Assembly (NCBI GenBank): GCA_944322605.1
Contig: CALUPD010000037.1
Span: 62,001-126,000 of the forward strand
Source: an uncultured Bacteroidales bacterium
GTDB lineage: Bacteria > Bacteroidota > Bacteroidia > Bacteroidales > UBA932
Direction of reading: 5' to 3'
Length of the DNA: 64,000 nt
A program made the translations under genes and the position numbers. The notes below the pieces were generated by a model. That model was not told the DNA's origin and did no database searches. It saw only the letters and a program-made list of their open reading frames with translations. Below, piece by piece: positions 1 to 64,000 of the stretch (its first letter is position 1; each line of letters opens with the position of its first letter).

Positions 1-216
1 TACGAAAACTACAACACCAACCTTACCGACAATGTCTTCGCAGGAAGATGCATGACAGGACAATACACCGAATACACCGGACCTCAGACATTCGCGGGAT
101 GGGGCGGAAACGGCGAAATGGTCGAAAAGAACGCTTCAATCCTCATACTTGCAATCGACCAGGAAGGCAAGCTCGCCCCTGTGGTTGAAACAAGGATAGA
201 AGAGACTTGGAACTAA
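1..216 (+). CDS. C-terminal end of a fibronectin-like lipoprotein (5' end outside window)
   Basis: Open from the first base in frame 1 and ending with TAA at 214-216; 71 residues are visible. The tail contains a CMTGQYTEYTGPQ stretch and a final strand ending IEETWN. These align by eye with CMAGWTVEYTSAQ and the final VLEDTF of the 750-residue lipoprotein on the minus strand at 8833-11085. It is therefore probably the last part of a paralogue of that protein. It is followed by the same two downstream gene types in the same order. Function unknown; the parent family is predicted to be an exported lipoprotein with fibronectin-III-like modules. The N-terminus and any lipobox cannot be seen. Confidence 0.7.
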   Translation, partial: YENYNTNLTDNVFAGRCMTGQYTEYTGPQTFAGWGGNGEMVEKNASILILAIDQEGKLAPVVETRIEETWN

Positions 217-551
217 GCCGATCCTTGCCGCTTTGCCGATGACGGCAACCGGAAAAGCAAACTCCGGACGGCATCCGGACAAGGCGGCACGGGCTTGGCC
301 CCGGCTCTTATCTTACGGCCGACACGCCGCTCAGGCGGAAAACATAAAGCCGGATAAACGCCGCTCTATAATACTCCCGAATGAGGAGACATCAAAAACA
401 TCTGGCTCATGGAGGGAATTATGACTTATAAAAGCAAAGCGCAGATGCATGGATTCGGGCTTACAGCAAAAACGCAAAAGACCCCAAAAAGCGGAGGGTG
501 CATCAAGCGCGAAACAAGCGAACAGATAATCAAATAAATAACTAAAACATT
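217..551. other. non-coding spacer inside lipoprotein operon
   Basis: About 335 bases with no convincing gene. The first half is GC-rich and low in coding character, and the last 60 bases are A-rich, as is usual before a Bacteroidota start codon. I see no TAnnTTTG -7 element, so the downstream gene is probably read from the promoter of the truncated upstream gene. A small open frame at 233-424 has no recognisable features and I do not call it. Confidence 0.5.
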
Positions 552-1970
552 ATGAATATGAAAAGAACCCTATTAATCATGATGTCGGCAGCTGCCGTAG
601 CGACAGCCTGCTCCGAAGAACCCATAAACCCGGGCATAACGGCCGGCATCAAAATTGAGACCATCGGCGTTCCTGACACATGCAGCATCAAGGTGCTTTT
701 CACGCCGGATGAAAAGACAGCGTATTTCGACTATGCGATAGGAACGGACAACGACTATATCGCTTTCGACCAAGGGACTTTGGAAACCATCCAAAGGCAG
801 GACGGGAACGAACCTTTGGAAGCGGAATTCCCGAACCTGACACCGAACACGGTATACTCCATATTCGCCAAATCCTACACTGACAAGGGGCAGTCGGCAG
901 GAATCTTCGTGCACAAGGCCTCCACCTTGGACAACCAGTTCAAGGTCGAACTCCAATACCTCTCAGACGTTTCTGCCGGATACAGGATGACGATACCGCA
1001 GGAATACGTTTCATGCAGGTACTATCTCGGCTCCGCTTCCGAAAAAGAGGCATTCATTGCAGACCAGGTCGAATCGTCGGAAGTATCCGAAATTCCAGGA
1101 GCATACACATGCGTTAATTTCTACGACCTCGACCCTTCGACGGAATATGTGTTCTATGCCATAGGGAAGGACCGTTCAGGCATAGAAACCGAGCTTTTCG
1201 AAATCCCTGCAACAACTTATGCTTCCGATGCATGCCCTAACGCGGAATTCGATTTCGACATAGACATTTACCAAGGCACATATACCATAACCCCTAACGC
1301 CATGTGCGGAAAAATCATCGCAAGCATCACCGAACGCGGCACTGTCTCATATGTGCTTGAAGAAGGATTCTACAACGACATTCCTCTTCTTTTGGAAAGC
1401 TGGAACTCCATAAAATTCAACAATACCAACGAAGCGACAGGAGGAAACCCTCTGACACTCGCCATGACAACGCCTCAAATGGAAAACGGGACCAATCTGG
1501 AACTCTATGTAGCCATCTATGATGCAAACGGGAACATTTCAGGGACAAGGCACTTCAATCTCGCGACACCTGAATCAGACCCTGGACTCGCCGCTCCATC
1601 TCCTGTTGAAATCGAAGTGACCAACATAAGCAATGCCGGCGCAGTCTACCAGTTCACCGCCGACCAGTCCGTGCTTGGATTTTTCTACGAAACCGTCGAA
1701 GCCGACTGGTACGACGAGCTGAAAGAGACAGACCCGGAATTATCGGAATACTATCTTGCCGAAACATTCTTTGCCAACTACAAGACAATGCTATCAGCAG
1801 GGATGCAGGGACTTTTCCACTATGGCAACGGCTCTTTCACATGGGCCGAAACATCCGGACAGCCTGAATTCAGGTACTACGCAGCGGCAGTTCCAATCAA
1901 CATGAACGGCCCGCGCGAAGGAGGCTGGGGAAACACCACTTTGGTATCTTACACCACCCTCGCTGAATAA
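552..1970 (+). CDS. lipoprotein with fibronectin-III-like modules, paralogue of 7335-8726
   Basis: 472 residues. A signal peptide ends in a lipobox (ATAC, Cys20), so the mature protein is predicted to be lipid-anchored in the envelope. The body has two or three beta-rich modules. Typical fibronectin-like phrases include LTPNTVYSIFAKSYT and LDPSTEYVFYAIGKD, and the C-terminal region ends GGWGNTTLVSYTTLAE. It aligns along its whole length with the minus-strand protein at 7335-8726 (shared YYLGSA-KEAF, DIYQGTYTI, ISNAGAVY and YYAA-VP stretches). No catalytic motif was seen. The next start in frame (558, MKR) is equally plausible. The gene lies 40 bp upstream of a BACON lipoprotein, probably in the same transcript. 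Function unknown. Confidence 0.85.
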   Translation: MNMKRTLLIMMSAAAVATACSEEPINPGITAGIKIETIGVPDTCSIKVLFTPDEKTAYFDYAIGTDNDYIAFDQGTLETIQRQDGNEPLEAEFPNLTPNTVYSIFAKSYTDKGQSAGIFVHKASTLDNQFKVELQYLSDVSAGYRMTIPQEYVSCRYYLGSASEKEAFIADQVESSEVSEIPGAYTCVNFYDLDPSTEYVFYAIGKDRSGIETELFEIPATTYASDACPNAEFDFDIDIYQGTYTITPNAMCGKIIASITERGTVSYVLEEGFYNDIPLLLESWNSIKFNNTNEATGGNPLTLAMTTPQMENGTNLELYVAIYDANGNISGTRHFNLATPESDPGLAAPSPVEIEVTNISNAGAVYQFTADQSVLGFFYETVEADWYDELKETDPELSEYYLAETFFANYKTMLSAGMQGLFHYGNGSFTWAETSGQPEFRYYAAAVPINMNGPREGGWGNTTLVSYTTLAE

Positions 1971-2010
1971 AACATAACTGACACGAATTCAAAACTAAAA
2001 CGGATAAAAA

Positions 2011-3420
2011 ATGAAAAACATATTAAAATCGACTATTATGGCGGTCGCATGCATGGCAGGGCTTGCCTCTTGCAGCGAAGAGATACAAATCGACCCGTAC
2101 CTCAACCTGTCAGTGACCACCTACACATTCCAAGGCAACGGAAACGACAGCGTTATCGTCAAGGTCAAGACCAACGCCGGGGACTGGACAGCAACCACAA
2201 ACAACTCTTTCCTCGAAATAAGCCAGCCTGCCGGGGACAGCATCGTAATCAAGGCCCAAAGGAACACGTCGCCTGAAATGAGGAACGGCTCCATTCTCTT
2301 TTCATCAGCGGACGGACAGGCCCAAAAGACCATGGACATAGTCCAGCTTACCGCCAATTTCAGGGGAGTGTTCAAGATTCTCCCAGCTACCGGCAGAGGC
2401 CGCATGTCCCGCAACGGACAGTGGTATGTCTATGTTGACAGGACATTGGTCGAAGGAACTAACACATTTAAGTCAACAACCTACAGAATAAACCTGTTGA
2501 CAGGAGAAACAGAAGAAATTCCTACACCTATGCTGACTTCCAATTTTGAAAGCACTCAAATCGAACCGGACGGGATTTCCGCTGTAAGCGATGACGGCCA
2601 ATACATAATCTTCGAATCAGGAGGAAACGTATTATCCGCGCTTACCCGCGACGGTGAAATCATACCGGTTTCCATACCTCAAGGATACCACCATGCCTGG
2701 CTCATAAATATGGATGCAGACTGCTCAGTACTTATAGGAAGCGTAATGAAGGAAAGATCCGGCGGCGGTTATTGGTCAACTCCATGCAAATGGGTGGACG
2801 GCGAGCCTATCGTCTTGGACGCGCCGCAGGCCGATGCAATTAATTGGGTAACCTCGGAACTTGATACCTATCCGAGAGGATGCTCGGAAGATGGATCCAT
2901 CGTATACGGCTCTGAATGGCAGACTTTCGGCCTTTGCTACTGGACGGCGGACAACAAGCTGCATAACATAGGAATCGAGAATGCCGAAATCACAGGAACA
3001 GGAGGAACCACGGTAATCAATATGATCGAAGTGCAGGCCTCTTATTGGAACATAAGCAATAACGGGAAATGGATAGTAACGCGTTACGCCGACAACTATC
3101 CTGCAAGGGTGAACACTCTCACCAACACTTATGAAATCCTCGACAACCTGCCCGGCATGGACGGATCTTGCGTAACCGATGACGGCCTGGCATTCGGCGC
3201 AACACCTACGTACATAGCATCCTCCGGAGTGGCAATAGATTTTGAAAACGCAACTTCCACAAGCTTCAAGGATTGGGTACAGGAAACTTACGGAGTAACG
3301 ATACCGGGAAATATATGGCCGGAGATTGTCAGCCCTGACATGAAAGCATTTGCAGGAAGAGGCTACGAAGCAGGCACGGCCAGCCCTTACACTTCTTTCT
3401 GGGTAATGAGAATCGAATAA
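2011..3420 (+). CDS. lipoprotein with N-terminal BACON domain and propeller-like body
   Basis: 469 residues with lipobox LASC (Cys22). Residues about 30-115 look like a BACON domain: tandem beta strands, the phrase WTATTNNSFLEIS, and an end in MDIVQL. BACON domains are common in Bacteroidales surface proteins and often bind glycan or mucin. The rest repeats a pattern of SDDGQYIIF, MDADCSVLIGSV, SEDGSIVYGSEW and NNGKWIVT every 45-60 residues, as in a WD40-like or YncE-like beta propeller. It aligns with the minus-strand protein at 5769-7148 over its full length, including LRGCS-DGS-I-GSEWQTFG in similar form. Last gene of the left-hand operon. Predicted exported; ligand unknown. Confidence 0.85.
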   Translation: MKNILKSTIMAVACMAGLASCSEEIQIDPYLNLSVTTYTFQGNGNDSVIVKVKTNAGDWTATTNNSFLEISQPAGDSIVIKAQRNTSPEMRNGSILFSSADGQAQKTMDIVQLTANFRGVFKILPATGRGRMSRNGQWYVYVDRTLVEGTNTFKSTTYRINLLTGETEEIPTPMLTSNFESTQIEPDGISAVSDDGQYIIFESGGNVLSALTRDGEIIPVSIPQGYHHAWLINMDADCSVLIGSVMKERSGGGYWSTPCKWVDGEPIVLDAPQADAINWVTSELDTYPRGCSEDGSIVYGSEWQTFGLCYWTADNKLHNIGIENAEITGTGGTTVINMIEVQASYWNISNNGKWIVTRYADNYPARVNTLTNTYEILDNLPGMDGSCVTDDGLAFGATPTYIASSGVAIDFENATSTSFKDWVQETYGVTIPGNIWPEIVSPDMKAFAGRGYEAGTASPYTSFWVMRIE

Positions 3421-3557
3421 AACCCCGCTGAAAATTCCTGCCTTGCCACACAAAACTCATTCTCGCAAGGCGAGGCAGAGATTTTCGCCAAAATGCTTGA
3501 TGAGGCCCAGAAGGAGGAATTTCAAGGACAGTAAGGATTTTCGACAGGAAAGGCTGC

Positions 3558-3851
3558 ATGACGGCATGCGACACGACGGCGATATGCTCGGCATTGTCAG
3601 GCATCGTCTTAGTCGCAAGTGTCATAGCGACAATCTGCAAGAAAGGCGCGACGGCCGTTTTCGGGTATGACGGGAGCAAGGAAGAGGTTTTCAGGAACGT
3701 GCTGATGTTCTTGTATTTCATCGTCCTGACCGCTGTCCTGTACGGGATGGAGAATCCGTGCATGTGGGTGATATACGTGCTTACAGCCCTGTGCGCAGTC
3801 TCGGCAATCCTGTCAATCGTGAAGAACAGGTCCGCGAAAAAACAGGAATAG
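3558..3851 (+). CDS. small predicted membrane protein
   Basis: 97 residues with three hydrophobic segments (about 11-27, 47-64 and 69-86), a short charged loop around residue 40 (YDGSKEEVFRN) and a basic tail ending KKQE. This layout suggests a three-helix inner-membrane protein. I recognise no family. It starts at the only ATG in frame after a TGA at 3501-3503. It sits alone between the left-hand lipoprotein operon and the convergent AbiE module. Codon use (AGG, ATA) matches the genome, unlike the AT-rich AbiE genes beside it. Real gene likely but not certain. Confidence 0.55.
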   Translation: MTACDTTAICSALSGIVLVASVIATICKKGATAVFGYDGSKEEVFRNVLMFLYFIVLTAVLYGMENPCMWVIYVLTALCAVSAILSIVKNRSAKKQE

Positions 3852-3947
3852 GCCGTTGCGCTTTAAGGCAAAGCACTTGCCCAGATAATCCGGCAGGCCT
3901 AGCATGAAAGAACCGCGCAATAAAGCGACAAACAGGCCTGAACAGCT

Positions 3948-3989
3948 ATTAGGGTAATGTTGCCAAATAGTCGGTGACATTACCCTAAT
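3948..3989. repeat. perfect 13-bp palindrome at the end of the AbiE module
   Basis: The arms ATTAGGGTAATGT (3948-3960) and ACATTACCCTAAT (3977-3989) are perfect reverse complements around a 16-nt middle, tgccaaatagtcggtg. The stop codon of the toxin gene (3980-3982) lies inside the right arm. No T-run follows on either strand, so it is a poor intrinsic terminator. The start GGTAATGTTGCCAAA matches the terminus of the 200-bp hairpin element seen at 58765, suggesting a solo or internally deleted terminus. Confidence 0.6.
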
Positions 3990-5014
3990 TCATATAACCT
4001 TTTTACTCTATCATTCAAATATCTGAGATCGTTTATCAACTCTTCGAATGACACTGATTCACCATAAATCATATGTAACCGCATATTCTCATAATCTATT
4101 TTCCACTGTTCAATAATAGAAGCTGGTGGAACGATATTGAGCGTTGCGGGATAAAGAGTGTCATAATCGAAGCCGCGTAAACCAATGAATGTGCGGCGAT
4201 GTTCCACTACTTGACGATAGAGGTTTTCATCATTGATGGCACGTTCAGCTATTGGAGTTTTCAACATTTGCCAAATATCATACATATGTCGTGACATACG
4301 TTCTATTCTGATTAAATCCTTTGGCTTGGCAAACTCTTCATGAAGCAGAAACACCTTTTCAAGAAATGTGCGTTCCGGAAGAACTGCTCGTACCATGAAC
4401 TTCTGTTCCGCAAAAGGAGCTTCAGGATATATTTGGTCTATCATAGAATTAAGTGCAATTTCTTTTACGGGTTCACTCATTGACCTACCACTAACTTCCA
4501 CTTTTATTTTTGGCAGAATGTATTGATTGCCATCCAAACCATCTATGGAAAAGGATAACACGGAATCATAGTTTATGTTTATTACTTCTGGATCTGTTGT
4601 AGTGACTGGTGTTACATTCACATTTACTTTGAATTTCTCTTTTGATATACCATATTGATGTAACTGTGTCGTTAAATCGCCTTGCATGGTTTCTCTCACG
4701 AAGCTACAAGCTGCACGGCGCAACTTATCGCTTATTTGCGTCTTTGATAAAGTTCCTCCGAAACCAAGAAATTCCCTGTCGATAGCAATATCTATATCTT
4801 CAGAAAAGCGGTTAATAAGATGCCAACACTTGCTTAGCGACGTTCCTCCCTTGAAAGACAAATGGCCAGCATACGATAAACAGAACATGGCACGGAGGAC
4901 TGCCGTTACCCATAAGTCCTTTTCTATAGCCTGAACGGGCAAACCTGTTTTATTGGCTGCCTGAGCAAGAACCATTTGCTGTTGTTCCTTGGATAGTTGA
5001 AAGTAATTATTCAT
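3980..5014 (-). CDS. AbiEii-type nucleotidyltransferase toxin
   Basis: 344 residues. Residues 56-75 carry the nucleotidyltransferase signature of the AbiEii/AbiGii family: a GGTSLSK turn (56-62) followed by SEDIDIAID, with Asp73 and Asp75 as likely metal ligands. Known AbiEii/MenT-type toxins transfer nucleotides to RNA targets and act in phage defence or plasmid stabilisation; here only the fold and motif support the role. The start overlaps the antitoxin stop by 8 bp (5007-5014), as expected for a translationally coupled pair. Base composition is clearly more AT-rich than the lipoprotein operons on each side, suggesting transfer. Confidence 0.85.
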   Translation of the reverse strand: MNNYFQLSKEQQQMVLAQAANKTGLPVQAIEKDLWVTAVLRAMFCLSYAGHLSFKGGTSLSKCWHLINRFSEDIDIAIDREFLGFGGTLSKTQISDKLRRAACSFVRETMQGDLTTQLHQYGISKEKFKVNVNVTPVTTTDPEVININYDSVLSFSIDGLDGNQYILPKIKVEVSGRSMSEPVKEIALNSMIDQIYPEAPFAEQKFMVRAVLPERTFLEKVFLLHEEFAKPKDLIRIERMSRHMYDIWQMLKTPIAERAINDENLYRQVVEHRRTFIGLRGFDYDTLYPATLNIVPPASIIEQWKIDYENMRLHMIYGESVSFEELINDLRYLNDRVKRLYELG

Positions 5015-5612
5015 AGGCTTGCCTTATGAAAGTTCTTATCCATGCCGGCATGAGTGCTTCGTCTGCCAACACTTTTTCCCTCTGTTCTTTCTGAAGCACG
5101 TTCTTAATTTGTTTGGCAATATCGTCCGTTACATTATCTTTCCCTATCTCTTTTAGGGCAAACGTAATTAGCATTGCAAGCGGATTGGTGAATGAAAGAT
5201 TTTTGGGAGTCGTATATTTGAACTGTATAGAACGGCCGTTTCCTAAGCTTACCCTGCGAGGTGCACCGTCTGTCAAATAAACCACATTCATAGGCACTTG
5301 GGTAGATATACCTAATCTGTTCAGCGCATAAATGCCAGTTGGCACAATGCGCGCCTTATCCCTACGGGCTATCATCTCGGCAATCTGTTCGATGGATGGC
5401 ATCAATACGCCAAGCCCCAAAACTGTGTCAATCTCAGGATATGCGTATATGCCTCTCGCCAGACGGATAATGTCACCTTTGTCAGTTAGCCGTTCAAGAC
5501 TCTTGCCCACAGCCTTTACTTCCCCGTATGACGTGAAATCCGAAGGAAAGAAGATGCTTCCTCTTCCTTTGGCTTTAATAGCTCTCAAAATATTCTCTTC
5601 TATGCTTGCCAT
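5007..5612 (-). CDS. AbiEi-like antitoxin / transcriptional repressor (DUF6088-like)
   Basis: 201 residues from the ATG at 5612 (MASIEENILRAI). The N-terminal 70 residues look like a winged helix of the AbiEi type: IFFPSDF, VGKSLERLTDKGDIIRLARGIYAYPE, where a helix is followed by a beta wing. The C-terminal part (YLTDGAPRRVSLGNGRSIQFKYT) is typical of the DUF6088/AbiEi group. A longer reading to 5693 exists, but it would run through the operator at 5624-5654, so the shorter start is preferred. It is the first gene of the pair and probably represses its own promoter. Confidence 0.8.
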   Translation of the reverse strand: MASIEENILRAIKAKGRGSIFFPSDFTSYGEVKAVGKSLERLTDKGDIIRLARGIYAYPEIDTVLGLGVLMPSIEQIAEMIARRDKARIVPTGIYALNRLGISTQVPMNVVYLTDGAPRRVSLGNGRSIQFKYTTPKNLSFTNPLAMLITFALKEIGKDNVTDDIAKQIKNVLQKEQREKVLADEALMPAWIRTFIRQAYE

Positions 5613-5623
5613 TATATTATGCT

Positions 5624-5654
5624 TTGTCGCAAAAATATAAATTATTTGCGACAA
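5624..5654 (-). promoter_or_regulatory. operator palindrome overlapping the -7 box of the AbiE operon
   Basis: A perfect inverted repeat: TTGTCGCAAA (5624-5633) and TTTGCGACAA (5645-5654) with an 11-bp AT spacer. On the minus strand a Bacteroidota -7 box, TATTTTTG, occupies 5637-5630 and so lies inside the palindrome, 18 bp before the antitoxin ATG. A repressor on this site would block polymerase. AbiEi antitoxins are known to autoregulate through inverted repeats; binding here is inferred. Confidence 0.65.
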
Positions 5655-5768
5655 TTCCGAGATTCGGGTAAAATATGAGGCTCTATTTAGCATTGCTTAC
5701 AGGGGCCAAAAGAAAAATGGCTGCATCGTGCAATACGACACAGCCATTTCCACCGCAAACACAAGCCG

Positions 5769-7148
5769 TCAATCCACCGACATGAACCAGTAAGGGTACT
5801 GCGCTCCGAGGGCGGTAAAGGTATAATGGCGGCCTCCCATAGCCCTTCCGTCCGAGCTAATCTGTTCAACCCACCTGTCATTGGAAACATTCAGGCCATG
5901 CACGCGCTGCATGTAATCCGACAAGGACTCGGTAGTTCCCGCATTGAAATCGCAGACCACCCCTGATGTAGCCATGTATGTAGGCGTGCAGCCGAACAGA
6001 AGGCCGTCATCCGTGGCGCACGAGCCGCCGCAATTGGCAGCGTTTTCAAGATATTCGAAAGTCCCGGTCTGAGTATTTATGCGGCATGGATAATCCACTC
6101 CGTCCAGCCTGTATGTCGCTCCGAAATATTTTCCGCTCGGGCTCATGTTATGGGAGGAGGCCTGCATGTAAATTATCGTAGGGACGGACTCGCCTTCAGC
6201 CTCGCTGTTTTCTATTCCTATGTTATACAGGCGGTCGTCTTTGTAATATACGACTCCGAAAGTCTGCCATTCGGAACCGAAAATCACAGAGCCGTCCGCA
6301 GAACATCCCCTCAAATACACGCCGTTGGTCATAGGCCATCCTATGGCATCTGTTTCCGGCATGTCGAGGATAATATGCTCTCCATTCACCCATTTGCACG
6401 GGAATGTCGTGAAATTCATGTCGTTTTCTTTCTTCACGCCTCCGACGATAACGCTTCCGTCAGCAGAAATGCCCGTTATCCAAGGATTATAATATCCTGG
6501 CTGGCAATTCAATGTAACCCTTTCCCCGTCCACGTACAATTCGGTAATCATGCTTCCCTTATGTTCGAGAATCATCGTCCGCCCGTCATCGCTGATTGCA
6601 AGGCAGGAATCGTAATATCCCTCGGTATCCGTCCATATGCACGGCTCGACAGGCATCTCGGTTATTTCTCCCGTTTCAAGATCCATTATGAAGCATTCGT
6701 CGTCCCAATCGTTTTCGCTTATCAAATAAGTATTGATCCATGCATAATATTTCCCGTTACGGGACATGGCTCCCATGCTTTGGATAGGAAGGTCCTTGAA
6801 CGGCCCGATGTACGACTTGGGAGCTTGGGAAATATTCAATGTCTCTTCCGCCGTTCCTGCCGCAAAACGCACTGCCCCGTTTAAATACTCATCGCTGCCG
6901 TTAGGTTCCACGCTTATTACAATGGATGTTTCCGTTTTTGTCCCGAGGCTTATGAACGGGCTTTGGACCGCCGCCGTCCATTCCGGAGCATTGGTTTCAA
7001 CGGTAACGACAAGGCTGTCGCTGCCTGAATTGAAGGTATAGGTTTCGACGGAAAGGTTTATATAATCCCCTATTTCCGTTTCGCTGCATGCGGACAGTCC
7101 CAATGCCGCCGCAAAGGCCGCGATCGCCGTTTTTATGATATTTTTCAT
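5769..7148 (-). CDS. lipoprotein with BACON domain and propeller-like body, paralogue of 2011-3420
   Basis: 459 residues from MKNIIKT; three further codons to 7157 are possible, but the plus-strand paralogue starts MKNIL. The lipobox is LSAC. Residues about 28-110 form a BACON-like domain (NLSVETYTF, APEWTAAVQSPFISL, LNISQAPKSY). The rest shows repeated SRNGKYYAW, SDDGRTMILE, SADGSVIVGGV, SADGSVIFGSEW and SPSGKYFGA blades. Last gene of the right-hand operon, facing its paralogue at 2011-3420 across the AbiE module. Predicted lipid-anchored envelope protein; no enzymatic residues recognised and ligand unknown. Confidence 0.85.
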   Translation of the reverse strand: MKNIIKTAIAAFAAALGLSACSETEIGDYINLSVETYTFNSGSDSLVVTVETNAPEWTAAVQSPFISLGTKTETSIVISVEPNGSDEYLNGAVRFAAGTAEETLNISQAPKSYIGPFKDLPIQSMGAMSRNGKYYAWINTYLISENDWDDECFIMDLETGEITEMPVEPCIWTDTEGYYDSCLAISDDGRTMILEHKGSMITELYVDGERVTLNCQPGYYNPWITGISADGSVIVGGVKKENDMNFTTFPCKWVNGEHIILDMPETDAIGWPMTNGVYLRGCSADGSVIFGSEWQTFGVVYYKDDRLYNIGIENSEAEGESVPTIIYMQASSHNMSPSGKYFGATYRLDGVDYPCRINTQTGTFEYLENAANCGGSCATDDGLLFGCTPTYMATSGVVCDFNAGTTESLSDYMQRVHGLNVSNDRWVEQISSDGRAMGGRHYTFTALGAQYPYWFMSVD

Positions 7149-7334
7149 CTCTTGCAATTTAATTGTTTAACTGTTTATATCTTGCTGCCGGACTTGCATT
7201 CGCGCAAGCTGTAAATAATCATTTAAAAATTCCCCCTGCGCAGTCAAAAAGACCATGCAAGACATTCGCATAGCTTTGAAAAAGCGATTCTCTGTCCTTT
7301 CCGGCAGCTGATTCCACATTCTTCGTCCGCGCCG

Positions 7335-8726
7335 TCATTCGGCAAGCGTCCTGTATTCTACAAGGGTGGTTTCGCCCCATCCGCCTTCCTGCGGCCCGTT
7401 GCCGTTGAACGGAACGATTGCAGCGTAGTACCTGTAATCGGACTTGCCCGCCGTTTCCGCGTACACATGCTGTCCGATACCGTAATGCAGATAACCGGCT
7501 GCATTGTTTTCCGAATAGTTGGAATAGAACGTATCGGCCAAATAATATTCGGACCATTGCGGATCGGAAGCTTTCAGGTCGTCGTACCAGTCCGCGTCGA
7601 CCGTTTCGTAGAAATAGCCTATGGCCGTTTCGTCAGCTTCCATGGTATAGACCGCACCGGCATTGCTTATGCTGGATACTTCTATTTTGCCCGGATTAGG
7701 CAATGCCAAGCTTTCATCGAAAGAAGGGGTGCTGAACGAATATCGCTTGACACCTGCTGAATTTCCTTCGGAATCCCCTATCACTACGAATAATTCAAGT
7801 TCCACATCGTTCCACATGTCCGGCGTAGCATAAGTCAATACCAAAGGCTCCGACCCCGAGGATGTCGCCGTATTAAGCCAGCCGCTCATCGCCCATGACT
7901 CTAACATGCTTATGAAATCATAGTTGAAACCGCCGTAATAGTCGCCTATTCCGCCTTTAAGGGAGACAAAGCCTATGATCTTTCCGCAATGGGAATTAGG
8001 AGAAATCGTATATGTGCCTTGGTAAACATCTATGTCTGTCGAAACAGCGACATTCGGGCATTCTTCCGATGAACAAGTAACCGCCGGTATTTCCCATAAT
8101 TCGGTTTTCGCGCCCTTGCGGTCCTCTCCTATCGCATAGAACACATATTCGGTCTGCGGCTTTAGGTCCGTATAATTGACACATTGGTAATTGGATATTT
8201 CCACGAGATATTCTCCCTCTATTTCCCCGCTAAGGAAAGCTTCCTTGTCCGCAGCAGAACCTAAATAATAGCGGCATTGATAGAATTCCTGAGGAAACCA
8301 GACTTTGAATCCTGCAACGTCGTCCAACAGGTACTGCAATTCCACATGGAATCTCGTGTCCAGGGTAGAAACCTTCAGGACATTCGTTCCTCCGGATACC
8401 CCGTCCGAAGTGTACGCCTTCGCGAATATCGAATAATACGTAGAAGGTTCGAGTCCTTCGAACAACACCTCTTCGGAGCTGTTGCCGTCCACACGGGTTA
8501 TTCCTTCCAGGCTGCCGTCCTGAAACGCTGACAAATCGTTTTCGCCGCCTATGGCATATTCGAACCATGCCGTCCTTTCATCAGGAGCGAAGAGTATTTT
8601 AAGGGACGTGCTGTCTGGAGAACCGGCCACAGAAATGTCTATCTTGGCCTTTATCCCCGGATTATCCATTTCCGTGCAGGCTGCAAGAAGCGCAGCCGCA
8701 CAGGCGATAAATAGTATTTTTTTCAT
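7335..8726 (-). CDS. lipoprotein with fibronectin-III-like modules, paralogue of 552-1970
   Basis: 463 residues with lipobox LAAC (Cys16). Same architecture as the plus-strand gene at 552-1970, with matching phrases: LKILFAPDERTAWFEYAIG, LKPQTEYVFYAIGEDR, DVYQGTYTISPN, ISNAGAVY, and the ending GGWGETTLVEYRTLAE. By eye about half the residues agree. Two modules of about 95 residues are followed by a less regular C-terminal half. It is the middle gene of the minus-strand operon, 106 bp after the 750-residue lipoprotein and 186 bp before the BACON gene. Function unknown. Confidence 0.85.
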   Translation of the reverse strand: MKKILFIACAAALLAACTEMDNPGIKAKIDISVAGSPDSTSLKILFAPDERTAWFEYAIGGENDLSAFQDGSLEGITRVDGNSSEEVLFEGLEPSTYYSIFAKAYTSDGVSGGTNVLKVSTLDTRFHVELQYLLDDVAGFKVWFPQEFYQCRYYLGSAADKEAFLSGEIEGEYLVEISNYQCVNYTDLKPQTEYVFYAIGEDRKGAKTELWEIPAVTCSSEECPNVAVSTDIDVYQGTYTISPNSHCGKIIGFVSLKGGIGDYYGGFNYDFISMLESWAMSGWLNTATSSGSEPLVLTYATPDMWNDVELELFVVIGDSEGNSAGVKRYSFSTPSFDESLALPNPGKIEVSSISNAGAVYTMEADETAIGYFYETVDADWYDDLKASDPQWSEYYLADTFYSNYSENNAAGYLHYGIGQHVYAETAGKSDYRYYAAIVPFNGNGPQEGGWGETTLVEYRTLAE

Positions 8727-8832
8727 GATAGTTGTATGTTTTTAATTGTTTCTGAATTCCAAGCGGCAGGCATGGCCGGTATTCGCCAAAAGGCCGCGCC
8801 CATGCCCTATGCTCCGCATGACATCCTGAGCA

Positions 8833-11085
8833 TTAGAAAGTATCTTCCAATACCACCTCCTTCACCTTGCTGATTTTGCCGTCCTTATCGTACACGACTA
8901 CAAGCAGGGTGGCCTCGACTGAAGAATACAGGTTTTCAATAATCTGGGCAGACGTGTACTCCACAGTCCATCCCGCCATGCATTGGTCTATGAATTCCCC
9001 GTTGCTGAAATACGGGTTTTCCTGGCTTTTAACGCCTACGTAATACTTTGAAACATATTCATTAGGCACGGCTTTTATGGAAGTAGCGTAACTCCACCCG
9101 TCGAACTCGCATGAAATGATTTCTACCTGCACATCAGCTTCCGGATTGCCGTCATAATCATAGGCGGCCGTAGATTCATAGATTACGATTTCCTGCCCGC
9201 ATATTCCGTTCTCGTCTACAGGGACAAAACCGAAAATATATTCTTTCTCAGCAGTAAGGTTTTCAATCCTGAATTCGCCATCCTGACTTATGGAATTGTA
9301 ATTGTTCACTTTCAGGTTCTGGACGAACCATTCCTCGTCGAATCCCGGATACATGGATTCGTACTTGTACAACATCTTGACTGCATTTTCGCCAAGCTGT
9401 ATGTCGAATACGGCTTCATGCACATCCATGACGGAGACTTCCGCCGTTCCTTTCGCATCGCCTACATAGTCGAGAGGCTTGGTCGAAAAATTCAAGCATG
9501 TGATTTTCCCGAGCCTGCCTTCGCTGTCCTTAGGAATCGCGAACATGGTGTAATCGCTGCCGGGCTGCAAATATGCCTGCACCGTGTCTTTATTGAAGCT
9601 GCCGGACATAAGAGGCATCCCTGTTATAATTGAAGACCTGGCCAATGATTCCGCATCAGAAGAGCCTTCATAGTACGTGCCTGCCTGATAATTGACATAT
9701 ACGCTTTCCACATTCGGATCATCAACATCGATGCTGTAGGTTATCGCATCCATAGTAGTAATCTTTTCAGAGAGGCCGGCAGAGACTGCGCTTTCCCCGA
9801 ACACTAACTTCGGAAGATCTATGGCCTGCCATACGGCCGCATCCGTGTCCAAAGTGCCGTCAGGCAATACAGGAACGCCTCCGGCCATGTAAACTGTCTC
9901 AGGGTAAAGGAAGAATTCGGTCGTCCATGTCCTCAGCCTGCAAGACATTTCTTCTTCATATTTTACATACATCGGGACACTGAACCCGTCTGAAATGACA
10001 TCGTTCCAGTCCCAGCTTTCCGCAGAGGGGGTCAATACGGCAGACGAGCCTAAAACAAAGTAATATCCCGAATACTGTTCTTTGTCGAAAGTAACATCAA
10101 TATCGGCATCTGTGCTGGTGACATTACTGACCTTGATCTCGAAAGGCATCTGCACGTATTCTTTCGTGGCGAATCCTTCCGAGACGGTTTTTCCCGCATA
10201 TCCTTTTGAATTAATGCCATATAGATATAAAACATATTCCGCAGACGGTTCAAGCTGCGAGACTATGAAAGTCGCGGACGAACCGTTTTCGAACTGCCTT
10301 TCCGTGAAATTTCCCTTTTCCGGTTCAGGCTCTCCTTTCTTTACAGCGGCATAAGCATATTTTGACGCATTTTCAGAAACGATGGAGACATGGGCCTGAT
10401 TGTATTCCGTTTCAATCGAGGATATGGACACGACAGGTTCCGTTTCCGTCTTGAATGATTCGAACACCCTGCCCGACCTGCCTCCGGCCGCATTTACGGC
10501 TTCGGCGATTATAGTATAATTAGTGTTTTCCGAAAGCCCGTCCTTAGACAATTCCTGTTCCTGCCCGCCTTCCGCCTTTTCAGTCAATTCCGCCGCTTCG
10601 AGGTCCGAAGAACTTTCGGCAACGGTCCATTCCACTGAAACGGCATTCAAAGGGCTGATTACGAATTTTACCGAAGAAGATGTCTTTTCCGAAATCTCGA
10701 TCCTTACCGAAGGAGCGGCGGAAGTGACTGCCGTTTCTTCTGCCTTGACTCCGGCCTTGCCGTCAGCGTTTATTCCATACGCGCTGACCGTATATTCAGT
10801 ATTTTCCGAAAGCCCGTCCTCGGTTATGGAAAACGGAGACGATCCCTGCACCTGCACGGTCTGATAATCGCCGGATGCCGCATCGGAAGGGAATACCGCA
10901 TACGCCACGGAAACGGCGTTTTCAGCCGTTATTTCAAAAGAGATGCTTGACTCGGAGGTTCCTGTTATCTTCAAGGAGACGACAGCGTCCTTTGCCTCGT
11001 CCTGGGGCTTGCATGAAAATGCCGCCAATGCCATTGCGGCGATCATGCCTGCGCTGATAAGTTTTGCCAATAATTTTTTCATCAT
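8833..11085 (-). CDS. lipoprotein with tandem fibronectin-III-like repeats
   Basis: 750 residues with lipobox AFSC (Cys25). Three clear repeats of about 95 residues follow (roughly 35-125, 127-222 and 223-312). Each has a strand rich in Val/Ser (VAYAVFPSD, VEWTVAESS, YAYAAVKKG) and a final SENTEYTVSAYGINADGKAG, SENTNYTIIAEAVNAAGG or PSAEYVLYLYGINSKGYAG motif. Further, more divergent modules fill the C-terminus. First gene of the right-hand operon, with its own promoter at 11109-11139. The upstream TPR-AraC gene is on the same strand and may control it. The window's first 216 bases encode the tail of a paralogue. Likely adhesion or binding role, inferred only from architecture. Confidence 0.85.
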   Translation of the reverse strand: MMKKLLAKLISAGMIAAMALAAFSCKPQDEAKDAVVSLKITGTSESSISFEITAENAVSVAYAVFPSDAASGDYQTVQVQGSSPFSITEDGLSENTEYTVSAYGINADGKAGVKAEETAVTSAAPSVRIEISEKTSSSVKFVISPLNAVSVEWTVAESSSDLEAAELTEKAEGGQEQELSKDGLSENTNYTIIAEAVNAAGGRSGRVFESFKTETEPVVSISSIETEYNQAHVSIVSENASKYAYAAVKKGEPEPEKGNFTERQFENGSSATFIVSQLEPSAEYVLYLYGINSKGYAGKTVSEGFATKEYVQMPFEIKVSNVTSTDADIDVTFDKEQYSGYYFVLGSSAVLTPSAESWDWNDVISDGFSVPMYVKYEEEMSCRLRTWTTEFFLYPETVYMAGGVPVLPDGTLDTDAAVWQAIDLPKLVFGESAVSAGLSEKITTMDAITYSIDVDDPNVESVYVNYQAGTYYEGSSDAESLARSSIITGMPLMSGSFNKDTVQAYLQPGSDYTMFAIPKDSEGRLGKITCLNFSTKPLDYVGDAKGTAEVSVMDVHEAVFDIQLGENAVKMLYKYESMYPGFDEEWFVQNLKVNNYNSISQDGEFRIENLTAEKEYIFGFVPVDENGICGQEIVIYESTAAYDYDGNPEADVQVEIISCEFDGWSYATSIKAVPNEYVSKYYVGVKSQENPYFSNGEFIDQCMAGWTVEYTSAQIIENLYSSVEATLLVVVYDKDGKISKVKEVVLEDTF

Positions 11086-11108
11086 ACATGGGTTTTATGT
11101 TGTCGGAA

Positions 11109-11139
11109 CAAAATTACCCACTGACGAAATTTCCGGCAA
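11109..11139 (-). promoter_or_regulatory. promoter of the right-hand lipoprotein operon
   Basis: On the minus strand, TTG at 11139-11137, a 20-bp spacer and TAATTTTG at 11116-11109 fit the Bacteroidota -33/-7 consensus. The predicted start site is about 17 bp before the ATG at 11085. Confidence 0.6.
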
Positions 11140-11198
11140 TTTATAGTTTTCCTCTTGGATTTAATTTAACGAATCAGTAAAAATTGCTTCGGAAAGCA

Positions 11199-13103
11199 TT
11201 ATGAAAAGGATTTTATTTTTTCTTTTTCCTCATTCTGAATCTTGCGGATCTGTTCCCTGAACTTGGACGGAGGCACGCCCGTCTCTTTTTGGAAAGCCCT
11301 GTAGAATGCGGAAGCGGAATTATACCCTAGATCGGAATAAAGCATTTTCAACGGGGTGTCGTCTTCCGGGTCGGACAGTATCCTTGCGGCATCGTCTATC
11401 CTCAATGAATTTATATAATTGTAGAAAGAGGCCTTGGCGTATTTGTTTATAGCCCTGGAGACATAGACCCTGTTCGTTCCGAGTATGTCGCAGATTTTTT
11501 CAAGGGAAATGTCGCTTGCCCTGTAAAGCTTCTTATTAACCATGAGATCCTCTATCCGGTAAAACAGTTCCTTTTCTTTGGCTTCCCTTTCCTTTGACTG
11601 CCTGATTCCGTCATTCTCATTTGAGACAGGATGGCCCGGGACAGGATCTTCCGATTCCGCTGCGGCAGCCGGAAATCCATCATGCATGCCTGTTCCTTCC
11701 GCGACCTCCATGCCGCCGGCAGGAAATCCAGCATACGGCAAACCGTTGCCTGCCTCCGTATCCTGCCCGCAGGACAGTTCAGAATCGCCCGGGCGCGCCG
11801 ATATTTTTTTATACAGTTCGCGCCCGGCGGCATTCTCCATTCTCAGCTTGTCCCTGGCAATCATATAATCCCTGTAAGATGCCGACAGTTTCCTGTACAT
11901 CCTCGCTTTCTTTTTGTACAACACATACAGGCTTACGCACGTGATGCCTATTGCCGCAGCCGCCATAACCGCCATGGCCAGCTGCGAATCCTTTTCTTTA
12001 AGGCTGCTGTCATAGACCTGCCTTTCATATTTCATGAGAAGCCGGTTGAATTCCCTTTCATTATGCTGCGAAAGCACGCTGTCCTGCACTATGTGGTATT
12101 TTTTGTAATAGTCCAAAGCCAACTCCTTGTTTCCAAGCCCGTCCTGCGCACGGGAAAGCCCGAGCAGCAATTTGACACGGCCTTCCATGTTCTTGCGGCC
12201 GTAAGACATGTCAAGCCCTTTTTCAAAGACGGCAGCCGCTTTGCCATAGTCGCCTTTGTCGCACAGAAGATTTCCGTAGGAATGGCACAGGCCTATGTAT
12301 GAAGCGGCATCAGTGCTTTCCACGTACTCCATAGCCTGTTCATAACAGGCCAGTGCGGAATCCGCATGCCCGAATCCCCTGTAAATGTCGCCCTTTATAT
12401 TAAGTGTCGGGGACATAAGCGCGGCATTTCCGCTTTTACGGACGAGTTCCAAGGATTCGTCGATATATTTCATTGAACGGGAATAATCGTTCTTCAGGTA
12501 GCACATCGTGGCAAGGGTTGCGGCCGAGAATCCTTTCAGGTAATCATTCCCCATCTCTGAAGCCATGCGGTAAGCTGATTCAGCATATGGCATACCGAGA
12601 GTATCGCTCCTTAGCGTGTACAGGTTGACTATGTTGGAAAGGAATATGCACTGGTTGTACTTGTCTCCCGCTTTTTCGGCATAATCGAGAGCGGATTTGA
12701 AATGTTCCAACGCCTTCGGATAATCCACGCTTGCATAGGAAGCATATATGCCTGCCACATTATGGTACATGATATGCCATTTGCCTGGAAGCCGCCTGTC
12801 TTCTTCGTACTTTTCCAAAAGATCCATGTAATGCTTTACAGAATCAAGATTGTCCTGCATAAGCCACGACTGCGCTATTACGACCAGAGCATATGCTTCC
12901 AGCATTTCGTTGCGCGGATATTCCGACATTTTAGCACGCGCTCCGGCCATTACGCTGTCGTATTTGCCTTCGCGGAACAGTTCCGCCCATATCTCGAAAT
13001 TCGCAAGGGCATTGCCGGGATCTTTTTGTAGCATCGATTCCGCTTCTTCATAAGACCGGGGAGCATGCATTCCGGACCTGCCGCATCCGGCAAGCAGAAT
13101 CAA
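11199..13103 (-). CDS. membrane-bound TPR / AraC-type transcription regulator
   Basis: 634 residues from a TTG at 13103. Residues about 15-360 are tetratricopeptide repeats (YPKALEHFKSALDYAEKAGDKY, ADSALACYEQAMEYVE, YGKAAAVFEKGLDMSYG, ELALDYYKKYHI). A single transmembrane helix is at about 380-402, followed by a basic stretch (YKKKARMYRK) and a long Ala/Gly/Pro linker. The C-terminus (about 530-622) is an AraC/XylS helix-turn-helix domain ending SASAFYRAFQKETGVPPSKFREQ. Such one-component regulators sense on the periplasmic side and bind DNA inside. The TTG start leaves only MILLAGC before the lipobox. The frame continues upstream to 13184 through a hydrophobic, signal-like stretch without ATG, GTG or TTG, so the true start is unresolved. 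Likely regulator of the adjacent lipoprotein operon. Confidence 0.85.
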   Translation of the reverse strand: MILLAGCGRSGMHAPRSYEEAESMLQKDPGNALANFEIWAELFREGKYDSVMAGARAKMSEYPRNEMLEAYALVVIAQSWLMQDNLDSVKHYMDLLEKYEEDRRLPGKWHIMYHNVAGIYASYASVDYPKALEHFKSALDYAEKAGDKYNQCIFLSNIVNLYTLRSDTLGMPYAESAYRMASEMGNDYLKGFSAATLATMCYLKNDYSRSMKYIDESLELVRKSGNAALMSPTLNIKGDIYRGFGHADSALACYEQAMEYVESTDAASYIGLCHSYGNLLCDKGDYGKAAAVFEKGLDMSYGRKNMEGRVKLLLGLSRAQDGLGNKELALDYYKKYHIVQDSVLSQHNEREFNRLLMKYERQVYDSSLKEKDSQLAMAVMAAAAIGITCVSLYVLYKKKARMYRKLSASYRDYMIARDKLRMENAAGRELYKKISARPGDSELSCGQDTEAGNGLPYAGFPAGGMEVAEGTGMHDGFPAAAAESEDPVPGHPVSNENDGIRQSKEREAKEKELFYRIEDLMVNKKLYRASDISLEKICDILGTNRVYVSRAINKYAKASFYNYINSLRIDDAARILSDPEDDTPLKMLYSDLGYNSASAFYRAFQKETGVPPSKFREQIRKIQNEEKEKIKSFS

Positions 13104-13278
13104 AACGACGATTATGGAGGCTCGAAAACCAATACAAATTTCACGTATAATATATTGTCCCGTCAGAAGGATTATAGCGGTTTCCTACGGACCGATTTTA
13201 ATTCCAAAGGTAATCGTTTTCGCACAAAAGAAAGAAGCATGCTGTCATTTTTCAAATCGGCGGATGCAGGCAAGAAGT

Positions 13279-13309
13279 TTTGAAAAATCGGACAATCTGC
13301 GTAATTTTG
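13279..13309 (+). promoter_or_regulatory. promoter of cysS
   Basis: TTTG at 13279-13282, a 19-bp spacer and TAATTTTG at 13302-13309 match the Bacteroidota consensus exactly. This predicts a leader of about 100 nt before the cysS ATG; I see no recognisable riboswitch in it. Confidence 0.7.
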
Positions 13310-13414
13310 TAGATAAAGCGGCCTTGCACGCAGTATCCGGAAAATCCGGCGATTTTCAGCAGAAGCCATGCATTTTCTCGCGGGAGGCATGCGCGGCCGG
13401 CAAAACCATTTTTT

Positions 13415-14884
13415 ATGAGAGACATTTACATTTACAACACCCTATCAAGGAAAAAGGAACTTTTCGAACCGGTAAGCAAAGGCATGGCAGGGATATACGT
13501 GTGCGGCCCGACGGTTTACGGCGACGCCCATCTGGGACATGCAAGGCCGGCCATAACTTACGACGTGCTTGTCAGGCTTTTAAGGGAAGAAGGATACAAA
13601 GTAAGGTATGTAAGGAACATTACCGACGTGGGGCATCTTGAAAACGATGCCGACAGCGGGGAAGACAAGATAGAGAAGAAGGCAAGGCTTGAACAGCTCG
13701 AACCGATGGAGATAGCCCAATATTACACGATACGTTACCATAGGGCCATGGACAAGCTCAACACCGTGCCTCCGAGCATCGAGCCGAGGGCTTCCGGACA
13801 TATAATCGAACAAATCTCTCTCGTGCAGAAAATCCTCGACAGCGGATACGCGTACATCAGCAACGGTTCGGTCTATTTCGATGTCCGGAAATACAATACC
13901 GACCACAAATACGGCGTTCTTTCCGGCAGGGTAATCGACGATATGATTTCCAACACAAGGACATTGGACGGACAGGACGACAAGCATTTCCCTCTCGACT
14001 TCGCCTTATGGAAAAAGGCCTCTCCCGAACATATAATGAGATGGCCTTCGCCATGGAGCGACGGATTCCCGGGCTGGCATCTCGAATGCTCCGCCATGAG
14101 CGAAAAATACCTCGGCAGGGAGTTCGACATACACGGAGGAGGAATGGACCTGATGTTCCCTCATCACGAATGCGAACTGGCCCAGAACACTGCATCGAGA
14201 GGATGCGGCGGCGTAAAATACTGGATGCATAACAACATGATTACCATCAACGGGCAGAAGATGGGCAAATCCTATGGCAATTTCATAACCCTTGAGGAGC
14301 TGTTCACAGGAAACCACAAACTGCTTGCCCAGGCATACAGCCCGATGACAATCCGCTTTTTCATCCTCCAGGCTCATTACAGAAGTACCCTCGATTTCAG
14401 CAATGAAGCCTTGGCCGCAGCTGAAAAGGGACTTAAAAGGCTTATGCAGGCCTGCCGGGACGTGATGAAACTGACAGCCGATGAAGGAGCGCCGTCTATC
14501 GCGGAAATCGCGGAAAACAGGGAAAAGATATTCTCCGCTCTATGCGATGACTTGAACACTCCTGTGGCGATAGCCCATCTGTACGAACTCGTAAGGCTCG
14601 TGAACCAGATAAAGGACAAGACGTCGAAGATAAACGCGGAAGACCTCGGCCTCCTTAGGGATTCGTTCAAGGACATAGTAATGGATATTCTCGGACTGGA
14701 AGACGAGCAGGCTGAAAGCGAGAATGCCGGAATGTTCGACAAGGTTATCGAAATGGTCCTCGAAGTACGCAGGCAGGCCAAGAAAAACAAGGACTACGCG
14801 ACGAGCGATAAAATAAGGGACAGGCTCTCCGAAGCCGGAATAACGATCAAGGATACCAAGGAAGGCACGGAATGGAGCATCTGA
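13415..14884 (+). CDS. cysS: cysteinyl-tRNA synthetase
   Basis: 489 residues, the usual length. Class I synthetase that charges tRNA-Cys in the cytoplasm. Zinc and active-site signature [16 protein letters not shown] (Cys30; HIGH-type HLGH at 39-42); WHLECSAM and [15 protein letters not shown] supply the other zinc ligands; the KMSKS loop is KMGKS at 282-286. A C-terminal helical DALR-like domain follows. The ATG comes directly after an AT-rich stretch, and no earlier in-frame start fits. Monocistronic, with its own promoter 100 bp upstream. Confidence 0.98.
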
Positions 14885-15176
14885 GCCGTCGCTACTGAGG
14901 CTCTCATTGCCGGAAACAAGTGCGGACAGTTGAATCCAAAGCAGCATAGCCTCCAGTGCCCCAGTCATGGGAGAAGCCCGGACACAACACTGTAGCCACG
15001 CCGTCATTCCCTAAGATGCGTGTCCCGTCATGGGAGCAGCCCGCACCTGAGGGTACCAGATAAAGTTACCGGCCAGAAGATTTCCGGCCTGCATATCATA
15101 TTAACAAAGGATTATCGGCATATGGCTTGCGGCATCGCATGGCATTATGAATAATCCTATTAATTATTAGTGCAAA
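14885..15176. other. non-coding spacer with a short direct repeat
   Basis: About 290 bases without a credible gene. The 14-mer GTCATGGGAGAAGC (14964-14977) recurs as GTCATGGGAGCAGC (15027-15040), each followed by CCG. The last 80 bases are AT-rich and lead into the bcp start. Nothing else recognised. Confidence 0.4.
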
Positions 15177-15626
15177 ATGATTGAAAAAGGAATGAAGGCC
15201 CCTGATTTTTCAGGGACAGACCAGAACGGCAAAAACATATCTCTCGGCGACTTCGCAGGCAAGAAATTAGTGCTGTATTTTTATCCCAAGGACAATACCC
15301 CGGGATGCACCGCCGAAGCTTGCGACCTGAGGGACAATTACGAAAGGATGCTGGCATCCGGGTATTCAGTGGTAGGCGTGAGCAAGGATTCGCAGGCCTC
15401 CCACCTGAAATTCATAGAAAAGCATTCGCTTCCGTTCCCTCTCATCTCGGACACCGACTGCAAGATACAGCAGGATTACGGCGTATGGGGCGAAAAGAAA
15501 TTCATGGGGAAAACCCATATGGGAACTATCCGGACGACATTCATCATAGACGAGAACGGCATCGTCGCCGATGTCATAAGAAAGGTAGACACCAAGAACC
15601 ACTCAAGGCAGATACTCGGCGAATGA
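15177..15626 (+). CDS. bcp: thioredoxin-dependent thiol peroxidase (Bcp/PrxQ)
   Basis: 149 residues. Peroxiredoxin of the atypical 2-Cys Bcp/PrxQ type that reduces hydroperoxides using thioredoxin in the cytoplasm. The peroxidatic Cys44 lies in FYPKDNTPGCTAEACDLRD, and the resolving Cys49 is five residues later, as in E. coli Bcp. Other family features are the GVSKDS turn and the IRTTFIIDENG strand. Full length. Single gene followed by a hairpin terminator at 15690. Confidence 0.96.
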   Translation: MIEKGMKAPDFSGTDQNGKNISLGDFAGKKLVLYFYPKDNTPGCTAEACDLRDNYERMLASGYSVVGVSKDSQASHLKFIEKHSLPFPLISDTDCKIQQDYGVWGEKKFMGKTHMGTIRTTFIIDENGIVADVIRKVDTKNHSRQILGE

Positions 15627-15689
15627 GAGCATTGCCGAACACCTCTCCAGGAGCTTCGGTTTCATAATCCTCTTTATGTAAATGCATAG

Positions 15690-15722
15690 AAACTACGGGA
15701 CTTAAAGAAAGTTCCGTAGTTT
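15690..15722 (+). terminator. hairpin terminator after bcp
   Basis: 14-bp arms AAACTACGGGACTT and AAGTTCCGTAGTTT with a 5-nt loop and one G-U pair. T-rich sequence (catttaacaattttt) follows. Confidence 0.7.
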
Positions 15723-15840
15723 CATTTAACAATTTTTATAGAGACCGCATTCGCCTTGGCTAAGCCCGTGCAATCACCGCCAAAAGGCAGTCTTTAGAGA
15801 GTTAGTCCTATGCGGCTGCCTGGAAATGCGTTATAAACAG

Positions 15841-15875
15841 AAAACCTCGCTGCGACATTTGCAGCGAGGTTTTTA
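15841..15875 (-). terminator. bidirectional terminator at the end of ppiD
   Basis: Perfect 11-bp arms AACCTCGCTGC and GCAGCGAGGTT around a 7-nt loop (15843-15871), with T-runs on both strands. It ends the leftward mfd-ppiD cluster 34 bp after the ppiD stop. Confidence 0.8.
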
Positions 15876-15908
15876 TCACTGAAGCCCTGCGGCCCCTTAT
15901 GTTGCCGG

Positions 15909-18017
15909 TTAAAAGAACTTGGCTCTTGTGTCCTTTATGCCGGCCTGGTCGGTCCACACTGAAGGGAGCATCCTCATCTGGTACTGCGCCGACTGCATAT
16001 TGCGCCTTTGGGCGTCATCTTCCGTATAGAATGCGCCTGTTTCGCGGTCTGTCACATTGAACATGTAAACGCCTACATTTCCTACAACAGGGCCTTCTAT
16101 CTTGTTCAGCTCAGCGCCTGCTACTGCGCCGATGAATGCCGGATCGAAAGAACGTGAAGAGAAAGCTCCGAATGAAACGGCATCTTCATGGCTCACGGTC
16201 GTACCGAGTTTTTCAGCAATCTGCTCCATTGTCGAAAGGCCTTCCGTTTCGGCTTTCATCTGAGCCGCGATCTTTTCGCCTTTCTTCCTGTTCATCAAAG
16301 TCATTCTTATCTGGCCCTGTACTTCTTCAATCGGAGTATATCCTTCTTCCTTTATTGAAGTAAGCGCAGCCACGAAGAAATATTTGTTGTCCACGGTTAT
16401 TATCTGCGAAACATCGCCGACTTTTGCCTCGTATGCCCATCTGCTCAGTTCCCTTGCATTGTCATACGTCGCTACGGTCTTGGCCCCGTCGATTATTCCG
16501 TTCGCATTATATACACTGAGGTTTTCTTCTTTCGCTATGTTATTGAAATTCTCAATCTTTCCTTCGGACCTTGTAGCAAGATCGTTTGCCTGGGAATAAT
16601 ATTCCTGGAACGTAGCCCTGCTTGCGATTACATCCTTGACAAGGACTGCAAGCTGGACTTTTCTCACAGGCTTGGTCTTTTCAGTCACCATGACAACGTG
16701 CGTGCCGTAGTCGGTCCTTACTTTCATGTATTTGTCAGCCGGAGCGTAAAGAAGCTGTTCGAATCCCGGAAGCATGTATGTCTGCGTAAGCCATCCCAAT
16801 TCGCCGAAATTGCCGTTGTTCCTGCTGCCCCTGTCTGCCGAAAGCTGTTCGGCCAAAGCCTGGAAATTGCCTTTTCCGGAATTCAGCACGTTGATTATGC
16901 TGTCGGCACGCGTGTCGAGAGCGGCCTGGTCATATCCTTGAAGCAGTATATGCTTTACATAAATCGAATCCGACATCATCTTGACATCGCTGATCCTTGC
17001 AGCCTTGTAAGATTCACCGCTTTCGAACACCGGAAGAACGTCTTTCATGCCTGCCGAGAATGCGAATTCTTCGAGTTCCGGAGAAACCTGCTCAAGTTCT
17101 CCTTTTGCATAGTAATGAGGATCGAGAGGTTCGTCTGAATTCCTGGCAAGATAGTTCTTCAGATTGGAAGCTGTCGTGAATCCTTCGTAAACCTTGTCTA
17201 TATCCGCTTTGGCAAGTTCGTAATCTTTTTCAGAAGGAACGACTTCATAGACTACGTACTCGATATCACGCGAAGCATTTCTCTTGTATTGCTTCTTGTG
17301 AACGTCGTAATAATTCTTTACTTCTTCCGTAGAAATGGTTATGGTCGTATCCGCGCCGAATCCTATAGGCTTCATTATGAAATCCACCGAAGATGTTATG
17401 TTGTTATTGTCTATTTCGCGCGCAAGTTCCACAGGGTTCATTACCGTGCTCTTCAACAAGAGGGACGAGTATTTGTTGAACATCTGCTCGGTGTATATCG
17501 CGTTTTCGAGATACCCCCAGTATGCGGCCACGCTGCCTGACTGGTCCAGATTTATTTCCCTTACGAGGTCTGCCACGAGAGTCCTGTCGAAATTACCTTC
17601 CGGGTCATGGAATATCCTTTCCCTCATAAGCACTGGAGAAATTTCCCTCCCCTGGGTAAGGTCGTACATCTCTTCTTCCCCTACGCCTATGCCGGCATTC
17701 TTAATTGTCGGCAATACTACGTATTCGCTTACGAAATCCTGCCATGCGCTTTCGTTTATGTATTCCTGGACCTGATCGTCCGAAGAAGCTCCGCCGGAAG
17801 TTATCTGGTAAATCTGGGTATAGTAATCGATTTTCTTCTGATAATCCTGATAGGAAATAGACTTCCCGTTCATTTCACCCACATCGTATTTAGATGAAAA
17901 CATCGAGACCGCCGTCTCCAATGTTGCCGGATCGATTATAAACGACAACAACGCCAAACCGATAAGTACCGTAATGAAGGCACCCATTTTAACTCGGATT
18001 TTCTCCAAAACTGCCAT
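15909..18017 (-). CDS. ppiD: periplasmic peptidyl-prolyl isomerase, SurA/PpiD family
   Basis: 702 residues. One N-terminal transmembrane helix (about 13-31, after MAVLEKIRVKMG) anchors the protein in the inner membrane. A SurA-N-like chaperone domain follows, then a parvulin rotamase domain at about 353-455 (VKHILLQGYD, GNFGELGWLTQTYMLPGFEQLL, THVVMVTEKTKP). The C-terminal half continues with a second chaperone-like segment (YFFVAALTSIKEEGY, TPIEEVQGQIRMTLM). The family assists folding of outer-membrane proteins leaving the Sec translocon. It lies 64 bp downstream of lptC, in the usual Bacteroidales order but without the CBS-domain gene often found between them. Confidence 0.92.
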   Translation of the reverse strand: MAVLEKIRVKMGAFITVLIGLALLSFIIDPATLETAVSMFSSKYDVGEMNGKSISYQDYQKKIDYYTQIYQITSGGASSDDQVQEYINESAWQDFVSEYVVLPTIKNAGIGVGEEEMYDLTQGREISPVLMRERIFHDPEGNFDRTLVADLVREINLDQSGSVAAYWGYLENAIYTEQMFNKYSSLLLKSTVMNPVELAREIDNNNITSSVDFIMKPIGFGADTTITISTEEVKNYYDVHKKQYKRNASRDIEYVVYEVVPSEKDYELAKADIDKVYEGFTTASNLKNYLARNSDEPLDPHYYAKGELEQVSPELEEFAFSAGMKDVLPVFESGESYKAARISDVKMMSDSIYVKHILLQGYDQAALDTRADSIINVLNSGKGNFQALAEQLSADRGSRNNGNFGELGWLTQTYMLPGFEQLLYAPADKYMKVRTDYGTHVVMVTEKTKPVRKVQLAVLVKDVIASRATFQEYYSQANDLATRSEGKIENFNNIAKEENLSVYNANGIIDGAKTVATYDNARELSRWAYEAKVGDVSQIITVDNKYFFVAALTSIKEEGYTPIEEVQGQIRMTLMNRKKGEKIAAQMKAETEGLSTMEQIAEKLGTTVSHEDAVSFGAFSSRSFDPAFIGAVAGAELNKIEGPVVGNVGVYMFNVTDRETGAFYTEDDAQRRNMQSAQYQMRMLPSVWTDQAGIKDTRAKFF

Positions 18018-18081
18018 TTCTATATAGTTTTTAATTATTAATCAGTGTTATAAGGCTGCGAAGTTAATAAAATTTTCCTTA

Positions 18082-18720
18082 CTATTTTAATATAGGTCCG
18101 ACAAAATTAACGGTATCCACATATTTGCGGCCGGTAGAATCGTTTTCCACGTAAGTATAGCTGTCGAACGGCTTGAGGACGGTAACATCCCTTACCATTT
18201 CGTCAGATACCATCCCGTAGCCCTGCATATACCCTTGCGGAGAAGACATGCGGACGAAGCAATGCGTGAATATCTCCTTTTTGTTCCTGTCCCAGTAAAG
18301 AGTATCGGTCTTAAGGACCTGTCCTTCGATATAATTGGTTATTACGACATTCCCGTAAGCCTCCCATTTTTCCTCCTTTTCTACGGTAGTATGCCTTGCC
18401 TTGTCGGAAAGAAGCCGGGTTTCGAGCAGGCCGTCTTCCGTATAGCCCAGTACCTCGAAACCGTCCGGGAATATCTCGTAGGGAGATTCAGCGTTTTCGT
18501 ACCGTTCCATTTTCGGGGCAAGCATCCTGTAGGAAAGCTCCCCGTTATTGGACTGCAATGCGGATATGTCATACACGACCTGGGTGGGGACCGCCGAAAG
18601 ATCGATCTTTCCCGTAGTCTGTATGTCATCCTTGCACGATACAATAGCAGTAGCGGCCGTTAACACAGCCGCTACCATGGACATTTTTTTAATATATGTA
18701 AAAGGGTGTATTTTATTCAT
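18082..18720 (-). CDS. lptC: LPS export protein LptC
   Basis: 212 residues. A lipoprotein-like N-terminus (AIVSC, Cys29) follows an N-terminal hydrophobic segment. The body carries the LptC/OstA-type beta-jellyroll phrases LLETRLLSDKARHTTVEKEEKWEAYGNVVITNYIEGQVLKTDTLYWDR, common to Bacteroidota LptC. It bridges the inner-membrane LptBFG transporter to periplasmic LptA in lipopolysaccharide export. The start overlaps the stop of the upstream TPR gene by 8 bp (18713-18720), indicating translational coupling. Confidence 0.9.
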   Translation of the reverse strand: MNKIHPFTYIKKMSMVAAVLTAATAIVSCKDDIQTTGKIDLSAVPTQVVYDISALQSNNGELSYRMLAPKMERYENAESPYEIFPDGFEVLGYTEDGLLETRLLSDKARHTTVEKEEKWEAYGNVVITNYIEGQVLKTDTLYWDRNKKEIFTHCFVRMSSPQGYMQGYGMVSDEMVRDVTVLKPFDSYTYVENDSTGRKYVDTVNFVGPILK

Positions 18721-20035
18721 TATTCGTCCTTACCGTCGTGGTTTCCCTGAGACCTCCGCAGTTTACAGTATATGAAGCTCCATCGGACAAATCATACATG
18801 AATGCGTCTTCAGTAAGAGGGAAATACTTGCTGTAGTTGGCGATATGCTGGTTAGCTTCTTCAGAGACGGAAGCATCGGCAGCCTTGGCCCTGTACAGGT
18901 AGTCGACTGCGACCCAGAAACGAGCCCTCTGCTCGATATCGTTGCCAGGGCAATCCATGCTTGCCCATATCGTCGCGATGAGGAGGTATGCCTTCCCTTT
19001 CAGCGCAGGATTCAAATTAATGGCTTCTTTTGCGTCCGCTATCGCTTTCGCGTTGTTGCTCATGTATTTGAAATTGTATGTAGCGAGTTCGAGATAGTAG
19101 TCGGCATCTTTCATTGCATCGGAGTCTTCCTGGCTTATGGCGTCTTCGAGCAATGCCACGGCTTCTTTATGATTTCCATTTGAAGCGTTGAGCCTGTAAA
19201 GGGCATATGCAGTCGCTGATGAAGGGTCCAAGGAATGGAGAGCTTCCACAGCCCTTTGGAACAATGCTTCATCCGTGCAATTCGCGTCTGTCATGAGCTT
19301 GATGAGACCGCTTACGAAATCCTTGTTTGTGGAATCCGCTGCGAACTTAGGAGTGAACAAAGCCACTATGTTTTCGCAATTGGCAACGCCGCTTGTAGCG
19401 AATACCTGTTCCACGTCAGCCATGGCCGATTCGAGGGCAGCCGTAGGTTTTCTTTCGTATATGCCGGACGCTATGGTCATTATGTTTTCGTATGCGCTCA
19501 TTACTTCTTCAGCGGTCATTTCGCCCGCATTGTAAAGCTTGCTTGCCTTGTCCATGCACAATACCAAAAGGCTTGAGCTAGGAAGGGTCTTGGTCCTGCA
19601 TGCTTCGATAGCTTCCATGATGACATCGAACGTCATCTTGTCGTCGCTTGAATATTTGTATAAATCCAAAGCCTTGTTGGCCAAAGAGTAATGCTTGTAT
19701 GAAGGATAATACTGGGTCCTAAGATCGTGAAGGTTCATGAGGGTGTCTATCATGGATTTTTTCACGTTGGCGTCAGATTCCCTGTCTATCCAGTATTTCA
19801 TTATTTTCTGCCCGTCGATAATCATGTTCTGGCTTGCCTGCGGAGGACAAAGCCTGAAAGCCTCTCTCCAAAGCGGAGAAGCTTCTTCCATATTGTTCTG
19901 CTTGAAATAGTCCTTATAGAAAGACAGGTATTTCACGCATTCTGCACTGTCTTTTCCATATTTGCCCTGCGCGAACGCTGATGACGCGAGGGTGAATGTC
20001 AGAAGGAATGTCAATAATAAACGAAATTTTCTCAT
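18713..20035 (-). CDS. exported tetratricopeptide-repeat protein
   Basis: 440 residues with a cleavable signal peptide (ASSAFAQG, about 23 residues). The mature part is alpha-helical with TPR-like repeats (NNMEEASPLWREAFRLCPP, DADYYLELATYNFKYMSNNAKAIADAKEAINLNPALKGKAYLLIATIW). No enzymatic motif. It lies between an outer-membrane protein gene and lptC, overlapping lptC by 8 bp. This order is recurrent in Bacteroidales, so a scaffold role in envelope assembly is plausible but unproven. Confidence 0.85.
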   Translation of the reverse strand: MRKFRLLLTFLLTFTLASSAFAQGKYGKDSAECVKYLSFYKDYFKQNNMEEASPLWREAFRLCPPQASQNMIIDGQKIMKYWIDRESDANVKKSMIDTLMNLHDLRTQYYPSYKHYSLANKALDLYKYSSDDKMTFDVIMEAIEACRTKTLPSSSLLVLCMDKASKLYNAGEMTAEEVMSAYENIMTIASGIYERKPTAALESAMADVEQVFATSGVANCENIVALFTPKFAADSTNKDFVSGLIKLMTDANCTDEALFQRAVEALHSLDPSSATAYALYRLNASNGNHKEAVALLEDAISQEDSDAMKDADYYLELATYNFKYMSNNAKAIADAKEAINLNPALKGKAYLLIATIWASMDCPGNDIEQRARFWVAVDYLYRAKAADASVSEEANQHIANYSKYFPLTEDAFMYDLSDGASYTVNCGGLRETTTVRTNNE

Positions 20036-20060
20036 TATATTCTATTTTAAATTTAAAAAC

Positions 20061-21353
20061 TTATTCGTACTTCGGCTTAAGAAACCAAATATCGTGCAAA
20101 GAAAAATTAAGTTGGAACTTGATGTAATTTTCCCTTACGAGATTGTTCCTTAAGTTTCCTCTTTGGCCCACATCGATTGAAAAATTAATCGCGTTATAGA
20201 ACCTGAATACGGGAAATGACATGCCGAACGTTATTCCAGCGGCATCTACCCCGTATTTTCCGATTTTCATATATGTCTGGTCGTAATACACCCCGAACCG
20301 GTACGTGCATCTCCTCATGTAGTATCTTATGTCGTACCTGTTGGGTATAAATTCCACACCGGCCCTGAAACTCTGGCTCGCTCTTGTGGAAAAATCCACG
20401 CCCGGCGTTTCGAAGAAAGACGACTTGCTCCAGTTCTGCCGGATATAATCGAAGCCGGCTTTCCATTTGTCCTTTTTCCCGAAACTGAATCCCGCCGAGT
20501 ATTCGTCCGGTATGTATATCCTGGCGCTTACGGCTGTATTGTACAGCGTGTCCGCCGAACTTGAATTGCCGGAATACGCCGTTTCCCTGTAGTCGCCGCC
20601 CAAAGTCGTTCCCATCCTGTAAGATACGCCCACTGTAAGGTTGTAATCGTTTTTGAAATCCTTGGAGTACTGGAGCCCGAAATTGCCCGAGACAGCCCCT
20701 ACGGAATATGAACGGTTTGTAATCAATGAATTGTTGGACGGATCGGTAGTGAAATCTATGTTAGAATACCTGTTTATCGAACCGAAATAGTAGACCACCT
20801 GCGCTCCTATCGAAAAATCCTTGAAGAAGTCCATTGCCGCGCCGAGGAATATCTGGTTCATCGAACCGGTCCCGTATTTCGTGTATTTTATGTCACCGAG
20901 CTGCGTGACAAGGTCGGGGTTCGTTTCAAATGACTTGAAAGTATAGCCGACATTGGAATACGGGGCGACCCCTATTATGAGGGCCGATTTCTTGTATATC
21001 GGGGTAGTCAGTACGAAATTGTTTATATTGACTACGTTATAGGCCGATGAAACTTTCGAGTCCCTGCTGTAGACGTTGTTTTCGAATATGCCGAAATCCA
21101 ACATGAAAGAAAGGGTGTCCCTTTTTGTTATCGACGCCGGATTCATGTAATTTATGAAGCGGTTGTCCCTCAGTCCCGTTCCTATTCCCCCCATTCCGGC
21201 GTTATAGGCTGAACCGGATTTCGCTATGTCGCCGAGTCCGAATTGGGAATACGGAGAATATGTTCCTACAGCTCCTTCTATCTGGGCGCGAACCGTTCCG
21301 GACAGCAGGCATGCAAGCGTTACGAAAGCTATTTTTATTATCGTTTTATTCAT
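20061..21353 (-). CDS. outer-membrane beta-barrel protein, FadL/OmpP1-like
   Basis: 430 residues from MNKTIIKI at 21353, which overlaps the coaX stop by 8 bp; six further upstream codons are possible but less likely. The signal peptide ends TVRAQ. YSQFGLGD and AYNAGMGGIGTGLRDNRFINYMNPAS are typical of the N-terminal plug region of Bacteroidota FadL-like porins. Alternating-hydrophobic strands continue to the final LHDIWFLKPKYE. Predicted role: transport of hydrophobic substrates or structural barrel. Substrate unknown. Confidence 0.85.
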   Translation of the reverse strand: MNKTIIKIAFVTLACLLSGTVRAQIEGAVGTYSPYSQFGLGDIAKSGSAYNAGMGGIGTGLRDNRFINYMNPASITKRDTLSFMLDFGIFENNVYSRDSKVSSAYNVVNINNFVLTTPIYKKSALIIGVAPYSNVGYTFKSFETNPDLVTQLGDIKYTKYGTGSMNQIFLGAAMDFFKDFSIGAQVVYYFGSINRYSNIDFTTDPSNNSLITNRSYSVGAVSGNFGLQYSKDFKNDYNLTVGVSYRMGTTLGGDYRETAYSGNSSSADTLYNTAVSARIYIPDEYSAGFSFGKKDKWKAGFDYIRQNWSKSSFFETPGVDFSTRASQSFRAGVEFIPNRYDIRYYMRRCTYRFGVYYDQTYMKIGKYGVDAAGITFGMSFPVFRFYNAINFSIDVGQRGNLRNNLVRENYIKFQLNFSLHDIWFLKPKYE

Positions 21354-22074
21354 TCGAATTATACCTCGCAATGTAGGACAATCCTACCAATACCAAGTTG
21401 AATACCACAAATATCGTTTTTTTCAGTTTACTTGCAAAATAAATTGCGTCCCCGCCGGTGAAAATGATTTTATGGCCTTTGTATTTTTCGATATAGCTTT
21501 CTATCTCGAAGAGCATGCCCGAAGCTATTCCGTTTTCTATCGCCGTAACGGTGGAATTGCCTATCCCGCCCTTTTCGAATTCATCCGGAACTTGCAGAAG
21601 AGGCAGCTTCTCAGTGTACCTGCTAATGGCGTCGAACCTTGTTTTCAGGCCGAGGGATATGTTGCCTCCGAGATATTCGCCTTTTTTGCTTACGAAATCC
21701 ACGGTCAAGGCCGTTCCGAAATCGAAAACTATGCAGTTTTCATGCTTGAAAAGGCCGTTCGCCCCTATGGCGGCGGCAAGCCTGTCAGCTCCAAGGGTAG
21801 ATGGAGTAGAGTATTTGTTAATCAAAGGAATAGGGGTATCAGGACCTAATATGAGCGTTTTATCCGATTTTTCCTTGAGATAATTCAGAAAATCGGCATT
21901 TATGTTCGTTACCGAAGATATGACGGTTTTATCCGCCTTTTTACCAGCCATGAACTGATCGATGTAAACGGCAGGATTGGAATAAGGGCATTTGTAAACC
22001 TTGCCTACCGTTCCGTTCTCATGGAAAGCGAATTTGACGAAGCTGTTGCCTATGTCTATAAGAAGATCGGCCAT
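21346..22074 (-). CDS. coaX: type III pantothenate kinase
   Basis: 242 residues. ASKHA-fold kinase for the first step of coenzyme A synthesis (pantothenate to 4'-phosphopantothenate). Nucleotide-binding motif LLIDIGNSFVKFA (Asp7 as the likely catalytic base), the TLGADRLAAAIGA motif that binds pantothenate, the FDFGTALTVDFV phosphate-2 motif and the C-terminal IIFTGGDA adenosine motif. Type III kinases need a monovalent cation and are not inhibited by CoA. Lies 34 bp after mfd and is coupled to the outer-membrane protein gene. Confidence 0.95.
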   Translation of the reverse strand: MADLLIDIGNSFVKFAFHENGTVGKVYKCPYSNPAVYIDQFMAGKKADKTVISSVTNINADFLNYLKEKSDKTLILGPDTPIPLINKYSTPSTLGADRLAAAIGANGLFKHENCIVFDFGTALTVDFVSKKGEYLGGNISLGLKTRFDAISRYTEKLPLLQVPDEFEKGGIGNSTVTAIENGIASGMLFEIESYIEKYKGHKIIFTGGDAIYFASKLKKTIFVVFNLVLVGLSYIARYNSNE

Positions 22075-22108
22075 TTTCCTTTAGTTTAATTAATTGTTCC
22101 CGGCATTT

Positions 22109-25100
22109 TCAGGATTTCCGTCCAAGGTCGGAATTCATGCCTTTAAGTACATAGTAAGCTGATTCGACAGTCTTTATATCAGGAACTGAAATATACAATT
22201 TGTTGAATTTGTCTTTAAGCCTCAGTTTTCCGGAATTAGAGTTTATTATATTTATTATCCGCCCGAATTTCTCGGATTTATAGAAAGGCGATTGCGGATC
22301 GGAAATAAAATATGCCAGCATTATCCCGTTTTTAAGGACTATTTTTTCCATCGAAAGCAAGGAAGCTTCCCTGCGCAGCCTTACGACATATACGAGTTCC
22401 TTGACCGTGCCGGGCATTTTTCCGAACCTGTCTTCGAGGGATTCGGAAAATCTTGTAATCTCAATTTCGTTTTCGAGTGAATCCAATTCTTTGTAAAGAC
22501 GTATTTTCTCAGCCGAATTGCTTATGTATGAATCCGGTATGAAAAGTTCCATGTCGGCGTCTATTATAGGATCGGTAATGAAAGACTTGTCGAATACGCC
22601 TGAGCTGCCTGTTTCCTGCATGTTTTCTTCAGCCCTTATTTCATCGAATGCTTCCGAAAGTATCCTTTGATAAGTCTCGAATCCCATGTCTGCAATGAAA
22701 CCGCTCTGCTCGCCTCCGAGAAGGTTTCCTGCCCCCCTTATATCGAGGTCCTGCATGGCTATGTTGAAACCGCTGCCGAGGTCGGAAAAAGTTTCTATGG
22801 CTTTGAGCCTTCTTCTCGAATCGTCCGATAACGCCACCATAGGAGGAGTAATGAGATAGCAATATGCTTTTCGGTTCGAACGCCCTACCCTGCCCCTTAG
22901 CTGGTGCAGGTCGCTCAATCCGAAATTCTGAGCCTGGTTTATTATAATGGTATTGGCGTTAGGTATGTCTATCCCGTTTTCCACTATGGTAGTAGCTATT
23001 AGTATATCGTAATCTCCTTCGACGAATTCGAGGATTTTCTTTTCAAGGACCGAAGGTTCCATTTGCCCGTGCGCAACGCATGTCCTGGCATCCGGAACGA
23101 TTCTCCTTATCATATCTTCTATGGAAAGAATGTCTTCTACCTTGTTGTGTACGAAATATACCTGTCCCCCCCTTTCTATTTCGGAATTTATCACATTCCT
23201 TATTATATCCTCGTCGAATCCTATTATTTCAGTATGCACTGGCAGCCTGTTCGGCGGAGGAGTGTTGATTATCGACAAATCCCTTGCCCCGAGAAGGGAA
23301 AACTGCAATGTCCTCGGAATAGGGGTCGCCGTCAATGTCAGGGTATCCACCGATACTTTCATCTGCCTTAGCTTTTCTTTGGCAGCAACGCCGAATTTCT
23401 GTTCCTCGTCTATTATGAGCAGCCCGAGGTCCTTGAATTTGATTTCCTTATTAAGAAGCCTGTGCGTGCCTATCAGAATATCTATTTTGCCTTCAGACAG
23501 CCTTTCAGTTATTTCCTTTACTTCTTTCGATGTCCTGAGCCTGCTTATGAAATCTATGCTGCAAGGAAAATTCTTCAACCGTGATTTGAACGTATTATAA
23601 TGCTGCAAGGCAAGTATAGTCGTAGGCACGAGCACCGCGACCTGCTTGCTGTCTGCCACGGCCTTGAAAGCGGCTCTTATTGCAACTTCCGTCTTGCCGA
23701 ATCCGACATCCCCGCACACGAGCCTGTCCATAGGATAATCCTTTTCCATATCCTCCTTGACCGCAGCTGTCGCTTTCATCTGGTCGGGAGTGTCTTCGTA
23801 AATGAAAGACGCTTCCAGCTCATGCTGCATGTACGTATCGGCTGCAAAGGCGAATCCTTTCGATTCCTTTCTTTCCGAATAAAGCTTTATCAGATCCCTT
23901 GCTATGTCTTTTACTTTTTTCTTGGCCTGGGTCTTGAGCTTTTGCCATGCGCCTGTACCCAATTTGTATATTTTCGGAGGAAGCCCGTCTTTCGACCTGT
24001 ACCTTGAAATCCTGTGAAGCGAATGGACGGAAACGAATATCACGTCCTTGTCCTTATAGATAAGCTTGACGGCTTCTTGCATTTTGCCGTTTATGTTCGT
24101 CTTGACAAGGCCGCCGTAAATGCCTATCCCATGGTCTATATGGACTATATAATCCCCTGGCTGAAAGGAATTCAGTTCGTTAATGGTAATCTTTTCGCTT
24201 TTTTCTACTGTTTTTTTCAGCCTTGCCCTATGGTATCTGTCGAAAATCTGATGGTCGGTATAGACTGCCGTTTTGGAAACTTTGTCTACGAATCCTTCAT
24301 GTATGCATATGGGAACAGGGAAGAATTTCAATTTGAATCTGCTTTCGCCGAGAATCTGCCTTAATCTGTCGATTTGCGCGCCGTTGTCGCTCAAAATGCA
24401 TACTTTGAAGCCTTCTTCCGTCTTCTCTTTTATGTCCGATGAGAGCAATTCGAAATTCTTGTTGAAGGAAGGCTGCGGTGTTATATCGAATTTTATTTCC
24501 CTGCACTGGATTGAAGAAGGCTTTTTGAAGAAAAAGGAACATTTCCCCTTTAACTGCGGAATAAGTTTCTCCGCCCCGATATAATTTTCATAACCCTTTT
24601 TCCCTATTATCTCCAATTGGTCTGAAAGATAATCGAAATCGTCGAAAAAAAGCCTTATTTCACGGTCCTGCAAATAATCGAAAAAAGATATGCAGTTTTC
24701 CGGTCCTTCCTTGCTATATATATTAGGATATATTTCGGCTGTTTCCATGTCCTCAGCCGACCTTTGGGTATTGATGTCGAATTTTTTTATGCTTTCTATC
24801 TCATCTCCGAAAAAATCCACCCTGTATGGAAAATTGTCGGAATATGAAAACAGGTCTATTATGCTTCCCCGTATGGCGAACTGGCCCGGCTGCGTGACGA
24901 AATCTACCTTTTCAAAAGAATTGTCAAAAAGAAGCTCCTTTATGTAATCCCTGCCTAACTTGTCCCCTCTTTTTATTGAAAGTATGCTTTTTTCAACGCT
25001 TTCCTTTTTCGGAAAACCTTCCATTATCGAATGAGGATAAGCTACAAAAGTCAGCGAAGAGTCTTTGCTTAAAGAATTCATAAGGCTTATCGCCGCAGTC

Positions 25101-25420
25101 CTCTGCACTTTTTGCGTATCATCGTCCGTCAATGAGCCGGAAGCTGAAACGGAAGACGAAGAAGGCAGAAAACATACTTTATCATCGCTCGAAAGGCCGT
25201 ACAGGTCGGCAGCATAATATGCAGCGTCTTCCTTGCTATTGGCTATTACCAAGTTGACCGATTGTGAAGAACATGAAGATACCGCAGCTATGAAAAACGA
25301 TTTGGCGGATGAATTCATCCCGGACAGATAGAAACTGTCCCGCCCTTCCCCGCAAGCGAGTTCTTTTATGCCGTTCAGATCGGCAAACCTGTCTAATATA
25401 TCCTTTGGCTCCATAATCAA
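22109..25420 (-). CDS. mfd: transcription-repair coupling factor Mfd
   Basis: 1103 residues, full length. UvrB-like N-terminal region (QPGQFAIRGSIIDLFSYSDNFPYRVDFFGDEIESIKKFD), an RNA-polymerase-interaction domain (NSFQPGDYIVHIDHGIGIYGGLV), RecG-like helicase with Walker A GDVGFGKTE (Lys576), DEEQ box, TATPIPRTL motif III and the ENGIDIPNANTIIINQAQ / QLRGRVGRS motifs, and a TRCF C-terminal domain. It removes RNA polymerase stalled at lesions and recruits UvrA. Promoter at 25431-25461. First gene of the leftward cluster. Confidence 0.97.
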   Translation of the reverse strand: MIMEPKDILDRFADLNGIKELACGEGRDSFYLSGMNSSAKSFFIAAVSSCSSQSVNLVIANSKEDAAYYAADLYGLSSDDKVCFLPSSSSVSASGSLTDDDTQKVQRTAAISLMNSLSKDSSLTFVAYPHSIMEGFPKKESVEKSILSIKRGDKLGRDYIKELLFDNSFEKVDFVTQPGQFAIRGSIIDLFSYSDNFPYRVDFFGDEIESIKKFDINTQRSAEDMETAEIYPNIYSKEGPENCISFFDYLQDREIRLFFDDFDYLSDQLEIIGKKGYENYIGAEKLIPQLKGKCSFFFKKPSSIQCREIKFDITPQPSFNKNFELLSSDIKEKTEEGFKVCILSDNGAQIDRLRQILGESRFKLKFFPVPICIHEGFVDKVSKTAVYTDHQIFDRYHRARLKKTVEKSEKITINELNSFQPGDYIVHIDHGIGIYGGLVKTNINGKMQEAVKLIYKDKDVIFVSVHSLHRISRYRSKDGLPPKIYKLGTGAWQKLKTQAKKKVKDIARDLIKLYSERKESKGFAFAADTYMQHELEASFIYEDTPDQMKATAAVKEDMEKDYPMDRLVCGDVGFGKTEVAIRAAFKAVADSKQVAVLVPTTILALQHYNTFKSRLKNFPCSIDFISRLRTSKEVKEITERLSEGKIDILIGTHRLLNKEIKFKDLGLLIIDEEQKFGVAAKEKLRQMKVSVDTLTLTATPIPRTLQFSLLGARDLSIINTPPPNRLPVHTEIIGFDEDIIRNVINSEIERGGQVYFVHNKVEDILSIEDMIRRIVPDARTCVAHGQMEPSVLEKKILEFVEGDYDILIATTIVENGIDIPNANTIIINQAQNFGLSDLHQLRGRVGRSNRKAYCYLITPPMVALSDDSRRRLKAIETFSDLGSGFNIAMQDLDIRGAGNLLGGEQSGFIADMGFETYQRILSEAFDEIRAEENMQETGSSGVFDKSFITDPIIDADMELFIPDSYISNSAEKIRLYKELDSLENEIEITRFSESLEDRFGKMPGTVKELVYVVRLRREASLLSMEKIVLKNGIMLAYFISDPQSPFYKSEKFGRIINIINSNSGKLRLKDKFNKLYISVPDIKTVESAYYVLKGMNSDLGRKS

Positions 25421-25430
25421 ATAGCACCTG

Positions 25431-25461
25431 CAAATATATTAAAAATGGATGTTGATAACAA
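25431..25461 (-). promoter_or_regulatory. promoter of mfd
   Basis: Minus-strand TTG (25461-25459), 20-bp spacer, TATATTTG (25438-25431); the start codon is 11 bp further on. One TGTTGATAA nonamer (25450-25458) lies inside the spacer. Confidence 0.6.
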
Positions 25462-25757
25462 TGCAAACAGATATTGAAAACGTGTTTAAAAAATATGAAA
25501 AACAAAATTTGCATTGTTCGGGAAAAAATGCATATGAAGATTTGCCTTGTCACATGCAAAAATAATTGTGAATATTTTTCAACGCCATATGAACATGTTT
25601 TCAATGTATCCTCCATTGTTGATAATTAATCCGCAATTTTATCAACATATATTCATAACTTATGCAATTATCTGAATAGTAATACTATGATATGTTCATA
25701 ACAATATTGGCAATTATACATTAATGTTATCCAATGTTCATTGTTTATTTATCAACA
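25450..25757. other. AT-rich spacer with DnaA-box-like 9-mers, candidate replication origin
   Basis: The 450-bp gap between divergent mfd and ruvB is strongly AT-rich and holds four copies of the same 9-mer: TGTTGATAA at 25450-25458 and 25617-25625, TTATCAACA at 25639-25647 and 25749-25757. This word differs by one base from the canonical DnaA box TTATCCACA. TTATCCAAT at 25728-25736 and a TATTCACAA on the minus strand near 25565 add related sites. No gene fits. The pattern agrees with an origin, but promoter operators cannot be excluded. Confidence 0.4.
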
Positions 25758-25819
25758 TTTCAACATCAAATAAAAGATAAACAATAAAAAGAAAAAATTT
25801 AAAGGGATTTATTATATGG

Positions 25820-25847
25820 TTTGTTAAAATCATTTGAATTAACTTTG
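25820..25847 (+). promoter_or_regulatory. promoter of ruvB
   Basis: TTTG (25820-25823), 16-bp spacer, TAACTTTG (25840-25847). The -7 box is a perfect match; the spacing is slightly short. ATG lies 26 bp on. Confidence 0.5.
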
Positions 25848-25873
25848 CGACATGACAAAAGCTTAGACGGCAT

Positions 25874-26896
25874 ATGGCAGGAAGTTTTAATCCGAGAGTA
25901 GAAAGCGAATCGAAAGACAAGGATTTCGAAGGGCGCATAAGGCCTCAGGAATTTTCAGAATTCTCAGGTCAAAACAAAGTCATAGACAATTTGAAGATTT
26001 TCGTGAAGGCCGCCCTCATGAGAGGGGAGTCCTTGGATCATGTATTGCTTCACGGGCCTCCCGGCCTTGGAAAGACGACCCTTGCCCATATAATAGCGAA
26101 AGAATTGGGCGTAAACATGAAAATCACGTCCGGTCCGGTATTGGACAAGCCGGGAGACCTTGCAGGCCTGCTTACTTCGCTTGATCCTGGCGACGTGCTG
26201 TTCATTGATGAAATTCACAGGCTTTCTCCTGTGGTCGAAGAGTATCTTTATTCGGCCATGGAAGATTATACCATAGATATAATGATCGACAAGGGTCCCG
26301 GGGCCCGTTCGGTCCAGATATCCTTGAATCCGTTTACTCTTGTCGGTGCTACGACCAGAAGCGGTCTTCTTACTTCCCCTTTGAGGGCGAGGTTCGGAAT
26401 ACAGGCGCATCTCGAATATTATGACGCGTCTGTTTTGAAAAACATAATAGCAAGAAGCGCAGGCATACTTGGAATCAGCATAGAAGACGACGCTTCCATC
26501 GAAATAGCGATGAGGAGCAGGGGAACTCCGAGGATAGCCAATTCGTTATTGCGCAGAGTGAGGGATTTTGCTCAGGTAAGAGGCTCGGGCATAATAGATT
26601 TGCCTATAACAAAAACGGCCCTTGAAGCTCTCAATATCGACAAGAGAGGCCTTGACATGATGGACAACAAGATTATTTCCACCATAATAGAAAAATTCAA
26701 GGGAGGACCTGTCGGGCTTGCAACCATAGCTACGGCAGTGGGAGAGGACCCTGGCACGCTGGAAGAAGTGTATGAACCGTTCCTTATAAAAGAAGGATTC
26801 ATTCAAAGGACGCCGAGGGGCAGGGAAGCTACCGATTTGGCTTATTCGCATTTGGGAATTTCCAAAAACAACGCTCCGGAGCTTTCCCTTTTCTAA
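25874..26896 (+). CDS. ruvB: Holliday junction branch-migration ATPase RuvB
   Basis: 340 residues. AAA+ motor that drives Holliday-junction migration with RuvA (encoded separately at 50596-51183). Walker [10 protein letters not shown] at 61-69, Walker B DEIH at 112-115, sensor [11 protein letters not shown], arginine-finger segment SPLRARFG, and a C-terminal winged helix ending [17 protein letters not shown]. Full length. Divergent from mfd across the AT-rich spacer. Confidence 0.98.
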
Positions 26897-26925
26897 AAAA
26901 TATGGCGGCAATACATTAATATCGG

Positions 26926-26933
26926 TATATTTG
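26926..26933 (+). promoter_or_regulatory. -7 element upstream of frdA
   Basis: TATATTTG matches TAnnTTTG in the gap between ruvB and the flavoprotein gene. No -33 element at proper spacing was found. Confidence 0.35.
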
Positions 26934-27012
26934 GGTAATATTTACCGGATAATATTGTGTATTCCATAAAAAGTGACTAAAATTGTGCAAAATTTTATAG
27001 TAATTTAACAAA

Positions 27013-28956
27013 ATGGCCGAAAAATTAATATCAAAAATTCCGGAAGGGCCTTTAGCTGAGAAATGGACGAAGCACAAGGCTCAGATTCGTGTTGTCAGCC
27101 CTGCTAACAAGCGAAAATTAGAAATTATCGTAATCGGAACTGGTTTGGGCGGAGCTTCTGCTGCTGCGTCTCTCGGAGAACTTGGTTATAACGTAAAGGT
27201 ATTTTGCATCAGCGATTCTCCTCGCAGGGCGCATTCGATTGCTGCCCAAGGAGGTATTAATGCTGCAAAGAACTATCAGAATGATAACGACTCTGTTTAC
27301 AGATTATTTTATGATACGATCAAAGGAGGCGACTACCGAAGCAGGGAAGCGAATGTCTATCGTCTTGCAGAAGTAAGCGGCCTTATTATCGACCAATGCG
27401 TAGCCCAGGGTGTTCCTTTCGCGAGGGATTACGGCGGATTATTGGATAACAGGTCATTCGGCGGAGCGCAGGTCAGCCGTACTTTCTATGCGAGAGGACA
27501 GACCGGACAGCAGCTTTTGCTCGGAGCATACGCGTCATTGAACCGTGCGATTTCCAAGGGTTCAGTAAAATCGTACCCGCGCCATGAAATGCTAGATCTC
27601 GTGCTTATAGACGGCGAGGCAAGGGGAATAATCGCAAGGAATCTCGTAACGGGAGAAATCGAAAGGCACGGCGCGCATGCCGTGGTTTTGGCTACAGGCG
27701 GTTATGGAAACGTTTATTTCCTTTCGACCAATGCAATGAACAGCAACGGTTCGGCTGCATGGCAGTGTTACAAGAAAGGCGCGTTTTTCGCTAACCCATG
27801 TTTCGCGCAGATCCATCCTACATGTATTCCTGTGCATGGCGACCAGCAGTCCAAGCTTACCCTCATGAGCGAGTCATTGAGAAATGACGGCCGCATATGG
27901 GTTCCTAAGAAAAAAGAAGACGTTGAAAGGTTGCGCAAGAAACAGGTCAAGGCTTCCCAGATTCCTGAAGAAGACAGGGATTACTATCTTGAACGCCGTT
28001 ATCCTGCTTTCGGAAACCTTGTTCCGCGAGATGTCGCTTCAAGGGCGGCAAAGGAAAGGTGCGATGCAGGTTTCGGAGTCAATGAAACAGGACTTGCCGT
28101 ATTCCTTGATTTCAGCACGGCTATAAAGAGGCTTGGAAAACAGGTTATCAGCGAACGTTACGGCAACCTTTTCCAGATGTACGAAAAAATCACTGACGTG
28201 AATCCGTATGAAGAGCCGATGATGATATTCCCTGCAATACACTATACGATGGGAGGTCTTTGGGTAGACTACAATCTTCAGACTACCATTCCTGGACTTT
28301 ATGCAATCGGCGAAGCAAACTTCAGCGACCATGGCGGAAACAGGCTCGGAGCATCAGCCCTCATGCAGGGTCTTGCCGACGGATATTTCATTCTTCCTTA
28401 TACTATAGGCGATTACCTGTCGCATAAGATACAGGTTCCGAAAACGGATACCAATCATCCTGCATTCGAAGAAGCTGAAAGGAAAGTAAGGGAAAGGATA
28501 AACAAACTCTTCTCAATCAAAGGAAAGGAAACTGTAGATTCGTTCCATAAGAGGCTTGGCCATATCATGTGGGAATATGTCGGCATGGCAAGAAATGAAG
28601 AAGGCCTTAAGAAAGCCATTTCCGAAATAAGGGCATTGCGCGAAGAATATTGGAAGAACGTATATGTTCCTGGAGTTGAAAACGACTTCAATCAGGAAAT
28701 AGAGAAGGCATTGCGTGTCGCTGACTTTATGGAAATAGGAGAATTGATGGCGATGGACGCTCTCAACAGGCGCGAATCGTGCGGAGGCCATTTCCGTGAA
28801 GAAATGCAGACTGAAGACGGCGAAACGAAGAGGGACGATGAAAACTTCATGTACGTAAGCGCATGGGAATACCAGGAGGGCGCAGAACCTGTAATGCATA
28901 AGGAACCTCTTAATTATGAGTTTGTGAAATTAGGTACACGTAACTATAAAGACTGA
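27013..28956 (+). CDS. frdA: fumarate reductase / succinate dehydrogenase flavoprotein subunit
   Basis: 647 residues. FAD-binding [10 protein letters not shown] at 42-51 and [18 protein letters not shown] (71-88), in which His74 is the usual covalent FAD attachment residue. Substrate-site phrases include [10 protein letters not shown] and [12 protein letters not shown]. The long Bacteroidota-type version matches subunit A of the anaerobic fumarate reductase. The direction of reaction (fumarate respiration in an anaerobe) is inferred. The iron-sulfur subunit follows 7 bp downstream. The membrane cytochrome b subunit that normally precedes it in Bacteroidales is not present; ruvB lies there instead. 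Confidence 0.95.
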
Positions 28957-28963
28957 TATAATA

Positions 28964-29758
28964 ATGGATTCGAAAATGATGAATTTGACGCTTCGTGTAT
29001 GGCGTCAGAAAAATGCAAAAGATAAAGGACATTTCGAAGAATATAAAGTCAAGAATATATCTCCTGATACGTCATTCCTTGAAATGATGGATATTCTTAA
29101 CGACCAGCTTATTCGCGAAGGAAATGATCCTGTTGCAATAAATAAGGGCTGCAAAAGCAGCGGTCCGGTAGCTTTTGACCATGATTGCAGGGAAGGAATC
29201 TGCGGAATGTGTTCTTTGTACATCAATGGCCGTCCTCATGGACCAGACGATGAAATTACTACATGTCAGCTTCATATGAGGAAATTCAAAGACGGCGACA
29301 CTATTACCATAGAACCATGGAGAAGCGCCGGTTTTCCTGTGATTAAGGACCTCGTAGTAAACAGGGGAGCTTTCGACCAGATTCTTCAGGCAGGCGGGTT
29401 CATATCCGTAAATACAGGAGGTGTTCCTGACGCCAATTCCATTCCTGTGCCTAAGAAAAATGCTGACGAAAGCATGGACGCTGCGGCTTGCATAGGATGC
29501 GGAGCTTGCGTTGCTACCTGCAAGAACGGTTCTGCAATGCTCTTCGTTGCAGCAAGGGTAAGTTCGCTCGCTCTTCTTCCGCAAGGCAAGGTGGAAGCAG
29601 CAAGAAGGGCAAAGGCAATGGTTGCAAAAATGGACGAACTCGGATTCGGTGCTTGTACCAATACGAGGGCATGCGAAATGGAATGTCCTAAGCATGTGAC
29701 AGTTTCCCATATTGCAAGGTTGAACAGGGAATTCCTTTCAGCCAAATTGAAAGATTAA
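28964..29758 (+). CDS. frdB: fumarate reductase / succinate dehydrogenase iron-sulfur subunit
   Basis: 264 residues. [2Fe-2S] ligands Cys75, 80, 83 and 101 ([17 protein letters not shown]). The second cysteine set is [11 protein letters not shown] (176, 179, 182, 186) plus 231, 237 and 241 ([13 protein letters not shown]), carrying the [4Fe-4S] and [3Fe-4S] clusters. All ligands are intact. It passes electrons between FrdA and the membrane anchor. Translationally close to frdA and ended by a strong terminator, so the transcription unit holds only these two subunits. Confidence 0.95.
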
Positions 29759-29780
29759 TTTTTTCATAACGATTTATTCG

Positions 29781-29820
29781 CGGTCGGTTTCCTTTTGTAA
29801 GGTTTCCGACCGTTTTTTTT
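29781..29820 (+). terminator. terminator after frdB
   Basis: Arms CGGTCGG and CCGACCG, with an inner CCTT/AAGG helix, followed by nine T residues. Confidence 0.85.
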
Positions 29821-29843
29821 TCTATTTTTGTAAAAAAATATCG

Positions 29844-30629
29844 ATGGAATTTTTTGCGACATCCAATTCTATTCCGGTGCATATCTCCGATAGCCGCTCC
29901 GGAAATGTTCCGGTTGTATTCCTTCACGGTTATTTGGAGACCATGTACATATGGGAAGAATTCCTGCCTTTGCTGAAATCAGAGTTCAGGACAATAACTG
30001 TGGATTTGCCCGGACACGGCCTGTCAGGCTCTTTTATCATGAATACCATGGAGCTTGTCGCGGATGTGATAAGCGATGTCTTGAAAATCTGCAATGTCGA
30101 ATCGGCATATGTCGTAGGCCATTCGATGGGCGGATATGCAGCTCTTAGCTTTGCAAAGAAATATGACCAGCAGTGCAGGGGAGTGGTTTTGCTTGGCAGC
30201 TCTCCTTACGCCGATCCGGAAGACAAATCTTCGGACAGGATGAGGGAAATAGAAATAGTGAGGGCGGACAAGCTGGTCCATTTGGCCCAATCCTCCATAC
30301 CCAAGATGTACGCTCATTCCAATCTGCGCAGATTGGATAACAAAGTCCAGGAAACCATTGAATTATGCGAAACGCACGATCCCGAGGGCATAGTTTCTTC
30401 GATCAAGGGCCTTATGCGCAGGCCGGACATGACGGATTTTGTCAAGGATTACGGCAAAAAAATGATAATGGTATTCGGCGACTCGGACAAGATAATGGAT
30501 CTTGAAGGAGTGGAAAAAATGAAGGCCGAATTTCCAAAGGCGGAGTTCCATATATTAAAGGATACCGGACATAATTCATTTATAGAATCTCCAAAGGAAA
30601 CGGCTGGGATTATAAACGGCTTGTTGTAG
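29844..30629 (+). CDS. alpha/beta-fold hydrolase
   Basis: 261 residues. Oxyanion region VVFLHGYLETMYIW, nucleophile elbow VVGHSMGGYAAL, an acid residue in MVFGDSDKIMDL and a final catalytic His in LKDTGHNSFIESP: a complete Ser-Asp-His triad. The substrate cannot be told from sequence; esterase-type or MenH-like activity is possible. A -7 box TATTTTTG at 29823-29830 lies 13 bp before the ATG, straight after the frdB terminator. Monocistronic, with a terminator at 30663. Confidence 0.88.
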   Translation: MEFFATSNSIPVHISDSRSGNVPVVFLHGYLETMYIWEEFLPLLKSEFRTITVDLPGHGLSGSFIMNTMELVADVISDVLKICNVESAYVVGHSMGGYAALSFAKKYDQQCRGVVLLGSSPYADPEDKSSDRMREIEIVRADKLVHLAQSSIPKMYAHSNLRRLDNKVQETIELCETHDPEGIVSSIKGLMRRPDMTDFVKDYGKKMIMVFGDSDKIMDLEGVEKMKAEFPKAEFHILKDTGHNSFIESPKETAGIINGLL

Positions 30630-30662
30630 AATATTTACACATCAAGATAGAATTTCTACATT

Positions 30663-30696
30663 GCAGTTTCGCGCAATCACGCGGAACTGCTTTTTT
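30663..30696 (+). terminator. terminator after the hydrolase gene
   Basis: 11-bp arms GCAGTTTCGCG and CGCGGAACTGC with one wobble pair and a 6-nt loop, followed by six T. Confidence 0.85.
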
Positions 30697-30805
30697 ATTT
30701 CAGGCTAATATGCTAAGAATTATCATATTACCTGCAATCATGCATGGATTGGGAATTTGGTATGTTTTTCGATTTTGATATTTGCGGATATTTAAATTTT
30801 ACTTT

Positions 30806-31663
30806 ATGAAAAATATATCGGCATATTTCTTAATACCCGCTGTTTTGTTTTCGCTCAGTTCATGTGTCGAAAACTCGGCGAAATACAAAGAGCTGTCGGC
30901 TCAAAAGGATTCGTTGGAGGTATATTCCTCGAATTTGGAAAAAGACTATAATAATGTCATAGAGGTAATCGACAAGATAGAGAACTGTTTCAAGGAAATC
31001 AGGGAATCTGAAAAAGCCTTGAAAGTGGATTTGAGCGGGCTTGAAGAAAAGGAAGCTTCTGTTCAGGAAAGGGTTTTGAATGAAGTCGAATCAATCAAGA
31101 ACAATATACTCGAAAGCAGGAACAGGCTTGTAAAGCTTGAATCCCAGCTTAAAGAAAGCGGTCGCAGGAATGCTTCCCTTCAGAAAATGGTAAGCAGGCT
31201 CGAAGAGGAACTGAAGGAAAAGACTGAGTCGCTGATGATGTTGCAGCAGGAACTTGAGAAAAAGAATCTCGAAATGGCCGGAATGGCTGATTCGATCTCA
31301 GAACTTAAAGGCAGCCTTGCTGAATTGGGAAAAGAATCCGAATCGAGAAGGGCGGAACTTGAAAAACTTGAAAATACCGTATGGTATTGCGTGGGTTCGG
31401 CATCCGAATTAAGGGAATCCGGCATACTTACGCGTTCTCCTAAGCGTGTGCTTGTTTCGGATTTCAGCCGCGACGTGCTTGTTGAAACGGATTTGAGAAA
31501 CCTCAAGTCCTTGGATATAAATTCAAGGCGTGCCAAGATACTTACACAGCATCCGCTTGACAGTTACACTTTGGAAAGAAATGAAAACAAGATGATGGTC
31601 CTTACTATTTTGGACGCTGAAAAATTCTGGAGCATATCCAAATATTTAGTTGTACAGAGATAA
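30806..31663 (+). CDS. coiled-coil lipoprotein
   Basis: 285 residues from MKNISAYFLI; an ATG eight codons earlier would spoil the signal peptide. The lipobox is LSSC. Residues about 25-200 are a long heptad coiled coil rich in Glu, Lys and Leu (SGLEEKEASVQERVLNEVE, LQKMVSRLEEELKEKTESL). The C-terminal 85 residues form a globular domain beginning VWYCVGSASELRESGIL and containing RRAKILTQHPLDSYTLE. The domain pattern resembles conserved hypothetical proteins in Bacteroidota. Predicted periplasmic and lipid-anchored. Function unknown; single gene with its own terminator. Confidence 0.85.
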   Translation: MKNISAYFLIPAVLFSLSSCVENSAKYKELSAQKDSLEVYSSNLEKDYNNVIEVIDKIENCFKEIRESEKALKVDLSGLEEKEASVQERVLNEVESIKNNILESRNRLVKLESQLKESGRRNASLQKMVSRLEEELKEKTESLMMLQQELEKKNLEMAGMADSISELKGSLAELGKESESRRAELEKLENTVWYCVGSASELRESGILTRSPKRVLVSDFSRDVLVETDLRNLKSLDINSRRAKILTQHPLDSYTLERNENKMMVLTILDAEKFWSISKYLVVQR

Positions 31664-31731
31664 TTTCTTAATAGTTTTAGTTGATAGAGTGTTAGTTTTG
31701 TTTTAGTAAAGTTAAAATCGGTACTTGAATT

Positions 31732-31764
31732 CAGAGGACGTCGTGAGATGACCTCTGTTTTTTT
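31732..31764 (+). terminator. terminator after the coiled-coil lipoprotein gene
   Basis: CAGAGG / CCTCTG arms with a partly paired inner stem (ACGTC-GTGA-GATGA), followed by seven T. Confidence 0.7.
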
Positions 31765-31972
31765 ATGTACCATTCACTCCGCCTCATATGTCAGGCCCAT
31801 TCCCAGTGCAGGCGGCATTTAAATCGAGATGGCTGATTGGGCTTGCGGAGAAATTCGGCTCTGTGGATTTTGGTGGATTTTGCGGGGACGGTGCCGGGCC
31901 GGTGTTGCAAGCGGGATGTTTGGTCAGGCTATGCGGCAGGGCGGTGTTCCAACCAGGGTATCCGAAAAAAGC

Positions 31973-32177
31973 GGTATAATTGCCAAAAATAGCAGTAGGT
32001 TGCCTCTCTGCCTGCCCCATTTTATCACTTTTGTGAGCCGCAGTGCGGAACATCTTTCATGACCAGTTTTTGACATAAAAAACAACCTTGATGAAAAAGT
32101 TTTCATCAAAGTTGTTGCATATAATTGTTTAATAATTAATTATACGAGTTCTTCCAGCTATTTTTGGCGACATTGCC
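31973..32177 (+). repeat. 200-bp hairpin element, copy 1
   Basis: Starts ggtataattgccaaaaatag and ends agctatttttggcgacattgcc, so the termini are near inverted repeats. The middle holds TTTTATCACTTTTGTGAGCC, TGCGGAACATCTTTCATGA and a 14-bp hairpin (left arm AACAACCTTGATGA, right arm TCATCAAAGTTGTT, about 32089-32126). Same order as copies at 57427 and 58765. No coding frame is conserved between copies. It occupies most of the 640-bp gap before the histidine kinase terminus; 31765-31972 shows nothing else. Confidence 0.8.
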
Positions 32178-32300
32178 GGGAAAGTCTTCAGGCTTTAGTA
32201 TGTCAAATATATCGATTTATCCGTTGCCTCATCGGCATGGCATGCTTGTGCAATCGGATTTATCTGTTTGCATGTGCCTTCGACCGGAGGGAAAGTGGGA

Positions 32301-34742
32301 TTACAGGCTGTCTATAAATGATTCGGCTTTTGTCAGGAAATTGCCTATGTGCATTTCCCATTCGGGCAATACAGTGCCGGCGTTCCTTGATGAATCCATT
32401 TTCTCAAGTATGGAAATCATTTCATCCGGTGCTCCGAATTGAATGAATCCAGGTTTTATTTTGTGGCATATCCTTGCCGCATTGTCGAAGGATCCGTCTT
32501 TAAGGGCTTTTTCCATTTCCTTGACGGATTCGGCTCCTGATTTTTTGAATGTTTCCATTACTGTTTTAAGGCTTTCAGGATCGTCCTTGAACATTTCGTA
32601 GACAGTCGCCGCCTTCTTTTCTTCTGCCGCTTCCTTTTCCGGCAATCCTGAAACGTAGGCCAAATAGGAACTTATCACTTTTCTTGCTGTATCTATTGTC
32701 AGCGGCTTATGGAAGACCCCGTTAAAGCCCCTTTTCAGCAAATCTGCCGCATTTATGTCGCTGCGCCCTGTCATTGTGGCTATATATGTGGCCGAGTCCC
32801 TTATTTCGTCCGTTTTGCGTGTAAAATCAAGAATGTCGTAGCCGGAGCATCCGTCCATTTCCAGGTCGGTGATTATTATATCGTATTTGTCGTTTACGAT
32901 TCCCCTTTCGAATTCTTCATAGGTCCTGAATATGCTGTATTCCTTCATTCCGATTTTCCTCAGGATAGCGGACAATACTTTTAGTATGGATATTTCGTCA
33001 TCCACGATGCCGATTTTCGGTTTTGCCCCGTTGGGAAAGAGTTCGGCGTCGATGCTTTTGTTATCGGTCCGGACAGGAGATACCGGTATTCTGATATTCA
33101 CGCAAGTTCCTTTGTTTTCGGCTGATTTTATGTCTATGGTTCCTCCCGTAAGGTCGATGAGCCCTTTTACCACGTACATTCCTACGCCGTCTCCGCTGGA
33201 TACCGCTTTTCCTTCTTCCATTCTGGAAAACAGCTCGAAAATTTCATTCAGCTTGTCTTCCGCTATGCCTATTCCGGAATCCTCGATTTTTATTTCAAGG
33301 AATCCTCCGTTTATGGCGGAATTGAACAATATGTCCTTTCCGTTTCCGTATTTTATGGCATTCGATAAAATATTGGTTATGATCTGTTCTGTTTTAAGCG
33401 GGTCGCAGCTTGCGACAGTCCCTTTTTTGATGCTGTTGGAGAACAGTATCCTTGTTTTTTTATTTGCGGCTATCGTCTCGAACATCTTGTCAATCTTGAC
33501 GATTATTTCATAGATATCGCATTCGCTTTTTTCAAGAATCAGCTTGCCCCTGTTCAATGCGGAAAACTTCAGGAGGTTTTCTATCAGCGAGTTTATGTAT
33601 CTTGCCGAATTGAGCATGCTGTCGATTTCTTCTTTTTTGCCGGGGTCTTCCCACAGGCTCAGGTATCCGGTTATCGAGGATAGCGGTGTTTTTATGTCGT
33701 GCGACGCGCTTAGAAGCAGGGAATGCCTGCTTTCCATGATTTCTATTACCTTTTGCTTCTCTTCCTCAAGGGACCTGTTCGATTCGGTAATTCTTTTGAA
33801 GCTTCGTATAAGAAGTAGGATAAGCGCAATAATCGCCGTTACGGAAACGATGGCGAGGATGATGGAATAATTTAGGTATTTTTCGATTTCGGCCTCCTTG
33901 TTGTCCAGCTCTCCGTAAATTTGGCCCAACCTCTTTGTTTGCAGGTTTACGAGTATGGAGGAAATTTTGGAGGTTATGACCCTGTCGTTTTCGAGTATCT
34001 CGTTGAACCTTCCCGTGATGGATTCGACGGTATTGTAATATTCTTCGCTCGCTTCTTCAGACCTGATTCTTAATTCGCTTAGGATTGAAAGGCTGTCCGG
34101 CCTGTTCGCGACAAGAGTGTCTATTTCCATTGTGCTGATATAGGCTATGCTGTCGGCAGTCCTGGCAGGGGAGAACGCGTATTTGAGCCTTTCCCAAAAA
34201 GTCGTCTCCATCCTCTTTTTCATGATCGTGTCCTTCACGGTCTTGACGATTGTGATGGAATCAGGCGTGCTTTCAGTCATTTGCCTGCTGCTGTCCTCGA
34301 TTTCCCTTATGCGGTTGTTTATGCCGGCAACGGGATTATAGCTCAGCAGCTTTTCAAGGTTTCTCCTGTTTTGTTCCTTGGCATTGACAAGGCTTATCAC
34401 CTCGTTGATTTGCGATGTTATTTCTTCGTCCCCTGTAAGTATGCTTAGCGAGTCGCTGATGTTTCTGATATTTTCCTTGTGCGATTCTATTTCTTTCCTG
34501 ACGTTTTTCTCCCTGTTGTTAAGGTTGCTTATGGTTTGTATCCGGTAGATTTCCACCGATAGCCTGTTGATGAGGGAGAGTTCCCTGTATTGGGATTCTA
34601 GCTCGGTTTTCTGAAGGTCGATGTCTTTTTTTGAATCGTATATCTGCTTTAGGGTAAATGCAATGAAAATCAATACAATCGAGTATGTCGCGATTGTAGT
34701 TCCCTTGATATGTGTCAGCCTGTTTTTACCCTTTTGCTTCAT
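32301..34742 (-). CDS. hybrid sensor histidine kinase with receiver and HPt domains
   Basis: 813 residues. N-terminal transmembrane helix (about 13-30), a helical sensor region and a second transmembrane helix (about 292-312, IILAIVSVTAIIALILLLI). HisKA with His348 in SHDIKTPLSSITGYL, HATPase with N box NAIKYGNG and G boxes DSGIGIAEDKL and GDGVGMYVVKGL, receiver domain with Asp626 in IIITDLEMDG, and a C-terminal HPt with His760 (CHKIKPGF). A complete phosphorelay up to HPt, with no DNA-binding output in this protein or a neighbouring response regulator. Starts 9 bp after the hflX stop, so the two are probably co-transcribed. Confidence 0.93.
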   Translation of the reverse strand: MKQKGKNRLTHIKGTTIATYSIVLIFIAFTLKQIYDSKKDIDLQKTELESQYRELSLINRLSVEIYRIQTISNLNNREKNVRKEIESHKENIRNISDSLSILTGDEEITSQINEVISLVNAKEQNRRNLEKLLSYNPVAGINNRIREIEDSSRQMTESTPDSITIVKTVKDTIMKKRMETTFWERLKYAFSPARTADSIAYISTMEIDTLVANRPDSLSILSELRIRSEEASEEYYNTVESITGRFNEILENDRVITSKISSILVNLQTKRLGQIYGELDNKEAEIEKYLNYSIILAIVSVTAIIALILLLIRSFKRITESNRSLEEEKQKVIEIMESRHSLLLSASHDIKTPLSSITGYLSLWEDPGKKEEIDSMLNSARYINSLIENLLKFSALNRGKLILEKSECDIYEIIVKIDKMFETIAANKKTRILFSNSIKKGTVASCDPLKTEQIITNILSNAIKYGNGKDILFNSAINGGFLEIKIEDSGIGIAEDKLNEIFELFSRMEEGKAVSSGDGVGMYVVKGLIDLTGGTIDIKSAENKGTCVNIRIPVSPVRTDNKSIDAELFPNGAKPKIGIVDDEISILKVLSAILRKIGMKEYSIFRTYEEFERGIVNDKYDIIITDLEMDGCSGYDILDFTRKTDEIRDSATYIATMTGRSDINAADLLKRGFNGVFHKPLTIDTARKVISSYLAYVSGLPEKEAAEEKKAATVYEMFKDDPESLKTVMETFKKSGAESVKEMEKALKDGSFDNAARICHKIKPGFIQFGAPDEMISILEKMDSSRNAGTVLPEWEMHIGNFLTKAESFIDSL

Positions 34743-34751
34743 GTTGGTGCC

Positions 34752-35915
34752 TTACCATAGGAAATTATCGAAAGGATAGCGGCCTGCGTGTATTTCGGCT
34801 ACCATTTTGTACAGGTCGTTTCTCAGCTTGTCGATTTTGATCTTGTTCTTTGCGGATATGAAAATGCACGGCGTGTTTTCTTTGGACATCCAGCTGTTCT
34901 GCAATTCTTCAAGTGAATAGTTCTCCATTTTTTTAGGCCCTAATGCAAATTCATCCTGCTCAACGTATTTGTAGGTGTCTATCTTATTGAATACCATGTA
35001 GACAGGTTTCTCTCCCGCTCCTATTTCCCTCAAAGTCTCCTTGACCACTTTTATCTGTTCCTCGAAATTAGGATGGGAAATATCCACCACGTGCATCAGT
35101 ATGTCGGCTTCCCTTACTTCGTCAAGCGTGCTTTTGAAGGATTCCACAAGCTGGTGCGGAAGTTTGCGTATGAAGCCTACGGTGTCGCTGAGCAGGAATG
35201 GCACGTTTTCGATTACTACTTTTCTGACCGTCGTATCGAGTGTGGCGAAGAGTTTGTTTTCCGCGAAAACGTCGCTTTTCGAGAGCAGGTTCATGATCGT
35301 GCTTTTGCCGACGTTGGTATATCCGACCAGCGATATTCTTACGAGATTTCCCCTGTTTCCTCTTTGCGAGGCCATTTGCCTGTCTATTTTTTTCAGCTGT
35401 TCTTTCAGCCTGCTGATTTTGTCAAGAATGATTCTTCGGTCGGTCTCTATCTGGCTTTCGCCCGGACCTCTCATTCCGATTCCTCCCCTTTGCCTTTCCA
35501 GGTGGGTCCACATCCTTGTCAGCCTCGGCAGCAGGTACTGGTACTGGGCAAGCTCAACCTGGGTTTTTGCATAAGCTGTCTTGGCCCTTTGGGCGAATAT
35601 GTCCAGAATCAGGTTAGTCCTGTCCAATATCCTGCATTCCAATTCAGTCTCAAGGTTTTTAAGCTGCGAAGGAGTCAGTTCGTCATCGAAAATCACTAAT
35701 TTGATGTCCTGTTCGTTTATGTAGGCCTTGATTTCTTCGAGTTTGCCTTTCCCGATATACGTTTTGGGATGTGTCTTTTCGAGTTTCTGTATGAATTTCC
35801 TTGACCCGTAGGCTCCGGCTGTTTCGGCAAGGAATTCAAGCTCGTCAAGATATTCCTTTACCTGTTCTTCATTGTTTTCCGGTGTGATTACACCGACGAA
35901 TACGCATTTCTCCAT
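34752..35915 (-). CDS. hflX: ribosome-associated GTPase HflX
   Basis: 387 residues. Glycine-rich linker RQRGGIGMRGPGESQIETDRR precedes the GTPase domain: G1 GYTNVGKS (198-205), G3 DTVGFIRKLPHQLVESF and G4 NKID. HflX splits stalled or hibernating 70S ribosomes under stress. N-terminal YIGKGKLEEI is typical. First gene before the histidine kinase, downstream of tonB but separated from it by a terminator. Confidence 0.96.
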   Translation of the reverse strand: MEKCVFVGVITPENNEEQVKEYLDELEFLAETAGAYGSRKFIQKLEKTHPKTYIGKGKLEEIKAYINEQDIKLVIFDDELTPSQLKNLETELECRILDRTNLILDIFAQRAKTAYAKTQVELAQYQYLLPRLTRMWTHLERQRGGIGMRGPGESQIETDRRIILDKISRLKEQLKKIDRQMASQRGNRGNLVRISLVGYTNVGKSTIMNLLSKSDVFAENKLFATLDTTVRKVVIENVPFLLSDTVGFIRKLPHQLVESFKSTLDEVREADILMHVVDISHPNFEEQIKVVKETLREIGAGEKPVYMVFNKIDTYKYVEQDEFALGPKKMENYSLEELQNSWMSKENTPCIFISAKNKIKIDKLRNDLYKMVAEIHAGRYPFDNFLW

Positions 35916-35937
35916 TTAGTCTGCATCTTATATAAAA

Positions 35938-35975
35938 AGAGAGCTTGCTGGCAGGCAGGCTCTCCTTTTTATGTT
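35938..35975 (-). terminator. terminator after tonB
   Basis: Hairpin with GAGAGCtTGC / GCaGGCTCTC arms flanked by A- and T-runs on opposite strands, so it can stop transcription in either direction. It lies between the tonB stop and hflX. Confidence 0.65.
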
Positions 35976-35990
35976 TTATATTATCTCGTC

Positions 35991-36689
35991 TTATCTCAAC
36001 TGGAACACGATAGGGAATGTGAACCTTACCTTTGCAGGCTTGTTCCTCTGTTTTCCAGGAGTCCATTTCGGAGAACCGGCAATGACTCTTACGGCTTCAT
36101 TGTCCAGTGACGGGTCGACTCCCCTGAGTACTTTGATGTCTTTGATCGATCCGTCCGTGTCGACAAGGAATGAGATGATAACCCTTCCCTGGATGTTGTT
36201 GTCCCTTGCCACTTCAGGATATTCGAGCCTTGAATAAACCCATTTCTGAAATTCCACAGCAGGGTCTCCGCCGTTGAATGTCGGTTTTTCCTCGATGATG
36301 GCGAACGGAATCTCTTCCTCGATTACTTCTTCGACTATTTCTTCTTCTACATAGTCCTTAATGTCAACGCCGAGCGTATTGTCGTCTTCAGTATTGATGA
36401 GGATTTCTTCTTCGATTATCACGTCGTCGTCAACGATGTCTATTATATCGGAAACAACAGGCTGTTTCGGTGCTTCAGGCGGTGCAGGCGGTTCTTCCGT
36501 TGTAATCGGAACCATTTCTTCTTCTGCGATCTGGGCTACTACTCCCGTGTCAAGCGTAGCGACTTTAGTCTCCGATGTCTTCCATTCGAAAGCGAACAGT
36601 ATGACCAGGAGCGTAACGATGAGACCTATCTCTGTGAAGAGAAGCTTCTTATTTTCGAGGTCTGCTTTTGGTGACTTTTTTAATTCCAT
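35991..36689 (-). CDS. TonB-family energy transducer
   Basis: 232 residues. Short cytoplasmic N-terminus, one transmembrane helix (about 18-38, LLFTEIGLIVTLLVILFAF), a periplasmic linker and a C-terminal TonB domain (about 145-232) with YPEVARDNNIQGRVIISFLVDTDGSIKDIKVLRGVDPSLDNEAVRV and WTPGKQRNKPAKVRFTFPIVF. It couples the ExbB/D proton motor to outer-membrane receptors. The linker is unusual: after a short Pro stretch (PPAPPEAPKQP) it is strongly acidic (VEEEIVEEVIEEEIP) rather than Pro/Lys-rich. No exbB/exbD nearby. Confidence 0.92.
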   Translation of the reverse strand: MELKKSPKADLENKKLLFTEIGLIVTLLVILFAFEWKTSETKVATLDTGVVAQIAEEEMVPITTEEPPAPPEAPKQPVVSDIIDIVDDDVIIEEEILINTEDDNTLGVDIKDYVEEEIVEEVIEEEIPFAIIEEKPTFNGGDPAVEFQKWVYSRLEYPEVARDNNIQGRVIISFLVDTDGSIKDIKVLRGVDPSLDNEAVRVIAGSPKWTPGKQRNKPAKVRFTFPIVFQLR

Positions 36690-37066
36690 ATTGTTAAAAT
36701 ATTTTTTTCAGTGTGTTTTACGAGCCGTAAAAGTACTAAGAAAAAATTATTTTTCATACTAAATAGGGTAATAAATGATGCTTTTATTTTCTATTTATTT
36801 GATTAACAATGAAATAATCTTGCCTTGGATTATTAATAAAGGCGGTTGCGCATGAAAAATCCATTTGCGCAGCCGCCTCTGTCATTTGTATTTGTGCGGT
36901 CATCTGATAAGCTTAGCGATAATACGGGCGAATTCTAAGTCGGATTTCTTATTTCGGCGTGCCTTGAAATTCCTCTTTTCGGGATTGCCTTTTTCGCTTT
37001 TGCTGTTTATCGGGACCGCGTGTTTCCGGCATTGCCAAAAATGCCGAAGCAATTTCTGATTCCGTC
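36690..37066. other. non-coding spacer with hairpin
   Basis: 377 bases between convergently spaced tonB and mdh genes on the same strand. AT-rich near tonB. A long hairpin at 36840-36878 has 13-bp arms AGGCGGTTGCGCA and TGCGCAGCCGCCT with one wobble. On the minus strand it is followed by TTTATTAAT, so it could be the distal terminator of mdh. A second small inverted repeat, CGGCATT/AATGCCG, lies near 37029-37048. No gene seen. Confidence 0.5.
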
Positions 37067-38008
37067 TTAGATCAGCTTCATGTCATGCAAAACGTTGTTT
37101 GTCTTGCGGACAGCAGCTGCGCTCTTTTCGAAGAGTTCCTTTTCTTCGTTGTTAAGATCAAGCTCTACAACTTTTTCTATTCCGTTCTTTCCGAGAACTA
37201 CAGGAACTCCTATGCATATATCTTTCTGTCCGTATTCTCCGTCGAGGTATGCGCAGCAAGGCATGACTTTCTTTTCATCCATTATGATTGCTTTGGCAAG
37301 AACGGCTCCGGCTGCTCCTGGTGCGTACCAAGCTGAAGTTCCGAGCAATTTTGTAAGCGTTGCTCCTCCTACCATTGTATCGGCAGCTACTTTTTCAGCG
37401 GCTTCCTTATCGAGAAGGTCCGTAACAGGTATTCCCTTGTAGTTTGCGAATCTGAGAAGAGGAATCATCGTGGTATCCCCGTGTCCGCCTATTACCATTC
37501 CGTGCACGTCGCTTGCAGGTACGTTCAGCGCTTTGCTCAAGTAGCACATGAAGCGGCTGCTGTCAAGGATGCCTCCCATTCCTATGATTCTGTTTTTAGG
37601 AAGCTTGCTGGTTTTGTGAGTGAGGTAGGTCATTGTATCCATCGGGTTGGCAATCATTATGAGGATTGCTTCAGGCGAATGCTTCAGTACGTTTTCAACG
37701 ACCGAGTTTACGATGCCTGCGTTTACTCCGATAAGTTCTTCCCTTGTCATTCCCGGTTTTCTCGGAACTCCGGAAGTTATGATTACTACATCTGAGCCCT
37801 CTGTTGCTGAATAGTCGTTGGTAACGCCTGTTATTCTTGTGTTGAACTGGTACAAATTGGCTGTTTGCATCATATCGAGGGCTTTTCCTTCTGCAACGCC
37901 TTCCTTAATATCGAGAAGAACCAATTCTGATACGAATTTCATGTGTGCTATAGCGTTCACGCATGTTGCGCCTACATTCCCAGCGCCGATAACTGAAATT
38001 TTAGACAT
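37067..38008 (-). CDS. mdh: malate dehydrogenase
   Basis: 313 residues. NAD-dependent oxidoreductase interconverting malate and oxaloacetate; in an anaerobe it feeds fumarate to the fumarate reductase encoded here. Rossmann GAGNVG (8-13), Asp33 for NAD ribose, substrate-binding Arg83 and Arg89 (VPRKPGMTREEL), Arg152, and catalytic His176 in IGGHGDTTMIPL. The length and Arg triad match the LDH-like malate dehydrogenases of Bacteroidota. Divergent from ybeY across a palindromic promoter region. Confidence 0.96.
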   Translation of the reverse strand: MSKISVIGAGNVGATCVNAIAHMKFVSELVLLDIKEGVAEGKALDMMQTANLYQFNTRITGVTNDYSATEGSDVVIITSGVPRKPGMTREELIGVNAGIVNSVVENVLKHSPEAILIMIANPMDTMTYLTHKTSKLPKNRIIGMGGILDSSRFMCYLSKALNVPASDVHGMVIGGHGDTTMIPLLRFANYKGIPVTDLLDKEAAEKVAADTMVGGATLTKLLGTSAWYAPGAAGAVLAKAIIMDEKKVMPCCAYLDGEYGQKDICIGVPVVLGKNGIEKVVELDLNNEEKELFEKSAAAVRKTNNVLHDMKLI

Positions 38009-38047
38009 AATATGTTAATTTATAAAAGTGATTCTTTGAATTAATAG

Positions 38048-38065
38048 TAACTTTGCGCAAAGTTA
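38048..38065. promoter_or_regulatory. 18-bp perfect palindrome carrying back-to-back -7 boxes
   Basis: TAACTTTGCGCAAAGTTA reads the same on both strands, so each strand shows a TAACTTTG -7 element. It lies 40 bp before mdh and 106 bp before ybeY. No well-spaced -33 element was found for either direction, so the palindrome may also be an operator. Confidence 0.45.
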
Positions 38066-38170
38066 GCGGAAATAAACCGCGCTTGAAAACATTGGCCGTC
38101 ATTCCGGCAGGGATAAGTTCAAGTTTGCAGCCGCAAAGCGGAAAAATACAAATGGGATGTTTCAATATCC

Positions 38171-38635
38171 ATGCCATTTAATAGATATTTCATTATGATT
38201 TGTTTTGTTGAACAGGATACGCCTTTCAGGTTAAAAAACAGGAAAATGCACAAGCAATGGATTAAAGGGGCCATTCTCTCCGAAGGAGCGGTCCCCGGCG
38301 ATCTCAACTTCGTCTTTTGCAGCGATCCCTGTCTTTTGGAGGTGAACAGGAAATTCCTCGGGCATGATTATTATACGGACGTGATTACCTTCGATTATGT
38401 AGAGGATGGAAAAATTTCCGGAGACGTGATGATAAGCGTCGATACCGTGCTGGCCAATTCCAAGGAGTACGGGACAGGTTTCGACAACGAACTCTCCAGG
38501 GTCATGATTCATGGCGTGCTTCATTTATTGGGATATGACGACCACAATGACGAAGATGTCAGGATAATGAGGGAGAAAGAAAATTTTTATTTGTCTCAGC
38601 TACAGGGTATTCTTAAAGGCGCAGCTTCGCATTGA
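38171..38635 (+). CDS. ybeY: endoribonuclease YbeY (16S rRNA maturation)
   Basis: 154 residues, or 146 if started at the MICFVEQ ATG (38195). Zinc-binding signature HGVLHLLGYDDH with His114, His118 and His125. Preceding strands DLNFVFCSDPCLLEVNRKFLGHDYYTDVITF are typical. YbeY trims the 16S rRNA 3' end and takes part in ribosome quality control. Lies 35 bp upstream of mnmG on the same strand. Confidence 0.93.
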   Translation: MPFNRYFIMICFVEQDTPFRLKNRKMHKQWIKGAILSEGAVPGDLNFVFCSDPCLLEVNRKFLGHDYYTDVITFDYVEDGKISGDVMISVDTVLANSKEYGTGFDNELSRVMIHGVLHLLGYDDHNDEDVRIMREKENFYLSQLQGILKGAASH

Positions 38636-38670
38636 CGGTGTCGCCTGGAAAAATTTCAGATATATAGGAG

Positions 38671-40680
38671 ATGATTGCCAACAGGTACGATATTATAGTC
38701 ATCGGGGCAGGGCATGCCGGGTGCGAGGCTGCGGCCGCAGCGGCGAACATGGGAATGAAAGTCCTTTTGCTTACAATGGACATGAACAAGATTGCCCAGA
38801 TGTCATGCAATCCCGCGATCGGAGGAGTGGCAAAAGGCCAGATTGTCCGCGAAATCGACGCGATGGGCGGTTACACAGGCCTTGTCACGGATGCGAGCAC
38901 ATTGCAATTCAGGATGTTGAACAGGTCCAAGGGCGCGGCTATGTGGAGTCCGCGCGCGCAATGCGACAGAGTGCATTTTTCTTTGAATTGGAGGTATGTC
39001 CTTGAAAATATTCCCAATCTGGATTTATGGCAGGACACGGTAGTTTCCCTGGTGACTGATTCTACGGGCAGGGTTGCCGGAGTCAGGACAATGCTCGGTT
39101 CGGAGTTCGTCTCAAAGGCGGTCATATTGACGGCGGGGACTTTCCTGAATGGTAAATTATTTGTAGGACAGTCTGTTACGGAAGGAGGGAGAGTAGGGGA
39201 AATGTCGTCTTACGGTATTTCCGATCAACTGGCGTCCTTAGGCGTGAAATATATGAGGATGAAGACAGGCACCCCTCCGAGGATTGATGCGAGGAGCATA
39301 GACTTCTCAAGGCTCGAAAGGCAGCCCGGAGACCGGTGCCCTTCAAAGTTCTCATTTCTTAACCATCCGTCCCCGGTGCAATCCGGAGTCGAACAGATGT
39401 CATGTTACATGGTGCATACGAATGAACATGTTCATGACATTCTCAGGGAGGGATTCAAGTATTCTCCGCTTTTTACAGGGAAAATTACCGGGATAGGGCC
39501 GAGGTATTGTCCGAGCATAGAAGATAAGTTGAGAACCTTTGCCTCAAAGACTTCCCATCAGCTTTTCCTGGAGCCTGAAGGGTGGAACACGCATGAGTAT
39601 TATTTGCAGGGATTTTCTTCTTCCCTGCCTTTGGAAACCCAGTATAATGCCTTGAGGGCGATACCGGGCTTGGAGAATGTTGTTATCTACAGGCCTGCGT
39701 ATGCTGTGGAATATGATTATTTCGATCCTACCCAGCTCTACCATACGTTGGAATGCAAGGCTTTGCAGGGTTTATACCTCGCAGGACAGGTCAACGGCAC
39801 GACAGGTTATGAAGAGGCTGCCGCCCAAGGAATGATGGCTGGTATAAATGCCGCATTGAAAATCAAAGGCCGGGAACCGTTCGTGCTGAAAAGGGACGAG
39901 GCGTATATTGGCGTGCTGATAGATGATTTGATAACGAAAGGAGTTGACGAGCCTTACAGGATGTTTACTTCCCGCGCCGAGTACAGGATTCTTCTTAGAC
40001 AGGACAATGCCGATTTGCGGTTGACGGAAAAGGCTTACAAAATCGGTTTGGCCAAGGAAGACAGATATGCCTCTTTCAGGAAGAAGTACGACCTGATTGA
40101 TTCGACTGTCGATTTCCTTCAGAACACGAATATCGATCCGGATTCTGCAAATCCGTTTTTAAAAGGGCGGGGGACAAGCGAAATAAACGTGAAAAGAAAA
40201 GTTTCTGATTTGCTGACCCGGCCTCAAATAGATCTTCACGACATGGCTTCTGAGTTCTCAAGCCTCTTCGCCGAGAAGTCTGATTATTTTAAATCATCTT
40301 GCTTTGAAACGGATAGCGCGGCAAGGAGTCTCCTCTCCGGTTATGTATTGGATTCAGCGGTCCCGGAATTTCCGTATAAGGCATGCGGGATGGTGGATTC
40401 CAAACTATGCGTTTTTTATGAGGAGGTTACGGAATCCGTGCAGGTTCTTATAAAGTACGGCGGCTATATCCAACGCGAGAAAAGGCTTGCCGAGAAGATA
40501 TTAAGGTTGGAAGATGTGAGAATCCCCGTAGACTTCGATTATTCGAAGGTTACATCCTTGTCGATAGAATCGCGACAGAAACTTTTGAAGCATAGGCCGC
40601 AGACCATAGCCCAGGCGTCGAGGATTCCAGGGGTGTCTCCAGCTGACATTTCGGTCCTGCTGCTCTTCTTTGGGAGGTAA
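38671..40680 (+). CDS. mnmG: tRNA uridine-5-carboxymethylaminomethyl synthase MnmG (GidA)
   Basis: 669 residues, slightly longer than the common 620-630. FAD-binding [10 protein letters not shown] (12-21), [22 protein letters not shown], the TGTPPRID motif, and the [21 protein letters not shown] signature of the family; C-terminal helical domain that contacts MnmE. With MnmE it modifies U34 of several tRNAs. mnmG is frequently close to the origin of replication, and here a parS cluster follows directly downstream. Confidence 0.97.
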
Positions 40681-41192
40681 GATTTTATTCGCATAATTGC
40701 CAATCTTCTCGCAAGCGCAACAAGCATGGGCCGATAGATGTTCGGACCGGCAAATTTTACTATGCCTGCGGACCGGACTACTCCGTTAACGCGCTGATCT
40801 CATCAAAGAACCCGGCGCGCAGCGTGCGGGAGAAATTTTAAGGGTGTGGTGACTCAAAAATGTAATTTCTGCGTTATGCTTAAAATCCTCATGTACATCA
40901 GCACACTGCGGCTTCCTCATCTTCGCAAGCCTTGGGATTCAATCCTTTTGGGCCACCCTCTTCTCATTTTCTCAAGCCTTGGAATTTACTCCCCTTTTTC
41001 AGTCAAACCTCGCGCATAATATGCACGAGAAAACCTGTTGCTATTTCGAAAATGCCGCTAACTGCTTGGAAGTATGGATACTAACTACTTTGTAAACCGG
41101 GGTGTGCTTCGAAAAAAATCTGTGGAAATTGCGCCTTAAAGAATTTACTGCATATGCATGCGGGAGAATTTCGTGAATTAGCTCGTGGGCGA

Positions 41193-41208
41193 TGTTCCAC
41201 GTGGAACA
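41193..41208. promoter_or_regulatory. parS site 1
   Basis: TGTTCCACGTGGAACA, a perfect 16-bp palindrome that fits the general ParB-binding pattern NGTTNCACGTGNAACN. ParB binding is inferred from the pattern. Confidence 0.85.
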
Positions 41209-41505
41209 CCGTGCCATCTGCCGCGAATTTTATGTAGGATACTTGTAGGGTCGTCCTACGTGCGTAATGCCCGCTGCGTTCTCGATTTTATTCATCTTCT
41301 TTTCTGCTCCCGTGTATTCTACGTAGAAACTGTGTTTGTAAGCACGTGTCTTTCTTTTCTGAATCTTCCAACTTTTGTGAACTTTACGTGGAAATATACC
41401 CTTTGATTGGCATATTGCAGCCGTGCTAAAAAAAACTTGGAATTTTCTATCAGTGCGATTTGTGGATGCAATCGCAATGCTTTTCACTTCTTTCAATCCT
41501 ATGAA

Positions 41506-41521
41506 TGTTCCACGTGGAACA
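41506..41521. promoter_or_regulatory. parS site 2
   Basis: Second exact copy of TGTTCCACGTGGAACA, 313 bp from the first. Confidence 0.85.
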
Positions 41522-41930
41522 TATGGTCAGCGATGGGCTTCGACGTTTTTTCCGCGCCAGTATTCCTTGGTGTGAGATGAGCTGAATGCTGAACCCGTCT
41601 ATCGCATTAACGGCTCCCCGCATTAATACTTTAAATGTGTTTGTCCATGCGATTTGCAGATGTATTCACAATGTTTTCTTCATTTTTTCGGGCCTGTGAG
41701 CGTTTCGCGCGGGGAATATGCTCAATCGAGGATGATGCCGTCCTGAAATATTATTCCTGATTGTTCTACGTAAACAAGCTCGAAATAGGATAGGTAATGC
41801 TTGCAGCGGCAATTCTTGGCCCTTTTTGTGTGGAAATTGCTGCGTATGGCATAATCAAATTCTGCTTCATTTCTTGCTCTTATCATCTTTGTGTGAAAAT
41901 TGCTGCGTATGACGCGGGGTCGCTGTCGAA

Positions 41931-41946
41931 TGTTCCACGTGGAACG
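41931..41946. promoter_or_regulatory. parS site 3
   Basis: TGTTCCACGTGGAACG, matching the other two at 15 of 16 positions; 425 bp from site 2 and 64 bp from the end of the GNAT gene. Confidence 0.8.
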
Positions 41947-42009
41947 TCTCGCCTGCATCCGTCCAACATAAAAGGTCCTATTTTTCGTCGAAATTCTGCG
42001 TGGAATATC

Positions 42010-42909
42010 CTATTCCATGAGAAAAACCAAAGGCGGTAGGGCGGAGCTTTTAGATTCAAAGAGTCTATTTGATTTCCCGTTCCCGCTAAAAGGCATGCAC
42101 AGCCCGTATATTTCTGTCTCTACCGCGCTGTTTTCAATCTCTTTGGCCGGATCTGTAGTCGCGGATTTTACAAAAACGACGTCTTTTTTCATATTGAGGG
42201 CGTTTGCTATGAATTCGTTTTCTGCTGCGACATTCGAGTCTGCGACGATAAAATTGTTACGGCATTCTTCGTATTTCCCGATTAGATAGTTTCCGTCCAA
42301 AAATAGAAGCATGTATCCGCTTTTAATTAAATCCGTAATGGCGTAAGCACAGACTTCTTGTTTTGAGAATCTGAGTTTTTGTTCGGAGCGGCATATCTTT
42401 TCGGCCGTCTTTCCTATTATATCCAAGTTTTTGCCGAAATTCTCGGATGTTATTATCTTAAATTTCTTGCCGGGGTTCGGTGAATCTTTTGTGTCGAGCA
42501 AGGAAAGTCTGTGATTCCTGATTAGGGGCAGGGTGAATCCGAGCGATTCATAAAATTTGAAGAGGGATTCCTCTGCCGGCCTTGTTATGATTCCGTCGTA
42601 TCTCTTAGAGCATATGTTGCGGATTTCATTGAACAGGATTCTGCTATATCCATGTCCTCTATGTTCAGGAGGCGTTGCCACGCCGTAAAGATAGGCTAAT
42701 TCGATGTCAGAAAATTCTGATTTTATTATGGAGGCTATCGATAAAATGCTCCCGGTCGAATCCGCTAATCCGTAGGTGTCGATGTGCGGATAACAATATT
42801 TGAAAAACGAAGACAGGTATTCATTGTCATCTATGAATGATTTTCTCCAAATTTCTTTCGCATTGCCGATATTTGAAATGTCGAGTTTTTTAATTGATAA
42901 TGCTGCCAT
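42010..42909 (-). CDS. GNAT-family N-acetyltransferase
   Basis: 299 residues. The acetyl-CoA-binding motif A is VATPPEHRGHGYSRILFNEI (about 75-95), with FYESLGF further on, typical of the GNAT fold. The N-terminal third has the usual sensing strands, and the C-terminal 130 residues form a second, poorly conserved GNAT-like or lid domain. The acceptor substrate is unknown. Stands alone between the parS region and the secG operon; no partner gene. Confidence 0.8.
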   Translation of the reverse strand: MAALSIKKLDISNIGNAKEIWRKSFIDDNEYLSSFFKYCYPHIDTYGLADSTGSILSIASIIKSEFSDIELAYLYGVATPPEHRGHGYSRILFNEIRNICSKRYDGIITRPAEESLFKFYESLGFTLPLIRNHRLSLLDTKDSPNPGKKFKIITSENFGKNLDIIGKTAEKICRSEQKLRFSKQEVCAYAITDLIKSGYMLLFLDGNYLIGKYEECRNNFIVADSNVAAENEFIANALNMKKDVVFVKSATTDPAKEIENSAVETEIYGLCMPFSGNGKSNRLFESKSSALPPLVFLME

Positions 42910-43460
42910 GTGTTATTGAAGTCAAATTTAAGTAGGAAGGTGTTAAGTGTTGATTTATAGAGAAAATTCGGTGATTATACGATGCGTGTCATGAATTTGA
43001 AATCTTAAATGCTTACTCGCAAAATGCCTTGGATAGATAAGCATAGGTAGAGTCAATGAAAAAGTGCAACATGAAGTAAAATTACGACAAAAGTTTAAAG
43101 AACTGCCTGTCAATGCAACTTTTATTGCAAAGATGCGAAAGACGATCTTTTTGGCAATCAAATCATGGTTTTTCCATTGTCCGGCGGTTTATAATCAGTT
43201 GAATCTGCATAGGGCAGGCATAGAATGTCCGGAACGGTAATTCTCCTGCACCAAGGTTGAATCCCTCCCGCACGCTGCCTGCTACAGATACTATGGTCGA
43301 CACTCCTGGCTGCACTTATGTCAGGGCAATATTAAGATTTCCGGTTGCATGAAGGCCAGGGATGCACTTCCTCCTGGCTGCGCTTATGTCGGGAATATGC
43401 GGATAGGATGTGAGACTCCTCTGCGCAAATATGGTAGCCTCGTAAATGCTGCTCGATAAT
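42910..43460. other. non-coding spacer with imperfect direct repeat
   Basis: About 550 bases without a gene. CTCCTGGCTGCACTTATGTC (43304-43323) recurs as CTCCTGGCTGCGCTTATGTC (43369-43388), each followed by a GGG run. The first 250 bases are AT-rich. No RNA gene recognised. Confidence 0.45.
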
Positions 43461-43500
43461 AAAAAAAGGCATGGCGATTCAAATCGCCACGCCTTTTATT
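43461..43500 (-). terminator. terminator of the sigma54-lptE-secG operon
   Basis: Arms AAAAGGCATGGCGATT and AATCGCCACGCCTTTT with a 3-nt loop and one mismatch, flanked by A/T runs so it works on both strands. It lies 17 bp after the secG stop. Confidence 0.85.
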
Positions 43501-43516
43501 TTTTTGTAAGCAATAT

Positions 43517-43882
43517 TTACTGAGCGTTTTCAGTTGCTGCCGCATCTTCAGCAGGTGCGGATTCCGTATCTTCGATAGTAGGGAATTGCGGAATTTCTCC
43601 CTGGACAGGAACGCTCCTTTCTATTCTTTCCTGAATCATCGATGATGTGTTGCTTTTGTTCGTTGAAACGAATGCGGTTGCCGCTATGCAAAGCACGATG
43701 ATTAAAATAGCCAGCACCCATGTCGCTTTTTCCAGAATGTCCGCTGTCTGGCGTACTCCGAATGTCTGATTTCCCGCAGCAAAATTGGCTGCAAGTCCGC
43801 CGCCTTTCGAATTCTGCATTAAAACGCAAATAGTCAATAATATGCTCAGTATTACAACTACTATGGAAATGAATATGTACAT
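43517..43882 (-). CDS. secG: preprotein translocase subunit SecG
   Basis: 121 residues. Two transmembrane helices (about 3-20 and 52-72) separated by the conserved MQNSKGGGLAANF and GVRQTADILEKATW loop. The C-terminal tail is long, acidic and Ala-rich, as in Bacteroidota. Part of the SecYEG channel. Last gene of the operon, 2 bp after the TPR-like gene. Confidence 0.95.
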   Translation of the reverse strand: MYIFISIVVVILSILLTICVLMQNSKGGGLAANFAAGNQTFGVRQTADILEKATWVLAILIIVLCIAATAFVSTNKSNTSSMIQERIERSVPVQGEIPQFPTIEDTESAPAEDAAATENAQ

Positions 43883-43884
43883 AT

Positions 43885-44511
43885 TTAATTAATTTTTGTT
43901 TTCAGTTTATCGATAAGACTCGCAAAGTAAGCACTTTTTTTCGGATATAGCAAAATTAGTTTGGAATAGACGTCTATGGCCCTGTCATATAACTCTTGTT
44001 CGACATAGATTTCGGCAAGCGTTTCGGTATAGAATTTCGCATCATCGAAATTGTCGCTTGCTTCCAGGTCCACGGTAAGCGCGTCGTTGAATTCTTCGCG
44101 TACTACTAACGACTTGTCCCTTCCCATTTCCGCATTTGCGGCTTCAAGCTCGCTTTGGTTGAAATAGTCTCCGCCTGCGATATATGCGCCAGCCCTGTTG
44201 TCGGACGGAATAACTGCCGATTCTTCTTTCTCTTTTATGGCCGTCGTGAAAGGAGAGCCGTATCCGGTCTCGAAATTCAGGTTGAGATCTATGGCCCGGC
44301 TCGTTTCCCGGTAGTACCCTCTTGCTATTTCATACAGGATGTTCCTTTTTGGAAAACTGAGGGCCATGGCCCGTTTGTCGGACTCTTTTAATTCCTCGCA
44401 GGACTCGTGTAGCCGTATGGCCAGTTCTTTTATGGCAGGAGCATACCATGGATATTCGTCCACGATTCTTTTGATGTCATGCGTGCCATATTGTCGTAGC
44501 GGCTTTTTCAT
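43885..44511 (-). CDS. conserved protein with C-terminal TPR
   Basis: 208 residues, no signal peptide, predicted cytoplasmic. A helical N-terminus (DIKRIVDEYPWYAPAIKELAIRLHES) and a C-terminal TPR (AKFYTETLAEIYVEQELYDRAIDVYSKLILLYPKKSAYFASLIDKLK). The middle is poorly conserved in character. It is separated by 2 bp from both lptE and secG, so it belongs to that operon; the same position is held by TPR-like genes in other Bacteroidales. Function unknown. Confidence 0.85.
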   Translation of the reverse strand: MKKPLRQYGTHDIKRIVDEYPWYAPAIKELAIRLHESCEELKESDKRAMALSFPKRNILYEIARGYYRETSRAIDLNLNFETGYGSPFTTAIKEKEESAVIPSDNRAGAYIAGGDYFNQSELEAANAEMGRDKSLVVREEFNDALTVDLEASDNFDDAKFYTETLAEIYVEQELYDRAIDVYSKLILLYPKKSAYFASLIDKLKTKIN

Positions 44512-44513
44512 GG

Positions 44514-45020
44514 TTACCAGTTTGCTACTGTAGCGTTGAATACGTCTTCGACTATTTTCTCGACGATGGTGTCTACGAGTTCCCCTTCCACCTGGTCGAG
44601 CGTGTAATTCGAATCGTAATCTTCGAATCCGGAGAACGACCTTTCAAAGTCCTCTTCAGGGTGTTTCCTGTTTATGAAATTGATTTTTACCGTGATTGTA
44701 AGCCTGGTCTTTGACGAGACTTCGTCTGCGGTAACGCCGAGCGACCTTGTGTCGTATCCGGTTATTTCTCCGCTTACTTCAAGGTCTCCGTCCATGGTCA
44801 ACATTTGCAGGTTAGTGAACCTTACGTATCTGTCCGTCAGGGCTTCGGTGAGGGTATTGCTTAGGATCGGGTTTACTCTCATCGCCCTGTTTTCTATAGG
44901 GGCCACGGTTATCGTCTTCACGTCTTCGGCTATGGAAGTGCCGACGAAAGAATATATGCCGCATGAGCTGAACGAAAGCAATGCTGCTACGGCTGATATT
45001 ATGAATATGATTTTTCTCAT
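44514..45020 (-). CDS. lptE: LPS assembly lipoprotein LptE
   Basis: 168 residues. Lipobox FSSC (Cys20) followed by GIYSFVGTSIAEDVKTITVAPIENRA and LSNTLTEALTDRYVRFTNLQML, features of the LptE family in Bacteroidota. LptE plugs the LptD barrel and helps insert lipopolysaccharide in the outer membrane. The start overlaps the sigma54 activator stop by 4 bp (45017-45020, ATGA), so translation is coupled. Confidence 0.88.
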   Translation of the reverse strand: MRKIIFIISAVAALLSFSSCGIYSFVGTSIAEDVKTITVAPIENRAMRVNPILSNTLTEALTDRYVRFTNLQMLTMDGDLEVSGEITGYDTRSLGVTADEVSSKTRLTITVKINFINRKHPEEDFERSFSGFEDYDSNYTLDQVEGELVDTIVEKIVEDVFNATVANW

Positions 45021-46291
45021 TTGAGATCTTTTAATTTTCTGTATAACGTGCGTTCGGAAATTCCTAATTCCTGCGCGGCTGCCTTGCGTTTGCCGTGATG
45101 TTTTTCCAATGCCTTCTTTATGAGTTCTTCGCTTGCATCCTGTATGGACAGGGAGTTTTTGCTTTCCTGGATGATTACCGGCGTCACGTCTTCTGTCATG
45201 TGTTCCGGAATATGGGTAATGGTTTGCGCAGTCCCGCTGTCGGGCTGGCTTATCGATGTCACGACGACGTTCGGGTTATTGTCCGTCCCGTTTTTGAAGG
45301 ATTCCTGTCCGTAGCCTATGGCCCTGCCGTCAGCGTTTTTACGGGGTATTTCCAGGAATTCTCGGCCTTTGAGGGCGTTCAGTTCGCTCCTCATTTCTTC
45401 GACTTCTTTTTGCAGCTTGAGCAATACCCTGTTGAACAAGTCCCTTTCCGATATGAAGTCAGAATAGCTTTTCGGATCTCCGGCAGGCACCGGAAGGGTA
45501 TTGTCGCTTTCTGCCGGGAGGTATGACCTGAGAGTGCCGGCGGAAATGACCCTGTTCTGTTCAAGGACGGACATTTGTTCTGCCACGTTTTTCAATTGCC
45601 GGATGTTTCCCGGCCACCTGTAATTTTCGAGCAGTTCCCTGGCCTGGGGATCGAGCTTGATGGCCGGCATCTTGTACTTGTCGGAGAAGTCCAGCACGAA
45701 TTTCCGGAACAGAAGGTAGATGTCTTCCTTGTTCCTGTCCCTCAATGCAGGCATGACGATAGGGACCGTGTTCAGCCTGTAATAAAGGTCTTCCCTGAAT
45801 TTCCCCGAATGAATCGCGTTTTTCAGATTGACATTGGTCGCTGCCACTACGCGGACATTGCATTTCTGGACTTTGGAAGATCCCACTCTCATGAAATCTC
45901 CGTTTTGAAGAACCCTGAGAAGCCTTGCCTGTGTCGGCAACGGCAGTTCCGCCACTTCGTCAAGGAATATCGTGCCCCCGTCAGCGACCTCGAAATATCC
46001 TTTTCTTGCTTCGGTCGCCCCGGTGAATGATCCTTTTTCATGCCCGAACAATTCGGAGTCGATAGTCCCTTCCGGAATCGCCCCGCAGTTCACGGCTATG
46101 TAAAGCGCGTGCTTTCTCGGGCTGAACTGATGTATGATTTGCGGAATAGACTCTTTTCCGACCCCGCTTTCTCCAGTTACTAAAACTGACAGGTCGGTGC
46201 CGGCTACCTTTGTCGCTATTTCGATAGCCCTGTTCAGCATCGTGTCGTTTCCTATGATGCCGAATCTTTCTTTGATAGAAGTTAAATCCAT
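45017..46291 (-). CDS. sigma54-dependent transcriptional activator without receiver domain
   Basis: 424 residues from MDLTSIKERFG; three more codons are possible. It starts almost directly with the AAA+ domain: Walker A GESGVGKE (40-47), sigma54-contact loop GSFTGA (87-92; the canonical form is GAFTGA), Walker B GGTIFLDEVAELP, and sensor II WPGNIRQLKN. A variable region (about 255-365) contains a short coiled coil (LQKEVEEMRSELNALKG), and the C-terminus is a Fis-type HTH (AAAQELGISERTLYRKLKDL). It lacks receiver, GAF or PAS input, so control must come from another protein or expression level. First gene of the lptE-TPR-secG operon. Confidence 0.92.
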   Translation of the reverse strand: MDLTSIKERFGIIGNDTMLNRAIEIATKVAGTDLSVLVTGESGVGKESIPQIIHQFSPRKHALYIAVNCGAIPEGTIDSELFGHEKGSFTGATEARKGYFEVADGGTIFLDEVAELPLPTQARLLRVLQNGDFMRVGSSKVQKCNVRVVAATNVNLKNAIHSGKFREDLYYRLNTVPIVMPALRDRNKEDIYLLFRKFVLDFSDKYKMPAIKLDPQARELLENYRWPGNIRQLKNVAEQMSVLEQNRVISAGTLRSYLPAESDNTLPVPAGDPKSYSDFISERDLFNRVLLKLQKEVEEMRSELNALKGREFLEIPRKNADGRAIGYGQESFKNGTDNNPNVVVTSISQPDSGTAQTITHIPEHMTEDVTPVIIQESKNSLSIQDASEELIKKALEKHHGKRKAAAQELGISERTLYRKLKDLK

Positions 46292-46300
46292 AAGTCGCAA

Positions 46301-46738
46301 AGTTATAAAAAAATATTTGAGTTTCTTCCCGGCTTCGGCTTATTGCGCAAGGCCTCTTTTTATAGTCCGTTTTGCGGTGTGAGGAATTTGTCCTCAAATT
46401 GAGGGAATGCGTGACTGAATCCATGGATGCCCGATTGTCCGGCGATTCCTGGCAGGCGGATTCGTCCCGGCCGTGGGCCTTTTGGCGATTGACCGCATTA
46501 TTGCCATGGAGCAAGCGCAGTCCGCAAATGCCATGGCCGATAAATCTCGGCAATGCCTGCGGCGCGGGCATCCTGCCGGCGAAATGCGGTTCGCGGGACA
46601 TCCGGCGGCGCTGCCGTCCGAACCTTCCACGGCTTGCATGCCCAATGGATAGTTCGGCAGATGACCATGGTCATTTTTCAACGCGCGCCGTGCGGAATGG
46701 AATTTGGAGTGTAAATTTCAGAATTGCCAATAATTCTC
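46301..46738. other. GC-rich non-coding spacer
   Basis: About 440 bases between the divergent sigma54 activator and the OmpA/TPR lipoprotein. Much of it is rich in GC with words such as GCCGG and GGCGG, unlike the usual AT-rich spacers. Open frames on both strands lack domain character. No hairpin-plus-T-run or RNA gene recognised. Confidence 0.4.
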
Positions 46739-46746
46739 TATATTTG
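46739..46746 (+). promoter_or_regulatory. -7 element of the OmpA/TPR lipoprotein gene
   Basis: TATATTTG, 40 bp upstream of the preferred ATG at 46787. It excludes the earlier in-frame ATG at 46724 as the start from this promoter. Confidence 0.45.
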
Positions 46747-46786
46747 CGAAAATAAGAGTCGGGAAACTTATTTAAATTATAATACA

Positions 46787-48436
46787 ATGAAAAGGAATTT
46801 TTTTAGAGTATTGTCATTCTCTGTACTGGGATTTGCGGCCGTAGCTTGCAGCAGCCCTGCGAAAATGGCGAAAAACGCGGATGATGTGAAAGTGGAATGC
46901 GATCCGCAGGTTCTTGAAGTGGTTGCAAACAAAATCAACGCCACTTACACAATTACATTCCCTGAAAAATATTTCAATGCCAAAGCCGAACTGGAAGTCC
47001 TTCCTGTTCTCGTATATGAAGGCGGCGAAATAGCAGGAGAACCGTTGATGCTTCAGGGCGAAAAAGTAGCCGGCAATTACAAGGTCGTTTCAAAAGACGG
47101 GGCGCAGGTTTCTGACAATGTGGAATTCGAGTATGTGGAAGGCGTTGAAAAATCGACTCTCGAACTCAGGTTCACAGTCATCAAGAAAGATAAAAGGATA
47201 GAATTCGAAACGCCGTACAAGCTCGCAGACGGCGCGAACACTACATACATGCTTGTAGACAAGAACGGAACGACGGCCTTGATTGACCATGAGTACCAGA
47301 AAGTGATCAAGGAAACCAAGGAAGCCCAGATTCTGTATCTGATAAACAACGCTACTGTCCGCCCGAGCCAGTTGAAATCGGAAGACATTAAGGAATTCAA
47401 GCAATTCCTTGCCGATCTTGAAAACGACGACAGAAGGACTATCGAGAGTGCCGACATTATCGCATACGCTTCTCCAGACGGCGATGAAGAATTCAACACT
47501 GAACTCTCTTTGAGAAGGGAAAAGACTGCGAAGGACGCTTTCGCGAAGATAACCAAGAAAACTCCTGTGACGGCTCCTGTAAACGCTTCTTCCGTTTCTG
47601 AAGACTGGGAAGGCTTCAAGGAACTCGTTGAAAATTCAGACATGCAGGACAAGGAACTTATCCTCAGGGTTCTTTCGATGTACAGCGATCCTTCGGTAAG
47701 GGAAAGGGAAATCAAGAACATGTCAAGCGTGTACGAAATCCTCGCTGACAATATTCTGCCTCAGTTGCGCCGTGCAAGGTACATCGCCAATATCGATTAC
47801 AGGAATTACAGCGATGAAGAACTTGTCGTTCTTGTAAAAGAAAACATGGAAGCCCTTGACGAACCTGCTTTGCTGTATGCTGCTACGCTTGTGGATGACA
47901 ACGATACCAAAATCGCTCTTTACAACAAGGCAATAGAAAAATATTCAAGCGAAAAGGCTTTCAACAACCTTGCAGCTGCTTACCTGAACATGAACAAGGT
48001 GGATGAAGCGAAAGCCGCTTTGTCAAAGGTTTCAAACAAAGGCTGCGAATATTACAACAATATGGGAGTCGTAGCTCTCCGTGAAAATAATCTTGATCAG
48101 GCAGCTTCCTATTTTGCAAAATCAGAAATGCCTGTTGCAAAATACAATATGGCTATCGTTGATATTCTCAAAGGCGAATATCAGGCTGCTGCTGAAAAGC
48201 TTGCTGGCGCAGGATGCGGGAACGAGGCTCTTGCATACATACTTAACGGACAGTATGACAAGGCTTTGAATGTCCTTAAATGCGAATGCCCTAAATCAAG
48301 CTATCTTAGGGCAGTGGTTGCAGCACGTCAGGGTGACGCAAAAGCTGTAGAGTCAGAACTGGCAAAAGCTTCTGAAAAAGAATGCCTGAAAGCACGTGCT
48401 GAAAAAGACATAGAATTTGCAAAATACAGAAAATAG
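46787..48436 (+). CDS. lipoprotein with OmpA-like and TPR regions
   Basis: 549 residues from MKRNFFRV; an upstream ATG (46724) lies before the -7 box. Lipobox VAC. The N-terminal half is beta-rich. About residues 195-260 resemble an OmpA-like peptidoglycan-binding fold (IESADIIAYASPDGDEEFNTELSLRREKTAKDAF), where ASPDGDEEFN-LS-RRE-A is the family signature. The C-terminal part (about 360-540) has TPR-like repeats (ALYNKAIEKYSSEKAFNNLAAAYLNMNKVDEAKAALSKV, GVVALRENNLDQAASYFAKSEMPVAKYNMAIVDILKGEY). Probably anchors the envelope to peptidoglycan and scaffolds partners. The same architecture is widespread in Bacteroidales, usually highly expressed. Strong terminator downstream. Confidence 0.85.
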   Translation: MKRNFFRVLSFSVLGFAAVACSSPAKMAKNADDVKVECDPQVLEVVANKINATYTITFPEKYFNAKAELEVLPVLVYEGGEIAGEPLMLQGEKVAGNYKVVSKDGAQVSDNVEFEYVEGVEKSTLELRFTVIKKDKRIEFETPYKLADGANTTYMLVDKNGTTALIDHEYQKVIKETKEAQILYLINNATVRPSQLKSEDIKEFKQFLADLENDDRRTIESADIIAYASPDGDEEFNTELSLRREKTAKDAFAKITKKTPVTAPVNASSVSEDWEGFKELVENSDMQDKELILRVLSMYSDPSVREREIKNMSSVYEILADNILPQLRRARYIANIDYRNYSDEELVVLVKENMEALDEPALLYAATLVDDNDTKIALYNKAIEKYSSEKAFNNLAAAYLNMNKVDEAKAALSKVSNKGCEYYNNMGVVALRENNLDQAASYFAKSEMPVAKYNMAIVDILKGEYQAAAEKLAGAGCGNEALAYILNGQYDKALNVLKCECPKSSYLRAVVAARQGDAKAVESELAKASEKECLKARAEKDIEFAKYRK

Positions 48437-48488
48437 CATTTGAAGCTTGCGCGCTATAGGCGTGCATGCATCAAATGAGATGGCAGAG

Positions 48489-48520
48489 GCCGGTACCGAA
48501 AATCAGGTACCGGCTTTTTT
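48489..48520 (+). terminator. terminator after the OmpA/TPR lipoprotein
   Basis: Perfect arms GCCGGTACC and GGTACCGGC around an 8-nt loop, followed by six T. Confidence 0.9.
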
Positions 48521-48598
48521 ATGTAGATTCGACACCGGAGTGCAACACTTGCCCGTGACTCTGCCCGCCTGCTTTTTATGCAATGCCTGATTCCTGTT

Positions 48599-48629
48599 TT
48601 TGCTTTTTCAGGTGTTTTTTATATCTTTG
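48599..48629 (+). promoter_or_regulatory. promoter of the glycosyltransferase gene
   Basis: TTTG (48599-48602), 19-bp spacer, TATCTTTG (48622-48629): a full match to the Bacteroidota promoter, 26 bp before the ATG. Confidence 0.75.
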
Positions 48630-48654
48630 AGAGATGTCTTAATATTCAGAGGGT

Positions 48655-49977
48655 ATGAAGATTATTTTATTTACGAACACGTTCCCGTATCAGCCGGGCG
48701 AGACCTTTCTTGAGGAGGAAATATCGATTCTTGTAAATTATTATAGCAATATTACAATAGTTCCTTTGCATTCCGGTACCGGCGAAATCAGGCCTTTGCC
48801 TGCGGGCGTGAGGCTTATGCCCCCTCTCTTGAACCATTCTCCAAAAAACAAGCCCGCCCTTTTGTATTCCGGGATTTTCAATCTTTCCCCGGCCTTGTAT
48901 GCGTTGAAATATCTTTTTTCGCCCGTGGTCCTTTCAAAGAAAAAGTTTTGGGCCTTTTCAGTGGCGTACCTGTTAAGGAGGGAGATATATTCCAAGGCGA
49001 GGATGCTCGTGGAAAACATAGGCATAGGCAGGTATGACGATGTGATGCTGTACTTTTATTGGGGCGACAAATCCGTAATGCTTCTTCCGTACCTTAAATC
49101 ATATTATAAAAACTCCAAGGCGGTGGCAAGATTCCATGGCTCCGATCTATACGAAGAGGTTTCGGGATGCATTCCGTTCAGGGACAAGATATTCCCTTTG
49201 ATAGACATGGCGATTCCAATTTCCGGCATCGGGAAAAATTATATTTTGGAAAACTACAATGATTTTCTTCCTCAGGACATACGTGTCTCGTATCTCGGAG
49301 TCAAGGACTATAAGCTGCGTTACAGGTTCTACGGAAGCGACGAGCCGTTAGAGATAAAATCGCCATTCAGGACGGATTTCAATGCGATCAAAGACGAAAG
49401 GATAATAACAGTGTTCTCATGCTCCAACATGATACCGCTGAAAAGGGTGGACATGGTAATAAAGGCATTGTCGTTGATATCGGAAAAGGAATTGAACGAT
49501 TTAGGCATAGGAGGTATCCGCTGGGTGCATGCCGGAGGCGGGGAATGCATGCAGGACATAGTGAACGAGATATCGAGGGCGAACAGGACTTATTTGAGCG
49601 TCGATATCATGGGGGCGGTGAAGCATGACAGGATAATAAATTTCTATAGGCGTAATAACGTGGATTTGTTCATACAGCTGAGCCGGAGCGAGGGCGTTCC
49701 TGTTTCAATGATGGAAGCTTTATGTTTCGGAGTTCCCATAATAGCCACGAACGTGGGCGGTGTCGGTGAATTGGTAGAACCGGAATTCGGTTACTTGCTG
49801 GATGCCAATCCGGACATTACTTCCGTAAAGAATGCCCTGATTGATTTCATGTCGAAGACCGAGTCCCAAAGGGAGGAAATGCGGGCGAAAGCCAGGAAGA
49901 GCTATGAGGAAAAATGGGATGCCGACAGCAATTACGAATCTTTCGCCGCATTGCTGACAGAAGTCATGTCAAGGTAA
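48655..49977 (+). CDS. family-4-type glycosyltransferase
   Basis: 440 residues with two Rossmann-like halves (GT-B fold). N-terminal acceptor half starts MKIILFTNTFPYQPGETFLEEEI. The C-terminal nucleotide-sugar half carries SRSEGVPVSMMEALCFGVPIIATNVGGVGELVEPEFGYLLD, the E-x7-E region of GT4 retaining enzymes. No transmembrane helix; cytoplasmic or membrane-associated. Probably works on a cell-surface glycan; the sugar and acceptor cannot be told. A single gene outside any polysaccharide cluster. Confidence 0.88.
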   Translation: MKIILFTNTFPYQPGETFLEEEISILVNYYSNITIVPLHSGTGEIRPLPAGVRLMPPLLNHSPKNKPALLYSGIFNLSPALYALKYLFSPVVLSKKKFWAFSVAYLLRREIYSKARMLVENIGIGRYDDVMLYFYWGDKSVMLLPYLKSYYKNSKAVARFHGSDLYEEVSGCIPFRDKIFPLIDMAIPISGIGKNYILENYNDFLPQDIRVSYLGVKDYKLRYRFYGSDEPLEIKSPFRTDFNAIKDERIITVFSCSNMIPLKRVDMVIKALSLISEKELNDLGIGGIRWVHAGGGECMQDIVNEISRANRTYLSVDIMGAVKHDRIINFYRRNNVDLFIQLSRSEGVPVSMMEALCFGVPIIATNVGGVGELVEPEFGYLLDANPDITSVKNALIDFMSKTESQREEMRAKARKSYEEKWDADSNYESFAALLTEVMSR

Positions 49978-50088
49978 AACCGTTCCAAGTCTTGATTTCA
50001 GGTGCGGCAAGTTCATCCTTTCAATGGATGCGAATGCATAATATATTGGGTAGTATTACCAAAATAAGGAACACCTGTAAAAATAAAG

Positions 50089-50122
50089 CATGCCCGTGCA
50101 GCGAAAATCGTACACGGGCATG
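50089..50122 (-). terminator. terminator after gcvH
   Basis: Perfect arms CATGCCCGTG and CACGGGCATG with a 14-nt loop; the minus strand continues CTTTATTTTTAC. Confidence 0.75.
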
Positions 50123-50166
50123 TTCATTCTGAATGGAGGCCGCCATGGCCTTTTAAGGACCTGATG

Positions 50167-50547
50167 TTATTTTGCGAATTCAGCGTAAGCCGCAGCGTCC
50201 ATAAGTTCGTTTACTTCAGCAGGGTTCGAGAGTTCGACCTTGATCATCCATCCTTTTCCGTATGGATCGGAGTTTACGGTTTCAGGAGCGTCCTGGAGCT
50301 CTTCGTTTATGGCTACTACCTTTCCTGAAACAGGCATGAGTCCGTCAGCTACGGTTTTCACGGCTTCGATTGCGCCGAAAGTGGATTCTTTTTCAAGAGA
50401 ATCTCCTTCTTCAACCTGGATGTCGACGAAAACGATGTCGCCGAGCTGTTCCTGGGCGAAATCCGTAATGCCTATGGTTGCTACATTTCCTTCAACTTTT
50501 ACCCATTCGTGATCTTTTGAGTACCTTAATTCAGCAGGAATATTCAT
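50167..50547 (-). CDS. gcvH: glycine cleavage system H protein
   Basis: 126 residues. Lipoyl-carrier beta barrel; Lys64 in [12 protein letters not shown] is the lipoylation site. Starts [16 protein letters not shown] as usual in the family. It shuttles the aminomethyl group between P, T and L proteins. gcvT and gcvP are not nearby, so this is a stand-alone copy. It may also act in lipoate relay; that is inference. Own promoter at 50573-50601. Confidence 0.96.
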
Positions 50548-50572
50548 AATGTTTGATTTTTTTAATTTTATG

Positions 50573-50601
50573 CAAATGTATTAAAATAATATAAACTACA
50601 A
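50573..50601 (-). promoter_or_regulatory. promoter of gcvH
   Basis: Minus-strand TTG (50601-50599), 18-bp spacer, TACATTTG (50580-50573). The -33 end overlaps the last codons of ruvA. Confidence 0.6.
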
Positions 50602-51183
50602 TCTTTTTAATGCCGCTTTTATCAAATCTTCAATTGACAGGGACGCGTTTTCTTTTATTATGGAATCGAGTGTTTTTTCCGCGGCGGCCTTTGCGAATCC
50701 TAACATTACGAGCGCGGACAAGGCCTCTTCCTTTTCAGCCGTGATTCCGGAAATATCGGCAGCGGAATATGCCGTTTCCCCTCCTTTGCCTATCTTGTCT
50801 TTCAATTCGATGACAAGCCTTTGTGCCGTCTTTAGCCCTATTCCTTTTATGCTTTTTATTTTGTTGACGTCATTGCACAGGATTGCCGTCCTTATTTCTT
50901 CAGGACTCATGGACGAGAGCATCATCCTTGCCGTGTTCGGGCCTATTCCCGATACGGAAATGAGCATAAGGAAAATGCTTCTTTCATCCCTGTCGTGGAA
51001 TCCGTAGAACTGGTGGCTGTCCTCCCTTATCATGTAGTAGAGGTAGACTGTAGCCTGTGTTTCGTTCTGCAATTTGGAATAAGTGTTCAGGGATATTTGG
51101 GCAATGTATCCTATCCCGTTGTTTTCGAGCACGACTTCGGCGGGTGTCAGCGAAACGATGGTCCCTTTTATGTATTCGTACAT
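50596..51183 (-). CDS. ruvA: Holliday junction-binding protein RuvA
   Basis: 195 residues from MYEYIKGTIV; a longer frame to 51243 would cross the promoter boxes. N-terminal OB fold (VVLENNGIGYIAQIS, YYMIREDSHQFYGF), central helix-hairpin-helix pair (ISVSGIGPNTARMML and IKGIGLKTAQRLVIELK), and the C-terminal RuvB-binding three-helix domain (EEALSALVMLGFAKAAAEKTL). Forms the tetramer that cradles the junction for RuvB (25874-26896). Divergent from sufS. Confidence 0.95.
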   Translation of the reverse strand: MYEYIKGTIVSLTPAEVVLENNGIGYIAQISLNTYSKLQNETQATVYLYYMIREDSHQFYGFHDRDERSIFLMLISVSGIGPNTARMMLSSMSPEEIRTAILCNDVNKIKSIKGIGLKTAQRLVIELKDKIGKGGETAYSAADISGITAEKEEALSALVMLGFAKAAAEKTLDSIIKENASLSIEDLIKAALKRL

Positions 51184-51205
51184 GATTGATATTTTGTTGC
51201 GGATG

Positions 51206-51255
51206 CAAAAATATGTTATTTGTAAAAGAATAAAAAGCATCATTTGTTATTTTTG
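51206..51255. promoter_or_regulatory. divergent -7 elements for ruvA and sufS
   Basis: Minus-strand TATTTTTG at 51213-51206 (23 bp before ruvA) and plus-strand TATTTTTG at 51248-51255 (26 bp before sufS). No -33 element at good spacing was seen for either. Confidence 0.5.
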
Positions 51256-51280
51256 CAGATTATTAAAAGCTTTATTGTCG

Positions 51281-52522
51281 ATGAATGTCGAAAATCTAAG
51301 AAAGAAAATACCCGCGCTCGGCCGTATGGTCTACGGACGGCCTTTGGTGTACCTTGATAATGCGGCCACGTCGCAAAAACCGGAAGAAGTCCTGGATATG
51401 CAGGATTCCATGAGCAGGTTCAGCAACGGGAACATACACCGCGCGATGCATATATTGAGCACGGAGTCCACGTCCGCCTATGAAAAAGCGAGGGAAAGGG
51501 TACGCGCCTTTATCAATGCGAAGTCGGACAGGGAGATAATATTCACTTCGGGGACTACGGCGTCTATAAACCTTGTCGCGGAATCGTTTTCGAGGGCGTT
51601 CGTCAAGGAAGGCGACAAAATAATAATAAGCGAGGCAGAGCACCATTCGAACATTGTTCCGTGGCAGCTGGCATGCGAGAAGTACGGAGCGGAGCTCCTG
51701 GTTGCCGAAATAGGCGACGACGGCCGTATCAAAATGGAACAGATGGAAAAGATGCTCGGGGAAAAGGACGTGCGGCTTGTTTCCATATGCCATATTTCAA
51801 ACGTGCTCGGGATTGTGAATCCGGTAAAGGAAATAATAGCGGCTGCCCACGGGCATGGCGTGCCTGTGATGTTGGACGGGGCGCAAGGGATCGTGCACGG
51901 CAAAGTGGACGTACAGGATCTCGACTGCGACTTCTACGCCTTTTCGGGACATAAGATATACGCTCCTACAGGAACAGGAATATTATACGGAAAAGAATCC
52001 TTCTTGGAGAAAATGCCGCCTTATATGGGAGGGGGAGACATGGTCGGTACCGTCACGTTCAAGAAGACCACGTATGCCGAGTTGCCCATGAAGTTCGAAG
52101 CCGGCACTTCCAATTTCATAGGACAATCGTGCTGGACTCCTGCATTGGATTTTGCCGATTCTCTTTACGAGGACAAGGAATTGTCGGAAGAAATAAAGAG
52201 GACGGAGAAATCTATAATTGAATTCATCTTCGGGGAACTCTCCGGAATGGAGGGTGTCCGTGTGCTTGGCGGGACTTCGGCATCCGGAGACAAGATACCT
52301 CTTTTCTCCATAAGCGCCGACGGCGTGCATCCTTCCGACCTGGCGCAGATCATGGACAAGATGGGAGTCGCATTGCGTTCCGGTATGATGTGTTCGGAGC
52401 CGCTGCTTTCGAAATTCGGCCTGACAGCCGTTTTGAGAGCGTCGTTCCTGCCATATAATACGTTTGAAGAAGCGGAGGCCTTTGTAAGGTCCTTCAAGAA
52501 AGCCGTAGGAATGCTCAGATAG
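51281..52522 (+). CDS. sufS: cysteine desulfurase SufS
   Basis: 413 residues from MNVENLRKK; the longer open frame to 51083 runs through ruvA and the promoter. PLP-dependent enzyme; Schiff-base Lys225 in FSGHKIYAPTGTG and active-site Cys371 in RSGMMCSEPLL. AEHHSNIVPWQ supports class V, group II. It makes a persulfide from cysteine for iron-sulfur cluster assembly, passed to SufE, encoded 93 bp downstream. sufBCD are not in the window. Confidence 0.96.
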   Translation: MNVENLRKKIPALGRMVYGRPLVYLDNAATSQKPEEVLDMQDSMSRFSNGNIHRAMHILSTESTSAYEKARERVRAFINAKSDREIIFTSGTTASINLVAESFSRAFVKEGDKIIISEAEHHSNIVPWQLACEKYGAELLVAEIGDDGRIKMEQMEKMLGEKDVRLVSICHISNVLGIVNPVKEIIAAAHGHGVPVMLDGAQGIVHGKVDVQDLDCDFYAFSGHKIYAPTGTGILYGKESFLEKMPPYMGGGDMVGTVTFKKTTYAELPMKFEAGTSNFIGQSCWTPALDFADSLYEDKELSEEIKRTEKSIIEFIFGELSGMEGVRVLGGTSASGDKIPLFSISADGVHPSDLAQIMDKMGVALRSGMMCSEPLLSKFGLTAVLRASFLPYNTFEEAEAFVRSFKKAVGMLR

Positions 52523-52615
52523 CACGCGGCATTTTTCCGGCATTTGCAGGGCGTTATCCTGCGGATTGCTATGCCTTTGCGCCGGATTAGCGGGATTGTT
52601 AAACAACATAATGAT

Positions 52616-53038
52616 ATGACAATAAAAGAAGTTGAAAACGGAATCGTCGAGGATTTTTCGGCTTTCACCGATTGGATGGACAAGTACGAGTATCTTATAG
52701 AGCTTGGCAAAAGCCTTCCTATAGTCAGCGAAAGCGGGAAAACAGAACAGAACCTTATCAAAGGCTGCCAGTCAAGGGTATGGCTCGAATGCGAATTCAG
52801 GGACGGCAGGCTTTGGTTCAAGGCTGACAGCGACGCGATAATAACGAAAGGCATAATTTCCCTTTTGATAAGCGTGTTCGACGGCAGGACCCCGGCTGAA
52901 ATAATAGACGCCGATGTCTCGTTCATAGATGAAATAGGCCTGAAGGAGAACCTGTCTCCGACAAGGGCGAACGGATTGGTGTCGATGTTGAACCAGATAA
53001 AGGCGTATGCGCTTGCATATGAGATGAAAAACAAATAA
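52616..53038 (+). CDS. sufE: sulfur acceptor protein SufE
   Basis: 140 residues from MTIKEVENGIV (the frame extends 24 codons upstream without SufE-like sequence). Acceptor Cys51 in NLIKGCQSRVWLECE, the family signature. It takes persulfide from SufS and stimulates it. Followed after 4 bp by the SufT-like gene. Confidence 0.95.
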   Translation: MTIKEVENGIVEDFSAFTDWMDKYEYLIELGKSLPIVSESGKTEQNLIKGCQSRVWLECEFRDGRLWFKADSDAIITKGIISLLISVFDGRTPAEIIDADVSFIDEIGLKENLSPTRANGLVSMLNQIKAYALAYEMKNK

Positions 53039-53042
53039 CGTC

Positions 53043-53345
53043 ATGAATTTGCAGAGAGACATAGTCCGGGCATTGAGGCAGGTATTCGATCCTGAAATCC
53101 CGGTAAATATTTATGATTTGGGGCTTGTCTACGATATTCAGATAGACGATGACCATAATGTGGCGATAAAAATGACCCTCACGGCCCCTAATTGCCCGAT
53201 TGCCGACCAGCTGATACAGGAAGTGCATGATGCCGTAAAGGACGTTCCCGGAGTTGTCGACGTGAGGATAGAGCTGGTATTCGAACCGGCATGGGATAAA
53301 AGCCGCATGAGCGAGGAGGCCCTGGCCGAATTGGGATTGCTTTGA
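53043..53345 (+). CDS. sufT: MIP18-family iron-sulfur assembly factor (SufT/PaaD-like)
   Basis: 100 residues. FDPEIPVNIYDLGLVYDI and MTLTAPNCPIADQL (Cys51) are the DUF59/MIP18 signature. Members help load iron-sulfur clusters on target proteins. Start 4 bp after sufE and 13 bp before folK, so part of one transcript. Symbol assigned by context and family, not by proven activity. Confidence 0.85.
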   Translation: MNLQRDIVRALRQVFDPEIPVNIYDLGLVYDIQIDDDHNVAIKMTLTAPNCPIADQLIQEVHDAVKDVPGVVDVRIELVFEPAWDKSRMSEEALAELGLL

Positions 53346-53358
53346 CATCCGGCAGCAT

Positions 53359-53895
53359 ATGTCTGAAACAGCATATCTTTTATTGGGAAGCAATCTCGGA
53401 GACAGGTTGGCCGTATTTTCCAACGCTTTGGACAAGATACGCCTCAGGGCAGGCGATGTCGTGTCCGAGTCTCCATGTTATGAGACGGATCCTGTCGGAT
53501 TCGTTTCGGATGACAAGTTTCTGAACATGGCGGTCGGCATACGGACGGAATTGTCCCCTTACGAGCTTCTTTCGGTGCTCCAGTCGGTGGAAAAGGAACT
53601 CGGTCGCGTAAGGCGGTCTTTGAAGCCCGAGGTTGACGAGTCAGGAATCAGGGTTTATAAGTCAAGGACGATAGACATAGACATTCTTATGTACGGGAAA
53701 GAGGTGATAGACTCCGACATGCTTCAGATTCCGCATCCGAGAATGGCGGAAAGGGCCTTTGCCATGTACCCCTTTATGGATATCGCTCCTGACCTCGTGC
53801 ATCCCGTATATGGCGAGAGCATATCCGACATGGTCAGGAAAAGGTTCGGAGGAAAAATGCCTGACGGCATAGTCAGGATCGGAAGGATGCCGTGA
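53359..53895 (+). CDS. folK: 2-amino-4-hydroxy-6-hydroxymethyldihydropteridine pyrophosphokinase
   Basis: 178 residues. Starts SETAYLLLGSNLGDR, with the HPPK nucleotide and pterin contacts GSNLGDR (10-16), and KSRTIDIDILMYG with the two Asp magnesium ligands; IPHPRMAERAF is also conserved. Transfers pyrophosphate from ATP to the pterin in folate synthesis. The gene is monofunctional (no folB/folP fusion). Confidence 0.94.
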   Translation: MSETAYLLLGSNLGDRLAVFSNALDKIRLRAGDVVSESPCYETDPVGFVSDDKFLNMAVGIRTELSPYELLSVLQSVEKELGRVRRSLKPEVDESGIRVYKSRTIDIDILMYGKEVIDSDMLQIPHPRMAERAFAMYPFMDIAPDLVHPVYGESISDMVRKRFGGKMPDGIVRIGRMP

Positions 53896-53953
53896 TGCGC
53901 GGCATTTTAATTAGTTTTTAGTATATTCGCATGATAAATAAAAATTTAGCATA

Positions 53954-55492
53954 ATGACACAGGAAGAATTATTCAAGAATCTGATCGCCCATGCAAAGGA
54001 ATACGGGTTTATTTTCCCGTCGAGCGAGATTTATGACGGATTGAGCGCGGTGTACGATTACGGGCAGATGGGCGTAGAACTGAAAAACAATATAAAGAAA
54101 TACTGGTGGGACGCCATGGTGCGCCTGAACGAGAACATAGTCGGAATAGATTCCGCCATATTCATGCATCCTAAAATATGGGAGGCATCCGGTCACGTGG
54201 GGGCGTTCAACGATCCTCTTATCGACAACAAGGATTCTAAAAAAAGGTACAGGGCGGACGTTCTTCTCGAAGATTATATCGCAAAGCTTGAAGAAAAGAT
54301 AGAAAAGGAAGTCGCTAAGGGCAGGAAGAAATTCGGAGATTCCTTCAATGAAGAACAGTTTTTAGCCACGAATCCGAATGTGTTGAGAAACAGGACCAAA
54401 ATCGACAATGTCAGGGAAAGGATGGTCAAGGCTTTGAACGATAACGACCTGAAAGCCCTGAGGGATCTCATTGTCGAATGCGAGATAGCATGCCCGATAT
54501 CCGGTACAAAAAACTGGACCGATGTCCGCCAGTTCAATCTCATGTTCAGCACGCAGGTGGGCAGCGTTTCGGACGATGCCGGGCTTATTTACCTAAGGCC
54601 TGAAACCGCCCAGGGCATCTTCGTGAATTACCTTAATGTGCAGAAGACCGGCAGGATGAAGATACCGTTCGGGATAGCCCAGATAGGAAAGGCGTTCAGG
54701 AACGAAATTGTGGCCCGTCAGTTCATATTCAGGATGAGGGAGTTCGAGCAGATGGAAATGCAGTTCTTCGTCCGTCCCGGCGAAGAAATGAAATGGTACG
54801 CCATGTGGAAGGAAAAACGCCTCCAGTGGCATAAGGCCCTTGGCCTCGGCGACGGGAAATACCGTTTCCATGACCATGAAAAGCTGGCTCATTATGCAAA
54901 TGCCGCATGCGACATAGAATTCGAATTCCCGTTCGGATTCAAGGAACTGGAAGGCGTTCATTCGAGGACCAATTTCGATTTGAGCAACCATCAGAAGTTT
55001 TCAGGAAAGAAGCTCCAGTATTTCGATCCTGAAACCAATGAAAGTTACGTGCCGTATGTGATAGAAACCTCGATAGGCCTGGACAGATGTTTTCTTGCAG
55101 TCCTTTCCGCTGCTTATCACGAAGAAAAGCTTGCGGACGGCGAGGAACGCGTAGTGTTGCGCATACCTCCTGTGCTTGCGCCTGTAAAGGTCGCCGTGCT
55201 TCCGCTCGTGAAGAAAGACGGCCTTCCTGAAAAGGCCCGTGAAATCCTCGGCAGCCTGAAGTACGAATTTAACTGCCAGTATGATGAAAAGGACAGCATA
55301 GGGAAGAGGTATCGCCGCCAGGATGCCATAGGTACGCCGTATTGCGTTACTATCGATCACGACACATTGAAAGACAATTGCGTGACGATAAGGGACAGGG
55401 ATACGATGGAGCAGGAAAGGGTTTCCGTGGACAGGCTCAAGGACATAATAGAGGAAAAGGTTAGTTTCAAGAATATATTGAAAAAGCTTTAG
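53954..55492 (+). CDS. glyS: glycyl-tRNA synthetase, eukaryote-like homodimeric type
   Basis: 512 residues. Class II synthetase of the alpha2 type: motif 1 region near LKNNIKKYWWDAMV, motif 2 YLRPETAQGIFVNYLNV and IAQIGKAFRNEI, motif 3 ETSIGLDRCFLAVL, and a C-terminal anticodon-binding domain (VAVLPLVKKDGLPEKAREIL). Charges tRNA-Gly. A TATATTCG box at 53922-53929 resembles a -7 element. Followed after 2 bp by the dihydroorotate-dehydrogenase-like gene. Confidence 0.97.
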   Translation: MTQEELFKNLIAHAKEYGFIFPSSEIYDGLSAVYDYGQMGVELKNNIKKYWWDAMVRLNENIVGIDSAIFMHPKIWEASGHVGAFNDPLIDNKDSKKRYRADVLLEDYIAKLEEKIEKEVAKGRKKFGDSFNEEQFLATNPNVLRNRTKIDNVRERMVKALNDNDLKALRDLIVECEIACPISGTKNWTDVRQFNLMFSTQVGSVSDDAGLIYLRPETAQGIFVNYLNVQKTGRMKIPFGIAQIGKAFRNEIVARQFIFRMREFEQMEMQFFVRPGEEMKWYAMWKEKRLQWHKALGLGDGKYRFHDHEKLAHYANAACDIEFEFPFGFKELEGVHSRTNFDLSNHQKFSGKKLQYFDPETNESYVPYVIETSIGLDRCFLAVLSAAYHEEKLADGEERVVLRIPPVLAPVKVAVLPLVKKDGLPEKAREILGSLKYEFNCQYDEKDSIGKRYRRQDAIGTPYCVTIDHDTLKDNCVTIRDRDTMEQERVSVDRLKDIIEEKVSFKNILKKL

Positions 55493-55494
55493 AT

Positions 55495-56475
55495 ATGGCT
55501 GACATTTCTGTAAAATACATGGGGCTCGACCTTAAAAGCCCGATAATCGCGGGAAGCTGTTCCCTTACTTCCGATGTGGCGAAAGTCCGCGAGGCCGAGG
55601 CTGCCGGAGCCGGGGCGATAGTCGTCAAGTCCCTTTTTGAAGAGCAGATCCATAGCGAGGCGGGCCATATTGCCGGCCAAAGCCATGACTATGCGGAATC
55701 TGCCGACTATATACACTATTTCGTAAGGCAGAACAGCATAGATTCCTATTGCGAAAACGTGAGGCAATTGAAGAACGCAACTGGCATTCCGGTAATCGGA
55801 AGCATCAACTGCTATACGGACGGCGAATGGATAAAATTCGCCAAGGAAATAGCAAGCGCAGGCGCGGATGCCTTGGAGGTCAATATATATTCCATGCCGG
55901 TTTCCCTTAAAAGGAAATCCGCCGACGTCGAGAAAGAGGACATTGCGATAATCAAGGATATAGTGAAAGCGGTGGATATACCGGTCTCGGTGAAAATATC
56001 GTCCTATTTTACCGCCCTGCCGTATTTCATAGACAAGCTTGCTTCCGTGGGAGCGAAAGCGGCAGTCATGTTCAACAGGTTTTATATGCCGGACATTGAC
56101 ATAGACAGGATGGAAATAGTTCCTTCTTCCCCTTTTTCGTCCAAGGACGAGTATGTGAAGGAGCTGAGGTCTATAGCCATAGTCTCGTCGCTTGTCAGGA
56201 ACATCGATATTTCGGCTACGACCGGGATACATTCTCCCGAGTCTGCCGTAAAGGAAATTCTGGCAGGAGCTACTACCGTGCAGTTGTGCAGCGTTTTGTT
56301 CAAATCCGGCATGGGGGTAATCAGGGATTTCAACTCTTTCATATCTTCTTATTTGGACAAGCACGGATTCGGCTCCTTGCGTGAAATAACGGGACGTCTC
56401 AATTATTCAAGCATATCCGAACCTGACAAATTCGAAAGGACTCAATTCGCGAAAATTTTCGGAACGGCCAAGTAG
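55495..56475 (+). CDS. dihydroorotate dehydrogenase-like flavoprotein
   Basis: 326 residues, TIM-barrel of the DHODH class. GLDLKSPIIAGSCSLTSD, GAGAIVVKSLFEEQI, VKISSYFTALPYFIDKLASVGAKAAVMFNRFY and TTGIHSPESAVKEILAGATTVQLCSVLF carry the FMN-site pattern. The class-1 base Cys/Ser region is not clearly canonical, so the substrate may differ from dihydroorotate; similar genes are found in many Bacteroidales besides pyrD. Only 2 bp after glyS, hence co-translated. Confidence 0.8.
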   Translation: MADISVKYMGLDLKSPIIAGSCSLTSDVAKVREAEAAGAGAIVVKSLFEEQIHSEAGHIAGQSHDYAESADYIHYFVRQNSIDSYCENVRQLKNATGIPVIGSINCYTDGEWIKFAKEIASAGADALEVNIYSMPVSLKRKSADVEKEDIAIIKDIVKAVDIPVSVKISSYFTALPYFIDKLASVGAKAAVMFNRFYMPDIDIDRMEIVPSSPFSSKDEYVKELRSIAIVSSLVRNIDISATTGIHSPESAVKEILAGATTVQLCSVLFKSGMGVIRDFNSFISSYLDKHGFGSLREITGRLNYSSISEPDKFERTQFAKIFGTAK

Positions 56476-56547
56476 GGACAACAGTTTGAGGCATAATGCG
56501 ATATGCGATCGGGGCTATCGAAAGCAGTCTAAAAATGCAAATATTTT

Positions 56548-56577
56548 TTTGCTATTAAGAAAATATGTTTACCTTTG
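56548..56577 (+). promoter_or_regulatory. promoter of tRNA-Pro
   Basis: TTTG (56548-56551), 18-bp spacer, TACCTTTG (56570-56577). A TCGCGTT/AACGCGA hairpin lies in the leader before the tRNA. Confidence 0.7.
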
Positions 56578-56605
56578 CATTCGCGTTAGAAAAACGCGAT
56601 TGAAT

Positions 56606-56679
56606 CGGGGTGTGGCGCAGTTGGCTAGCGCACCTGCTTTGGGAGCAGGGGGTCCTGCGTTCGAGTCGCAGTACCCCGA
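56606..56679 (+). tRNA. tRNA-Pro (anticodon UGG)
   Basis: 74 nt. Acceptor stem CGGGGTG / TACCCCG with one G-T pair, D arm GGCGCAGTTGGCTAGCGC, anticodon stem CCTGC/GCAGG with loop TTTGGGA (anticodon TGG at 56640-56642), and T arm CTGCGTTCGAGTCGCAG. CCA is not encoded. Confidence 0.96.
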
Positions 56680-56683
56680 CAGA

Positions 56684-56719
56684 AAACGGGAATGGCTGGA
56701 AATGCCGTCCCGTTTTTTT
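56684..56719 (+). terminator. terminator after tRNA-Pro
   Basis: AAACGGGA / TCCCGTTT arms with a 16-nt middle, followed by a T-run. Confidence 0.75.
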
Positions 56720-56834
56720 CGTATCAGGGTATATCGAAGAATATATTTGCTATCTTTGTAAGGAAGTATGCGGTAGCGTTGCCTGCTGTCCGCGTGCTCC
56801 GTTTTGATGACAGTTTTAATAAAAAAATACGATT

Positions 56835-57317
56835 ATGAAGAAGTTAGTTTTAACGTTGGCGGTTTGCCTTAGCGCAATCACGATGTATGCTCAAAACTGG
56901 TCTATCGGCGGCAGGGTAGGCGCAGGATTCCAGTTCGATGCCCAGTACGATTTCGGCGACCAGTATGTCGAAGGACGTTTCGGCGCAGGATTTCTTAACT
57001 CTCCTGCCGTAAGTGCTGATTTTACGGCTTTGTACAACTGGAAACTTTTTGATTGGGCTGATTGGACTCCTAATGCAGGAACGTGGTTCTTCGATGCAGG
57101 ATGCGGTATCAATGTAGGTGGTGCGCATTGGGCATATGTAGGCCCTGCCGGCATGGCGAAATTCGGCATAGCATTTAACGAGGTTCCTATTAAATTATCT
57201 GTCGATTGGACTCCTTCTCTCAGTTGCAGAATAGCGTATGACAATTATAGCAGTTATGCTAGGTTTAATGGAATAGCTTTGGCTAATTTTGCACTTACTT
57301 GCGTAGTAGAATTGTAA
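56835..57317 (+). CDS. small outer-membrane beta-barrel protein
   Basis: 160 residues. Signal peptide cleaved about MYAQ/NW. Alternating strands (WSIGGRVGAGFQFDAQY, ADFTALYNWKLF, FFDAGCGINVGG, ALANFALTCVVEL with a terminal Leu) suggest an 8-strand barrel like OmpW/OmpX. A -7 box TATCTTTG (56751-56758) lies 77 bp upstream. Single gene with its own terminator. Role unknown. Confidence 0.82.
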   Translation: MKKLVLTLAVCLSAITMYAQNWSIGGRVGAGFQFDAQYDFGDQYVEGRFGAGFLNSPAVSADFTALYNWKLFDWADWTPNAGTWFFDAGCGINVGGAHWAYVGPAGMAKFGIAFNEVPIKLSVDWTPSLSCRIAYDNYSSYARFNGIALANFALTCVVEL

Positions 57318-57370
57318 GCGTGCAATGACCGGTCCGTCAGAACCGGATTTAGCAAGTTGGATATAAAATG

Positions 57371-57406
57371 GCAGCCGTCCGGCAACGGGCGGCTGCTTTT
57401 CGTTTT
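57371..57406 (+). terminator. terminator after the small barrel protein
   Basis: Arms GCAGCCGTCCG and CGGGCGGCTGC with a 4-nt loop, then TTTTCGTTTT. Confidence 0.8.
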
Positions 57407-57426
57407 ACCTTAGCGGGAATACGATA

Positions 57427-57622
57427 CAATGTTGCCAAAATAGTTGGAGGCCTCTTTGCCTACTCCTTTTTATCACTTTTTTAGAGTCGCGGTGCGGACA
57501 TCTTTCATAACGAGTTTTGACATAAAAATAACATTGATGAGAGCCTTTTCATCAATGTTATTGCATTTGATTGTTTATTAATCAATCATGCGAGTTTTGC
57601 TAACTATTTTTTGCAATTATGC
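57427..57622 (+). repeat. 200-bp hairpin element, copy 2
   Basis: Same orientation as copy 1. Starts caatgttgccaaaatagttgg and ends gctaactattttttgcaattatgcc. Shared blocks are TTTTTATCACTTTTTTAGAG, GTGCGGACATCTTTCATAA, TTTTGACATAAAAATAA and a hairpin with arms AATAACATTGATGA / TCATCAATGTTATT. Relative to copy 1, one stem pair changes from C-G to T-A, which keeps the pairing. Confidence 0.8.
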
Positions 57623-57636
57623 CTTAATATGTACAA

Positions 57637-57999
57637 TTAGTTAATTCTGCTTTTGCGGCAATTGAATTTGTATCCTGCGAACCTGATAGTCATGGATTCG
57701 CTGTCTTCTTTTGTGAGTAAGAGGCTATATGTGTTTGAATCGCTTTGGTCTTCTATGTCAAAGACGGCGAGATTTCCTAATCCTATAGCATCGACTATCC
57801 TGAATTCCTTTCCTCCGATGATGAAATGGCTGGTGGATTTGTAGATGACCGTAAATGGCCAGTTCTCACGGCGTATTTCATCGTAGTTGTAGCTCATTCC
57901 GGTTATCACGAGGGTATCGGTCTGTTTTGGGGCGGGAAGCTGCGCATGGGCTGTCGACCATGCAAGGGCCGCTATCAGAAGCAAGAATATTCTTTTCAT
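57637..57999 (-). CDS. small exported protein of unknown function
   Basis: 120 residues with a signal peptide (IAALAWSTAHAQ). The mature part, about 100 residues, is beta-rich (WPFTVIYKSTSHFIIGG, YSLLLTKEDSESMTIRFAGYKF) and may be a small barrel or sandwich. No family recognised. Bounded by the hairpin elements at 57427 and 58765, which are in opposite orientation. Confidence 0.75.
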   Translation of the reverse strand: MKRIFLLLIAALAWSTAHAQLPAPKQTDTLVITGMSYNYDEIRRENWPFTVIYKSTSHFIIGGKEFRIVDAIGLGNLAVFDIEDQSDSNTYSLLLTKEDSESMTIRFAGYKFNCRKSRIN

Positions 58000-58764
58000 G
58001 GCAGTATTCGTTATTGATCCGTTGCAGTAAAGATAGGCAAATTATCTTTACTGCGCAAAGGCGGTCGGGCATGTCCTTGCTCCCAGCAATGTTTCCGTAT
58101 CGCTTTTGCAGGTTGTCATTTAAAATTATCTGTCCACGCCTTAATTTGATATATTGCAGATATTTAATATGTTATGAAATTCGACGGTGGATATATGCCC
58201 TCAAAAAGCATGACCACTCCACGCTTGCATTTTTTAACATATTGAATGTCAATCTTGTGTAAAGGCGGGGCGTGGATTGATTTTTCAGTCTGTGCGCAAG
58301 AATTGCAAATCTCCGGCTGCATCTTTATGCCTGTGCGGAAATGCGGGCGAATGTCCGGCAGCAGTGGCTTCCCGGGGCAAAACCATTGCACGAAGTTGAT
58401 TGACAGTTCCGTTACGTAGGATGCGCGGCGATGATTTTGTCATTTCGCGGCATTTTGAGTCTGATGGCATTTATGCCGGCAATCATGCCGCTATGCCGCG
58501 ATTATCGGGCGATAATCTCTACAATGATGTATAGATCAATTTATTGCAATGATTTTATCACTCAGATCGTCTACCTCGCCCAAAAATATATATATTGGAT
58601 TTTATCAAAGGTCTCCGCCGCCATGCCTTCAAGGGTATTGAACAGGCTCTGCTGTTGAATTTCATCACATAGGGTGCTTCGCTCGACACGGGATTTTAGG
58701 CGTAAACGGGTTTTTTATTGAATTTCATTATATAGATCGTTCCGCCTGGGATAAAATAAAAAAA
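58000..58764. other. non-coding spacer with degenerate repeats
   Basis: No convincing gene. A loosely conserved word, TGAATTTCATCACATAGG in its clearest form, appears at 58653-58687, again as TGAATTTCATTATATAGATC at 58717-58750, and in weaker form as GATTTTATCACTCAGATC at 58551-58580. Each is followed by a TCGCC/CGCTCG-like GC stretch. Purpose unknown. Confidence 0.4.
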
Positions 58765-58960
58765 GGTAATGTTGCCAAAAAATAGTTGGCAAAACTCATA
58801 TGATTAATAAAAAATCAGATGGAATGACTTTGATGAAAACGTTTTCGTCAAAGTTGTTTTTTATGTCAAAAACTCGTCATGAAAGAAGTCCGCACTGCGG
58901 CTCTATAAAAGTGATAAAATGGGGTAGGCAAAGATGTCGCCAACTATTTTTTTGGTCATT
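58765..58960 (-). repeat. 200-bp hairpin element, copy 3 (inverted)
   Basis: Opposite orientation to copies 1 and 2. Starts ggtaatgttgccaaaaaatag and ends cgccaactatttttttgg. Internal hairpin CTTTGATGAAAAC / GTTTTCGTCAAAG, followed by TTTTTTATGTCAAAAACTCG, TCATGAAAGAAGTCCGCAC and AAAAGTGATAAAAT, i.e. the blocks of copies 1 and 2 read on the other strand. It ends about 115 bp from tRNA-Ser. Confidence 0.8.
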
Positions 58961-59023
58961 TGGACATTTGTGGTGATGAAACGAGTTGGAAAATCAAGGG
59001 TGGACATTTGGCGATTATACCAT

Positions 59024-59070
59024 AAAAAAGAGACATAAGAAATTGAAAAAATCAATCGCTTATGTCTCTT
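59024..59070 (-). terminator. terminator after tRNA-Ser
   Basis: On the minus strand AAGAGACATAAG pairs with CTTATGTCTCTT, with an inner ATTGA/TCAAT helix, and the stem is followed by TTTTTTAT. Confidence 0.9.
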
Positions 59071-59076
59071 CTTTCG

Positions 59077-59165
59077 CGGTGAGAGGGGGATTCGAACCCC
59101 CGGAACCCTATGACGAGTTCGGCAGTTTAGCAAACTACTGGTTTAAGCCACTCACCCATCTCACC
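59077..59165 (-). tRNA. tRNA-Ser (anticodon GCU)
   Basis: 89 nt. Acceptor GGTGAGA / TCTCACC, anticodon stem GTAGT/ACTGC with loop TTGCTAA (anticodon GCT), a long variable arm typical of serine tRNAs, T arm GGGGGTTCGAATCCCCC, discriminator G. CCA is not encoded. Confidence 0.95.
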
Positions 59166-59236
59166 TGATGTCCTTGTGCTTAAATGCAAACAGGACTGCA
59201 AAGCTATGCAAAAAAACTTGGATTAACAAAATTTGT

Positions 59237-61102
59237 TTACATTTCCCTTATGAAAGCCCCTTCGACGGCAAGGCCGTCCAGCACTGTCATCAATTTTCCG
59301 GCTTCATCCCTTGAAGAAAACGGGCCTATTACGTATAATGTCCTGCCGTTTTCGTTTGTCTTTGCAATGTCCTTGTTGCAGGTTTTCCTTATTTCGTCCA
59401 ATATTTGAGACGGTATCCCGCTTTGGAACATTCCGAGCACTACCTGGCATGGTTTTGCGCCAGAGGTCTTTTCAAGTTCCCTTGCCCTGTTTGCGGAGAC
59501 CGTTTCGTGATTGAAGAAGGCCGCAATCATTGCGCCGGGGATTCCATTGCGTTTCACGAATGCAAGTCCTTCTGCCGCCTCCTCATAGGTCTTGAATATT
59601 CCGGCCCTGTATATGTATTTCCCGGTCCGGGTCTTTTCCTTGAATACGGGGCTTATTCCTTTAAGGTCTCTCGATGTGGCTTCCCTGCTTACGAGGAACA
59701 GCTGTACCTGGTAGTAAAGGCCGTCCGGCAGCTCGCTGTTGTCCAATATTTCCGAGGTCTTTCCTTTTTTCAGCGTATAATCCTTTTCGGGTTCGGCTTT
59801 CAGCATTTCGATGCCCGGGAAGTCGGAAATCCTCTTTTTCGAAAAAGCGTACATGACAGGCTGTTCCTTTATCCCGTCCTCATTCCGCATGCCTGCCTCC
59901 TGTTTCTTTTTCGGGATTTCCATGCCTGAATTTATCATCTCCGTTTCAAGGGCTTGCATTTTCGAGGATTCGGAATACAGGCCGCTGTTTGCCTGCATGA
60001 GCATTGATTCTGCGCCTGCGATTCTTTTCGAGAGGAACAGCCTGTCGTCAGGATTTGTCGAATTCGAATACAGGTTCCTGTCGGCTTCGAGGATTTTGCT
60101 TATCGAGTCGATGCTGGACTGCAATGAGTCGGCTTTGCGGAGAATGGCGAAATATTTGCCGTAAAGGCTGTTTTCGGAATGCTCGCGGAACACGGGCTGC
60201 TCCGGCTCTGTGTCGGATTCTTTTTCAGCATGGCCTGAAGGGGCCAGTTTTGCGGCTTTTCTTGCATAGGACGGGGTTATGGCCCTCTTTACAGGGTCGT
60301 TTGCCGGTTCGAGCGCGTAAACGCGCAGCATGCCGTTTTCCGTATCCCTGTCGGATGAAAAGAAGTCGAGCTCTCCGCTATTCATGAAAAGAAGGTCGTC
60401 GGCAGGGCTTGAATACGGAAACCCCATGTTTTGCGGAATTCCCCATTCTCCGGATGCCATGTCCCTCTCGCATACGTACAGGTCGTAGCCGCCCATGCCG
60501 TAAAATCCGTCCGATGAGAAGAACAGGAATTTCCCGTCTTTGCTTATGATAGGGAATATGTCGTTGCCGCCTGATCTGATGTCTCCGAAGACGGGTTCCG
60601 GCGCGCTCCATACGTTGCCTTCTATGTTTCTGGAATGGCAAATCGTCCATTTGCCGTCTTTTCCGGGCATTGAAAAGAATATTTCATCCGCGCCTTCAGG
60701 AAAATAGACGGCATCGTAGTATTCGTTTGATATTCCTTTGCTGATTTTTTCCGGCATCTTTTTCCATGCGCCGTCAGGGCATCCGTAGTAAAGGTAGAAT
60801 TCGCGGGCCGGGACGTCCGTGGCAGCGACTGTTACGGGACTGCTTGCGAATTCTATCATGGACTTGCCGTTTTTGGCCTGTAGCAGCAGGGAGTCGGCTT
60901 TCAGCATGATGCAGGAGTCGTTCCCGCACGAAGCTTTCAGATTTTCGAGGATTGCTGCCGCCTTGTCGAATTCGTAGTCTTCGCGCATCTTCAATGCCTC
61001 GTCGAATTTCCTGCGGCAGGCTGCGCTGTCGGGGCTTTCCTGGCATAATGCGTACAAAGGCGCAAGCACGGAAATGATTATTGATGCAATGAAAGTTTTC
61101 AT
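59237..61102 (-). CDS. exported protein with PD40-type repeats and SPOR-like domains
   Basis: 621 residues from MKTFIASIIIS; six further codons are possible. Signal peptide ends LYALCQ. An N-terminal TPR-like segment (CRRKFDEALKMREDYEFDKAAAILENL), then a PD40/WD40-like region (YYDAVYFPEGADEIFFSMPGKDGKW, FPIISKDGKFLFFSSDGFYGMGGYDLYVCERD), a helical linker with long Glu/Lys/Gln runs, and two C-terminal SPOR-type repeats (YYQVQLFLVSREAT and GKYIYRAGIFKTYEEA; PCQVVLGMF and RTLYVIGPFSSRDEA). SPOR domains bind denuded peptidoglycan, so a septum or wall location is likely. Divergent from secDF. Confidence 0.82.
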   Translation of the reverse strand: MKTFIASIIISVLAPLYALCQESPDSAACRRKFDEALKMREDYEFDKAAAILENLKASCGNDSCIMLKADSLLLQAKNGKSMIEFASSPVTVAATDVPAREFYLYYGCPDGAWKKMPEKISKGISNEYYDAVYFPEGADEIFFSMPGKDGKWTICHSRNIEGNVWSAPEPVFGDIRSGGNDIFPIISKDGKFLFFSSDGFYGMGGYDLYVCERDMASGEWGIPQNMGFPYSSPADDLLFMNSGELDFFSSDRDTENGMLRVYALEPANDPVKRAITPSYARKAAKLAPSGHAEKESDTEPEQPVFREHSENSLYGKYFAILRKADSLQSSIDSISKILEADRNLYSNSTNPDDRLFLSKRIAGAESMLMQANSGLYSESSKMQALETEMINSGMEIPKKKQEAGMRNEDGIKEQPVMYAFSKKRISDFPGIEMLKAEPEKDYTLKKGKTSEILDNSELPDGLYYQVQLFLVSREATSRDLKGISPVFKEKTRTGKYIYRAGIFKTYEEAAEGLAFVKRNGIPGAMIAAFFNHETVSANRARELEKTSGAKPCQVVLGMFQSGIPSQILDEIRKTCNKDIAKTNENGRTLYVIGPFSSRDEAGKLMTVLDGLAVEGAFIREM

Positions 61103-61121
61103 TTGCTCCCGTTTTTTCAAA

Positions 61122-61167
61122 CAAAAATACTAAATACTTTATATATTGGGAAAAAATCGTACATTTG
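61122..61167. promoter_or_regulatory. divergent -7 elements for the PD40/SPOR gene and secDF
   Basis: Minus-strand TATTTTTG (61129-61122), 20 bp before the SPOR gene, and plus-strand TACATTTG (61160-61167), 57 bp before secDF. No -33 elements at ideal spacing. Confidence 0.45.
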
Positions 61168-61223
61168 TGGGCTAAAAACCAATCTTTTGAAGAACTGAAA
61201 CATTAATTTAAATTTAGATATTC

Positions 61224-64000
61224 ATGCAAAGTAAAGGTGTTATCAAATTCGTGGCAATTCTGATCGCTCTCGCATGCATATGGCAGCTTTCTTTCACATT
61301 CGTTTCCATGCATCAGGAAAACAAGGCTGAGAAATATGCTGAGAAGGCGGTGCAGGCAGAAATGCAATTGCCGTCATTCGCCAACGTGTCCGAACTGGAC
61401 AGGGCTTTTTATCTTGATTCGATAAGAAAGGAAAGGTCGAGATACTACATCGATTCGATTTCCTCGGAAAAGGTGTTTTTCGGCTATACTTACAGGCAGG
61501 TAAAAGAAAAGGAGCTAAGCTTGGGTCTTGACTTGAAAGGCGGTATGAACGTAATGCTTCAGGTCGAGCTGAGGGATCTTATCGTAGCCCTTTCAGGAAA
61601 CAGCGAATCTCCTGAACTGCATGCTGCTTTGGACCTCGCTACAAAGAACCAGGTTACTTCTCCGAGAACGGATTACATAACACTGTTTGCCGAAGCATGG
61701 AATCAGGTCGCTCCTGACCAAAGGCTTGCGAAAATATTCGGCACATATGAAATGAGGGACAGGATTTCTCCTGAGACGAGCAATGAAGAAGTCATAAATG
61801 TCATAAGGGAAGAATCCGAAAGCGCGATAGCCAATTCGTTCAATGTGCTCAGAAACCGTATAGACCGTTTCGGAGTCACTTCTCCGAATATCCAGAAACT
61901 TGGCAACAGCGGAAGGATCTTGGTGGAACTTCCTGGCGTAAAGGAACCTGAACGTGTAAGGAAACTCCTTCAAGGAACGGCTTCCCTCGAATTCTGGCCT
62001 ACTTTCGAAAATGACGAAATCTATCCTTCTTTGGTTGAAGCCAATTCGGTAATAAGGGAAATGCTTGCGGATGAAGAAACCGAAGGCGTTTCCGAAAATG
62101 CGGCGGCTTCTTCTGAAAGCGGCTCCGACGATTTGCTTTCGGAAGCTCTCGGAGGGGACAGCCTTTCTTTGGAAACCGCGCAGTTCGCCAAGAACAACCC
62201 TCTGTTCGCAGTGCTGAGCCCGAGCGTTTACAACGGCCAGCTTGTTCCGGGTCCGGTAGTGGGAATCGCGCATTACCGCGATACGGCGAAGATAAACAGT
62301 TATCTCAGCATGCCTCAGGTGCAGAATGTATTGCCGTCCGACCTAAGGCTTCTTTGGACAGTCAAGCCTTCAGACATGGACAAGTCTGGCGTATATTTCG
62401 ACCTTGTTGCCATCAAAGTCAATACGAGGGACGGAAAAGCTCCTCTTGACGGAGGCGCGGTAGTCGATGCAAGGACTAATTTCGGCGGCACAGGCGGATC
62501 TCCTGAGGTGAGCATGACAATGAATGCCGAAGGGGCAAGGACCTGGGCCAGGATGACTGCCGACAATATCGGAAGGTCGATAGCGATTGTCCTCGACGGA
62601 ACGGTTTATTCGTTCCCGAGGGTAAACGGGGAAATCCCTAACGGCGTTTCGGCCATTACCGGCGGCTTTACGATCGAAGAAGCGGACGACCTTACCAATG
62701 TCCTCAAATCAGGTAAGCTTCCAGCTCCGGCTACTATCGTGCAGGAACAGGTCGTAGGTCCGACTTTGGGTAGCGATTCAATCAATTCGGGACTCATATC
62801 GTTCGCTCTCGCGTTCGTGCTTGTCCTTGTGTATATGATATTCTTCTACAGCACGGCCGGAGTGGTGGCCAGCGCGGCTTTGATATGCAACGTGCTGTTC
62901 CTTATCGGTTCGCTTGTTTCGTTCGGAGCGGTGCTTACCCTCCCGGGAATAGCCGGTTTGGTTCTTACCCTCGGAATGGCTGTCGACGCGAATGTCATAA
63001 TTTATGAAAGGATAAAGGAAGAGCTCAGGGCCGGAAAGGGCTTGAGGGCTGCGATAAAGGACGGTTACCACAATGCCTATTCCGCAATCATCGACGGACA
63101 GGTAACTACCGTGATAACCGGTATCGTTCTGTTCGTGTTCGGTTCAGGTCCGATACAGGGCTTCGCTACTACGTTGATCATAGGTATTGTTACGTCCCTT
63201 GCGACTTCGATATTCATTACAAGGCTCATATTCGAAGCCATGCTTTCGAAAGGAAGGAATATCAAGTTCGACCATAAGATCACGAGGAACTTCCTTAAAA
63301 ATACGAATTTCGATTTCGTGAAGGCGAGAAAGTATTCTTACATAATCTTCGGCCTTCTGATAATAATATCGCTGACTTCTTTGTTTACCAAAGGCTTCAC
63401 ATACGGCGTGGACTTCACGGGAGGACGTACTTATGTTGTCAGGTTCGACAGGGATGTCGACGTTGAGGACATACGTGCTGCCGCAATGGATGAATTCGAA
63501 GGCTCGGTGGAAGTAAAACAGTTCGGAGGCGCGAGCCAGATGAAGATTACCACCAAGTACCTTATCGAAGACCAGTCTCCTGAAACGGACAAGGTCGTAG
63601 ACGAAAAGCTTTACAACGCTTTGAGGGGATTCTTCGCGAATGACCTTACATTCGATGAATTCACTTCGACACTTGAAAATCCTAACGGTATAATCAGTTC
63701 CGACAAGGTGGGCCCTACGATAGCCAACGACATCAAGATCGATGCAGTCGTAGCGATCATAGTCGCGCTGTTCGCCATATTCCTTTATATCGCAGTCCGC
63801 TTCAAAGACTGGACATGGGGATTGGGAGGCGTCGCTTCTCTTGCGAATGTCACCATATTCGTGCTCGGTTTCTTCTCGCTGTTCTCGGGAATCCTTCCTT
63901 TCAGCTTGGATGTGGACCAGACTTTCATTGCCGCGATACTTACCATCATCGGTTATGAAATCAACGACAGCGTGATCATATTCGACCGTATCCGCGAATA
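61224..64000 (+). CDS. secDF: protein translocase subunit SecDF, fused (3' end outside window)
   Basis: 925 codons are visible and the frame is open at the window end. N-terminal transmembrane helix (about 6-25), SecD motif LSLGLDLKGGMNVML, periplasmic P1 domain with RIDRFGVTSPNIQ, then the five-helix RND core with TLGMAVDANVIIYERIKEEL. The SecF half begins near LKNTNFDFVKARKYSYIIFG, has TYGVDFTGGRTYVVRF, and ends in TIIGYEINDSVIIFDRIRE, the SecF transmembrane-4 signature. Uses proton motive force to pull proteins across the membrane. The D-F fusion is standard in Bacteroidota. Confidence 0.95.
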   Translation, partial: MQSKGVIKFVAILIALACIWQLSFTFVSMHQENKAEKYAEKAVQAEMQLPSFANVSELDRAFYLDSIRKERSRYYIDSISSEKVFFGYTYRQVKEKELSLGLDLKGGMNVMLQVELRDLIVALSGNSESPELHAALDLATKNQVTSPRTDYITLFAEAWNQVAPDQRLAKIFGTYEMRDRISPETSNEEVINVIREESESAIANSFNVLRNRIDRFGVTSPNIQKLGNSGRILVELPGVKEPERVRKLLQGTASLEFWPTFENDEIYPSLVEANSVIREMLADEETEGVSENAAASSESGSDDLLSEALGGDSLSLETAQFAKNNPLFAVLSPSVYNGQLVPGPVVGIAHYRDTAKINSYLSMPQVQNVLPSDLRLLWTVKPSDMDKSGVYFDLVAIKVNTRDGKAPLDGGAVVDARTNFGGTGGSPEVSMTMNAEGARTWARMTADNIGRSIAIVLDGTVYSFPRVNGEIPNGVSAITGGFTIEEADDLTNVLKSGKLPAPATIVQEQVVGPTLGSDSINSGLISFALAFVLVLVYMIFFYSTAGVVASAALICNVLFLIGSLVSFGAVLTLPGIAGLVLTLGMAVDANVIIYERIKEELRAGKGLRAAIKDGYHNAYSAIIDGQVTTVITGIVLFVFGSGPIQGFATTLIIGIVTSLATSIFITRLIFEAMLSKGRNIKFDHKITRNFLKNTNFDFVKARKYSYIIFGLLIIISLTSLFTKGFTYGVDFTGGRTYVVRFDRDVDVEDIRAAAMDEFEGSVEVKQFGGASQMKITTKYLIEDQSPETDKVVDEKLYNALRGFFANDLTFDEFTSTLENPNGIISSDKVGPTIANDIKIDAVVAIIVALFAIFLYIAVRFKDWTWGLGGVASLANVTIFVLGFFSLFSGILPFSLDVDQTFIAAILTIIGYEINDSVIIFDRIRE

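Follow-up and report, generated by a model that had tools for sequence, protein, structure and literature searches.

The locus at 31973-32177 raises the question of whether a repeat of about 200 bp with a strong internal hairpin is a mobile element or a structured RNA; the preliminary description of this DNA had named both a non-autonomous mobile element (MITE) and a structured RNA/attenuator family. The window, by which we mean the whole stretch of 64,000 nucleotides that was analysed, does hold the three copies reported in it, and a blastn search with copy 1 as query matched the two others with E-values of 1e-36 and 1e-45. Both the copies and their parents were identified at the sequence level, and hairpin structure was judged by pair counts. 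The copies, placed by homology search and end reading, and one neighbouring feature are as follows:

31973..32177, minus strand (the sense of the lost transposase gene): copy 1 of the element, 205 bp
57425..57623, minus strand: copy 2, 199 bp
58765..58965, plus strand, inverted with respect to the other two: copy 3, 201 bp, with a decayed 3' inverted repeat
57370..57397, plus strand: intrinsic terminator, context outside the element, ending 27 bp before copy 2

When the whole genome (1.87 Mb, 40 contigs) was searched with copy 1, at least 10 further whole or partial copies were identified outside the window, so that blastn with this query gives a genome total of ~13. The best other copy in the genome had an E-value of 5e-65, full copies matched each other at 1e-31 to 1e-65, and aligned copies were 74–88% identical. 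Those with readable bounds span 51–205 bp, with flanks that are not homologous between copies; the three that measure 51, 66 and 169 bp appear to have arisen by secondary deletion. The element is AT-rich, short and gene-less, and its dispersed copies lie in both orientations between unrelated genes. All three window copies are intergenic, as bacterial MITEs typically are (review PMC10969869): copy 1 is flanked by convergent gene ends at 31663 and 32301, one of these ORFs being a hybrid histidine kinase, and a tRNA-Ser gene lies upstream of copy 3. In a same-genus genome, a long direct-repeat array (L164, positions 1-780, G001:C28) was seen beside the tRNA-Ser equivalent to this neighbour. Elsewhere in the assembly, the matches at the starts of contigs C19 (L008) and C14 (L009) seem to be one copy split by another element; both halves hold CGCGAACATCTTTAAT and contig breaks are close by. 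At the ends of contigs C19 and C5 (L010 and L011), two near-identical partial copies enter the same foreign sequence; the assembly probably breaks at these points on a longer repeat that includes part of the element.

The inverted termini that had been described are real, but the sequence given for them, GCCAAAAATAG, is too short: the true ends lie ~9–12 bp outside it, with an outer part reading GGYATAATT or GGCAATGTT, and the imperfect inverted repeats come to ~24 bp (GGYAATGTTGCCAAAAATAGTTGG or GGYATAATTGCC...). In copy 1 they are:

32154..32177, minus strand: 5' inverted repeat GGCAATGTCGCCAAAAATAGCTGG, matching the parent insertion sequence (IS) 5' end
31973..31993, minus strand: 3' inverted repeat (GGTATAATTGCCAAAAATAGC on the plus strand); the consensus 3' end matches parent IS 3' ends at 92–96%

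Target-site duplications, which the preliminary description had proposed to look for, were recognisable at 8 bp in three of nine bounded copies (CTGATTCA/CTGATTAA, TTTATGAT/TATATGAT and GGCAAAGA/GAAAAAGA; 7, 7 and 6 of 8 positions matching), where a call needed at least 6 of 8 matches and mispaired and shifted flanks gave a null rate of ~1% (binomial p 7e-5). The other six bounded copies lacked a convincing duplication, as expected for old copies at 74–88% identity, though this in itself proves nothing. Parent ISs had perfect 8/8 duplications in 5 of 16 cases (p ~1e-10), so the length is that made by the parent; a further perfect one, TAATTTTC, flanks the L081 IS, whose end was placed by eye. 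A search for empty sites in the same-genus genome gave no alignment, the intergenic regions around copies 1–3 being too diverged, and a scan of the element's own genome with a mismatched inverted-repeat pattern did no better than a reversed control (10/20 versus 12/19). An inverted-repeat pattern matched viral contigs seven times without the rest of the element, matches that we judged to be chance.

The claim that the copies share no protein-coding frame did not survive: wherever a copy is of sufficient length it contains the decayed N-terminus of a transposase, which in copy 1 lies on the minus strand. The longer copies share the transposase start MSKTRHERCPHCGS..KVIKWGRQRG, and the better-kept ones read ATG TCA AAA ACT CGT CAT GAA AGA TGT CCG CAC TGC GGC TCT beside the hairpin, the relic translating as MSKTRHERCPHCGSxKVIKWGRQRG, a zinc-ribbon N-terminus. 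It is present in most copies, open in some and frameshifted or stopped in others, with peptide matches in the genome at E-values down to 1.8e-13:

32004..32076, minus strand: copy 1 relic MSKTGHERCSALRLTKVIKWGRQRG, frameshifted and reaching the deletion junction; shows homology to the N-terminal zinc ribbon of L074, L075 and L078
58863..58935, plus strand: copy 3 relic MSKTRHERSPHCGSIKVIKWGRQRC, frame still open

Phage and plasmid collections gave no DNA match to the element, and with the relic peptide only weak zinc-ribbon matches, e.g., to IS1595 and IS1 transposases.

Recognition of this relic provided the route to the parent IS. A search of 300 same-family genomes with the relic peptide identified ORFs of ~330 residues with the same starting motif, which in L078 and L077 lie inside an IS of ~1.18 kb bounded by inverted repeats GGTATATATGCCAAAAATGG/GGTAATGATGCCAAAAATGG and GGTATAATTGCCATTTTTGG, respectively; the IS with GGTATAATTGCCATTTTTGG ends has a perfect 8-bp duplication. 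The two transposases scored 178.4 and 161.0 bits against NCBIfam NF048019 (IS256 family, variant Zn-binding type; cut-off 150), and both were above cut-off for Pfam PF00872 (Mutator-type transposase domain), with zinc-binding domains NF048018 and NF050000 also above cut-off. Membership of the neighbouring IS1249 type (NF033544) was rejected at 176.5 and 161.6 bits, below its cut-off of 300. The MITE consensus aligned continuously with the 5' end of the L074 IS over positions 1-160 (75% over 166 alignment columns) and with that of the L075 IS over 8-177 (72%), and its positions 171-198 matched the 3' inverted repeats of the L075, L078, L081 and L083 ISs at 92–96% over 25–27 bp. As both of its ends match IS ends, the element is an IS with the middle removed, and the one deletion junction common to the full copies means that this removal probably happened once. 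Its terminal inverted repeats thus match those of an autonomous element, the transposase with matching termini that had been suggested as a check being found in related genomes.

The IS hosts in named records are Bacteroidales MAGs, e.g., Candidatus Cryptobacteroides and Candidatus Coprenecus. Transposases of the parent group or its wider relatives occurred in 45 of 399 family genomes, and at a stricter cut-off five of 393 genomes searched across the order contained a match; neither the element's own assembly nor its one same-genus relative held a full-length parent-group IS or transposase. Two other zinc-ribbon transposase fragments in the own genome (contigs C16 and C12) were rejected as the parent, missing the group at 1e-20. 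Among the ISs themselves, in two other genomes (L094:1477-1563, reverse-strand coordinates, and L086:1495-1566) an L077-type transposase breaks off after its initial ~29 codons and continues into one and the same unrelated sequence (AAGTAGAGGAGCACATAATAAATG...), which is either a shared truncation or a composite. Many L077-type ISs (L104, L105, L106, L108, L111) have a second, inner CACCAACC inverted-repeat core at their 3' end, and some an extra palindrome there.

We conclude that the element is very probably a MITE, an internal-deletion derivative of an IS of the IS256 family (variant Zn-binding type), as the preliminary description had in part proposed; its inverted repeats, the 8-bp duplications at its targets, the number and dispersal of its copies and a parent IS type whose ends match all agree with this, and anatomy, parent family, single common junction and target duplications are direct observations. 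What remains is the 5' portion of the IS, comprising the inverted repeat, the leader with its hairpin and the first ~25 transposase codons, fused to a ~25-bp 3' inverted repeat. It would have spread by the parent IS transposase acting in trans on the inverted repeats, with an 8-bp staggered insertion, this transposase being conjectured from relatives only 72–75% identical over the shared 5' part. The parent IS may since have been lost from the genome or be missing from the assembly, leaving its copies to decay.

The hairpin (a 16-bp stem closed by a 4-base loop, with T's and then an ATG after it on the transposase strand) is as strong as had been reported:

32081..32116, minus strand: copy 1 hairpin, AACAACTTTGATGAAA-ACTT-TTTCATCAAGGTTGTT, then TTTT and ATG
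57527..57562, minus strand: copy 2 hairpin, with compensatory changes in two pairs when compared with copy 1, then T-run and ATG
58823..58858, plus strand: copy 3 hairpin, then T-run and ATG (58863)

In copies 1 and 2 it scored as terminator-like on the transposase strand. A hairpin occupies this position in the parent ISs examined, the order-level relatives L153-L158 among them, and in L135 (G009:C27) a GC-rich hairpin of largely unrelated sequence lies directly before the transposase start, so structure, not sequence, is what is kept. Across 21 sequences, 11 of the 16 pairs were changed on both sides and 90.5% of cells were paired, with a covariation score of 0.473, compared with 0.166 after shuffling and no more than 0.136 when the pairing was slid. 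The C-G to T-A change seen earlier between copies 1 and 2 was confirmed; it belongs to a set of four pairs in which both sides differ within eight MITE copies. Departures from Watson-Crick pairing on the transposase-sense strand were G-U in 21 and A-C in 5 cases (7:3 in MITEs, 14:2 in ISs; the sequences are related and these are not independent events), and this tolerance of G-U over A-C suggests that the hairpin probably acts as RNA and points to the RNA of the transposase-sense strand as the selected thing. The full copies share one junction, and their compensatory changes therefore postdate loss of the transposase gene; this would mean either that selection acts on the hairpin in the MITE too, or that correction of the palindrome by template switching had a part in it.

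From the covariation and the position, the hairpin is most likely a terminator or a start-codon lock against read-through. With its T-run directly before the start codon, it would guard the parent IS: a transcript entering from outside would fold the hairpin, leading to termination or a buried start codon, and a promoter overlapping the 5' arm might give a transcript without that arm, which would be translated. The latter step is suggested by motif resemblance. The Bacteroidetes -7 element is TAnnTTTG, and several members have a box like it in the 5' arm of the hairpin; in L076, L105, L110, L111 and L112 a TTTG lies 18 nt upstream of this box, whereas no such TTTG can be made out in the MITE copies.

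A self-standing family of structured RNAs or attenuators that regulates its neighbours, and that was dispersed for this function and not by transposition, would fit a conserved hairpin with compensatory changes and a T-run as well as the intergenic placement of the window copies. We nevertheless regard this as very improbable: at the gathering score Rfam has no match for the element (in the window it finds two tRNAs and nothing else), the copies combine transposon ends with target duplications and a transposase relic and sit between unrelated genes in both orientations, and the parent ISs hold the same hairpin at the same place. What stands of the attenuator idea is a transposase leader hairpin inherited from the parent IS, not an RNA family in its own right; derivation from IS ends argues against such an origin, while single copies may have been co-opted. 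The AT-richness of the element might suggest a chance likeness of simple words, or a segmental duplication might be imagined, but this is the least credible explanation and is already refuted by the E-values between full copies and their non-homologous flanks, together with the inverted repeats and the homology to IS ends.

A harder alternative, although also an unlikely one, accepts the copies as MITEs and has the hairpin upheld at the DNA level and not by selection on RNA, either by template-switch correction of quasi-palindromes or as a palindrome bound by a transposase or repressor. Agreeing with it are the common junction, by which four pairs covaried after gene loss, and an inner core that is conserved in sequence (GATGAAA/TTTCATC or ATTGAAA/TTTCAAT). 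The asymmetry between G-U and A-C departures is however unexpected from a DNA palindrome, the L135 hairpin is of largely unrelated sequence, and the ATG-adjacent position is kept throughout, with the T-run kept in most.

A further pattern concerns where the parent ISs insert. Of 18 ISs whose 5' flank could be read, 13 are preceded within 65 bp by an intrinsic terminator directed at the IS, 12 of these terminators having an energy of -12 kcal/mol or lower, at distances of 27–58 bp (most 27–34); on the 3' side there was one among 16 ISs, and the background was ~5–7% of intergenic window positions. ISs behind a terminator with the transposase in the same direction are L077, L105, L106, L108, L110, L111, L112, L141, L094, L080, L074 and L075, i.e., most of the L077-type clade plus L074 and L075; L078, L081 and the order-level ISs (the last read by eye) do not share the placement. 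The association was noticed post hoc. It is possible, and we suggest it tentatively, that this IS256-variant clade targets intrinsic terminators in one orientation, ~30 bp downstream, each IS having its own hairpin directly before the transposase start.

A literature search of partial coverage gave no account of this element, and to that extent it may be called new, as it had been, although MITEs are a known kind; IS256 is not mentioned in a review of MITEs (PMC10969869). Parent ISs as a type encode transposases of NF048019 (near IS1249, NF033544) and have ~24-bp inverted repeats starting GG and 8-bp target duplications; the window element differs in having lost the gene save ~25 codons. The closest counterparts are the Porphyromonas gingivalis MITEs BrickBuilt, MITE239 and MITE464, which are likewise from Bacteroidales, non-autonomous and bounded by inverted repeats, BrickBuilt being also intergenic and hairpin-forming (PMC4596501). 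However, these have IS5-family-like ends, in contrast to the IS256-variant ends found here, and BrickBuilt has no transposase remnant, whereas the window element has one of IS256-variant type (PMC4596501). As for the hairpin, a fold at the head of the transposase message that can block expression, as we infer here, has a parallel in ISPpu9, where weakening of the 5'-UTR structure raised expression 26-fold; that IS is unrelated and has two small RNAs (PMC8450116).

With these results, an unannotated repeat of an uncultured gut Bacteroidales lineage gains a clear parent type and anatomy, and its conserved hairpin is traced to a transposon and not to host regulation; with no full parent-group transposase in the host assembly, the copies look stranded. 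Leader structures limiting transposase expression are known from IS10 and others, and the hairpin here comes from the leader of the parent transposon, where it most likely protects the transposase gene against unwanted expression. Covarying as it does at a transposase start, it offers a test case for transposons that block transcription from neighbouring genes. If the targeting of terminators is true, the ISs of this clade would be doubly insulated against read-through, and the MITEs derived from them would carry portable terminator hairpins into the gaps between genes; if confirmed, this would be a rule by which part of the IS256 family chooses its targets.
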